The notes under the pieces were generated by a model. It was given only the letters and a program-made list of their open reading frames with translations, did not search any database and had not been told where the DNA came from. The position numbers were made by a program, and so were the translations under genes. Of a stretch of 39,503 nt of DNA, positions 1 to 39,503 are shown piece by piece (the stretch's first letter is position 1; each line of letters starts with the position of its first letter). Origin of the DNA: Thermoleophilia bacterium (GTDB lineage Bacteria > Actinomycetota > Thermoleophilia > Miltoncostaeales > Miltoncostaeaceae); contig JALOLS010000009.1 of NCBI GenBank assembly GCA_025455865.1, positions 1-39,503 of the forward strand, in the 5' to 3' direction.

Positions 1-59
1 GGGGGCAGGGGCCGCCGGCGCCCACCGGAGCCGCGTCGGGAGGGCGAGGCGCTCCCTGG

Positions 60-83
60 CCGGCGTCGGTCCGACGACGCCGG
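60..83. repeat. Inverted repeat in the leader region
   Basis: Two perfect 9-base arms (60-68 and 75-83) are separated by a 6-base loop. A 12-base perfect palindrome follows at 91-102. Both lie in the 229-base stretch before the first gene, where I see no convincing coding region. They could be the terminator of a gene outside the window, but there is no T-run, and such palindromes are expected by chance at this base composition. Confidence 0.3.
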
Positions 84-155
84 CGGTCGCCGCCGATCGG
101 CGTCGCGGTCGCGCCCCCCACCGGCCCCCACGGCCCGGGTGACCGCCTCGGCGTC

Positions 156-185
156 CTTGTCCTCGACGGGCGCCCCCGATAGCGT
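156..185 (+). promoter_or_regulatory. Putative promoter of the SDR gene
   Basis: TTGTCC at 156-161 and TAGCGT at 180-185 are 18 bases apart. They would start a transcript near 193, leaving a leader of about 37 bases with a GAGGGAG ribosome binding site just before the ATG at 230. This is a prediction from the pattern alone. Confidence 0.4.
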
Positions 186-229
186 CGCCGCCGATCCCGC
201 GCACACCAGTGGGCCAACGAGGGAGCATC

Positions 230-994
230 ATGACGCTTCTGGGCGAGAAGGTCGTGCTCATCACCGGCGGCAGCAAGGGGCTGGGGTTCGCCACCGCGCT
301 GGAGTTCGCCCGCAACGGGGCGAGCGTGGTCATCACGGGGCGGGGGCAGGAGGCGCTGGACCGGGCGGTCGCCGAGGCGCAGGGCGAGGGCGTCGTGCTC
401 TCGGCGATCCGCCAGGACGTCTCGGTCGAGGACGACTGCCGGCGCGTCGTGGATGAGGTCCTGGCCGGCCACGGCCGGATCGACGTGCTGTTCAACAACG
501 CCGGCGTGCTCTTCGCCGGCACCACCTGGGAGACCACGCCGGAGGTCTTCGACCTGACCATGGCGGTCAACGTGCGCGGCACCTGGCTCATGTCGCGGGC
601 GGTCATCCCCCACATGCTCGAGCGCGGGTCGGGCGCGATCATCAACAACTGCTCGGTGCTCGGGCTGAAGGCCTGTCCGGGGGCGGCCGCCTACGTCACC
701 AGCAAGGGGGCGATCGCCCAGCTCACGCGCGCCACCGCGCTCGAGCTGGCGGGGACGGGGGTGCGGGTGAACGCCATCTGCCCCGGCACCATCGTGACGC
801 CGATGGTCGCCGACATCTTCGCGGGCGCCCCCGACCCGGCTGCGGCCGAGGCGTTCTTCCTGTCCCAGCACCCGGTCGGCCGCTTCGGGACCGAGTCCGA
901 GATCGCGAAGGCGTGCCTGCTCCTGGCCCAGGACGGGATGGACTTCATGACCGGCTCCATGCTCTCGGTCGACGGGGGGTGGGGCGCGCGGTAG
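230..994 (+). CDS. SDR family NAD(P)-dependent oxidoreductase
   Basis: A 254-residue classical short-chain dehydrogenase/reductase, full length for the family. Seen: the cofactor glycine motif TGGSKGLG (12-19), NNAG (89-92), catalytic Ser142 and the YVTSK motif (Tyr155, Lys159), then a PG motif after the active site and the usual C-terminal DGGW. The start at ATG 230 is preferred over an in-frame GTG at 209 because GAGGGAG sits a few bases upstream. Substrate cannot be told; such enzymes reduce or oxidise ketones and alcohols, including fatty acid and sugar derivatives, in the cytoplasm. It stands alone: rnhB follows after 97 bases with its own promoter signal. Confidence 0.93.
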   Translation: MTLLGEKVVLITGGSKGLGFATALEFARNGASVVITGRGQEALDRAVAEAQGEGVVLSAIRQDVSVEDDCRRVVDEVLAGHGRIDVLFNNAGVLFAGTTWETTPEVFDLTMAVNVRGTWLMSRAVIPHMLERGSGAIINNCSVLGLKACPGAAAYVTSKGAIAQLTRATALELAGTGVRVNAICPGTIVTPMVADIFAGAPDPAAAEAFFLSQHPVGRFGTESEIAKACLLLAQDGMDFMTGSMLSVDGGWGAR

Positions 995-1031
995 GCGCCC
1001 GGCGCGGCCGGGTGCCGGAGCCGGTGCGCCC

Positions 1032-1052
1032 CGGCGGCCTCCGGGGCCGCCG
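1032..1052 (+). terminator. Possible hairpin terminator after the SDR gene
   Basis: An 8-base perfect stem (1032-1039 with 1045-1052) and 5-base loop lie 38 bases after the stop codon. No T-run follows, so it is not a classical intrinsic terminator; high-GC actinobacteria may use such stems, but the base composition also favours chance hairpins. Confidence 0.3.
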
Positions 1053-1077
1053 CCGGCCGGGGGTCCGGGCCCGCCGA

Positions 1078-1083
1078 TACCCT
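1078..1083 (+). promoter_or_regulatory. Putative -10 element (TACCCT) of rnhB
   Basis: TACCCT lies 8 bases before the GTG at 1092. The distance places the transcript start at or next to the start codon, so the mRNA would be leaderless. The same hexamer at the same distance precedes the gene at 8884. Confidence 0.5.
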
Positions 1084-1091
1084 GCCGCGCA

Positions 1092-1871
1092 GTGACGCAC
1101 CCCCCGGCCGATCCGCCCGCCGCCCCCCGGGTCATCCCGGCCACCGCCGCCGTCCCGGCGGCCCGCGCCGCCCCTCCCGGCCCGGGCGGGCCGCCGGCCC
1201 GGGGGCGCGGGTCGCGCGGACCCCTGCCCCCCGGGGCGCGCCTGCTGCGGGCCGACCGCCGGCGCTGCGACGGGCGCGTGGCCGGCGCCGACGAGGCCGG
1301 TCGCGGCTGCCTCGCCGGCCCGCTCGTCGCCGCCGCCGTCTGCCTGGACATCCCGGCGCTCGGGCGCCGCGCGCGCCGGGCCCTCGCCGACCTCGACGAC
1401 TCCAAGCGCCTCAGCCCGCTCGCCCGCGAGCGCCTGGCCGAGGCGGTCATGACCCACGCCGCGCACGTGGTGGTCGTCTCGGCGAGCCCGGCGACGATCG
1501 ACCGGGACGGCCTGCACCGCACGAACCTGCGTCTGCTGGCGCGGGCGCTGGCCGGCGTCGACCCGGCGGCGGACCTCGCCCTCGTCGACGGCTTCCGCCT
1601 GGGCCCCGCCGCCCCCGTCCATCAGCACGTGGTCGGCGGCGACCGTCTGAGCGCGGCCATCGCCGCGGCCTCCGTCGTGGCCAAGACCGTGCGTGATCGC
1701 CTGATGGCCGGCCCGGTCGCCGAGGCGTGGCCGGCCTTCGGCTTCGGCGCCCACGTGGGCTACGGCACGCCCGCCCATCAGCAGGCCATCCGCGCCGAGG
1801 GCCCCTGTCCGCTGCATCGCCGCTCCTTCCGGTCCGCCGCCTACGCGGAGCTCCGCCTGTTCGAGCCCTGA
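1092..1871 (+). CDS. rnhB: Ribonuclease HII
   Basis: Removes RNA, including single ribonucleotides, from RNA-DNA hybrids during replication and repair. Seen: GADEAGRG (65-72) with catalytic Asp67 and Glu68, DDSKRLSP (102-109), the third acidic residue in LVDG (Asp166), and AASVVAKTVRD ending in Asp202, followed by HVGYGTPAHQ. The core is complete. The first 50 or so residues are a Pro/Ala/Gly-rich extension not found in most RNase HII. The GTG at 1092 is supported by a TACCCT element 8 bases upstream, but a start further in cannot be excluded. The 3' end overlaps the convergent yraN by 31 bases. Neighbours yraN, comM and dprA match the usual actinobacterial order. Confidence 0.96.
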   Translation: MTHPPADPPAAPRVIPATAAVPAARAAPPGPGGPPARGRGSRGPLPPGARLLRADRRRCDGRVAGADEAGRGCLAGPLVAAAVCLDIPALGRRARRALADLDDSKRLSPLARERLAEAVMTHAAHVVVVSASPATIDRDGLHRTNLRLLARALAGVDPAADLALVDGFRLGPAAPVHQHVVGGDRLSAAIAAASVVAKTVRDRLMAGPVAEAWPAFGFGAHVGYGTPAHQQAIRAEGPCPLHRRSFRSAAYAELRLFEP

Positions 1872-2239
1872 CCGGCGCCGGGCGGCCCGTCGAACGCGCC
1901 GGCCAGGTGGCGCACCCGCAGGCCCGCCGCCCCCGCGCGCACGGTCAGCACGTCGAAGCGCACGAGGGCCCCGGCCAGGTGCGGTCGCCGGGCGAGGAAG
2001 GCGGCCGTCGCCCGCACCACCCGCTCGCGCTGGGCCCGGCGCACCGGGTCGGCGAGGGCCGCCTCGTCGCCCCGGGTCTTCACCTCGCAGACCGCGACGA
2101 TCCCGTCCCGCAGCGCGACGAGGTCCAGCTCCCCGCCACCACCCCGCCAGTTGCGGGCGAGGACCACCCAGCCCCGCCGGCGCATCCAGCGCTCGGCGGC
2201 GTCCTCGCCGCGCCTGCCCGTCACCGCGTTCGCTCCCAT
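1841..2239 (-). CDS. yraN: YraN (UPF0102) family endonuclease-like protein
   Basis: 132 residues with the restriction-endonuclease-like fold signature of the family: GRRGEDAAERW near the N-terminus, GGGELDLVA (33-42 region) and CEVKTR (51-56), which together carry the Asp and Glu-x-Lys of a PD-(D/E)xK nuclease site. The biological role is unknown; linkage to rnhB, comM and dprA suggests DNA processing. The ATG at 2239 is chosen because the conserved N-terminus begins there and a CACCCT element lies 6 bases upstream. The frame stays open to 2347, but that extension is unlike the family and covers a repeated regulatory-looking element. The gene is convergent with rnhB and divergent from comM. 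Confidence 0.92.
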   Translation of the reverse strand: MGANAVTGRRGEDAAERWMRRRGWVVLARNWRGGGGELDLVALRDGIVAVCEVKTRGDEAALADPVRRAQRERVVRATAAFLARRPHLAGALVRFDVLTVRAGAAGLRVRHLAGAFDGPPGAGQGSNRRSSA

Positions 2240-2245
2240 GCACGG

Positions 2246-2251
2246 AGGGTG
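2246..2251 (-). promoter_or_regulatory. Putative -10 element (CACCCT) of yraN
   Basis: Read on the minus strand, CACCCT lies 6 bases before the ATG at 2239. It mirrors the CACCCT placed 7 bases before the divergent comM start, suggesting paired leaderless promoters. Confidence 0.4.
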
Positions 2252-2282
2252 GCGCAGCCGGTCCACGCCGGATGCGCACCAC

Positions 2283-2347
2283 GTGTGCCGGTCCGGTGAC
2301 GAGGGTGTGCCGGTCGCGGTGTGACAGGGCGTCACGGCGACCGGCAC
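2283..2347. repeat. Three-copy GTGCCGGTC...GTGAC element, two direct and one inverted
   Basis: The unit GTGCCGGTC followed closely by GTGAC occurs at about 2285-2300, again at 2307-2325, and inverted at 2331-2347. The second and third copies form a perfect 11-base inverted repeat (2307-2317 with 2337-2347) enclosing a 5-base inverted repeat (2321-2325 with 2331-2335). It sits midway between the divergent yraN and comM starts, the usual place for operators controlling both genes. No known regulator site is recognised. Confidence 0.6.
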
Positions 2348-2402
2348 GGCGCGGCGCGGACTCCGGCACGATCGGCTCGGGAACCGGGTGAGGGCCGCGC
2401 GC

Positions 2403-2408
2403 CACCCT
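2403..2408 (+). promoter_or_regulatory. Putative -10 element (CACCCT) of comM
   Basis: CACCCT lies 7 bases before the ATG at 2416, the leaderless spacing seen repeatedly in this window. Confidence 0.4.
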
Positions 2409-2415
2409 CCCCGGC

Positions 2416-3945
2416 ATGGTCGCCCGGCTGGTCAGCCCCGCAGTCCTCGGCATCGACACCTCCACCGTGGAGGTCGAGGTCGACCTGCGCCCGGGCATCC
2501 CGGCCTTCGCGGTCGTCGGGCTCCCCGACACCGCGGTGCAGGAGGCGCGCGAGCGGGTGCGCTCCGGGCTGGTCAACCAGGCCTTCGGGGTGCCCGCGCG
2601 GCGCATCGTGGCCAACCTGGCGCCGGCGGACCTGCGCAAGGCGGGCCCCCAGTACGACCTGCCCATCGCCATCGCGATCCTCGCGGCGTCCGGCCAGCTC
2701 TCGGCCGACGCCCTCGCCGGGGTGGGCGCGGTCGGCGAGCTCGCCCTCGACGGGGCGCTGCGCCCGGTGCCCGGGGCGCTCGCGATGGCCGAGCACGCGG
2801 CGCGCCGGGGCTGGCGGCGGTTCCTGGTGCCCGAGGCCAGCGCGGCCGAGGCGGCCCTGGTCGGCGGGGTGGAGGTGCTCGGCGCGGCCACCCTGCGCGA
2901 GGCGGTGGACCTCCTGGCCGGCCGGGCCGAGCCCCGGCCGCCCGCGGTCGACGCCGCCGCGCTCCTCGCCGCGGCCGACGGCGGCGGGGGCCCCGACCTC
3001 GCGGAGGTCCGGGGCCAGGCGCCCGCCCGCCGGGCGCTCGAGGTCGCCGCGGCCGGCGCGCACTCGCTGCTGATGATCGGGCCCCCGGGGGGTGGCAAGA
3101 CCATGCTCGCCCGCCGCCTGCCCGGGATCCTCCCGCCGCTGGACGTCGCCGACGCGATCGCCGTCACCCGCATCCACTCGGTCGCCGGGCTGCTCGACCC
3201 CGGCCGCCCCCTGGTCACCCGGCGCCCGTTCCGCGCCCCCCACCACACCATCTCCGCCGTCGGCCTGGTCGGCGGCGGCCGCCTGCCCCGGCCGGGGGAG
3301 GTCTCCCTGGCCCACCGGGGCGTGCTGTTCCTGGACGAGGTCTGCGCGTTCGCGCCGGCGGCGCTGGACGCGCTCCGCCAGCCGCTGGAGGAGGGGCGGA
3401 TCGACGTCTCCCGGGCCATGACCACCGCGCGGTTCCCGGCCGAGCCGCTGCTGGTCTGTGCGGGCAACCCGTGCCCCTGCGGGTTCGACGGCGACCCCAC
3501 GCGCCCGTGCGCCTGCCCTCCGGGGCGGGCCGAGGCCTACCGGGCCCGGCTCTCGGGTCCGGTGGCCGACCGCATCGACCTGCGGGTGGAGGTGCCGAGG
3601 CTCTCGCGCGAGGAGCTGCTCGGTGCCGGGGGGCCGGAGCCGAGCGCGGCGGTGCGGGCGCGCGTCGTGCGGGCGCGGACGGCACAGGCCGGGCGCGGCC
3701 AGGGGGCGCCCAACGCCCGCCTGGGACCGGCGGCCGCCCGGCGGGCGGCGGCGCTCGATGCGGCCGGCACGCGCCTGCTGGGCGCGGCCATCGACCGGCT
3801 CGGGCTCTCGGCCCGGGGGGTCGACCGCGTCATCCGCGTGGCCCGGAGCATCGCCGACCTCGCCGGCGCGGAGCGCGTGGGGGTCGACCACCTCGCCGAG
3901 GCGCTGCAGTACCGGGCGGCGCTCACGGGGCGGGCGGCGGCGTGA
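2416..3945 (+). CDS. comM: YifB/ComM family Mg chelatase-like AAA+ ATPase
   Basis: 509 residues, full length. In proteobacteria ComM is a hexameric helicase promoting branch migration during natural transformation; the actinobacterial role is inferred. Seen: the N-terminal ChlI-like Lon-protease-fold domain (VGLPDTAVQEARERV, about 34-48), Walker A GPPGGGKT (222-229), Walker B VLFLDEV (303-309), a cysteine cluster starting CAGNPCPCG at Cys348 that is typical of the family, and a C-terminal Mg-chelatase domain ending in AEALQYR. It overlaps dprA by four bases (GTGA), so the two are translationally coupled, consistent with a shared job handling single-stranded or incoming DNA. Confidence 0.95.
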   Translation: MVARLVSPAVLGIDTSTVEVEVDLRPGIPAFAVVGLPDTAVQEARERVRSGLVNQAFGVPARRIVANLAPADLRKAGPQYDLPIAIAILAASGQLSADALAGVGAVGELALDGALRPVPGALAMAEHAARRGWRRFLVPEASAAEAALVGGVEVLGAATLREAVDLLAGRAEPRPPAVDAAALLAAADGGGGPDLAEVRGQAPARRALEVAAAGAHSLLMIGPPGGGKTMLARRLPGILPPLDVADAIAVTRIHSVAGLLDPGRPLVTRRPFRAPHHTISAVGLVGGGRLPRPGEVSLAHRGVLFLDEVCAFAPAALDALRQPLEEGRIDVSRAMTTARFPAEPLLVCAGNPCPCGFDGDPTRPCACPPGRAEAYRARLSGPVADRIDLRVEVPRLSREELLGAGGPEPSAAVRARVVRARTAQAGRGQGAPNARLGPAAARRAAALDAAGTRLLGAAIDRLGLSARGVDRVIRVARSIADLAGAERVGVDHLAEALQYRAALTGRAAA

Positions 3946-5057
3946 GCGGCGGGCCGGACTGGCCGCTCGGCCTCGCCCGCCTCGCCGCCGAGCTGGGACG
4001 CGACCTCCAGCGCGCCGCCCGCGCGCTCGGAGGGCCGGCGGCCCTCTGGGGGGCGGGCGCGGAGGCGCTCGGCGCGGTGATGCGGCTCGACGGCGCCCTG
4101 CTGGCCCGGGTGCTCGCCGTGCGCGCGGCATTCGACCGGGGCACCGCGGAGGCCGCCCTCGCGGCGGCGGGGATCGGGCACGTCGCCCTGCCCGAGCGCG
4201 GCTACCCGGCCCGGCTGCGCGAGGTCTTCGACCCGCCGTTCGGGCTCTTCCTCGCCGGCGCCGCCCGCCCGGTCCTGGCCCGGGTGGCCGAGGGCCCGGT
4301 GGTCGCGGTGGTGGGGAGCCGCACGCCGACCGCCGCGGGAGGCCGGTTCGCCCGGGACCTGGCCCACGACCTCGCCAGGCGGGGCGCGGTGGTGGTGAGC
4401 GGGCTCGCCCGGGGGATCGACACGGCCGTGCACGAGGGGGCGCTGGAGGGCGGGTCGCCCACCGTGGCGGTGCTCGGGAGCGCGGTGGACGTGGTCCACC
4501 CCCGGCGGAACCGTGTGCTCGCCGGGCGCATCCGGACGACCGGGCTGGTGGTGAGCGAGTACTGGCCGGGCACGCCGCCGGCGCCCTGGCGCTTCCCGGC
4601 GCGCAACCGGATCGTCGCCGGGATGGCCCAGGCCGTCGTGGTGGTCGAGGCCGGCGCCCGCTCCGGTGCGCTCATCACCGCGGACTTCGCGCTTGAGCAG
4701 GGGCGGCCGGTGCTCGCGGTGCCCGGACCCCCCCGCGCGGAGCTCGCCGCGGGCTGTCACGCGCTGATCCGGGCCGGGGCGGCGCTCTGCGAGGGCGCCG
4801 ACGACGTCGTCGACGAGATCCCCGACGCGGGCTGGCGCGAGGCCGACGGGGCGGGGGTGGCCGAGCCCACCGGGCTCGCCGGGCGCGTGTGCGCGCTGCT
4901 CCGGCGCGAGCCGCTGCGGGCCGATCAGCTCGCCGCCGCGCTCGCCGAGGACCCCGGGCCGGTGGCCGCCGCGCTCGCGCTGCTCGAGGTCGACGGCTTC
5001 GTGCTCCGCGGCGAGGGCCAGCGCTACTGGGCGGCTCCGGGGCGGGGGGCGGCATGA
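3942..5057 (+). CDS. dprA: DNA-processing protein DprA
   Basis: 371 residues. DprA binds single-stranded DNA and loads RecA during transformation; it is also widespread in species not known to be competent. Seen: an N-terminal helical region, then the Rossmann-like domain with VGSRTPTAAG (124-133), SGLARGIDTAVHEGAL (153-168), FPARNRIVAG (218-227) and EAGARSGALITADFALEQGR (236-255), and a C-terminal winged-helix-like segment from about 300 to the end. The GTG at 3942 overlaps the comM stop. The 3' end overlaps the convergent pafBC-like gene by 34 bases, leaving no room for a terminator. Confidence 0.95.
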   Translation: MSGGPDWPLGLARLAAELGRDLQRAARALGGPAALWGAGAEALGAVMRLDGALLARVLAVRAAFDRGTAEAALAAAGIGHVALPERGYPARLREVFDPPFGLFLAGAARPVLARVAEGPVVAVVGSRTPTAAGGRFARDLAHDLARRGAVVVSGLARGIDTAVHEGALEGGSPTVAVLGSAVDVVHPRRNRVLAGRIRTTGLVVSEYWPGTPPAPWRFPARNRIVAGMAQAVVVVEAGARSGALITADFALEQGRPVLAVPGPPRAELAAGCHALIRAGAALCEGADDVVDEIPDAGWREADGAGVAEPTGLAGRVCALLRREPLRADQLAAALAEDPGPVAAALALLEVDGFVLRGEGQRYWAAPGRGAA

Positions 5058-7165
5058 GCCGGCGCCGGCGCCGCGACCCGGGCCCGGCCGTAGCGGCCGA
5101 GCATGTGCTCGGCGTGGGCGGCCACCACCCCGCGCATCGCGACGGGCTCGAACAGCACGGCCTCGCCCTGGTGCTTGACGACCTCCTTGACCAGCCAGTC
5201 CTGGCTCGCGTAGGGGATCTCGATCAGGACCGAGCCGTCGGCGAAGCGCTCGGCGGGCCGGTGCTCCTCCACCAGCCAGCGGGCGATCTGCGGGCTGCAC
5301 CAGACCGAGGCCCGCTCGGCGGTGCCGCCGCCGGCCGCCCGCTCCGCCCAGGGCAGGTACTGGCCGGCGTCGATGTCGCGCCGGTCGAACCGCTCGTCGA
5401 GCACGCGGGCGCTGCGGACCCGGTCGAGCCGGAAGGTGCGCTGGCCGCCGGCCCGCCGGCAGTGGGCGACCAGGTACCAGGCGTCGCGCGCGTTCATGAG
5501 CAGGTGGGGCTCGACCGCGCGGCGGGTGATGGCCCCGCGCGACTCGGTCCAGTACTCGATCTCGAGCACCCGGTCCTCGCGGATCGCCTCGGTGACCGCG
5601 TCGGCCACCCCGGCGTTGGCGGTGTAGACGCGGCCGAGCTCGACCCCGGTGACCCCGGCGGCGTCGCCGACGGCCTGCTCGATCTTCCGCCGGGCCGACC
5701 CGAGCGCCCGCTCGGCCACGATGGGCAGCCGGTCGCCGATGAAGTCCAGCGCCCACAGGAGCGCCTTCGCCTCCAGGGGGGACAGGCGCGCGGGCCGGGC
5801 GAACTGGTCGCCGTACATCTCCTTCTGCACGGTGACCGCGTCGCCGTCGACCTGCGCGTAGAGCGCGTAGCAGCCCCCGCCGAAGTTGATCAGGTTGAGG
5901 AGGGTGAGGTCCTCCTCGAGCGCCGGCTGGCTGAGGTTGAGCTCCCGCCTGAGCTCCGCGCAGGGGATCGAGGCCTCGCGCGAGCGCCCGCAGGCATCCA
6001 GCAGCCGGGCCATGAGCGCGAGCAGGCGGGAGATCCGCTCCACCGGGACCAGGCGCTCGGGGACCGCCGGGGTGGCGGCGGAGGGCGGGGGGGCGGCATC
6101 GGCCTCGCCGGCGGCGGCCGGCGCAGCCGGCCGGGGGCGCTCGGCGGCGCCGGCCCGGTGGCGGTCGCGCACCAGCACCAGGGCCGCCACGGCGGCCTCG
6201 CGCAGGTCCGCGGGCTCCACGACCTCGGCCTCCGGCCCCAGGCCGAGCACCCAGGTGAGGAGCTCGCGGCGGCTGCCGTACTCGGTGGTGTAGACGGCCG
6301 ACCCGTCCACGCGGCCCTCCACCGTGCCGTGGCCGCCGAACATCCGGTCGACCCACCACGCGATGGTCGGCGACAGGGCCACGCGGGCGGTGCCGGCGGG
6401 GTCCTCCAGCTGCCAGGGGGCCCGGTCGCGGTAGCGGGAGAGGTCGACCTCGGTCGGCGGCGGGAAGTCGTGCTCGGCGCGCGAGCGGAAGGTGATGCGG
6501 CCCTCGATGCGCGAGAGCCGGAAGCAGCGCAGCGCGTCGCGCTCGTGTGCGTGGCCGACCAGGTACCAGTTCCCGGCCATGTAGAGCAGGGTGTAGGGAT
6601 CGACCTCACGCTCGGATCGCTCGTCGCGCCCGATCGAGTAGTAGGTGAAGCGGATGGTCTTCCGCCGGCTGATCGCCGCCTCGATCTTGATCAGATGGGA
6701 GGCGACCTCGGCCGGGCTCCCGGAGCCGAGCAGGTTGACCGCGACGGTGCTGGCCGCCCGGTCGTCCAGCGGGCTCGGCCGGCCCAGGGTCAGGTGCTGC
6801 AGCGCCAGGCGCAGCGGCTCGGCGTAGGCGAACTGCCCCTCGAGCAGGAACAGGCAGGTGTGCAGGGCCGACAGCTCGGCGTCGTCGAACTCGATCGGCG
6901 GGAGGTAGTAGTTCTCCGGGGGCAGGGCGTAGAGGTCGCCCTGGAAGGGGTCGTCGCTCGGCCGCTCGACGGTGAGCTTGAGCCCCACGCCCTCGAGCTC
7001 CGAGCGGTCGGAGTAGAAGCGCCGCAGGAACGCCTGCTCGCTCATCCCGCCATAGCCCTCCACCGCCTCGTGGACCTCCTCGGCGGTGACCGGGCGCTGC
7101 AGCGACATCAGGTACGCGACCAGCGAGAGCTGGCGGACCAGCTTGTCGTCGTCCCTCTGGGCCAC
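5024..7165 (-). CDS. pafBC: Fused PafBC-type double WYL-domain transcriptional regulator
   Basis: 713 residues made of two similar halves, each a helix-turn-helix, a WYL domain and a C-terminal extension. The first half has its HTH near 10-68 and WYL residues at 200-202; the second has its HTH near 378-435 and WYL at 563-565. An Ala/Pro-rich linker (about 339-370) joins them. In mycobacteria PafB and PafC are separate proteins forming a heterodimer that activates the LexA-independent DNA damage response when the WYL domain binds single-stranded DNA; natural fusions are known in other actinobacteria. The GTG at 7165 is chosen from GGGGAG about 8 bases upstream. The damage-response role here is inferred from architecture and the DNA-metabolism neighbours. 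Confidence 0.88.
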   Translation of the reverse strand: MAQRDDDKLVRQLSLVAYLMSLQRPVTAEEVHEAVEGYGGMSEQAFLRRFYSDRSELEGVGLKLTVERPSDDPFQGDLYALPPENYYLPPIEFDDAELSALHTCLFLLEGQFAYAEPLRLALQHLTLGRPSPLDDRAASTVAVNLLGSGSPAEVASHLIKIEAAISRRKTIRFTYYSIGRDERSEREVDPYTLLYMAGNWYLVGHAHERDALRCFRLSRIEGRITFRSRAEHDFPPPTEVDLSRYRDRAPWQLEDPAGTARVALSPTIAWWVDRMFGGHGTVEGRVDGSAVYTTEYGSRRELLTWVLGLGPEAEVVEPADLREAAVAALVLVRDRHRAGAAERPRPAAPAAAGEADAAPPPSAATPAVPERLVPVERISRLLALMARLLDACGRSREASIPCAELRRELNLSQPALEEDLTLLNLINFGGGCYALYAQVDGDAVTVQKEMYGDQFARPARLSPLEAKALLWALDFIGDRLPIVAERALGSARRKIEQAVGDAAGVTGVELGRVYTANAGVADAVTEAIREDRVLEIEYWTESRGAITRRAVEPHLLMNARDAWYLVAHCRRAGGQRTFRLDRVRSARVLDERFDRRDIDAGQYLPWAERAAGGGTAERASVWCSPQIARWLVEEHRPAERFADGSVLIEIPYASQDWLVKEVVKHQGEAVLFEPVAMRGVVAAHAEHMLGRYGRARVAAPAPAHAAPRPGAAQ

Positions 7166-7198
7166 GCACTCTCCCCTGGAATCCGGCGCGCCCGGCCG

Positions 7199-7204
7199 AT
7201 GATA
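7199..7204 (-). promoter_or_regulatory. Putative -10 element (TATCAT) of the pafBC-like gene
   Basis: On the minus strand TATCAT ends 33 bases before the GTG at 7165, giving a leader of roughly 25 bases with a GGGGAG ribosome binding site. The same bases contain the putative ATG of the divergent thermonuclease gene, so the two starts would interfere. Confidence 0.4.
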
Positions 7205-7723
7205 CCCGAGGGTGGGGGTCCCCCCGGCCGCCGCGACCGCCGCCGCCCCGCGCTCGGGGCGCTGGTCGCGGCGCTGCTGCTGGCCGGGTGCGGCGGCCCG
7301 GCCGCGCCCGCCGGCGGGCGCGTGGAGCGGGTCCTGGACGGCGACACCATCGTGGTGGGCGGCGTCGGGACGGTGCGGTACCTGGGCATCGACACCCCCG
7401 AGCTCCACCACCCGCGCAAGCCGGTGGAGCGGCTGGCCGGCGCCGCGATGCGGGCCAACGCCCGGATGGTCGGCGGCCGGTGGGTGCGCCTGGAGACCGA
7501 CCGGGAGGTGCGCGACCGCTACGGGCGGCTGCTCGCCTACGTGTGGGTGGGGGGACGGATGGCCAATGCCGAGATGGTCCGCCGCGGCCTGGCCGAGGAC
7601 TTCCCCTTCGCGCCGAACACCCGCCACGCGCCGCTCTTCGCCCGGCTGGAGCGGGATGCCCGCCGGGCCGGGCGCGGGCTCTGGGGGCGGGCGGAGGGCG
7701 GGCCGCCCTGGGGGTCGCCGTGA
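7199..7723 (+). CDS. Thermonuclease (SNase-like) lipoprotein
   Basis: 174 residues. The N-terminus has an arginine-rich start, a hydrophobic stretch and the lipobox LLLAGC (Cys about residue 34), so it is probably exported and lipid-anchored. The mature part is a staphylococcal-nuclease OB-fold: VERVLDGDTIVV, then VRYLGIDTPELHHP and DRYGRLLAYV, which supply the family's metal-binding Asp, catalytic Glu and both Arg. It should cut DNA or RNA outside the membrane. The ATG at 7199 has no clear ribosome binding site and overlaps the pafBC promoter, so the exact start is uncertain. The downstream gene converges 13 bases away. Confidence 0.87.
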   Translation: MIPEGGGPPGRRDRRRPALGALVAALLLAGCGGPAAPAGGRVERVLDGDTIVVGGVGTVRYLGIDTPELHHPRKPVERLAGAAMRANARMVGGRWVRLETDREVRDRYGRLLAYVWVGGRMANAEMVRRGLAEDFPFAPNTRHAPLFARLERDARRAGRGLWGRAEGGPPWGSP

Positions 7724-7736
7724 GGCCCGGCCCGGC

Positions 7737-8783
7737 TCAGGGGCCGCCGGGCTCCGGCGCGGGGGCGCCCGGGGCGAGGCCGAGGTGCTCGCGGCGGGCC
7801 AGGGCGGCCCGGCGGGCCAGGCCCGAGAGGCGGAGCTCGGCCGGGACGAGCAGCGCCGGCGGGATGAGGGCCCAGACCAGGGCGGGGGTCAGGATGGCCG
7901 CGGTCGCCAGTGCGCCGGCGATCGAGCAGGCGATGACCACGATCTCGGCCCGGGTTACCGAGGCGGGATCGTCCGCGCGCAGCCCGAGGTGGGCGGCCAG
8001 GGCCACCAGCAGCGCGCCGGCGAGCGCGAGGTAGGCCGGGTGCGCGACCACCGCGAGCAGGAGGGCCAGCCCGGCGGCCAGCGCGCCCCAGGCGGCGGCC
8101 AGGCGCCGGCCGGCCGCCGGGAAGCGCACGAGCGTGGTGCGCTTGGGCGGCAGCGCCCGGCTGTCGGGGCCGCGGTCCAGCACGTGGTGCATGAGGAGCA
8201 TCGCCACGCAGGCGGCCGCGTACGCGGCGCCGGCGAGCGCCGCCTCGCCCGAGACGGCGCCGCGGGCGAGCAGGTACGCGCCGGCCGTGCAGCCCCACAC
8301 GCAGGCGAAGGCGACGACCTCGCCCGCGACCGGTCGGTAGGCGGCCCGCACCGGCGGCAGGCTGTACAGGACGGCGCCGGCCAGGCCCGCGGCGCCGAAG
8401 AGGAGGACCGGCCACCCGGCGGCCAGGGCCATGAGCAGGCCGATCGCCGCGGCGAGCGCGGCGGCGCCGAGGCCGATGGCCCGGAGCTCGGCCGGGGTGA
8501 GCAGGCCGGCGGCGATGACCCCGCTCCCGCCGCTCAGCATCCGGGGGGCGGGGTCGCGGTCGGTGCCCGAGCGCCAGTCGGCCAGGTCGTTCGCGCAGTG
8601 GGCGACGAGCCCCTGCAGGAGCACGCCGACGGCGATGGCGGCCAGGTAGCCCGCCACCCACGGGGGGCCGTCGCGCCAGGCGACCGCGGTGCCCAGGGTC
8701 ACGGCCGAGTAGGACCACATGAGCACCGGGATGACCCGCACCTCGAGCCAGAGGCCGACGGCCAGGCGGAGAAGGGGCGCCAT
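7737..8783 (-). CDS. UbiA-family prenyltransferase (MenA-like)
   Basis: 348 residues, strongly hydrophobic with about eight to nine membrane segments. The first Asp-rich motif is NDLADWRSGTD (65-75), close to the NDxxDxxxGTD of 1,4-dihydroxy-2-naphthoate prenyltransferases. The second region DRGPDSRALPPKRTTLVR (203-220) matches the position of DxxxDxxxGKRT in MenA but is altered. It would attach an isoprenoid chain to an aromatic acceptor in the membrane, probably for menaquinone; mqnE at 16009 shows the organism makes menaquinone by the futalosine route. A specialised MqnP-like or other UbiA role is possible. The ATG at 8783 follows TAGGAT by 7 bases. Confidence 0.8.
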   Translation of the reverse strand: MAPLLRLAVGLWLEVRVIPVLMWSYSAVTLGTAVAWRDGPPWVAGYLAAIAVGVLLQGLVAHCANDLADWRSGTDRDPAPRMLSGGSGVIAAGLLTPAELRAIGLGAAALAAAIGLLMALAAGWPVLLFGAAGLAGAVLYSLPPVRAAYRPVAGEVVAFACVWGCTAGAYLLARGAVSGEAALAGAAYAAACVAMLLMHHVLDRGPDSRALPPKRTTLVRFPAAGRRLAAAWGALAAGLALLLAVVAHPAYLALAGALLVALAAHLGLRADDPASVTRAEIVVIACSIAGALATAAILTPALVWALIPPALLVPAELRLSGLARRAALARREHLGLAPGAPAPEPGGP

Positions 8784-8790
8784 CCTCGCG

Positions 8791-8796
8791 ATCCTA
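8791..8796 (-). promoter_or_regulatory. Putative -10 element (TAGGAT) of the prenyltransferase gene
   Basis: On the minus strand TAGGAT stands 7 bases before ATG 8783, the leaderless spacing. The kinase gene at 26143 has the same hexamer. Confidence 0.5.
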
Positions 8797-8869
8797 CGCC
8801 CGGCGTCCCCCGGCGCCCCGGTCGCGGCCCCGTCCGCCGGGTGGGGGGCACGGCGGCCGCGGGGCGAAG

Positions 8870-8875
8870 TACCCT
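8870..8875 (+). promoter_or_regulatory. Putative -10 element (TACCCT) of the gene at 8884
   Basis: TACCCT lies 8 bases before ATG 8884, exactly the arrangement seen at rnhB. Confidence 0.5.
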
Positions 8876-8883
8876 TGGGCGCG

Positions 8884-9171
8884 ATGACGGTCATGGAGCA
8901 CACCTACCCGGTGCCCGACGAGGAGGAGCTCGCGCGGCTGGTCGGGGCGGCGACGCCCCACTTCGCGCTGCAGATCCGCGACCGGGTCGCCGCGCTCGCC
9001 CGCTCGCTCCCCGCGGACGATCCCCGCCAGCCCGAGCTTGCGGCCCAGATCGCGCGGCTCGAGACCCTCGCGGTCTCGGGGGCCACGGGCGGCGACCCCG
9101 CGCCGGACCTGCCGGCCCGGCCCTCGCTCGAGGGGCTCTACCCGGAGCCCGGCGGGGGCGCGCCCCGCTGA
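8884..9171 (+). CDS. Small conserved-looking protein of unknown function
   Basis: 95 residues, acidic and largely helical, with a Pro/Gly-rich end. I do not recognise a family. There is no signal peptide or membrane segment, so it is probably cytoplasmic. A second in-frame ATG at 8893 would shorten it by three residues; ATG 8884 is preferred for its spacing from the TACCCT element. It is divergent from the prenyltransferase gene and converges on the Nudix gene with a 29-base gap. Confidence 0.75.
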   Translation: MTVMEHTYPVPDEEELARLVGAATPHFALQIRDRVAALARSLPADDPRQPELAAQIARLETLAVSGATGGDPAPDLPARPSLEGLYPEPGGGAPR

Positions 9172-9200
9172 GGGCCGGCGGTGGCCGTGCCGCGCGCCGG

Positions 9201-9821
9201 TCAGCCGGGTCCGGATCCGGCCAGCGCGGCCCGCGTGGCCGCCGCCAGCGTGTGCAGGATGCGGGCGGTCAGGCCCCAGACGTCCTCGCCGTGCAGGGGA
9301 TAGCGCAGCGTGGCCCGGTCCGGGATGGGCGGGATGCCGAGGTCGGCGGCGAGCACGTCGGCGAGCGCGACCTCGATGACCCGGGCGATCTCGTCGGCGG
9401 CGGGCACCAGGGCGGGCCGCTCGGTGAGGGTGCCCACCCACGGGGAGACCGTGAAGTGGCTGGCCGGGGAGTGGACGTCGTCCAGGGGGCCGACGACCTC
9501 GACCGCGTGGGCCGGGACCCCGATCTCCTCCTCGGTCTCGCGCAGCGCGGTGGTCAGGAGGTCGCCGTCGCCCGGCTCGAAGCGCCCGCCGGGCAGGGAC
9601 ACCTCGCCCCGGTGGTGGGCCACGGTCTCGGTGCGCTTGGTCAGCACCAGATGCGGGCCGCCGTCGTGGTCATAGAGGAGCACCAGCACGCCGGCCAGGC
9701 GGTCGGCGCCGGCGAGCGCCACGCGCCGGCGGCGGGCGAGCACCGGCCCGAGGCGCGCGGCGAGCACGGCGGTGGCCGGGAGCGGCGGGGCGCCGGGGCG
9801 GGGTCGGGCGGGGGCGGCCAC
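9201..9821 (-). CDS. CoA pyrophosphatase-like Nudix hydrolase
   Basis: 206 residues. The Nudix box is complete at its core (RETEEEIGV, 94-102), and the preceding LVLTKRTETVAHHRGEVSLP (58-77) matches the extra signature of the NudL/UPF0035 coenzyme A pyrophosphatase group, with its LLTKR and GEVSFPGG elements. It would cleave CoA or a related dinucleotide to 4'-phosphopantetheine and 3',5'-ADP, in the cytoplasm. The start is GTG 9821, with TAGACT 8 bases upstream. It is divergent from the unknown gene at 9857. Confidence 0.9.
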   Translation of the reverse strand: MAAPARPRPGAPPLPATAVLAARLGPVLARRRRVALAGADRLAGVLVLLYDHDGGPHLVLTKRTETVAHHRGEVSLPGGRFEPGDGDLLTTALRETEEEIGVPAHAVEVVGPLDDVHSPASHFTVSPWVGTLTERPALVPAADEIARVIEVALADVLAADLGIPPIPDRATLRYPLHGEDVWGLTARILHTLAAATRAALAGSGPG

Positions 9822-9829
9822 GGCGAGGG

Positions 9830-9835
9830 AGTCTA
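9830..9835 (-). promoter_or_regulatory. Putative -10 element (TAGACT) of the Nudix gene
   Basis: On the minus strand TAGACT lies 8 bases before GTG 9821, suggesting a leaderless mRNA. The same hexamer occurs upstream of corA. Confidence 0.5.
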
Positions 9836-9856
9836 CGCCGGGCCCGGGCGGGGCCG

Positions 9857-10552
9857 GTGAGCGGAGCGGGCGGCGTCGAGGCGCTCCTGGCCGGCCTGGA
9901 GGCGGCCGCCGGGGCCGCCGCGGCCCGCGCCGGGCGGGCGCCGGCCGGGGTGCGCGCGGTGGAGCCGGGCCCCCGGCCGGGCGGGCCCCGCTGGTACCTG
10001 TGCGCCTTCGAGGGGCCGGCCTTCCTGTGCCTGGCCGGCGACCTGGTGCCCGAGCCCGACCCGGGGCGCGTGCGCGAGGTCGTGATGGCCGGGCTGGTCT
10101 GGGAGCACGCCGAGGAGATGGTCGAGGCCGGGGCCCTGCACGTGCTCGCCGGGGTGGCCGAGGGCCTCGCCGGCGGGGGCGACCCGCACCTGGCCGGGGC
10201 CGGCGCGGTGCCGCACCTGGCCGAGCTCACGATCGCGGCCCGCGCGTTCGCCGGCTGGCGCGAGGCACCCGAGCGCGCGCTGGCGTCGCTTCCCCAGCTC
10301 GACGCCGCGGCAGCACACCACGAGCGGGTGCGCCGCGCCTACGGCGGGTTCGTCGCCGCCACCGACCCGCTGGTCGCCGTGCAGGACGGCCTCCCCGGGG
10401 ACCTGGTGCAGATGCTCCGGGCGCTGGAGGAGGCCGCCGGCGCCGCGGGGGTGGGCGAGGCGCTGGCGCCGCGCATCGCGGCGGTCATCGCCGCCCTCGA
10501 GGAGCAGGTGGACGAGGTGCTCGCGACGCATCTTCGGCCGTTCGGGGGCTGA
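9857..10552 (+). CDS. Protein of unknown function
   Basis: 231 residues beginning at GTG 9857. It is Ala/Gly-rich and apparently soluble, without a signal peptide or membrane segment. A WYLCAFEGPAFLCLAGD stretch (about 46-62) and a helical acidic C-terminal half ending in LEEQVDEVLATHLRPF are the most distinctive parts. I recognise no domain. The uniform codon pattern and the absence of a better frame support it as a real gene. The upstream region shows no clear TANNNT element for this strand. Confidence 0.72.
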   Translation: MSGAGGVEALLAGLEAAAGAAAARAGRAPAGVRAVEPGPRPGGPRWYLCAFEGPAFLCLAGDLVPEPDPGRVREVVMAGLVWEHAEEMVEAGALHVLAGVAEGLAGGGDPHLAGAGAVPHLAELTIAARAFAGWREAPERALASLPQLDAAAAHHERVRRAYGGFVAATDPLVAVQDGLPGDLVQMLRALEEAAGAAGVGEALAPRIAAVIAALEEQVDEVLATHLRPFGG

Positions 10553-10594
10553 GCGCGGGGACGGAGCGCCCGGCGCACGGCCGGAGGCGGCTGC

Positions 10595-10600
10595 CATGCT
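10595..10600 (+). promoter_or_regulatory. Putative -10 element (CATGCT) of the aldo/keto reductase gene
   Basis: CATGCT lies 7 bases before ATG 10608. It is a one-base variant of the TATGCT found at the same distance before the next gene at 11780. Confidence 0.4.
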
Positions 10601-10607
10601 TCGCGGC

Positions 10608-11741
10608 ATGAGCGAACTCGGACACACCGCGCTCGGCTCCTGGAGCGGCGGGCGGCACATGCACTTCGGGATCCCGCTGGAGGAGGACCGCCTGCGGGCG
10701 CTGCTCCGCCCCGGCGACGGCATCCACACCGTGGTCACCGCCGACGTCTACGGCCGCGGCGCCGCCGACACCCTGGTCGGCGAGGCCGTCGCGGGCCTCC
10801 CCCGCGAGGACTACGCCCTCGTCGGGGCGGTCGGGCACGACTTCTACGAGGGCGAGCGCGAGGGCGCCAAGGGCTTCCCGCGCTTCACCGACCCGCGCCT
10901 GCGGGGGCCCGGCGACTACGCGGGCTACCTGCGCATGGCGACCGAGCGCAGCCTCGAGCGCTGCGGGGTGGACCACTTCGACCTGCTCATGCTCCACAAC
11001 CCCGACCGCATCGGCTACTCGTCGGAGGTCGTCTGGAGCGCGATGGAGGGCCTCCGCGCCGCCGGCCTCACCCGCGCCCTGGGCCTTGCCCCCGGACCGG
11101 CGAACGGGTTCACGCTCGATGTCATCGGCTGCCTGGAGCGCTTCGGGCCGCTCATCGACTGGGCCATGATCATCCTGAACCCCTTCGAGCCCTGGCCCGG
11201 GCGCCTGGTGCTCCCGGTGTGCCGCGAGCAGGACGTGCGGGTGCTCGCGCGGGTGGTCGACTACGGCGGGGTCTTCCACGACGACGTGCCCGACGAGCCG
11301 GACCTCCCCGGCCAGGACCACCGGGCCTTCCGCCCGGCGGGCTGGGTCGACGCCGCGCGGGCGCGCCTGGACCGCGTGCGGCCCATCGCCGAGCGGCACG
11401 GCCTCACGCCGTTGCAGCTCTCCTGCCAGTGGACCCTCGCCCAGGCGCCGGTGGCCTCGGTCGCCCCGACGCTCATCCAGGAGCCCGGCCCCCACGCCAA
11501 GCCGGTCGAGCAGAAGCGGGCGGAGCTCGCGGCGGTGCCGCGCGAGGTCGTCCTGTCGGCCGAGGAGGTCGCCGAGATCGCCGGCGTGGGCGAGAACGCC
11601 GGCTGCATGGCCCTGAAGGGCGGCACGCCCGGGCACGACGGCGACGAGCGGGCCGACTCCTGGCCGGTCACCGACGACCTGCGGGCGGTGGCCCGGCGGT
11701 GGGGCATCGAGCCCGAGCGCGACCTGGTGATGCGGGCATAG
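10608..11741 (+). CDS. Divergent aldo/keto reductase family protein
   Basis: 377 residues with the (beta/alpha)8 aldo/keto reductase pattern: TADVYGRGAAD (44-54), RSLERCGVDHFDLLMLH (114-130) and a C-terminal QWTLAQAPVASVAPTLIQ segment where the family binds NADPH. Of the catalytic tetrad, Tyr48 and His130 are kept, but the Asp four or five residues before the Tyr reads Val43, and the segment that normally holds the Lys (TKVG) reads GAVGHD. It may act differently from ordinary NADPH-dependent carbonyl reductases. The start at ATG 10608 is preferred to 10596 because of the CATGCT element. It is followed after 38 bases by the dehydrogenase at 11780, which has its own promoter signal. Confidence 0.85.
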   Translation: MSELGHTALGSWSGGRHMHFGIPLEEDRLRALLRPGDGIHTVVTADVYGRGAADTLVGEAVAGLPREDYALVGAVGHDFYEGEREGAKGFPRFTDPRLRGPGDYAGYLRMATERSLERCGVDHFDLLMLHNPDRIGYSSEVVWSAMEGLRAAGLTRALGLAPGPANGFTLDVIGCLERFGPLIDWAMIILNPFEPWPGRLVLPVCREQDVRVLARVVDYGGVFHDDVPDEPDLPGQDHRAFRPAGWVDAARARLDRVRPIAERHGLTPLQLSCQWTLAQAPVASVAPTLIQEPGPHAKPVEQKRAELAAVPREVVLSAEEVAEIAGVGENAGCMALKGGTPGHDGDERADSWPVTDDLRAVARRWGIEPERDLVMRA

Positions 11742-11766
11742 CCGCGGGCGGTCCGGGGGCCGGGTA

Positions 11767-11772
11767 TATGCT
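11767..11772 (+). promoter_or_regulatory. Putative -10 element (TATGCT) of the dehydrogenase gene
   Basis: TATGCT lies 7 bases before ATG 11780 within the relatively A/T-rich GGTATATGCT, a strong-looking leaderless promoter. No matching -35 element is evident. Confidence 0.5.
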
Positions 11773-11779
11773 CGGCCCC

Positions 11780-12871
11780 ATGACGCCGACGACGCTGGTG
11801 GTCCTCGAGGGGGACCAGACCGGGCAGGAGCTGCTCGAGGAGGCCCTCCGGGTGATCGCCCCCGAGGTCACCGGGGTGCCCCTCGCCATCGAGCGGTTCG
11901 ACCTGTCCCTGGAGAACCGCCGCCGCACCGGCAACCGGGTGGTGTTCGAGGCCGCCGCCGCGATGCGCGAGCACGGCTACGGGCTGAAGGCGGCCACGAT
12001 CACCCCCGAGGAGGCCGGCGACGTCGGCAGCCCCAATGCGCTCCTGCGCGAGGCGGTGGAGGGCAAGGTCATCATCCGCACCGGGCGGCGCCTGCCCGGG
12101 GTGCGGCCGATCGGCGGCATCCATGCGCCCATGTCCATCGTGCGCATGGCCGTCGACGACGCCTACAACGCGCGCGAGTGGCGGGAGGGCACCGGCATGG
12201 ACGAGGTGGCCTGGCGCGAGGAGCACATCTCCCGCCGGGTGTGCCGCGCGGTGGCCGAGTTCAGCTTCCTCCAGGCGCGCAAGATGCACGCGGCGGTGGC
12301 CGGCGGCCCGAAGTGGACCGTCTCGCCGGTGTACGAGGGGATGCTCAAGGAGGAGCTCGACGGCGCGGCCAAGCGCCACCCGGAGGTGCGCTACCGGCCC
12401 ATGCTGATCGACGCCACCTACGCCATGCTGGTCGGCCACTCCGGCGACGCGCTGGTCGTGCCCACGCTGAACCGCGACGGCGACCTGCTCTCGGACATGG
12501 TCCTGCAGCTCTTCGGCTCGATCGCCGGGGCGGAGTCGCTGGTGCTCGCGTTCGACGAGGCCTTCCGCCCCTCCTGCGTGATGGCCGAGGCCCCCCACGG
12601 CACGGCGCCGAACCTCGAGGGCAAGAACGTGGCCAACCCGCTCGCGATGATCCTCGCGGCGGCCGCGGTGCTCGGCTACATGCCGGCCGACGAGGCCGCC
12701 CGGGCCTCGCGGGCGATCTACGAGGCGGCGCTGGAGGCGGTGGCCGAGGACGTGCGCACCGCCGACCTCGGGGGCCACGCCCACACGGATGAGTTCACCG
12801 ACGAGGTCATCCGCCGGGTGCGCACCAAGCTCGACGTCTGGGCCGCCCTGGGGGAGAGCGTCCTGCGGTGA
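11780..12871 (+). CDS. Isocitrate/isopropylmalate dehydrogenase family protein
   Basis: 363 residues of the beta-decarboxylating dehydrogenase family. Seen: an N-terminal VVLEGDQTGQELLEEAL replacing the usual GDGIGPE, the metal-binding region LNRDGDLLSDMVLQLFGSIA (about 232-251), and the cofactor loop EAPHGTAPNLEGKNVANP. The reaction is NAD(P)-dependent oxidative decarboxylation of a 2-hydroxy acid such as isocitrate, homoisocitrate or 3-isopropylmalate. The divergent N-terminal loop makes the substrate uncertain; no leu or lys genes are adjacent. The stop overlaps the next start (GTGA), so a secreted protein of unknown function is translated with it. Confidence 0.88.
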   Translation: MTPTTLVVLEGDQTGQELLEEALRVIAPEVTGVPLAIERFDLSLENRRRTGNRVVFEAAAAMREHGYGLKAATITPEEAGDVGSPNALLREAVEGKVIIRTGRRLPGVRPIGGIHAPMSIVRMAVDDAYNAREWREGTGMDEVAWREEHISRRVCRAVAEFSFLQARKMHAAVAGGPKWTVSPVYEGMLKEELDGAAKRHPEVRYRPMLIDATYAMLVGHSGDALVVPTLNRDGDLLSDMVLQLFGSIAGAESLVLAFDEAFRPSCVMAEAPHGTAPNLEGKNVANPLAMILAAAAVLGYMPADEAARASRAIYEAALEAVAEDVRTADLGGHAHTDEFTDEVIRRVRTKLDVWAALGESVLR

Positions 12872-14499
12872 GCCCCCGGCGGGTGGGCGCGGCCGCGGCG
12901 GTGGCGCTCCTCTTCGCCGGGGCCGGTCCGGCGGCCGCGCGCATGAGCGTGGTCTACGACGTGGTCGACTCGGTGCGGGCCCTCACCGGCGTGCAGCCCG
13001 ACGGGTCACCCGGGCTGGGGGCCGGCGACGGGCTCGTCCAGCAGCAGCCGGCCACCGCGGTGCTGGCCGCCGACCGCCAGGCCGGCAAGGTCTCCGGCGG
13101 GGCCGGGTCGGCGCTCACCCCGAGCATCATCGGCCTGGACGGCCGGGCCCTCGCGGACCTGCTGATCGCCCGGGTCGACGCGTCGGGGGCGGGCCTGGTC
13201 TTCGTGGACGAGCTCGGCCACGGCGACACGTTCGCCGGCGACGGGGCCGTCCCGCTCGATGAGGCCCTGGCCATCCTGCAGGCGACGCCGCGACCGGGCG
13301 GGGGAACCTACGCCGACCGGGTCCACATGTACGCGTTCATGGAGGGGGCGATCGCCGACCCGGCGGGCTGGGCGCCCTTCTGGCGGGCGCTCTCCCGCTC
13401 CGCGGGGCTCTGGATCGAGGCGTACTCGGGCCGCACCCAGTGGGCGCCGGAGCAGTGGCTGGCCTGGCCCCGGGCGATCGCCGACCGGCTCGCCGCCCTC
13501 GGGATGCCCCGCGAGCGCGTGCACGTCATCGTCCGTGGCGCCGGGCAGGACGCCGTCTGGCGCCACATGCGCACGGGGGCCGCGTGCGCGCTGCTCGCCA
13601 ACGGGCCGGGGGCCTACCGGATCGAGGACCAGGCCGGCTTCGTGCGCGAGTTCCGGGCGACGTTCGGCACCGCCCCGGCGCCCGCCGGCCCCTCGCCGGT
13701 GGCCTGCGCGCCCGCCCCGGTCCTCGCGCCCCCGGTCGCCGACGCGCTGGCCGGGGTGCTGGACCTCGCCCGGACCGGCGCCACTCCGCCTGCCGGCGGG
13801 CTGGTGGTGCGGGAGACCCCGGCCGGCGTCAGTGTGGAGGCCGCGCTCGGGCCGGACCCCCTGGGCCTCGCGGCCCGCCTCGGCGCGGAGCCCGCGCCCT
13901 TCTGGGCCGCGGCCCGGGCGCGGATCGCCGTCCGGGCGGCCGCGGCCCCGGTCCTCGTGCCGCTCGCGCCGGACGGGAGCGCGGCCACCGGCCCGCTGCC
14001 GGCGGGCACCGGGCCGGTCGCGGTCTCCCTGGTCCTGGACGGGGCCGCGGTGCGTGGGGCCCTCGGGCCGCCGGCCGACCTCGCCCTGAGCCTCGCCCCG
14101 CACGCGCCGCGGCTCGGCGGGACGCCGGATGCGCTGATCGCGCGGCCGCTCACCTGGGAGCTCACGGTCCCGCTCGCTCCCGCGCCGGCCGCCGGGCCCG
14201 GCCCCGCCGCCGGCCCCGCTCCGCCGCCGGCCCCCGGTGCCCCCGCCGTCGCGCCCCGTGCCCCGGCGCCGGTCGGCGCCCGCGCCCGCGTCCTGCGGCG
14301 CGCCGGGGGGCTCGCGGTGGTGGAGGTCCGGCTCTCGCGGCCGGTCCGGGCCATGCGCTTCGTGATCGGCGAGCGCCGCGCGGGCCGGGCCGCGGTCATC
14401 CGGGCGTTCCGCATGAGCGGCCGGCGCGCCCTCGTGCGGGTCGCCCTGCGGCCCGGCTGGGCGCCCTGGGTCCGGGCCGCGCCCGCGCCCCGCCGGTAG
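12868..14499 (+). CDS. Secreted protein of unknown function
   Basis: 543 residues. A signal peptide is clear: basic start, Ala/Leu core, probable cleavage after AAA near residue 24. The next 240 residues contain VFVDELGHGDTF and a later WIEAYSGRTQWAPEQWLAWP followed by RVHVIVRG; spacing of the strands is reminiscent of a TIM-barrel glycosidase-like fold, but no catalytic signature is certain. A Pro/Ala-rich linker lies near 430-460 and a basic beta-rich tail follows. It is coupled to the dehydrogenase gene by a four-base overlap, and its stop is 6 bases from the convergent MarR-like gene. Function unknown; the extracellular location is well supported. Confidence 0.82.
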   Translation: MSPRRVGAAAAVALLFAGAGPAAARMSVVYDVVDSVRALTGVQPDGSPGLGAGDGLVQQQPATAVLAADRQAGKVSGGAGSALTPSIIGLDGRALADLLIARVDASGAGLVFVDELGHGDTFAGDGAVPLDEALAILQATPRPGGGTYADRVHMYAFMEGAIADPAGWAPFWRALSRSAGLWIEAYSGRTQWAPEQWLAWPRAIADRLAALGMPRERVHVIVRGAGQDAVWRHMRTGAACALLANGPGAYRIEDQAGFVREFRATFGTAPAPAGPSPVACAPAPVLAPPVADALAGVLDLARTGATPPAGGLVVRETPAGVSVEAALGPDPLGLAARLGAEPAPFWAAARARIAVRAAAAPVLVPLAPDGSAATGPLPAGTGPVAVSLVLDGAAVRGALGPPADLALSLAPHAPRLGGTPDALIARPLTWELTVPLAPAPAAGPGPAAGPAPPPAPGAPAVAPRAPAPVGARARVLRRAGGLAVVEVRLSRPVRAMRFVIGERRAGRAAVIRAFRMSGRRALVRVALRPGWAPWVRAAPAPRR

Positions 14500-14505
14500 G
14501 CCGGC

Positions 14506-14949
14506 CTACGCCTCCGGGTCGCCCGCGCCGGGCCCCTCGGCCAGGAACGCGAGCAGGTCCTCGACGGTGAACCGGCCGCTCTGCATCGACGCGACCAGGC
14601 CGTAGACCGTCGCCGAGTGGGGACGATCCACCACGTAGGCCCGCATGGCCTCGTTCGCGGCGTCCTCGACCCCCACCAGCATGGCCCGGCCCTCGCCGGT
14701 GGCCGCCACCCCGCTCGCCCGGGTCTCGGCCAGGCCCGCCCGCACCAGGCGCCCGCACAGGTCGGCGACCTCCTCGGGCCCCGCGCCCATGCCCCCGGCC
14801 AGATCGGTCACCCGGACGGCGTCCTCGCGCCCGCAGAGCTCGCGCAGGATCAGGTACGTCCCGGAGGAGAGCCCGGCGGCGGTCACCGTCTGGTCGAGCA
14901 CGCCGGCGAGCTCGGCCAGCAGGTCAAGGTCGGCCTCGTCCCGGTACAC
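14506..14949 (-). CDS. MarR-like winged-helix regulator (tentative)
   Basis: 147 residues. The central part, LSSGTYLILRELCGREDAVRVTDLAGGMG followed by VADLCGRLVRAGLAETRA, has the helix, recognition helix and wing order of MarR proteins, and the flanking helices fit their dimerisation region. The usual DxRxxx wing sequence is weak, so ligand and targets are unknown. It starts at GTG 14949. An inverted repeat at 14957-14995 lies directly upstream and could be its own operator. It follows the gene at 15318 by 42 bases on the same strand. Confidence 0.72.
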   Translation of the reverse strand: MYRDEADLDLLAELAGVLDQTVTAAGLSSGTYLILRELCGREDAVRVTDLAGGMGAGPEEVADLCGRLVRAGLAETRASGVAATGEGRAMLVGVEDAANEAMRAYVVDRPHSATVYGLVASMQSGRFTVEDLLAFLAEGPGAGDPEA

Positions 14950-14956
14950 GGATGCG

Positions 14957-14995
14957 CTAGGGGCCGGTCAACGGAGTCGGGCACACGGCCCCTAG
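14957..14995. repeat. Inverted repeat upstream of the MarR-like gene
   Basis: Perfect 10-base arms CTAGGGGCCG (14957-14966) and CGGCCCCTAG (14986-14995) are separated by 19 bases. The right arm contains the stop codon of the gene above. Position 8 bases before a regulator start suggests an autoregulatory operator; a terminator-like hairpin for the upstream gene is the alternative. CTAG is rare in such GC-rich DNA, which makes chance less likely. Confidence 0.5.
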
Positions 14996-15318
14996 GGCCC
15001 GTAGCGGTGCGCCGGCGCGGGCCGGAGCGCGTCGTAGACCGCGCCCGCCCAGGCCCGGCCCTCGATGCCGAGGTCGTCCAGCAGGCGCAGGGCCGAGCGC
15101 ACCACGCCGGCCCGCGCCCCGCGGCCGTGGGTGTTGGCCACGGTGATCGCGAAGTCGTGGTCGTCCGGGCGCCGGACCGGCCGGGCGTTGGCCCGGGCCA
15201 GGGCCACGCGGGCGTCGGCCAGGCGCAGCGGGTCGGCGACGGTCACGTGGCACTCGAAGAACGCCCAGTCGCCGGGCAGCTCGGCGAGCACCGCGTCGAA
15301 CTCCTCGGCGTAGCTCAT
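14992..15318 (-). CDS. Small protein of unknown function
   Basis: 108 residues, soluble, beginning MSYAEEFDAVLAELPGDW. The segment FFECHVTVADPLRL and a later DFAITVANTHGRG look like beta strands with conserved-type Asn and His, but I do not recognise the family. ATG 15318 is supported by TAGCCT 8 bases upstream. The TAG of that element is also the stop codon of the DUF1802 gene, so transcription restarts exactly where the previous gene ends. Confidence 0.72.
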   Translation of the reverse strand: MSYAEEFDAVLAELPGDWAFFECHVTVADPLRLADARVALARANARPVRRPDDHDFAITVANTHGRGARAGVVRSALRLLDDLGIEGRAWAGAVYDALRPAPAHRYGP

Positions 15319-15326
15319 CGGCCGGG

Positions 15327-15332
15327 AGGCTA
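15327..15332 (-). promoter_or_regulatory. Putative -10 element (TAGCCT) that doubles as a stop codon
   Basis: On the minus strand TAGCCT lies 8 bases before ATG 15318. Its first three bases are the TAG stop of the DUF1802 gene. The same hexamer precedes mqnE. Confidence 0.45.
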
Positions 15333-15905
15333 CTCCGCGCGCGGGGTGGCGGCCGCGAGCACGGCCTCCACCGCGTCGGCCACCCGCGCGAAGTCCTCGT
15401 CGCCGAGCGCCGGCACCGCCCCGTCGGGGGTGACCCCCTCGGGGAGCGCCACCCAGCTCACGCAGCCGCCGTGCTCGGGCCCCACCGCGATCACCGGCGG
15501 CGGGATGACCCGGGACGCCCGAAGGACCAGGGCCCACAGCGGCTGGGTGCGCCGCCACCGGAGCCGCTCGGCGGCGTAGTCGTCGGACAGGATGTGGAAG
15601 GGCGCGAGGGCGGCCAGGGCGTCGGGGTCGCGGACCGGGTGCGCCGCGTGGACCTCACACCAGGCGTCCAGCCGCACCTGATCGGGCTCCTCGCGCCGGG
15701 CGAGCGGGGCGGCGAAGCGCTCCCGGGCCTCCAGCCGCACCAGGTCGGGGCGCTGGTGGAGGTGGGTGGGGAAGAGGAAGAACCGCTCGTGGGGCACCTC
15801 GAAGCGCTTCTCCCCGATGCCGCCCTTGCGCAGGACCACCGTCATGTCCCCGGCGAGCAGGGCGTCGATGACGACCGCCCACTCCTTGAGCGCGTGCTCC
15901 GGCAC
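15330..15905 (-). CDS. DUF1802 family protein
   Basis: 191 residues. The start HALKEWAVVIDALLAGDMTV followed by VLRKGGIGEKRFEVPHERFF is the recognisable DUF1802 signature, and LFPTHLHQRPD follows. The family has no settled function; it is found in actinobacteria, cyanobacteria and archaea. The protein is soluble. GTG 15905 is supported by TACGAT 7 bases upstream and by the conserved N-terminus starting there. It is divergent from mqnE across 103 bases holding both promoter signals. Confidence 0.88.
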   Translation of the reverse strand: MPEHALKEWAVVIDALLAGDMTVVLRKGGIGEKRFEVPHERFFLFPTHLHQRPDLVRLEARERFAAPLARREEPDQVRLDAWCEVHAAHPVRDPDALAALAPFHILSDDYAAERLRWRRTQPLWALVLRASRVIPPPVIAVGPEHGGCVSWVALPEGVTPDGAVPALGDEDFARVADAVEAVLAAATPRAE

Positions 15906-15912
15906 GGGCCTG

Positions 15913-15918
15913 ATCGTA
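15913..15918 (-). promoter_or_regulatory. Putative -10 element (TACGAT) of the DUF1802 gene
   Basis: On the minus strand TACGAT lies 7 bases before GTG 15905. Confidence 0.45.
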
Positions 15919-15995
15919 GCGGCCCCCCGGTGCCGGACGTCCCTGGCCCAGGGGCCGGGGCGCACCGATCGGCCGGGGGCGCCGGGGCCCGCTGC

Positions 15996-16001
15996 TAGCC
16001 T
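15996..16001 (+). promoter_or_regulatory. Putative -10 element (TAGCCT) of mqnE
   Basis: TAGCCT lies 7 bases before ATG 16009. CCGGAG falls in between and could serve as a short ribosome binding site only if the transcript began further upstream. Confidence 0.5.
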
Positions 16002-16008
16002 CCGGAGC

Positions 16009-17106
16009 ATGATCGACCGCATCCTCCAGGACGCCGCGGACGGCGTGCGCATCAGCCCCGAGCAGGCCGCCGCCCTCTACGCCGACGCCCCCCTCGCCGA
16101 CCTCGGCGCCGCCGCGGACCGCGTGACCCGACGCCGCTACGGCGACGAGGTCACCTACAACGTGAACGCGCACCTGAACCCCACCAACATCTGCGTGGTG
16201 GGCTGCGGGTTCTGCGCCTTCGCGGTGTGGACCGAGAAGGACGAGCGGGCCTACGCCTACTCCGTCGATCAGCTGGTCGACCGCGCCAGAGAGCTGTCGG
16301 ACCTCGGCATCACCGAGCTCCACATCGTGGGCGGGATGACCAAGGAGTACACCCTCGCCTACTACGAGGACCTCTTCCGCGAGCTCAAGGCGACGCTCCC
16401 GCACGTCGCGCTCACGGCCCTCACCGCGGTCGAGATCGACTTCGTGGCCCGCCTGGCCAAGGTCGACCACCGCGAGGCGCTCGCGCGGACCCTGGCCGCC
16501 GGCCACGACACCATGCCGGGCGGCGGCGCCGAGGTCTTCAGCCCGCGGGTGCGGGCCATCATCGCCGACCGCAAGGTCCCGGCCGAGACGTGGCTCGCCG
16601 TGCACCGGGAGGCCCACCGGCTCGGGATGCGCACCAACGCGACGCTCCTGTTCGGGCACTTCGAGACGCCCGAGGAGAAGGTCGAGCACATGGCGGCCCT
16701 GCGCGACCTGCAGGACGAGGCCGCCGCGCAGCCGGGCGGCTTCCAGGCCTTCATCCCCCTGCCCTTCCTGCCGGGCAACACCGAGTTCGCCTACCTGCCC
16801 GGGCCCTCGCGTGAGGAGAAGCTGCGCACGATCGCCGTGGCGCGGCTCTTCCTGGACAACTTCCCGCACATCAAGGGCCACTGGGTCATGCTGGGCGAGG
16901 AGGTCACCAGCGAGGCGCTCGCCTTCGGGCTCGACGACCTGTCGGGCACGCTGACCGAGGAGCGCATCGCCCACGCCACCACGGTGCAGACCCCGCTCGG
17001 GCTCACCCAGGACCGCATCGGCGACCTCATCCGCGCCGGCGGCCGCACCCCGGTGGAGCGCGACACGCTCTACCGCCCGGTCGACCGGGACGCGGTCACC
17101 GCCTGA
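16009..17106 (+). CDS. mqnE: Aminofutalosine synthase MqnE
   Basis: 365 residues. A radical SAM enzyme that joins SAM to 3-[(1-carboxyvinyl)oxy]benzoate to make aminofutalosine, the second step of the futalosine route to menaquinone. Seen: CVVGCGFC with the cluster ligands Cys62, Cys66 and Cys69, GGMTKEYTLAYYEDLF, the LTALTAVEIDF strand, a GGGAEVFSPRVR segment and FIPLPFLPGNTEF near the C-terminal side. These fit MqnE better than the related MqnC, CofG or CofH. Other mqn genes are not in the window. A DUF2203 gene follows directly on the same strand. Confidence 0.92.
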   Translation: MIDRILQDAADGVRISPEQAAALYADAPLADLGAAADRVTRRRYGDEVTYNVNAHLNPTNICVVGCGFCAFAVWTEKDERAYAYSVDQLVDRARELSDLGITELHIVGGMTKEYTLAYYEDLFRELKATLPHVALTALTAVEIDFVARLAKVDHREALARTLAAGHDTMPGGGAEVFSPRVRAIIADRKVPAETWLAVHREAHRLGMRTNATLLFGHFETPEEKVEHMAALRDLQDEAAAQPGGFQAFIPLPFLPGNTEFAYLPGPSREEKLRTIAVARLFLDNFPHIKGHWVMLGEEVTSEALAFGLDDLSGTLTEERIAHATTVQTPLGLTQDRIGDLIRAGGRTPVERDTLYRPVDRDAVTA

Positions 17107-17194
17107 CCCACCGGCGGGTGACCCCCGGGCGCAGGCCGAGGCGCTGATCGGCCCGCTGACCCGTGCCATCGACACGCTGCGGGAGGCCGGCGGC

Positions 17195-17491
17195 GTGCTC
17201 GGCGACGACGCGGCGATCGCGCACCTGGCCCGGCACGCGCCCCACAACGGCGGGGGGGCGGAGGCCCGGCGCATGGCCGAGGCGGCGCTCCGCTTCGGCC
17301 GGGCGCTGCGGCGCGTCCAGGAATGGGAGGTCGTGGTGCGCGACCTGGGCGCGGGGATCTGCGACTTCCCCGGCCGCGTCGACGGGCGCGACGTGTGGCT
17401 GTGCTGGCGCCACGGGGAGGACGCCGTGGCCTGGTGGCACGACCTGGACGCCGGCTTCGCCGGCCGCCGGCCGCTCCCCGACCCGGGGTAG
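17195..17491 (+). CDS. DUF2203 family protein, start uncertain or frameshifted
   Basis: The 98 residues from GTG 17195 contain the DUF2203 signature: VVRDLGAGICDFPGRVDGRD and then VWLCWRHGEDAVAWWHDLDA, ending FAGRRPL. Family members start with an extra helix, and a fitting helix (QAEALIGPLTRAIDTLREAG) is encoded just upstream in this frame from about 17132, but no ATG, GTG or TTG opens it. GTG 17118, right after mqnE, would reach that frame if one more C were present in the CCCCC run at 17122-17126. A base-call error, a genuine frameshift or a CTG start (17144) are the options. Function of the family unknown. Confidence 0.75.
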   Translation: MLGDDAAIAHLARHAPHNGGGAEARRMAEAALRFGRALRRVQEWEVVVRDLGAGICDFPGRVDGRDVWLCWRHGEDAVAWWHDLDAGFAGRRPLPDPG

Positions 17492-17497
17492 CCCGCC

Positions 17498-17872
17498 CTA
17501 CACGCCGCAGGGCTCGCGGGCGACGACCGCCTCCACCGCGTCCTCGGCGTCCCCGCGCACGATGCGGGTGACCCGGAAGCCGCGGGCGGCGAGCACCCGG
17601 GCGCACAGCTCGGCGGGCCGGGCGGCGCCGGCCACCGGGACCAGCGCCACCAGCCGCGCCTCCGGGCCCATGGCCGCCGCGAGCGCGTCGAGCAGCGGGT
17701 CGAGGCCCCCCGGGTCCGCGAGCGCGACGAGGTAGGCGTCGGCGCCGGGCGCCCACGCGCCGGAGGTGACCGACACCCCCGGGCAGGACGCCCGCACCCG
17801 CCGGGCGAGGCCCTCATCCGGCACGAGCACCCGTCGCTCGCGGTCCAGCCGGAGCGACACGATCAGGTCCAT
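17498..17872 (-). CDS. Small protein of unknown function at the end of the ABC operon
   Basis: 124 residues, soluble. The pattern of strands (LIVSLRL, VSVTSG, AYLVALAD, RLVALVPVAG, FRVTRIVRG) alternating with helices suggests a small alpha/beta domain; two cysteines lie near the C-terminal half. I recognise no family. The start ATG 17872 shares one base with the permease stop (TGATG), so it is the last cistron of the minus-strand operon and may serve the transporter. Confidence 0.7.
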   Translation of the reverse strand: MDLIVSLRLDRERRVLVPDEGLARRVRASCPGVSVTSGAWAPGADAYLVALADPGGLDPLLDALAAAMGPEARLVALVPVAGAARPAELCARVLAARGFRVTRIVRGDAEDAVEAVVAREPCGV

Positions 17873-18690
17873 CAGCCCAGCGGGCGCCTGCGCATCGCCG
17901 CGATCACGCCGACCGCGAGCAGCGCGCACCAGAACAGCGTCCAGAGCACCGTGCCGCCCGAGGCGGCCGGGATCTCGACCACCGACTGGTTGATCTCGAA
18001 CTGCGGGGCGGCCACCCCGGCCACGTCGCGCGCCTGCATCTGGCTGATCATCGGGCTGGTCACCTCGCGGGGGAACACCAGGTAGGTGAAGCGGATGACC
18101 GGCCGGGCCACGCTTCCCACCACCCCCTGGTCCGCCGCGGCCTGCAGGTTGACCAGCGCCTGGGCGGTGACGTGGACGATCAGGCCGACCACGGCCGAGA
18201 CCACGGGCCCGAGGGCGGTGCTCGCGAGCGCGGTGGCCAGGAAGACCAGGAGCAGGTTCTCGGCCATCGCCAGGCTGTGCACCGCGAGCGGACCGTCCAG
18301 CCCCCGCCCGATGGCGGCGCTCGCCACCTGCAGGGCCACCGCCCAGGCCGCGAGGGTGCCGAGCATGAGCGCCCCGCGGGCGGCCAGGCGTCCCGCGGTG
18401 ACCGCCTCGCGGGAGCCGCCGGCCCCGATCAGGAGGCCGTACCACCCGCCGTCGGCGTCGCGGTTGGCAAGGCCCGCGCCCAGGCCGAGCGCGGCGGCCA
18501 GGCCGCCGAGCAGGAGCACCGCGGACCCGCCGGCGCGGAACTCATCGGCCTGCTCCAGGCCCGACTCACCGGCGGCGAGCACCGCCACCAGCAGGATGGC
18601 CAGGAGCCCGAGCACGAGCAGGCCGAGCAGCCATCCGCGCCGCAGGCCGGCCTGGGCCTCCAGGCGGGCGATCGCGACCGTGTGGCTCAT
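17872..18690 (-). CDS. ABC-2-type transporter permease
   Basis: 272 residues with about six membrane segments: one near 21-43, then a series from about 63 to 190, and a last one near 245-265 before a basic RRRPLG tail. A longer loop (about 195-240) with FPREVTSPMISQMQ probably lies outside the membrane. It has no sequence signature precise enough to name a substrate; the layout resembles ABC-2 and CcmB-like exporters. It starts ATG 18690, overlapping the ATPase stop (ATGA), so the two form one transporter. Position downstream of a phosphomannomutase hints at a sugar-linked substrate, but that is inference. Confidence 0.82.
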   Translation of the reverse strand: MSHTVAIARLEAQAGLRRGWLLGLLVLGLLAILLVAVLAAGESGLEQADEFRAGGSAVLLLGGLAAALGLGAGLANRDADGGWYGLLIGAGGSREAVTAGRLAARGALMLGTLAAWAVALQVASAAIGRGLDGPLAVHSLAMAENLLLVFLATALASTALGPVVSAVVGLIVHVTAQALVNLQAAADQGVVGSVARPVIRFTYLVFPREVTSPMISQMQARDVAGVAAPQFEINQSVVEIPAASGGTVLWTLFWCALLAVGVIAAMRRRPLG

Positions 18691-19346
18691 GCCGACACCG
18701 CCTCGACCGGCGCGCCGTCGGCCAGCTCGAGCGTGCGCCCGAGCAGCGCCGGGAGGCCCCCGGGGTCGGCGCTCGCGGCCAGCACCGCCGCGCCGCGGGC
18801 CAGGGCGTCGCGCACCTCGCGCTCGGTCTCGGGGAACTCCCACGGGTCGTCGAGCACCAAGAGGTCGGGCGTCCCGGCGATCGCGCAGGCCAGGCACAGC
18901 CGCCGCACGTCCTCGATCTCCAGGCGCTCGACGCGGGCCGTGGGGTCGGTGAGCGCCGCCCGCCGCATCGCGTCCGCAGCCGCGGCGGCGGGGTCGTCCA
19001 GGCCCTTCAGGCGGCAGGCGAGGGTGGCCACCTCGCCGGCGCGGAGGCCCCGGGTGAACGGCCACCGCTGCGGGGCGTAGCCCACCCGGCGCATGGCCGC
19101 CTCGTCGCCGGGCCGCCGGTCGAACACCATCACCCGCGGGACGGGGGTCTCCACCAGCCCGAGCACCGCCCGCAGCACCGAGGTCTTGCCGGCGCCCGGC
19201 CCGCCGGTCAGCAGCAGGCCCTCGCCCGGGGCGAGCTCGAAGCCCACGCCGGACACCGCGGCCTGCGCGCCGCGCTGGTAGCGGACCTCCAGGTCGCGCA
19301 CCCGCACCACCGGTGCGGGTGCGCCATCGCCCGGTGCGGTGCTCAC
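18687..19346 (-). CDS. ABC transporter ATP-binding protein with degenerate motifs
   Basis: 219 residues. Walker A GGPGAGKTS (48-56) is intact, and a Q-loop-like APQRW (91-95) follows. The signature region, normally LSGGQ, reads LEIEDVRRL (142-150); Walker B ends VLDDP (164-168) with Asp where the catalytic Glu is expected, and the H-loop His is replaced in AASADP. It therefore resembles a poorly hydrolysing or partner-dependent ATPase; a homodimer of it would lack standard catalytic sites. GTG 19346 overlaps the phosphomannomutase stop by four bases and the stop overlaps the permease start. Confidence 0.85.
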   Translation of the reverse strand: MSTAPGDGAPAPVVRVRDLEVRYQRGAQAAVSGVGFELAPGEGLLLTGGPGAGKTSVLRAVLGLVETPVPRVMVFDRRPGDEAAMRRVGYAPQRWPFTRGLRAGEVATLACRLKGLDDPAAAAADAMRRAALTDPTARVERLEIEDVRRLCLACAIAGTPDLLVLDDPWEFPETEREVRDALARGAAVLAASADPGGLPALLGRTLELADGAPVEAVSA

Positions 19347-20695
19347 CCCTCGCGGATGACCGCGAGCACCTCGTCGCGGCGCCGGGCCATGTCGGCCTCG
19401 CTCACCAGCGACTCCAGGTTGAGGCGAAGGAGCGGCTCGGTGTTGGAGGGGCGGACGTTGAAGTGCCAGTCGTCGTAGCTCACCGAGAGGCCGTCGATCT
19501 CGGCCTGGCGGCCGTCGGCGTAGCGCTCGCGCAGCCGCCCGAGCGCCCCCGGCACGTCGGCCACGGTGGAGTTGATCTCGCCGGAGATGTGGTAGCGCTC
19601 GCGGTAGGCCGCGATCAGCTCGCTCATCGGCCGCCCGCGCTCGGCGAGCAGCTCGAGCACGAGCAGCGCCGGGATGAGCCCGGTGTCGGCGTAGGAGAAG
19701 TCGCGGAAGTAGTAGTGGCCGCTGACCTCGCCCGCGAAGAGCGCGTCGACCTCGCGCATCCGCCGCTTGATGAAGGCGTGCCCGACCCGGAACTCGTCCG
19801 GGGTGCCCCCCGCGGCGGTGACCGCGTCGCGCACGGCCCAGGACGCCCTGAGGTCGTAGACGATCGTCGACGGCCCCCGGCGGGCCAGCAGGTGCTCGGC
19901 CAGGAGCGCGGTCAGGAAGTCGCCGGGCACGAACTGCCCGGTCTCGTCGATGAAGAAGCACCGGTCGGCGTCGCCGTCCCAGGCGATCCCGAGGTCGGCC
20001 CGCTCCTCGACCACCTTGGCCTCGATGAACGCGCGGTTCTCCTCCAGGAGCGGGTTGGGCTCGTGGTTGGGGAACCGCCCGTCGGGCTCCAGGAAGCAGG
20101 GGACCGCGTCGATCCCGATGCGCTCGAGCACCGGCGGCAGGTACACGCCGGCCATCCCGTTCGCCGCGTCCAGCACCACCCTGAGCCCGCCGATCCGGGA
20201 GGTGTCGACCATCCCCAGGCAGGCGTCCACGAAGCGCCCGAGCAGGCCCGCGTCGGTGCTCCGGCCCCCGGGCACCGCGGCCGCGGGCAGGTCCGGCCCC
20301 ATCGCCAGGCGCCCGACCTCGCCGATCCCCGAGTCCCCCGCGAGCGGCAGCGCGCCCGCCAGCACCATCTTCGCCCCGGTGTACTGCGGGGGGTTGTGGC
20401 TCGCGGTGATCGCCGCCCCGGCGTCGTAGCCGCCCTCGGCCACGGCGAAGTAGACCATCTCGGTCGCGCACAGCCCCAGGAAGGTCACGTCGGCCCCGCC
20501 CGCCACCACCCCGTCCATGAAGGCCGCGGCCATCGAGGGGGAGGACAGGCGCACGTCGTGGCCCACGGCCACCCGCCGCGCCCCGGTCACCTCCACGAAC
20601 GCGCGCCCCACCCGTGCGGCGCCCTGCTCGTCGATCTCGCCCGGGTACAGGCCGCGGACGTCGTATGCCTTGAAGACCCCCGGGGTGAGCGTCAC
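19343..20695 (-). CDS. manB: Phosphomannomutase/phosphoglucomutase
   Basis: 450 residues, full length. Interconverts mannose (or glucose) 6-phosphate and 1-phosphate, supplying GDP-mannose or UDP-glucose precursors for glycans. Seen: the phosphoserine loop TASHNPPQY with Ser99, the metal loop DGDADR (240-245), the sugar-binding GEVSGHYYF loop, and the phosphate-binding RPSNTEPLLR near the C-terminus. GEVSGH fits the dual PMM/PGM type. The start is GTG 20695, overlapping the HIT gene stop (GTGA). Its stop overlaps the ABC ATPase start, so the mutase and the transporter are translated together. Confidence 0.94.
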   Translation of the reverse strand: MTLTPGVFKAYDVRGLYPGEIDEQGAARVGRAFVEVTGARRVAVGHDVRLSSPSMAAAFMDGVVAGGADVTFLGLCATEMVYFAVAEGGYDAGAAITASHNPPQYTGAKMVLAGALPLAGDSGIGEVGRLAMGPDLPAAAVPGGRSTDAGLLGRFVDACLGMVDTSRIGGLRVVLDAANGMAGVYLPPVLERIGIDAVPCFLEPDGRFPNHEPNPLLEENRAFIEAKVVEERADLGIAWDGDADRCFFIDETGQFVPGDFLTALLAEHLLARRGPSTIVYDLRASWAVRDAVTAAGGTPDEFRVGHAFIKRRMREVDALFAGEVSGHYYFRDFSYADTGLIPALLVLELLAERGRPMSELIAAYRERYHISGEINSTVADVPGALGRLRERYADGRQAEIDGLSVSYDDWHFNVRPSNTEPLLRLNLESLVSEADMARRRDEVLAVIREG

Positions 20696-21177
20696 GCGGC
20701 GAACCCCGCCTTGAGCAGCGCGTAGGTCTCGTCCAGATGCTGGGGCATGACCCGGGTGTCGCTCATCACCGGCATGAAGTTCGTGTCGCCGCTCCAGCGC
20801 GGGACCAGGTGCATGTGGATGTGGTCGGCGATCCCGGCGCCGGCGGCCCGGCCCTGGTTGACCCCGACGTTGAACCCGTGCGGGTGCATGGCGTCCTCCA
20901 GCACCTGCTGGGCGCGCTGGGCGAGCGTCATCATCTCGGTGAGCGTCGCGGCGTCCAGGGCCCGCAGGTGGTCGATGTGGGCGTAGGGGACGAGCATCAG
21001 GTGCCCGCTGTTGTAGGGGTACAGGTTCATGATCACGAACGCATGCTCGCCGCGGTGCAGGATGAGGGTGCGCGCGTCGTCCTGCTCCCTGGGGGCCCGG
21101 CAGAACACGCAGCGGGGGCCCTCGTAGCCGTCGCCGTGCTCGGACGACACATACGCCATGCGCCACGGGGCCCACAT
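20692..21177 (-). CDS. HIT-family nucleotide hydrolase/AP4A phosphorylase-like
   Basis: 161 residues. The histidine triad is HIHMH (119-123), with His121 the expected nucleotide-accepting residue and His100/His119 alongside. The N-terminus MWAPWRMAYV and CVFC (23-26) match the actinobacterial HIT group that includes the mycobacterial AP4A phosphorylase (Rv2613c in M. tuberculosis). It would split dinucleoside polyphosphates or nucleotide conjugates in the cytoplasm. The start ATG 21177 has GGGGGCG upstream and lies 17 bases after the corA stop, in the same operon. Confidence 0.92.
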   Translation of the reverse strand: MWAPWRMAYVSSEHGDGYEGPRCVFCRAPREQDDARTLILHRGEHAFVIMNLYPYNSGHLMLVPYAHIDHLRALDAATLTEMMTLAQRAQQVLEDAMHPHGFNVGVNQGRAAGAGIADHIHMHLVPRWSGDTNFMPVMSDTRVMPQHLDETYALLKAGFAA

Positions 21178-21194
21178 GATGTCGCCCCCGCCGC

Positions 21195-22199
21195 TCACAG
21201 CCAGCGCCGCTTCCGGACCCACCACAGCAGGCCGCCGGCGATCACGGCCATGATCAGCCCGAGGACGACGGGGGTGAACGCCCCGTGGTGGGCGAAGGGC
21301 AGGGCGTCGATGTTCTGCCCGTAGAAGCCGGTGATGAAGGTGAGCGGCAGGATGACCGCCGACATGATCGTCAGCAGCTTCAGCATGTCGTTCAGCCGGT
21401 GGGTGATGACCGACTCGTTGGTGGCCTCGAGCGCCTCGGCCACCTCCTTGTAGTTCTCCAGGCTGTCCCAGATGCGCTCGTTCTTGTCGACGATGTCGTC
21501 GAAGTAGATCTCGAGGTCCTGGGGCGCGTAGCGCTGGCTCGCCCGCTCCAGCATCCGCAGGGTGGGCCGCTGCGGCTTGATGATCTTGCGGTAGTTGATG
21601 ATCTCCTGCTTGACGTTCGAGATGTCGCGCACCACCTCGTCGCTCTTGCCCTCGAAGATCGCGTCCTCGATGGCGTCGAGCTTGAAGCCGATCTTGTCGA
21701 GGATCGGGAAGCAGTAGTCGAACATCGTGTCGACGATCTCGTACAGCAGGTACGCCGACCCGCGCGACATGAACCGCTCACGGGCGTCCTCGCGGGTCTG
21801 GCAGCGGGTCCACAGCGCGCTGATCGGCTTCAGCGGCTCGTTGGGCAGGGTGATGACGAGGTCCTCGGCCACGAACAGGTTCAGCTCCGCGGCCTGCAGG
21901 CGGCCGCTGCGCTTGTCGAACCGCGGGAAGTGGAGGACCACGAACAGGTAGTCGTCGTACTCGTCGATCTTCGCCCGCTGCCGCCGGCGCGAGAGCACGT
22001 CCTCGAGGTCCAGCGGGTGGAACTCGTGGTGCTCGGCCAGCCACGCGGTCTCGGCCTCGGTCGGCCCCTCGATGTTGAGCCAGGTGAGCCCGAACGCCTC
22101 CAGGCGCTGGACGTCCGGTCGAGGTCGCTCAGGAGCGGCGAGGACGGGCGGCGCGGTATCGCCCCCGCGCCCCCGGCGGATCTTGGGAAGGCTCGCCAT
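21195..22199 (-). CDS. corA: CorA-family divalent cation transporter with GQN in place of GMN
   Basis: 334 residues, full length. A long acidic cytoplasmic domain with extended helices (about 150-270) leads into two C-terminal membrane segments (about 273-293 and 310-328) and a basic tail. The selectivity loop after the first segment reads YGQNID (293-298): the near-universal Gly-Met-Asn is Gly-Gln-Asn here. CorA normally forms a pentamer carrying Mg2+ or Co2+; relatives with other loop residues carry Zn2+ out or differ in selectivity. Probably the first gene of the operon running to 17498. TAGACT at 22253-22258 would give it a leader of about 45 bases. Confidence 0.92.
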   Translation of the reverse strand: MASLPKIRRGRGGDTAPPVLAAPERPRPDVQRLEAFGLTWLNIEGPTEAETAWLAEHHEFHPLDLEDVLSRRRQRAKIDEYDDYLFVVLHFPRFDKRSGRLQAAELNLFVAEDLVITLPNEPLKPISALWTRCQTREDARERFMSRGSAYLLYEIVDTMFDYCFPILDKIGFKLDAIEDAIFEGKSDEVVRDISNVKQEIINYRKIIKPQRPTLRMLERASQRYAPQDLEIYFDDIVDKNERIWDSLENYKEVAEALEATNESVITHRLNDMLKLLTIMSAVILPLTFITGFYGQNIDALPFAHHGAFTPVVLGLIMAVIAGGLLWWVRKRRWL

Positions 22200-22252
22200 C
22201 GTCGGCGCGGGCCACCGGGTCGGGGTCGGGGAGGGGGCGGAGCATCGCGGTG

Positions 22253-22258
22253 AGTCTA
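22253..22258 (-). promoter_or_regulatory. Putative -10 element (TAGACT) of the corA operon
   Basis: On the minus strand TAGACT ends 53 bases before ATG 22199. This is one of the few promoter signals in the window that implies a real leader, which could hold magnesium-responsive control; I see no obvious structured element in it. Confidence 0.4.
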
Positions 22259-22280
22259 GCCCCCCGCGGCGCGCCCCCGC

Positions 22281-22964
22281 TCAGGCGATGAGGCCGCTGC
22301 GGTATGCGTACCGGGTGGCCTCGGTCCGGTTGGCCACCCCGAGCTTGCGGTAGATGTTCGACAGGTGGAACTTGACCGTCTGCTCGGTGACGTAGAGCCG
22401 TCCGGCGATCTCGAGGTTCGAGAGGCCCTCGGCGACCAGCCGCAGGATGGAGAGCTCCCGCTCCGTGAGGCCGGCCGGGGCCTGGGCGGGCGGGGCCGCG
22501 GCCCCGGGCACGGCCACCTCCGGCGCGCCGGTCCCCCGCGGGTGGAACACCGTGCCCTCGACCACCTGGCGGATCGTGGAGGGCAGGTCGAGCGGGTTGA
22601 TCGACTTGACCACGTAGCCGTGGGCGCCCTGGTGGAGGGCGCGCTCGATGTGCTCGGAGTCCTCGAACATCGAGAGGATGATGACCTTGATGTCCGGGTA
22701 GCCCCGGCGCAGCTCCGCCAGGGTGGACAGCCCGTCGCCCCGGGGCATCCGCAGGTCGAGGATGACCACGTCGGGCTTCACCCGGGGGACCAGGGCGAGC
22801 ATCTCCTCGCCGCTCATCGCCTCGCCGACCACCCGGATGTCGGGGGCGGTCTCGAGCGCCCGCTTGATGCCGTCGAGCATGAGCCGGTGGTCGTCCGCGA
22901 TGGCCACCCGAAGTGGGGGCCGCGTCACCGTGGCGATCCCGTCTGGCGCCGTGCTGTTCACCAT
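22281..22964 (-). CDS. NarL/LuxR-type response regulator
   Basis: 227 residues. The receiver domain has the acidic pair Asp24/Asp25, phospho-acceptor Asp70 in VVILDLRMP, Ser98 and Lys120. After a linker, the LuxR-type helix-turn-helix runs from LTERELSILRL (166-176) through LSNLEIAGRL to TVKFHLSNIYRKL (196-208). It should bind DNA as a dimer when phosphorylated. No kinase gene is adjacent; the NarL-type kinase at 26143 is 3 kb away and is a plausible partner. ATG 22964 is preceded at once by AGGGGG, with GATAGG just before it. Confidence 0.93.
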   Translation of the reverse strand: MVNSTAPDGIATVTRPPLRVAIADDHRLMLDGIKRALETAPDIRVVGEAMSGEEMLALVPRVKPDVVILDLRMPRGDGLSTLAELRRGYPDIKVIILSMFEDSEHIERALHQGAHGYVVKSINPLDLPSTIRQVVEGTVFHPRGTGAPEVAVPGAAAPPAQAPAGLTERELSILRLVAEGLSNLEIAGRLYVTEQTVKFHLSNIYRKLGVANRTEATRYAYRSGLIA

Positions 22965-23036
22965 CCCCCTATCGGCGCGCCCACCGGCCCGCTGAAACGG
23001 CGGCGGCGCGGCCCCGCGACGCGGCAACGATACCGG

Positions 23037-24710
23037 TCAGCCGCGGTCCCCGCCAGCGCGGGAACGTACGGTTCCGGCGGCGAGCGTACCCCGTGCCACC
23101 GGGCGGCGGGCAAGATCCCAGAGGGTCACCCCGGGCCCGAGCGAGCCCGGCACCGACACCACCGGCCGGGCCGTCCGCATGAGGTCGCGGTAGAAGCGCA
23201 CCTCCACCGGATAGCGCCCGGGGGCGGCGCGCACCCGCCCGGCGATGCCCTCCGAGGTCACCACCCAGCGCAGGCCTCCGCGGCGGAGCGCCCCGACGTC
23301 GCGCCGGCGGTCGGTCCGGCTCCCCGGTCGCGGCGTCTGCAGGCGGATGAGCTCGAACCAGCGCACCGGGAGCCCCCGGGCCGCCAGCCGGGTCCCCTCG
23401 GCGCGGTCGACCAGCGGGGCGCCGAGCGGATCGGTGACCACGAGCGCCCCCGGCGGCACGATCGCCGCGATCCGCCGGGCCGCCTCGAGCCGCAGGTCGG
23501 TCCGCCCGTGCTCGTGGGCGACCACCGCGGACTGCAGGAGGGGCACGGCCAGGCAGAGGGCGATCCCCGCCCCCCAGGCGGCGGCCTGCGCGGGCCGGCC
23601 CCGGCGCCGGGCGTGGGCCAGGCCGGCCAGCCCCGCGCGCGCCGCCAGCACCGCGAGGACCGGCACGATCGGGAGCAGGTAGCGGTCGAAGTGCGCGTTC
23701 CAGGTGGACACGTAGGCGAAGTAGCCGATGGCGAACGGGGCGAGGACCAGGTCCGGGCGCGTGCGGCGGACGAGCGCCAGCGCGACCCCCGCGGCGCCCA
23801 GGATCACCAGCCCCGCCCCCAGGGCGCCGGACAGCACCGGGTGCAGGTTGTAGAGCCACCCCGGCCCCGTGGCCTCGAAGCCGAGCCACCCCTCGGCCAC
23901 GATGCGGTTCTGGCGCCAGAAGTCGGTGGTGAAGCTGACCGGGTCGAGCACCGCGGCCGGGGTGCCGGCCACGAACCCGCCCACCAGCAGCCCGGCGGGG
24001 GCGAGGGCGGCGCGCGCCGCCCGTCCCCAGCCGGCGCCGTCCCGCCGCGCCCAGGCCACCCCGACCGCGAGGACCACCACGCCCGCGAGCGCGGCGTTGT
24101 ACTTGACCGACGCGGCCAGCCCCACCAGGGCGGCCGCGACCAGCAGGGGCCGGCGCCGCCCGGTCTCGGCCGCCGCCACGAGCGCGACCAGGCCGCCGGC
24201 GAGCAGCGCGGTCATCGCCATGTCGGTCACCGCGATGCGGCTGAAGCCCACCGCGACCGGGGCCACCGCGACGGCGGCCGCGGCCACCAGGCCCACCCCC
24301 GGGCCGTAGGCGCGCCGGCCGAGCATCCAGGTGAGCACCACCAGGGCCAGGCCGGCGACCAGCGAGATGACCCGGCCGGTGAGGATGGCCGGGGTCGGAT
24401 CCCACGCGTAGGCCGCCTCGGAGGTGAACGACAGCCCGCCCGGCCCGGATGCGACCAGGCCGATCACCCCGAGCGCCGAGGCGAGCAGGGTCAGGTAGAG
24501 GGTGGGGTAGAGGAACCAGTCCGGGTCGAGGGTGCCGTCGCGGGCCATGCGCATGGCCAGGGGGACCACGGTGTCCTCGTCGGGCGAGAGGAGCCCCGCC
24601 CCGGGCAGCCCGGCGCGCAGGGACCAGAGCCGCAGCGCGAGGGCGCCGGCGAGCACGACGAGGACGGCGGCCCACTCCCGGGGGGCGACGCGCGGGCGGG
24701 GATCCGGCAC
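23037..24710 (-). CDS. GT-C fold glycosyltransferase, ArnT/PMT (GT39)-like
   Basis: 557 residues with about ten or more membrane segments. The first extracytoplasmic loop carries LSPDEDTVVP with Asp44-Glu45, the acidic pair typical of GT-C enzymes, followed by DPDWFLYPTLYL. These enzymes use a polyprenyl-phosphate sugar at the outer face of the membrane to glycosylate proteins or cell-wall polymers. The soluble C-terminal third (about 410-557) is less hydrophobic. Acceptor unknown. GTG 24710 follows TACCCT by 6 bases and is divergent from the collagen-like gene across only 63 bases. Confidence 0.86.
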   Translation of the reverse strand: MPDPRPRVAPREWAAVLVVLAGALALRLWSLRAGLPGAGLLSPDEDTVVPLAMRMARDGTLDPDWFLYPTLYLTLLASALGVIGLVASGPGGLSFTSEAAYAWDPTPAILTGRVISLVAGLALVVLTWMLGRRAYGPGVGLVAAAAVAVAPVAVGFSRIAVTDMAMTALLAGGLVALVAAAETGRRRPLLVAAALVGLAASVKYNAALAGVVVLAVGVAWARRDGAGWGRAARAALAPAGLLVGGFVAGTPAAVLDPVSFTTDFWRQNRIVAEGWLGFEATGPGWLYNLHPVLSGALGAGLVILGAAGVALALVRRTRPDLVLAPFAIGYFAYVSTWNAHFDRYLLPIVPVLAVLAARAGLAGLAHARRRGRPAQAAAWGAGIALCLAVPLLQSAVVAHEHGRTDLRLEAARRIAAIVPPGALVVTDPLGAPLVDRAEGTRLAARGLPVRWFELIRLQTPRPGSRTDRRRDVGALRRGGLRWVVTSEGIAGRVRAAPGRYPVEVRFYRDLMRTARPVVSVPGSLGPGVTLWDLARRPVARGTLAAGTVRSRAGGDRG

Positions 24711-24716
24711 GCGGGA

Positions 24717-24722
24717 AGGGTA
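24717..24722 (-). promoter_or_regulatory. Putative -10 element (TACCCT) of the glycosyltransferase gene
   Basis: On the minus strand TACCCT lies 6 bases before GTG 24710. Confidence 0.5.
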
Positions 24723-24737
24723 CGCGGGCCGGCCCGG

Positions 24738-24766
24738 TTGACGCTGGAACGCGCCTCACCGATACT
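24738..24766 (+). promoter_or_regulatory. Promoter of the collagen-like gene
   Basis: TTGACG (24738-24743) and GATACT (24761-24766) are exactly 17 bases apart, the best sigma70-type promoter in the window. The start codon follows GATACT by 7 bases, so the mRNA would be leaderless. Confidence 0.65.
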
Positions 24767-24773
24767 GGCCGCC

Positions 24774-25559
24774 GTGCCCCGGGCCACCGCCACATCCGCC
24801 GCGTGGCGGTACCTGCGCCGGCACCATCTCGGCCTGCTGGCCCTCGTCATCGCCCTGAGCGGCAGTGCCTACGCGGTGACCGCGCTTCCCCGCGGCAGCG
24901 TCGGCTCGGTGCAGATCCGCGACGGTGCGGTGGCCCGCCGTGATCTCGCGCCCGCGCTCGCGCGCGCCATCACGCCGGCCCGGGCAGGCGTCGCCGGTCC
25001 CGCCGGGGCGCGGGGCGAGGCCGGGCCCCCCGGCCCCCGGGGCGAGGTCGGCCCGCCCGGGCCGGCCGCGACGCTGGCCGGGGTCCCGGCCGGCGGGGCG
25101 CTCGCGGGCACCTACCCGAACCCCTCCCTGGCCCCCGGCGACCCGCTCCATGTCATCGGCGCCCCGGGCGAGCCCGCCTTCGCCACGAGCCCGGCCCCCT
25201 GGCGGGCCTACGGCGGCGGCTTCGCCCCCCCGGCCTTCTTCCGGGACCGCTCGGGCGTGGTCCACCTGACCGGTCTCGCCTGCATCGAGGACGTGCTCAC
25301 CCCCGGCGATCAATGCTACGGAGGCACCTTCACCCTCCCGGACGTGCCGATCGTCGTCCTGCCGCCGGGCCACCGGCCGGCGGAGCGCCTGCTGTTCGTC
25401 CAGGCCAGCTTCCACGGGAACGGCCCGGCGCACCTGCGGACCCGGGTGGACGTGCTGCCCGACGGCCGGGTGCTGGCCTACGGCGACGCCAACAGCCCCG
25501 GCGCCATCGGCGGGGCCTTCATGACCCTGACCGGGATCTCCTTCCCGAGCGCCGGGTAG
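24774..25559 (+). CDS. Membrane-anchored protein with a short collagen-like repeat
   Basis: 261 residues. A basic N-terminus and one hydrophobic segment (about 19-36, LGLLALVIALSGSAYAV) are followed by LPRGSVGSVQIRDGAVARRD, an N-terminal pattern common in thermoleophilial surface proteins. About nine Gly-X-Y triplets follow (roughly 72-98), containing GPPGP units, then AGTYPNPSLA, a motif also seen next to collagen repeats in phage-tail-like and bacterial fibre proteins. The rest is a beta-rich, Cys-containing globular domain. Probably exposed on the surface; partner unknown. Divergent from a membrane glycosyltransferase, which could modify it (inference). Confidence 0.85.
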   Translation: MPRATATSAAWRYLRRHHLGLLALVIALSGSAYAVTALPRGSVGSVQIRDGAVARRDLAPALARAITPARAGVAGPAGARGEAGPPGPRGEVGPPGPAATLAGVPAGGALAGTYPNPSLAPGDPLHVIGAPGEPAFATSPAPWRAYGGGFAPPAFFRDRSGVVHLTGLACIEDVLTPGDQCYGGTFTLPDVPIVVLPPGHRPAERLLFVQASFHGNGPAHLRTRVDVLPDGRVLAYGDANSPGAIGGAFMTLTGISFPSAG

Positions 25560-25571
25560 GCATCCGGACGC

Positions 25572-25588
25572 GGCGCCCGGCCGGCGCC
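25572..25588. terminator. Possible shared hairpin between convergent genes
   Basis: GGCGCC (25572-25577) and GGCGCC (25583-25588) can pair across a 5-base loop, between the convergent stops at 25559 and 25595. There is no T-run; weak evidence. Confidence 0.25.
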
Positions 25589-25594
25589 CCCAGG

Positions 25595-25978
25595 CTAGGC
25601 CGGCTCCCCCAGGTGGGAGTGCCGCTTGATCGCGGCCACGATCTCGTCGGTGCGCACGCCCTTGGGCAGGAACTCCGCCGCCCCGCCGGCCAGGCCGGCC
25701 GCAAGCTCGTGGGTCTTGTCGCCGACCGAGAGCATCAGCACGGTGATGTCGGGGAAGCGCTCCTTGAGCGCGTAGGTGGCCGAGATGCCGTCCATGCCGG
25801 GCATCGAGACGTCCATGACGACCACGTCGGGCTGGGCGTCGCCGGCGGCATCGAGCACCTCGGTGCCGTCGCCTGCCTCGGCCACGACGGCGATCTCGGG
25901 GTCACGGTCGAGCAGCCGCCGCAGCAGGGAACGGAACTGGGCGTTGTCGTCGACGAGCAGGACCCGGACCACAGGCAT
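25595..25978 (-). CDS. Stand-alone receiver-domain response regulator
   Basis: 127 residues, only a receiver domain: Asp10/Asp11, phospho-acceptor Asp56 in VVMDVSMPG, Ser84 and Lys106. There is no output domain, so it must act by protein contact, as a phosphate sink or as a phosphorelay step. It is divergent from the sensor kinase gene at 26143, which is its likely phosphodonor. A possible -10 element TACGCT (minus strand, 26043-26048) would give a leader of about 57 bases containing a GGGCCG/CGGCCC hairpin near 26015-26035. Confidence 0.9.
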   Translation of the reverse strand: MPVVRVLLVDDNAQFRSLLRRLLDRDPEIAVVAEAGDGTEVLDAAGDAQPDVVVMDVSMPGMDGISATYALKERFPDITVLMLSVGDKTHELAAGLAGGAAEFLPKGVRTDEIVAAIKRHSHLGEPA

Positions 25979-26128
25979 CAGGGCACTCAGCCTTGGCTTC
26001 CCTCGGTGATCGAACGGGCCGCAGCGGCCCCGTACCCCTTGGAGCGTAGGGGCCGGTCCGGGGCATGTCGCCTGTCCGTGCGGCTAGTTCTCGGTATAGG
26101 CCCGGGCTGGACGATCGGCGCGCGTCGG

Positions 26129-26134
26129 TAGGAT
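26129..26134 (+). promoter_or_regulatory. Putative -10 element (TAGGAT) of the sensor kinase gene
   Basis: TAGGAT lies 8 bases before ATG 26143, the leaderless spacing. Confidence 0.5.
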
Positions 26135-26142
26135 TCCGCGCG

Positions 26143-27345
26143 ATGCCGGGGCTCGAACCAGGCGCCGGTCAGGCGCCCACGCCGCTCGACGCCCTCATCG
26201 CCGCGACCGATCTGGGTGGGGCGGATCGTGAGCGCGAGGCCCTCGAGGGGGCGCTCGCCGCCGCCGCGGCGGCCGTCGGCGTGCGCGCGGCGCTGCTCCT
26301 GCGGGTCGACCCGCGCTCCGGGCGCCTGGCCCCGGCCGCCGCCGCCGGCGACCCGGCGCTCGTCGCGGCCCTGGCGCGGGGCGATGATGCCGGGGTCGCC
26401 GACGAGGTCCGCGCCGCCGGCGGGGAGGTGGCGCGGCGGCGGCCGGCCGACGGGCTGCACGTCCTCGGCATCCCGGTGCGCGGCTCGGGGCGCACGGTCG
26501 GCGTGTGCGTGCTGGCCGGGCCGAGCGCCCCGGACCCCGACCCGGTCCGCATGCACGCGGCGCGCTTCGCCGCCACCCGATGCGGATGGGCGATCGAGCG
26601 CGGCCATCTGGCCGACTCCCTGGAGCGGGCCATGGCCCAGATCCTCGAGACCGACGAGCGCATGCTCGGCCGCATCGGGCTCGACATCCACGACGGTCCC
26701 ACCCAGCAGCTCTCGGTGGCGCTCCTGGAGGTCCAGCTCCTGGAGGCCGAGCTCGGGGACGCCGAGGCCGCCGGCGAGGTGCTGCCGGACAAGCTCCGCC
26801 CGGCCCTCGGGCGGATCTATGAGGTCCTGGGCGGCGCGCTGCACGAGATGCGGGAGCTGATCGGGCACCTGCGGCCCGCCCAGTTCGAGAGCCGCACGCT
26901 GCCGGAGATCCTCACCGACGCGGTGCGGGCCTTCGAGGCCCGCGGCGACGCCGAGGCGACGTTCTCGGTCGAGGGCGACGCGCTCGGGGAGGAGGGCATC
27001 ACGCTCTCCCAGCGCATCACCTTCTACCGCATCCTCCAGGAGGCCCTCACCAACGCCCACCGTCACGGGCACGCCCGGTCGATCTCGGTGCGGCTGCGGT
27101 TCGCCCGGGAGGGGACCACCCTCGAGGTGGCCGACGACGGCGAGGGCTTCGACGTGGACGCGGTCGCCGGGCGCGAGGGCACGCCCCGCCCGCGGTTCGG
27201 GGTGGTCGGGATGCGCGACCGCGCCAACCTGCTCGGCGGGACGATCGCCATCACCAGCGCGGCGGGGGAGGGTACCCTTGTCGCCGTGTACCTCCCCCGC
27301 TGGCGACCCGACGACCCCGCCGCCTTCCCCGGACTCGATGCCTGA
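26143..27345 (+). CDS. NarL-type sensor histidine kinase with GAF-like domain
   Basis: 400 residues, no membrane segment, so a cytoplasmic sensor. Residues about 25-165 look like a GAF domain. The dimerisation domain (HisKA_3) has RIGLDIHDGPTQQLS with phospho-acceptor His183. The ATPase domain has the N-box EALTNAHRHGHA (Asn304), DDGEGFD (331-337) and GVVGMRDRANLLGG. Such kinases pair with LuxR-type regulators; candidates are the receiver-only protein divergent from it and the LuxR regulator at 22281. Its last 8 bases overlap trpF (ATGCCTGA), so the tryptophan genes are co-translated with it. Confidence 0.92.
   Translation: MPGLEPGAGQAPTPLDALIAATDLGGADREREALEGALAAAAAAVGVRAALLLRVDPRSGRLAPAAAAGDPALVAALARGDDAGVADEVRAAGGEVARRRPADGLHVLGIPVRGSGRTVGVCVLAGPSAPDPDPVRMHAARFAATRCGWAIERGHLADSLERAMAQILETDERMLGRIGLDIHDGPTQQLSVALLEVQLLEAELGDAEAAGEVLPDKLRPALGRIYEVLGGALHEMRELIGHLRPAQFESRTLPEILTDAVRAFEARGDAEATFSVEGDALGEEGITLSQRITFYRILQEALTNAHRHGHARSISVRLRFAREGTTLEVADDGEGFDVDAVAGREGTPRPRFGVVGMRDRANLLGGTIAITSAAGEGTLVAVYLPRWRPDDPAAFPGLDA
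27273..27278 (+). promoter_or_regulatory. Possible internal promoter (TACCCT) for trpFBA
   Basis: TACCCT inside the 3' end of the kinase gene would start a transcript near 27286, about 50 bases before trpF. The hexamer is the commonest promoter-like element in this window. An in-frame GTG at the predicted start site would only give a short kinase tail. Confidence 0.35.
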
Positions 27346-28005
27346 CGCGCCCCCGGCTCCGGGGGCCCGGGTCAAGGTCTGCGGGCTCACGCGCCCCGAG
27401 GACGCCCTCGCCTGCGCACGGGCCGGGGCCTGGGCCATCGGCGTCGTGCTCTCGCCGGTCGGGCCCCGCCACGTCGACCTCGCCCGCGGCGCCGAGGTCA
27501 TGTCGGCGGTGCCCGCCGGGGTCGCCCGGGTCGGCGTGTTCGTGGACGCCACCCCGGCCGTGGTCCGGGACGCCGCGGCGCGCTGCCGGCTGACCCACGC
27601 CCAGGTGCACGGCGAGATGGACCCCTGCGAGGTGCGGCGGGTGGCCGACGTGGCGGTCATCCAGGCCGTCGCGGTCGACGGCCATGCGGCGCGCGCCCGG
27701 GCCCGGGCGAGCCTCGCCGACCTCGTGCTGCTCGACGCGGCGGTGCCCGGCCGCCACGGGGGCACCGGGACCCGCTTCGACTGGTCGCTGCTGGAGGACG
27801 AGCCGGTCGGGCGGCCGTTCGCGCTGGCCGGGGGCCTCACCCCCGAGGTGGTGGGAGACGCCGTGCGGCGGCTCCGGCCCCTGTTCGTCGACGTGGCGAG
27901 CGGGGTCGAGTCGGCGCCGGGGGTCAAGGACCTGTCCCGGGTGCGGGCGTTCATCGCGGCGGCGCGGGACGCGACCCGGGCGCCGGCGCCGGCGGGGGCC
28001 GCGGC

Positions 28006-28009
<4 letters not shown>
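27338..28009 (+). CDS. trpF: Phosphoribosylanthranilate isomerase
   Basis: 223 residues. Converts phosphoribosylanthranilate to CdRP in tryptophan synthesis. Seen: [12 protein letters not shown] with catalytic Cys15, [14 protein letters not shown], the strand [20 protein letters not shown] with the catalytic Asp, then [11 protein letters not shown] and VDVASGVES with PGVKD for phosphate binding. ATG 27338 is favoured by its overlap with the kinase stop; a TTG at 27278 would add residues unlike the family. The stop overlaps trpB (GTGA). trpC, trpD and trpE are not in the window. Confidence 0.94.
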
Positions 28010-29176
<1,167 letters not shown>

Positions 29177-29184
<8 letters not shown>

Positions 29185-29974
29185 CGGCGCGGCCCGCCTC
29201 GAGCGGGCGTTCACCGCGGCGGGCCGGCCGGTGTTCATGCCCTACGTCATGGGCGGCTACCCGGACCTCGCCGCCAGCGTGCGCCACGCGCGGATCCTGG
29301 GCCGGCACGCCGCGGTCATCGAGCTCGGGGTGCCCTTCTCGGATCCCCTGGCCGACGGCCCCACCATCCAGGCCGCGGGGCAGCGGGCGCTCGCCGCCGG
29401 GACGACCCCCGACGACGTCCTCGGGGTCGCCGCCGAGCTCAGGGACGGGCCACCCATCGCGGTGATGACCTACTACAACACCGTCCTCGCCCGCGGGGCC
29501 GACGCCTTCCTCGCCCGGGCGGCCGACGCCGGCGTGGCCGGGCTGATCATCCCGGACCTCCCGGTGGACGAGGCCGGGCCGGTGCGCGCCATCGCCCACC
29601 AGCGCGGGGTGGCCCTGGTCGCGCTGGCCGCGCCCACCACCGGCGAGGAGCGGCTGGAGGAGATCGGCCGCCACGCCGAGGGATTCGTCTACTGCGTGGC
29701 GGTCACCGGCGTGACCGGGGGCGAGGTCGCGGTCGACGACCGGCTCACCGGCTTCCTGGCCCGGGCGCGCGCCCGCATCCGCGTGCCCCTGGCCGTGGGC
29801 TTCGGGGTCCGCACCCCGGAGCAGGCGGTCGCGATCGGCCGCCACGCCGACGGCGTGGTCATCGCCAGCGAGCTCATCCGGCGCATCGACGAGGCGCCCG
29901 ACCCCGCCGCGGCCGACGCCGAGGTGGCCGCCTTCGGGGCGGCCGTCGACCGGGCGCTCACGGCGTCCGCGTAG
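29177..29974 (+). CDS. trpA: Tryptophan synthase alpha chain
   Basis: 265 residues. Cleaves indole-3-glycerol phosphate to indole and glyceraldehyde 3-phosphate. The catalytic acids fall at Glu49 and Asp60 in [15 protein letters not shown], the same numbers as in E. coli. [16 protein letters not shown] and [11 protein letters not shown] follow in order. The start overlaps trpB by 8 bases with the sequence ATGCCTGA, the same junction as between the kinase and trpF. The stop is 8 bases from the convergent dnaJ-like gene. Confidence 0.97.
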
Positions 29975-29982
29975 CCCTCGGC

Positions 29983-30753
29983 TCAGGCGCCGACCGGCCC
30001 GGCCGCCTCGCGGAAGCGGCGCAGCGCCTCGCGCCAGCGCCACGTGGTCCCCTCGGCCTCCTCCGCCGGCTCCGGCACCCGCAGCCGCAGCACCAGGTCG
30101 CCGCGCTCGCCGTGGCGGCGGGGGACCGGGCCGCCGAGGCCGGCCAGGCGCACCGCGTCCCCGTCGCGCGCCCCCGGGGGGATCGCGACCGGGATCGTGT
30201 GCCCGTCGGGGCCGAGCATGGTGGCGATCCCGCCGGTCGTGGCCACCTCCGGCGCGACGTCCAGGCCGGCGTGGAGCTCCTCGGCCACGGGCCAGAACGC
30301 CTCGGGGACGACCACCCGCACGCGCAGGAGGAGGTCCCGGGGCGGCGGGCCGGGGTCCGCGGCGGGCAGGCGCAGCAGGAGCCCGTCCCCCGCCAGGCGG
30401 GGCAGGGTCATCCGCACCCGCCGCCCGACCGCGCGCACGGCGACGCTCCCGCCGGCGATGGCCAGGGTCAGGGGCACGTCCAGGCTGAGGTGCAGGCCGC
30501 CCGGGCCGGCCGCCGGGTCCACCGGGTGCGGCTCGCCGGGGTCGGCGCCGACCGCGCGGGAGAGCGCGGGCCCGAGGCCGGGGTGCGAGAGCAGCAGGTA
30601 CGCGTCGGTGATGCGCCGGAAGCGCTCCGCGGCGGCCGGGTCGCCCGGGTTCAGATCCGGGTGATGACGCCGGGCGAGGCGCCGGTAGGCGCGCTTGACG
30701 TCGTCCAGGCCGGCGTCCTCCGGGACGCCCAGGAGCTCATGCGGTCGACCCAC
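29983..30753 (-). CDS. DnaJ-like (CbpA-type) co-chaperone
   Basis: 256 residues. The J domain is at residues 5-58, with RHHPDLNPGD containing the HPD triad (31-33) needed to stimulate DnaK. There is no cysteine zinc-finger region, so it is not a type I DnaJ. The remainder resembles the beta-rich client-binding domains: LDVPLTLAIAGGSVAV, TIPVAIPPGARDGDAVRLAG and GDLVLRLRV. It starts at GTG 30753. No dnaK or grpE is adjacent, suggesting a secondary J-protein. Confidence 0.9.
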   Translation of the reverse strand: MGRPHELLGVPEDAGLDDVKRAYRRLARRHHPDLNPGDPAAAERFRRITDAYLLLSHPGLGPALSRAVGADPGEPHPVDPAAGPGGLHLSLDVPLTLAIAGGSVAVRAVGRRVRMTLPRLAGDGLLLRLPAADPGPPPRDLLLRVRVVVPEAFWPVAEELHAGLDVAPEVATTGGIATMLGPDGHTIPVAIPPGARDGDAVRLAGLGGPVPRRHGERGDLVLRLRVPEPAEEAEGTTWRWREALRRFREAAGPVGA

Positions 30754-30790
30754 GCCGACCTATCGCCCGCCGGGCGCTCCGGCTTGAGCG

Positions 30791-31285
30791 TCAGGTCGTG
30801 CGGCGGACGAAGGCCAGGAAGTCCTCGGCGTCGGCCTCGCCGACCGGCCCCTCCTGGTCGGCGTCGCGCTCCCGGGCGAAGAAGTCGGCGCGCAGCCGGG
30901 TCGGGAACGGGCCGCTCCCGGTGAGCAGGTCGTCCAGGTCGCCCAGCCACTCGAAGCTCGCCGCGCCCATCCAGACGGCGGTGAGCTGCACGGCCGCGTC
31001 GGCGGCGGCGACCTCCTCGCGGGCGAAGGTGTCGGCGATCTCACGGGTGGCCGACTGCAGCCGGGCGTAGTCGGGCTCGGCGGGGTCCAGGAGCATGTCC
31101 GGCACCCGCTCGCCCACGAAGGCCGCCGCCTCCTCGCGCGAGGCGAACCACATGAACGTGCCGGCCCCCACGAGCGGCGCCGGCGCCTGGTCGCGCGAGA
31201 ACATCCCCCAGCGGTGCTCCCGCGGGTCGCGCCCGCTCACCACCGCCAGCGCCCGCCCCCGCCCCAGGTCGCTCCACTCGTACAT
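30791..31285 (-). CDS. Protein of unknown function
   Basis: 164 residues, soluble and acidic, beginning MYEWSDLGRGRALAVVSGRD. Distinct segments are TFMWFASREEAAAFV and a C-terminal ADAEDFLAFVRR. No domain is recognised. ATG 31285 is supported by GGGAGGG just upstream, a true ribosome binding site, in contrast to most genes in this window. It is divergent from the DUF202 gene. Confidence 0.78.
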   Translation of the reverse strand: MYEWSDLGRGRALAVVSGRDPREHRWGMFSRDQAPAPLVGAGTFMWFASREEAAAFVGERVPDMLLDPAEPDYARLQSATREIADTFAREEVAAADAAVQLTAVWMGAASFEWLGDLDDLLTGSGPFPTRLRADFFARERDADQEGPVGEADAEDFLAFVRRTT

Positions 31286-31317
31286 GCGCCCTCCCGCCCG
31301 ATGGCCGTCCCGCGGGC

Positions 31318-31323
31318 AGGGTA
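31318..31323 (-). promoter_or_regulatory. Putative -10 element (TACCCT) of the gene at 31285
   Basis: On the minus strand TACCCT ends 32 bases before ATG 31285, giving a leader of about 25 bases that contains the GGGAGGG ribosome binding site. Confidence 0.45.
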
Positions 31324-31346
31324 GCCGCGCGCGCGGCCGCGTCTGG

Positions 31347-31352
31347 TTGTAT
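31347..31352 (+). promoter_or_regulatory. Putative -10 element (TTGTAT) of the DUF202 gene
   Basis: TTGTAT lies 6 bases before ATG 31359; it is a weaker match to TANNNT than the others but is at the leaderless spacing. Confidence 0.35.
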
Positions 31353-31358
31353 GGCGCG

Positions 31359-31724
31359 ATGGGGACCGCCGATCCGCCGCCCGCCGACGCCAGCCGCCGG
31401 ACCCACCTCGCCAACGAGCGGACCTACCTGGCCTGGTGGCGCACGGCGATCGCGGCCCTGGCGATGGCGATCGGGGTGGGGCGCCTGCTGCCGGAGGTGC
31501 TGGACACCGGGACCACCTGGCCATATGTCGTGCTCGGCGTCGCCTGGGCCCTGGTCGGCGTGGGCCTCTCCCTCTACGCCCTGTACCGGCAGCGCGAGGT
31601 GGACCGGGCGCTCCGGCGGGGCGGCTACGCCGAGCCGGCGAGGTGGGTGCTCGCGGGGGTGAGCCTGGCCGGCGCGACGCTCGGCGTGCTCACCCTGGTG
31701 GTCATCCTGGTGGCGCCGGCCTGA
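31359..31724 (+). CDS. DUF202 (YidH-type) membrane protein
   Basis: 121 residues with three membrane segments (about 29-47, 54-73 and 95-118). The HLANERTYLAWWRTAIAALA stretch (16-35) is the diagnostic DUF202 motif. The family includes E. coli YidH and part of the yeast vacuolar transporter chaperone, but its bacterial role is unsettled. Its 3' end overlaps the convergent MMPL gene by 23 bases. Confidence 0.92.
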   Translation: MGTADPPPADASRRTHLANERTYLAWWRTAIAALAMAIGVGRLLPEVLDTGTTWPYVVLGVAWALVGVGLSLYALYRQREVDRALRRGGYAEPARWVLAGVSLAGATLGVLTLVVILVAPA

Positions 31725-33930
31725 CGGCGGGGATCTCGCCCTCGTCGAAGCGGGGCAGGATCCGGTCGAGCGGGCCCGGCAGCCACCAGTTCCACCGGCC
31801 GGCCAGCCGCATGAAGGCCGGCACCATCAGGATCCGGACCAGCGTGGCGTCCAGCGCGATCGCCACCGCCAGGCCGAGGGCCGACTCCTTGATCGGGATG
31901 AGGCGGTTCAGCAGGAAGGTCAGGAACACCACGATCATGATCAGGGCCGCCGCGCTGATGATGCGCCCGGTGCGCGCGAGGCCCCAGGCCACCGCCTCGC
32001 GGTCGTCGCCGTGGTGCTCCCGGTGCTCGCGCACCCGTGAGAGCAGGAACACCTCGTAGTCCATCGAGAGCCCGAACAGGATCGAGAACAGGAACGGGGG
32101 CACCCAGTTGGTCACGTGGCCGAGGTTGTCGAAGCCGAGCAGCGCGTCGCCCCAGCCCCACTGGAAGACCATCACCAGCACCCCGTAGGCCGCCAGCACC
32201 GAGAGCAGGGTCATCACCACGGCCTTGAGCGGCAGGAGCAGCGACCGGAAGAGGACCACGAGCACCAGGAAGGTCAGGATCATGACCAGCCCGATGACCC
32301 AGGGCAAGTTGTCCGAGACCGTCGCGGTGAAGTCGCGGTTCTGGCTCGCGCCGCCGCCCACCGACACCGTCGAGCCGGCGAGCGCCGGCACCGACGGGAT
32401 CACCTCGTCGGCGATGCGCCCCACCAGCTCCTGGGCCTGTGGGTCGTCGTCGCCCCAGCGGGCCTGGACCCGCACCAGCGCGGCGGTGCCGTCGGTCGCG
32501 ATCTGCGCCGGCCGCACGTCGGCCACGCCAGGGTCGGCGGCGATCTCGCGCGCCAGCGCGGCGACCGCCGCGCGGTCGACCGGCCGCTCGCCGGCGTCGA
32601 CCACGACCTCGATGGGGCTGACCGCCCCCGGCCCGAAGGCCTCGGACACCAGCTCCGCCCCGCGGACCGAGGTGGTGTCCGACGGCAGCGCCGAGATGCC
32701 GCTCGAGCCCAGGGTCATGGACAGCACCGGGACCGCCAGGAGCAGCAGGACGCTGGATCCGGCGATGACGCACAGCCACGCGTGGTCCATGACCCAGTCG
32801 GCCCAGCGCACCCAGAAGCCCCGGCCCACCCGCTCCTCCACCGGCGGGCGGGGCCGGCGCCGCACCCAGCCGATGATCCGGTGGCCCACGTCCCACTTGA
32901 AGACCCGGTGGCCGAGCGCCGCGAGGATGGCGGGCACCAGGGTCAGCGCGACCAGCACCGCGAACAGCACCACGGCGATCGTCCCGAACGCGAACCCGGT
33001 GAAGATCGGCACGCCGACCGCGAACATCCCGGCCAGCGCCACGGCCACGGTCAGCCCGCTGAAGAAGATGGCGCGGCCCGAGGTGCCGCTGGTGACGGTG
33101 ACCGCCTCCAGGGGCGAGCGCCCGGAGCGCAGCTCCTCCTGGTAGCGGTTGACGATGAACAGCGTGTAGTCGATGCCCACGCCGATGCCGACCAGCGGGA
33201 CCACGTTCTTCACGTAGACCGACAGGTCGATGACCTGGGCCAGGAAGAACACCGACCCCAGGGTGACGACCAGGGCGATGACCGTGGTCGCGATCGGGAT
33301 GCCCGCGGCGATCAGCGACCCGAACACCAGCACCAGGATCAGGATGAGCAGCGGGATCTGCACGACCTCGCTCTTGGCCAGGTCCGCGTTGTTCACCGCG
33401 TTGAAGTCGTTGAAGATCGCCGGCGAGCCGGTGACCTCCACGTCCACGCCGGGCGCGGCGGCGTCCTGGGCGGCGCTGATGACGCCGTCCACATCCCGCA
33501 GGGCCTCGTCCAGGCCCTGGGTGAGGCCGACGCGCAGGAACTGCAGGGTGCCGGCCTGGGTCGCCAGGGCCGGGTCCTGGGCGGGCGTGACCACCGCCCC
33601 GACCAGGGGGTCGTCGGCGATCGCGTCGCGCACCGCGGCGACCGTGCGGGTGGTGGCCACGGCGCCGGCCCCGCGGCCGTCGACCGCCACGGTGATCTCC
33701 GACGGGAAGTCGCTCGCGAACTTCTCGGCGATCGTCGTGCGCGCGACGTCGCTGGTGGATCCGGCGATCTCGAAGCCGCCGGGGGTGAGCTGGTCGCCGG
33801 CCCGGGTGGCGAAGACGCCCATCACCACGAACACCACCAGCCAGACGCCCATCACCGGCCACCGGTGCGCCGCGCACCAGTGGCCGAGCCGGGCGAACGG
33901 GCCGGACGGGATCGCAGGGACCGCGGACAT
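31702..33930 (-). CDS. MMPL-family RND transporter
   Basis: 742 residues. Two repeats, each one membrane helix followed by a large extracytoplasmic domain and five or six more helices. GIGVGIDYTLFIVNRYQEEL in the first half and FGLSMDYEVFLLSRVREH in the second are the family's proton-relay Asp-Tyr motifs. The actinobacterial members export lipids, siderophores or drugs using the proton gradient. The C-terminal tail is short, unlike mycobacterial MmpL3. Substrate unknown. ATG 33930 follows TAGTCT by 8 bases. It is divergent from the VTT gene over 152 bases. Confidence 0.94.
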   Translation of the reverse strand: MSAVPAIPSGPFARLGHWCAAHRWPVMGVWLVVFVVMGVFATRAGDQLTPGGFEIAGSTSDVARTTIAEKFASDFPSEITVAVDGRGAGAVATTRTVAAVRDAIADDPLVGAVVTPAQDPALATQAGTLQFLRVGLTQGLDEALRDVDGVISAAQDAAAPGVDVEVTGSPAIFNDFNAVNNADLAKSEVVQIPLLILILVLVFGSLIAAGIPIATTVIALVVTLGSVFFLAQVIDLSVYVKNVVPLVGIGVGIDYTLFIVNRYQEELRSGRSPLEAVTVTSGTSGRAIFFSGLTVAVALAGMFAVGVPIFTGFAFGTIAVVLFAVLVALTLVPAILAALGHRVFKWDVGHRIIGWVRRRPRPPVEERVGRGFWVRWADWVMDHAWLCVIAGSSVLLLLAVPVLSMTLGSSGISALPSDTTSVRGAELVSEAFGPGAVSPIEVVVDAGERPVDRAAVAALAREIAADPGVADVRPAQIATDGTAALVRVQARWGDDDPQAQELVGRIADEVIPSVPALAGSTVSVGGGASQNRDFTATVSDNLPWVIGLVMILTFLVLVVLFRSLLLPLKAVVMTLLSVLAAYGVLVMVFQWGWGDALLGFDNLGHVTNWVPPFLFSILFGLSMDYEVFLLSRVREHREHHGDDREAVAWGLARTGRIISAAALIMIVVFLTFLLNRLIPIKESALGLAVAIALDATLVRILMVPAFMRLAGRWNWWLPGPLDRILPRFDEGEIPAVRPAPPG

Positions 33931-33938
33931 GGTCGGCG

Positions 33939-33944
33939 AGACTA
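33939..33944 (-). promoter_or_regulatory. Putative -10 element (TAGTCT) of the MMPL gene
   Basis: On the minus strand TAGTCT lies 8 bases before ATG 33930. Confidence 0.5.
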
Positions 33945-34022
33945 TCCCCGCGGCCGGGCGGAGGGGAAGCCCCCCGGCGCCCGGGGCCCGGAAACAGCGG
34001 CCTTCGCCGGCGCCGGGCGGGG

Positions 34023-34040
34023 TTGAACATTCCCTGAACT
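34023..34040. repeat. TGAAC direct repeat between the MMPL and VTT genes
   Basis: TTGAACATTCCCTGAAC contains TGAAC twice, 11 bases apart (one helical turn), in a locally A/T-rich patch. Two half-sites on one face of the helix suit a regulator; it is short enough to be chance. Confidence 0.3.
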
Positions 34041-34082
34041 CGGCCCGGTCGCCGCCGGTCCGCGGGCGCCGCGTGCTTTGCT

Positions 34083-34820
34083 GTGGCGGTGGAGCCGCTC
34101 GAGCCGCAGGTGAGCCCCGCCGGCGAGGTCGCCGCCCGGCCCTCCTTCCTGCGGCGCAACCGCCAGCGGCTGCTCGCGGCGGGCGTCTGGGCCGCGGTCA
34201 TCATCGCCTACCAGAGCTGGGCGCTGGCCAGCGGGCTCTCCCCGGGGGAGGCCGCCGAGCGGATGCTCGAGGTGCTGGAGCAGCCCCTCATCGGCGGCCT
34301 CCTCTACGTGGCGGTCTACGCGCTGCGGCCGCTCACGCTCGTGCCGGCGACGGTCCTCACCGTCCTCGGGGGGTTCGCGTTCGGGCCGGTCCTCGGGGTC
34401 GTGCTCACGGTCATCGCGGCGAACCTCTCGGCCGCGGTCGGCTACGGCGCGGGACGGCTCATCGGGGGCGACCTGCTCGCCGACCCCGGCGCCGAGGGCT
34501 TCGCGGCCCGCTGGGCGGAGCGGATGCGGGCCCGGAGCTTCGAGGCGGTCTTCGTCATGCGGCTCATCTTCATCCCGTATGACATCGTGAGCTTCCTCGC
34601 CGGCATCCTGCGCATCCGCTTCTGGCCGTTCATCCTGGCGACCGCCCTCGGCTCGCTCCCCGCGACCGTGGCCATCGTGCTGTTCGGGGCGTCGCTCGAG
34701 GAGTTCGACGGCGGGCTGCCCGAGTTCGACCCGTGGGTCCTGCTCGCGTCCGCCGGGCTCTTCGCGGCCAGCCTCCTGGTGGCCCGGCTCGTGCGCCGGC
34801 GGCAGGGACCCGCGGCGTGA
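34083..34820 (+). CDS. TVP38/TMEM64 (VTT domain) membrane protein
   Basis: 245 residues with five or six membrane segments. The VTT core is clear: LRPLTLVPATVLTVLGGFAF, then GAGRLIGGD, and later MRLIFIPYDIVSFLAGILRI, including the re-entrant-loop Pro residues. E. coli YdjX and YdjZ and the yeast Tvp38 are relatives; eukaryotic VTT proteins are lipid scramblases, and DedA relatives in bacteria flip polyprenyl or phospholipids. Start is GTG 34083, or GTG 34089 given the TGCTTT 9 bases before it. The stop overlaps the flavoprotein start (GTGA), so the two are coupled; fused VTT-oxidoreductase proteins are known. Confidence 0.92.
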   Translation: MAVEPLEPQVSPAGEVAARPSFLRRNRQRLLAAGVWAAVIIAYQSWALASGLSPGEAAERMLEVLEQPLIGGLLYVAVYALRPLTLVPATVLTVLGGFAFGPVLGVVLTVIAANLSAAVGYGAGRLIGGDLLADPGAEGFAARWAERMRARSFEAVFVMRLIFIPYDIVSFLAGILRIRFWPFILATALGSLPATVAIVLFGASLEEFDGGLPEFDPWVLLASAGLFAASLLVARLVRRRQGPAA

Positions 34821-36220
34821 GCGGGGTCGACGCCGCGGTGGTCGGGGCCGGCTCGGCCGGCCTCACGGTGGCCGTGGGCCTCGCGCGCCTGGGCCGGCGG
34901 GTCGCGCTGGTCGAGGCGGGCGAGGTCGGGGGCGACTGCACGAACGCCGGCTGCATCCCGAGCAAGGCGCTCATCCGGCTGGCCCGCGAGGGCGCGGACC
35001 CGGTCGCGGCCCTCGCCGAGGTCCGCCGCCTGCGCGACGCCCTGCGCGCCCGGGAGGACGCCGAGGTGTCCGCCCTGCCCGGGCTCCACCTGGTCCGCGG
35101 GCGGGCCCGGCTGCTCGGTCCCGGCCGGATCGGCGTCCGTGGGCCCGACGGGGTGGAGCGCCGGTTCGCGGCCCGGCACGTGGTCCTCGCCACCGGATCC
35201 CGTCCGCAGGTGCTCGCCGTCCCCGGGCTGCCGCCCGAGCGCGTGCTGACCACGCGGGAGCTCTTCGACCTGGACGCCCCGCCCGGGCATCTGGTCATCG
35301 CCGGCGCCGGCCCGGTCGGGGTGGAGCTCGCCTCCGCCCTCCGGCGGCTCGGCAGCCGCGTGACCATGGTCGCGCTGGACCGCCTGCCCCTCCCGGCCGC
35401 CCCCCCGGAGGCCGGCGAGGCGGTGGCCCGCGGGCTCCGGGCCCGGGGGGTCGACCTGCACCTCGGCGCCACCCTCGCCTCGTTCGACGAGGCCCTCCGC
35501 ACCCTGGAGATCCGGACGCCCGGCGGCCCGGTGCAGGTGGCGGGGGTCGACCGCGTCCTGATGGCCGTGGGGCGCCTGCCCGCCGTCGAGGGCCTCGGCC
35601 TGGCGCGGGTGGGGCTGGCCGAGGGGCCCGGCCCGATCGCGGTCGACGGCTGGGGGCGCACCGCGGCCCGGGGGGTGTGGGCGGCCGGCGACGTGACCGG
35701 CGCCCCGCTGCTCACCAGCGCCGCCGGCGCCGAGGGGCGGCGCGTGGTGCGGCGCATCGGGCTGCCCTGGCTCCCCGCGGTGGGCCGGCCGCCGGTGGTG
35801 CCCTGGTGTGTCTTCGGCGAGCCGGAGGTGGCCCACGCGGGGCCCCTGCCGGACGAGGTGGCCGCGCGGTGTCACGAGGGGGTGCTCATGCGGTTGCGGG
35901 TGGACCTGGCCGCGATCGACCGCGGCTACGTGGACGGGGTGGGGGAGGGCTTCGCCTCGGTGGTGGCGGTCCGCCTGACCGGCCGGATCGTCTCGGCCAC
36001 GGTGGTCGGCCCCGGCGCCGGCGAGGTGATCGGGCAGCTCGCGATGGCGATCGCGCGGCGGATCCCCCTGTGGCGGGTCTTCGGGCTGGTGCAGCCCTAT
36101 CCGACCTACGCGGGGGCGGTCGGCGCGCTGGCGGACGAGTTCACCCGGCGCACGCTGCCCGCGCTTCCGGCCGAGGCGCGCGCCTGGGCCCGCCATCGCC
36201 TGCGGCGGGCGGGCGCGTGA
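34817..36220 (+). CDS. FAD-dependent pyridine nucleotide-disulfide oxidoreductase (mercuric-reductase-like)
   Basis: 467 residues. FAD motif VGAGSAG (9-15), redox disulfide GGDCTNAGCIPSKAL with Cys41 and Cys46, ATGSRP (125-130), NAD(P)H motif GAGPVG (163-168), second FAD site WAAGDVTGAP, and a C-terminal dimer domain. The active-site His-x-x-x-x-Glu of lipoamide dehydrogenase and glutathione reductase (HPTxxE) is replaced by QPYPTYAGAV, so the acid-base pair is missing; no extra N-terminal metal-binding domain or C-terminal Cys pair of MerA is present. It should move electrons from NAD(P)H to an unknown disulfide or other acceptor. Coupled to the VTT gene upstream and the binding protein downstream (both GTGA). 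Confidence 0.92.
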   Translation: MSGVDAAVVGAGSAGLTVAVGLARLGRRVALVEAGEVGGDCTNAGCIPSKALIRLAREGADPVAALAEVRRLRDALRAREDAEVSALPGLHLVRGRARLLGPGRIGVRGPDGVERRFAARHVVLATGSRPQVLAVPGLPPERVLTTRELFDLDAPPGHLVIAGAGPVGVELASALRRLGSRVTMVALDRLPLPAAPPEAGEAVARGLRARGVDLHLGATLASFDEALRTLEIRTPGGPVQVAGVDRVLMAVGRLPAVEGLGLARVGLAEGPGPIAVDGWGRTAARGVWAAGDVTGAPLLTSAAGAEGRRVVRRIGLPWLPAVGRPPVVPWCVFGEPEVAHAGPLPDEVAARCHEGVLMRLRVDLAAIDRGYVDGVGEGFASVVAVRLTGRIVSATVVGPGAGEVIGQLAMAIARRIPLWRVFGLVQPYPTYAGAVGALADEFTRRTLPALPAEARAWARHRLRRAGA

Positions 36221-37368
36221 GGCGCCCCACCCTGGCCGCGCTCGTCCTGGTCGCCCTGATCGCGGCGCTCGCGGCGGGCGGCGCCGGGGCCGCGCCCTTC
36301 GGCCCGGTCCGCGAGGAGGCCCGCGGCCAGACCGTCGACTGGTGGATGTACGGTGGCGACGCCCGGGTCAACGCCTACGTGGACCGCGTCGTGGTGCCGG
36401 CCGCGCGCCGGCGTGGGGTGACGCTCCGGCGGGTCCCGGTGGCCGACACCGCCGACGCGGTGCAGCGGGTCATCGCCGAGCGGCGGGCGGGCCGGGACTC
36501 GGGCGGCGCGGTGGACCTCATCTGGATCAACGGCGAGAACTTCGCGGCCGGGCGCGAGCTCGGCCTGTGGCGTCGCGACTGGGCCCGGACGCTCCCGAAC
36601 GCCCGGTTCGTGGACCCGGCCGACCCGTCGATCGCCCGCGACCTCGGCGTGCCGACCGAGGGGCAGGAGTCGCCCTGGAGCCGGGCGGCGTTCGTCTTCG
36701 CCCACGACCGGCGCCGGACCCCGCGCCCGCCCCGGACCCTCGCCGCGCTGCTCGCCTACGCCCGGGCCAACCCGGGCCGGGTCACCTACCCGGCGCCGCC
36801 CGACTTCACCGGCTCGGCCTTCGTGCGCCAGGTCGTGCAGCGGCTGGGGTCGCGGGAGCGCGCCTTCGCCTACCTGCGCGAGCTCAGGCCGCTGCAGTGG
36901 CGGGGCGGGCGGGTGTTCCCGGGCTCGGAGGCCGAGCTCAATCGCCTGTTCGCCGACGGCCAGGTGGACATCGCGATGAGCTACGACCCGAGCCTGGTGG
37001 CCGGGGCGGTCCGCCGCGGGCAGTTCCCGGCCACCGCGCGCCCGTTCCTGATCGGCGGCGGCGCGCTGGTGAACACCTCCTACGTGACGATCCCGGCCAA
37101 CGCGGGCGACCCCGAGGGCGCCCTGGTGGTGGCCGACCTGCTGCTCGATCCGGTGCTCCAGGGGATCAAGGCCGACCCGCGGGTGCTGGGCCTGCCGAGC
37201 GTGCTGGATCCGGAGCGCCTGCCGCCCGCCCGCCGCCGGGCGCTGGTCGCGCCGCGATCCCCGTACCTGTTGCGCTCGCTCGGCCGGCCCCTGGCCGAGC
37301 TGCCCGCCGGCGAGGTGGGGCCGATCGAGCGGGCCTGGCAGGCCGAGGTGCTGCGATCGGGGGGCTGA
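36217..37368 (+). CDS. ynjB: YnjB-like ABC transporter substrate-binding protein
   Basis: 383 residues. Signal peptide at 1-26 (RRP, Leu/Ala core, GAGAA). The mature start VDWWMYGGDARVNAYVDRVV matches the YnjB family, whose members open with a tryptophan-rich strand and a GGD-x-x-x-N-x-Y segment. Then VDLIWINGENF, ESPWSRAAFVF, FTGSAFVRQVV and DIAMSYDPS follow the order of periplasmic-binding-protein domains. It delivers an unidentified solute to the YnjC permease and YnjD ATPase. GTG 36217 overlaps the flavoprotein stop. The lack of a lipobox Cys is unusual for a monoderm binding protein. Confidence 0.9.
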   Translation: MRRPTLAALVLVALIAALAAGGAGAAPFGPVREEARGQTVDWWMYGGDARVNAYVDRVVVPAARRRGVTLRRVPVADTADAVQRVIAERRAGRDSGGAVDLIWINGENFAAGRELGLWRRDWARTLPNARFVDPADPSIARDLGVPTEGQESPWSRAAFVFAHDRRRTPRPPRTLAALLAYARANPGRVTYPAPPDFTGSAFVRQVVQRLGSRERAFAYLRELRPLQWRGGRVFPGSEAELNRLFADGQVDIAMSYDPSLVAGAVRRGQFPATARPFLIGGGALVNTSYVTIPANAGDPEGALVVADLLLDPVLQGIKADPRVLGLPSVLDPERLPPARRRALVAPRSPYLLRSLGRPLAELPAGEVGPIERAWQAEVLRSGG

Positions 37369-38408
37369 GCGCCCGGGGCCTCTCGGTCGGCCTGGGCGGC
37401 CGCGCGGTGCTCGACCGCCTCGACCTGGAGCTTGCCCCCGGCTCGCGGACCGCCCTGCTCGGGCCCTCGGGGGCGGGCAAGACCACCCTGCTCCGGGTGC
37501 TCGCGGGCCTCCAGGCGCCGGCGGCCGGCCGGGTGGCGATCGGCGGCCGGGACGTGACCGGCCTGCCCCCCCGCCGGCGCGGGGTGGCGATGGTCTTCCA
37601 GGAGCCCCGGCTGCTCCCGCACCTGAGCGTGCGCGAGAACGTGGCGCTCGGGCTGCGGGCCGAGGGCGTCGGCCGGGCCGCGCGCCGCGCGCGGGCCGGC
37701 GAGCTGCTCGGGCTGGTGGGGCTGGCCGATGCCGCGGACCGCCCGCCGCGCGGGCTCTCGGGCGGTGAGGAGCAGCGGGTGGCGCTCGCTCGCGCGCTGG
37801 CGGTGCGGCCCGACGTGCTCCTGCTCGACGAGCCGCTGGCGGCGGCCGACGCGCCGCTGCGGGCCGGGCTCCGGCGCCTGGTGCTCGAGCTTCACGCGGA
37901 GCGCCCGGTCACGATGCTCATGGTGACCCACGACCGGGCGGAGGCCGCCGAGCTGGGGCAGACCGTGGCGGTGCTGATCGGCGGCCGGATCGCCCAGCAC
38001 GACACCCCGCGCGGGGTGTTCGAGCGCCCGGTGGACGAGGAGGTCGCCCGCTTCACCGGGGCGGTCAACCTGATCCGGGGCGAGGTGCGCGGGGGGCGCA
38101 TGCCGCTCGCCGACGCCTGGGTCCCGGTCGAGGGCCCGGACGGGGCGGCGGTGCTCGCCCTGCGCCCGGAGCGCCTGCGGGTCGGCCCGGACGGGTCGCT
38201 GCGCGCGCTGGTCCGTGAGGCCGCCTACACCGGGGGCGGCGTGCGGCTGGCGCTCGACGCCGGGGGCGTGACCCTGGAGGCGCTGGTGCCGGTCGACGGC
38301 GCGCCGTCGGCCGGTGCGGTGGTCGGCGTCGAGGTGCCGGCGGCCGCGGTCTGGCGCCTCCCCTCGGCCGCGCCGCGGCCCGCGCCGGAGTCGGTGCCCG
38401 CGCGGTGA
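37365..38408 (+). CDS. ynjD: YnjD-like ABC transporter ATP-binding protein, probable CTG start
   Basis: 347 residues if begun at CTG 37365. Walker A GPSGAGKT (33-40), Q-loop VFQE (77-80), signature LSGGEEQR (131-138), Walker B VLLLDEP (151-157) and His189 are all intact, so it should be active. A TOBE-like regulatory domain occupies about 240-340. No ATG, GTG or TTG exists near the true N-terminus in this frame; CTG 37365 overlaps the YnjB stop (CTGA), copying the GTGA junctions upstream. The first canonical start, GTG 37407, would remove the first strand. The 3' end lies antisense to the YnjF-like gene for 184 bases. Confidence 0.88.
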   Translation: MSARGLSVGLGGRAVLDRLDLELAPGSRTALLGPSGAGKTTLLRVLAGLQAPAAGRVAIGGRDVTGLPPRRRGVAMVFQEPRLLPHLSVRENVALGLRAEGVGRAARRARAGELLGLVGLADAADRPPRGLSGGEEQRVALARALAVRPDVLLLDEPLAAADAPLRAGLRRLVLELHAERPVTMLMVTHDRAEAAELGQTVAVLIGGRIAQHDTPRGVFERPVDEEVARFTGAVNLIRGEVRGGRMPLADAWVPVEGPDGAAVLALRPERLRVGPDGSLRALVREAAYTGGGVRLALDAGGVTLEALVPVDGAPSAGAVVGVEVPAAAVWRLPSAAPRPAPESVPAR

Positions 38409-38998
38409 AGCAGCCGGGCCGCGAGCAGGACCCGCTGCACGGCCGAGAGGGCGACGAGGGCACCGAACACCCAGGCGATCGTGCCGGCGTGCGCCGGCAG
38501 GACGGCGATGAGCGCATAGGCCACGATCGTCTCGGCCCCCTCGGCCAGGCCGGTCGCGAAGCGCAGCGACCGCTCGTCCCCGAGCGTGATGGCGCGCCGC
38601 TCGGCCAGCGACGAGAGCGCGAGCCAGGCCCCGAGGTTGACGTAGTAGGCGCCGAGCAGGAAGGCCACCGCAAGCCGGGCGTCGGGCACGGCCACCGCGA
38701 CCGCCGCCGCGAACCCGGCATAGACCACCAGGTCGGCCATGAGGTCCAGGTAGCCCCCGAGGTCGGTGGGCCCGCAGAGGCGCGCCACCGCGCCGTCCAG
38801 GCCGTCCAGGGCGCGGTTGGCCAGCCAGAGCCCGAGCGCCCACCACCAGGCCCCGAGCCCGGCCGCCACGCAGGCCGCAAGGCCCACCGCGAGCCCGGCC
38901 AGGGTGACCGCCCACGCCGGGATCCCGGCGTGGGCGAGCGGCTGCGCCAGGCGGGTGGTCGCGGGGGCGATCTGGCGGCGCAGCCGGGCGTCCAGCAC
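38225..38998 (-). CDS. YnjF-like CDP-alcohol phosphatidyltransferase
   Basis: 257 residues with about five to six membrane segments. The CDP-alcohol motif is DGLDGAVAR followed by GGYLDLMAD: Asp65, Asp68, Gly69, Ala72, Arg73, Gly81, Asp85 and Asp89, with seven rather than eight residues between AR and G. It would transfer a phosphatidyl or similar phospho-group from a CDP-activated lipid to an alcohol in the membrane. The core ends near residue 196; the remaining 60 residues are Thr/Ala/Ser/Pro-rich and lie antisense to the ATPase gene, so they may be a non-functional read-through tail. The GTG start 38998 is 17 bases from the divergent permease start. E. coli ynjF is the same type of enzyme next to ynjBCD. 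Confidence 0.85.
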   Translation of the reverse strand: MLDARLRRQIAPATTRLAQPLAHAGIPAWAVTLAGLAVGLAACVAAGLGAWWWALGLWLANRALDGLDGAVARLCGPTDLGGYLDLMADLVVYAGFAAAVAVAVPDARLAVAFLLGAYYVNLGAWLALSSLAERRAITLGDERSLRFATGLAEGAETIVAYALIAVLPAHAGTIAWVFGALVALSAVQRVLLAARLLHRAGTDSGAGRGAAEGRRQTAAAGTSTPTTAPADGAPSTGTSASRVTPPASSASRTPPPV

Positions 38999-39015
38999 AG
39001 GGTGAGGATGGCAAG

Positions 39016-39503
39016 TTGAGCCCGCGCGTGCGCGCTGCGCTCGGCCTGGCCCCGGCGGTCGGGGTCACCGTCGCGCTGTTCGGGGCCGCGCTCGCCGGGA
39101 CGGTGCGGGCGAGCCTCGAGCCGGGCCTGGACGGCCGCCTGGACACCTCCGCCTGGCGGGCGCTGGCGGCCGACCCGGTGTTCGCCGACGCGCTCTGGTT
39201 CACCCTGCGGGTCGCGGTGCTCTCCACGCTCCTCGCCGCGGTCCTCGCGTTCGGCGCGGTGCTGCTCTTCGCCGGCCGGGGGACGTTCTCCCGCGCCCTC
39301 GTCACGCTGCCGGTGCCCGTGCCGCACCTGGTCGTGGCCGCCGTCGCGGTGCTCTGGCTGGCCCCGGGGGGCCTGGCCGACCGCCTGCTCGGGGGCCTGC
39401 CCGTCGACCTGGTGCGCGACCCCTGGGGGCTCGGGATCGTGGCCGTGTACGCGGTCAAGGAGGCGCCCTTCCTGGTGCTGCTCATGCTCGCGGCGATGGG
39501 GCG
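39016..39503 (+). CDS. YnjC-like ABC transporter permease, 5' part only
   Basis: Begins at TTG 39016 with GAGGATGG upstream and runs off the window after 162 codons. The translation has a membrane segment near residues 9-28, then a long loop with ADPVFADALWFTLRVAVLST entering the transport domain, and VTLPVPVPHLVVAAVAVLWL, ending in AVYAVKEAPFLVLLMLAAMG, which matches the first half of the double-length YnjC permease. It completes the YnjB-YnjD transporter, although the phosphatidyltransferase gene is inserted in the opposite orientation. No ATG or GTG in this frame is available nearby. Confidence 0.82.
   Translation, partial: MSPRVRAALGLAPAVGVTVALFGAALAGTVRASLEPGLDGRLDTSAWRALAADPVFADALWFTLRVAVLSTLLAAVLAFGAVLLFAGRGTFSRALVTLPVPVPHLVVAAVAVLWLAPGGLADRLLGGLPVDLVRDPWGLGIVAVYAVKEAPFLVLLMLAAMG

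Follow-up and report, generated by a model that had tools for sequence, protein, structure and literature searches.

The intergenic region between yraN and comM, in a 39,503-nucleotide stretch of a Miltoncostaeaceae genome (the window), contains two arrays of a short direct repeat. Together these are likely a double activator operator, read by a protein of the OmpR fold (response regulator or SARP type) and switching on a competence and DNA-processing regulon. A multi-site operator for genes of DNA uptake and processing had been proposed in the initial annotation, and the proposal is supported by the same unit occurring in the same register before comM, comEA, comF, comEC (in genome G003), yraN, and some DNA-processing genes.

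The genome containing the window (G000; Thermoleophilia, Actinomycetota) is a draft of 3,163,586 bases in 186 contigs. The divergent gap has exactly the reported length of 176 bases (2240-2415), between the ATG of yraN (complement of 2237-2239) and that of comM (2416). yraN (1841-2239, minus strand) encodes a YraN-family nuclease-like protein and comM (2416-3945, plus strand) a YifB/ComM AAA ATPase. Directly 3' of comM and overlapping its end is dprA (3939-5057, plus strand), and the two genes probably form one operon. Convergent to dprA and ending against it is the gene of an 866-aa double WYL/PafBC-like protein (5024-7627, minus strand), identified by eye and without an NCBIfam match, a possible damage regulator adjoining the DNA-processing operon.

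Two direct copies and one inverted copy of a composite, GTGCCGGTC-N-GTGAC, lie where the initial annotation placed them, at 2285-2300 (plus), 2307-2325 (plus), and 2331-2347 (minus). Three copies in the window compare with 0.01 expected from dinucleotide shuffles of it. The whole draft genome contains four, three of them in the yraN-comM gap and the fourth where the reading frame of a different gene begins, probably gcvT (L001), and no match to the reversed control pattern. The repeat unit, however, is not this 14-19-bp composite but the hexamer GTGHCR (GTG[ACT]C[GA]) or its complement, of which the region holds seven. Four are on the plus strand: GTGCCG at 2285-2290 (CGGCAC when read in the direction of yraN), with its end 45 nt from the yraN ATG; GTGACG at 2296-2301, 11 bp on and 56 nt from that ATG; GTGCCG at 2307-2312, a further 11 bp on and 67 nt away; and GTGACA at 2321-2326, 14 bp on and 81 nt away. 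Three are on the minus strand and face comM: CGTCAC (GTGACG on the minus strand) at 2330-2335, 80 nt from the comM ATG; CGGCAC at 2342-2347, 68 nt from it; and CGGCAC at 2364-2369, 46 nt from it. With the last of these the array runs on to 2369, beyond the 2283-2347 first assigned to the element. The spacing of the units at 2285, 2296, and 2307 is the 11-bp direct repeat of OmpR/PhoB-type operators.

The nested inverted repeats that had been described are present but secondary, the composite resolving into the seven hexamers at spacings of 11, 12, 14, and 22 bp. The layout is that of two back-to-back direct-repeat arrays, one per gene, and since each gene faces its own array, the inverted repeat mirrors the two promoters. 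We rejected it as the main feature because relatives conserve the direct-repeat spacing and not the arms. Nor is the element scattered through coding regions, an outcome that was to count against it; the genome has just two triple 11-bp arrays.

An identical 12 bases, GCGCCACCCTCC, lies close before the ATG of both comM (2399-2410, plus strand) and yraN (2244-2255, minus strand), and is the probable promoter core of each, with CACCCT as the putative -10. The promoters look leaderless, with a weak -10 and no evident -35, and the start sites are presumably leaderless as well. In the family, a -10-like [CT]AnnnT precedes comM by 5-9 nt in 12/20 loci (0.97 expected), and TAnnnT precedes comEA by the same distance in 12/15 (0.21 expected). 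The proximal unit is separated from the -10-like hexamer by 32-33 bp, and by 32 bp at comEA promoters as judged by eye, among them that of G011, where the unit is 32 bp from TAGCGT and the rule yields no start codon. An alternative-sigma element was rejected: the unit precedes the -10 by 32-33 bp, where such an element would call for 16-19 bp.

To follow the units through the family we collected 31 comM loci, from related and mostly draft genomes. Pair counts and window counts used 20 of these and 15 to 18 of 30 comEA loci, excluding loci with an unclear start and, in one genus, near-duplicates, together with 21 comF loci. Unit letters vary among relatives (GTGTCG in G007, GTGCCG or GTGACG elsewhere), while same-strand spacings at comM loci peak at 11 and 22 bp family-wide. 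Pairs of GTG[ACT]C[GA] at these two spacings number 17 in the 20 comM upstream regions (shuffle mean 0.31, maximum 3), 7 in the 21 comF regions (mean 0.21, maximum 3), and 4 in the 15 comEA regions (mean 0.18, maximum 2), a set in which the starts of G006, G011, and G053 were misassigned. The control, 22 pstS loci, gave 1 pair (mean 0.22). Windows with such a pair amount to 8/20 for comM, 4/15 for comEA, and 6/21 for comF, against 10/1,933 in background from the same genomes. The initial annotation would have given up the operator had close relatives sharing the yraN-comM divergence been without it; G007 has its own array there, in other letters. Among the loci examined the operator is restricted to the family: 12 comM loci from other Thermoleophilia families yielded no 11- or 22-bp pair, and only one of them has a unit at 44-46 nt.

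The distance from the units to the start codons is likewise fixed. Measured from the end of the unit [CT]GNCAC across all 31 comM and all 30 comEA loci, four of the latter without a findable start, the distance of a unit to the start codon is 44-46 nt in 12/31 comM loci (shuffle mean 0.17) and 15/26 comEA loci (shuffle mean 0.09), the exact rule being missed by the other 19 and 11, respectively. In smaller locus sets these units span six genera for comM and seven for comEA. Background is 6 of 372 leaderless-like starts, from loci not picked for the pattern. The 46-nt distance at comM recurs in G011, G019, and G041. Of the 24 comF loci in this test, 18 have a plausible start and 9 of these have units at 44-45, 55, or 66-67 nt; the starts were picked by their likeness to a -10, which favors the pattern, and start codons in general were chosen partly in this way. 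At yraN the distances are 45/56/67/81 nt in G000 and 25/36/47/58 nt in G007. The units at comM and comEA hold the fixed helical register of an OmpR/PhoB-type operator. As in a competence regulon, several com genes of one genome have the unit in common; in G003 four agree (comEA 44/55, comEC 44/55, comF 44/66, and comM 45/56 nt). The units, their spacing, the fixed register, and the shared gene set are all results of computation on these genomes.

The triple 11-bp array has 25 matches in 42 family genomes, compared with 5 for the reversed pattern. Those with the register include the arrays at yraN in G000 and G007. In G014 it precedes comF, in register, and a pyrimidine (nucleoside) phosphorylase gene of the same genome has units at 45/56/67 nt. 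G003 has units before an error-prone DNA polymerase (44/55/66 nt) and a topoisomerase (57/68 nt). Other triple arrays adjoin genes unrelated to DNA uptake, namely those of a DUSP-like protein, an M23 peptidase/CcmF, a GDSL lipase (in a gap), and a transporter of the SMR type. Common to G000 and G011 is a triple GTGHCG array that separates the DUSP-like protein from a thioesterase-like gene (L049 1501-1527 and L059 1501-1527); both copies are off the 44-nt rule, and the G000 protein has no Pfam match. In the genome of the window itself, comEC lacks an 11- or 22-bp pair, comF has a single unit, 66 nt from its start, and a search with TIGR00426 did not find comEA. The regions upstream of comF in G007 (L236) and G041 (L231) are filled with short near-palindromes, TTGGCCACTTGGCC-like in the former and GGTCCAATTGGACC-like in the latter.

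Direct repeats one turn apart that precede a weak -10 by approximately 32-33 bp, in a fixed helical register and with no -35 evident, point to an activator whose monomers lie side by side in contact with RNA polymerase, and this position suggests activation, not repression. In the mechanism that we favor, each of the two back-to-back GTGHCR arrays would serve the leaderless promoter that it faces in direct-repeat order and helical register, that of yraN on one side and that of comM-dprA on the other. Protein monomers would line up on the hexamers along a single face of the DNA, at intervals of 11 bp (one turn) or 22 bp, the nearest ending approximately 45 nt before the start codon, and once bound would recruit RNA polymerase to a -10 that is weak and has no evident -35. 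Because family members also have the operator before comEA, comF, comEC, and a number of DNA-processing genes, it would co-induce DNA uptake (ComEA, ComEC, and ComF) with processing of the strand taken up (DprA, ComM, and YraN) and further DNA metabolism.

The reader is probably an OmpR-fold protein of response regulator or SARP type, and its identity is the least certain part of this explanation. Proteins of this fold bind in such a manner, PhoP to PHO boxes of 11 bp and SARPs to heptamers repeated every 11 bp. The genome of the window encodes 16 Trans_reg_C proteins. We compared the Trans_reg_C repertoires of eight genomes (G000, G001, G003, G007, G009, G011, G018, and G020), a comparison that leaves out part of the weakest matches of G007, G011, G018, or G020 and the matches of G012 and G041. 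One response-regulator group, with Response_reg and Trans_reg_C domains, is present in G000, G003, G007, G009, and G018, has a diverged member in G011, and is absent from the com-poor G001 and G020, which have no comM, comEA, or comEC match. By eye, the receiver of some members is without the usual acidic pair and lysine. The member in the genome of the window (contig C172, L397:14830-15558) stands at the head of a Tad/Flp pilus cluster, upstream of T2SSE/T2SSF genes, and those of G003 and G009 adjoin RcpC/CpaB of such a cluster. It is the only OmpR-fold response regulator tracking the com genes among the compared genomes and, by this co-occurrence, the best candidate found, which we offer as a lead. 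An 11-, 12-, 22-, or 23-bp pair is absent from all 16 loci of OmpR-family regulator genes in the genome of the window, and among the six loci of the candidate that were read a 22-bp pair, as for autoregulation, precedes it in G003 only; two further G041 regions do not contain the candidate. In Micrococcus luteus, Tad pili are required for transformation (PMC4322843). It is possible, though only tentatively proposed, that the arrays are the operator of a dedicated competence regulon, the first to be described for Actinomycetota, read by this atypical response regulator so that pilus and uptake genes are switched on together from weak leaderless promoters.

Two genera differ in their complement of these genes. 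Genus g2 (G001, G012, G020, and G023) has no comM, ComEC, or ComEA match and keeps PilM-like matches, so that here the family has lost competence genes naturally. Genus g10 (e.g., G009 and G018), whose genomes are the smallest, keeps com genes and has no PilM match above the cut-off. In G009, the one g10 genome in which the cluster was tested with Pfam, Tad genes lie beside the candidate regulator, and together with the missing PilM match this suggests that Tad may be the uptake pilus of g10.

An operator of a DNA-damage or repair regulon that includes the com genes only incidentally, read by a damage regulator such as the WYL/PafBC-like protein, is unlikely, even though the error-prone polymerase, the topoisomerase, and yraN bear units and that large protein lies convergent to dprA at 5024-7627. 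Pure uptake genes (comEA, comEC, and comF) are among the carriers, comEA being the most consistent, and the published PafBC motif lies about 8 bp from the -10, compared with 32 bp here; the loci examined include no recA, lexA, or imuB. The LexA box of actinobacteria, GAAC-N4-GTTC, was also considered and rejected, no such palindrome being present in the sequence of 2240-2415. Less probable still is a small winged-helix reader of the BldC kind, forming a head-to-tail polymer on direct repeats, with the HTH_17 protein Mlut_14660 as the parallel. BldC does bind as cooperative multimers to varying numbers of direct repeats one helical turn apart, and Mlut_14660 was a hit in a screen of M. luteus (PMC5859096 and PMC8467076, respectively). 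As defined in the former, however, the BldC repeat is AT-rich, AATTXXXX(C), with approximately 9 bp per subunit, and it is absent from the sequence of 2285-2369, whose units are rich in GC and have a spacing of 11 bp; no homologue came up when the examined loci, which cover part of the genomes, were searched with a BldC probe.

The activator reading also has to be set against a Pho box, under which PhoP or PhoB would bind the arrays and the genes would respond to phosphate starvation. The 11-bp spacing is the same, and in some genomes the pstS box continues into GTCAC units, but the family uses TTCAC-N6-TTCAC at pstS, GTGHCR pairs there stay near chance in the control given above, and the com units differ from TTCAC, which makes this a very improbable explanation. 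The family's own Pho box is separate and clear before pstS in several genomes (L187-L207), running on into GTCAC-N6-GTCAC in L193 and L197. We give hardly any credence to a repeat arisen by chance or to an element of RNA or terminator type: nested inverted repeats exist, but no Rfam family matched up to E=1, what is conserved is direct-repeat spacing and register rather than pairing, and the placement is far above chance.

A 2026 study of M. luteus states that the upstream signals and regulatory cascade of competence are still to be identified there, and describes knowledge on Actinomycetota as scant (PMC12849477). Among open-licence PMC papers, subscription literature being outside the search, none came up that describes an operator for competence in Thermoleophilia or Actinomycetota, nor does the accessible text of PMC8467076 or PMC12849477. 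As far as we have seen, the type of operator is known, while its use, letters, and register are new. A sequence-defined operator common to comEA, comEC, comF, and comM gives a direct handle on the regulator and its regulon, and the 44-46-nt register before apparently leaderless starts provides a criterion by which members of the regulon could be recognized in relatives that are uncultured.

Several known systems resemble the arrays in part. Competence boxes of other phyla (cin-box/SigX, CRP-S/Sxy, and the ComK box) likewise place one operator before several com genes, and differ in unit, spacing, and phylum. Operators of SARPs consist of heptamers repeated directly at a spacing of 11 or 22 bp, a repeat pattern also seen here, and classically adjoin or overlap the -35 at about 8 bp from the -10, whereas the proximal unit here is 32-33 bp from the -10-like hexamer; the target genes differ as well. 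PimR is itself an exception among SARPs, its three CGGCAAG heptamers with 4-bp spacers forming a site that does not overlap the -35 (PMC5930380). It shares with the present arrays this position, the 11-bp direct repeats, probable activation, and a heptamer very similar to CGGCAC/CGTCAC. The only link to a SARP here is one array in G015 near a gene that appears SARP-like by eye and has no Pfam match. BldC is alike in that its direct repeats vary in number and follow each other at one turn. Mutations of Mlut_14660, the published alternative as a reader, encoded next to a cpaB gene in M. luteus, alter comEA/EC promoter activity, and this tie to comEA/EC expression is the likeness (PMC8467076). 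In Streptomyces, PHO boxes of the OmpR-family response regulator PhoP consist of 11-bp units in tandem, directly repeated and located upstream of the promoter (PMC2605767). The arrays before comM and yraN share this arrangement, with GTGHCR in place of the GTTCAC-like unit and a different set of genes.
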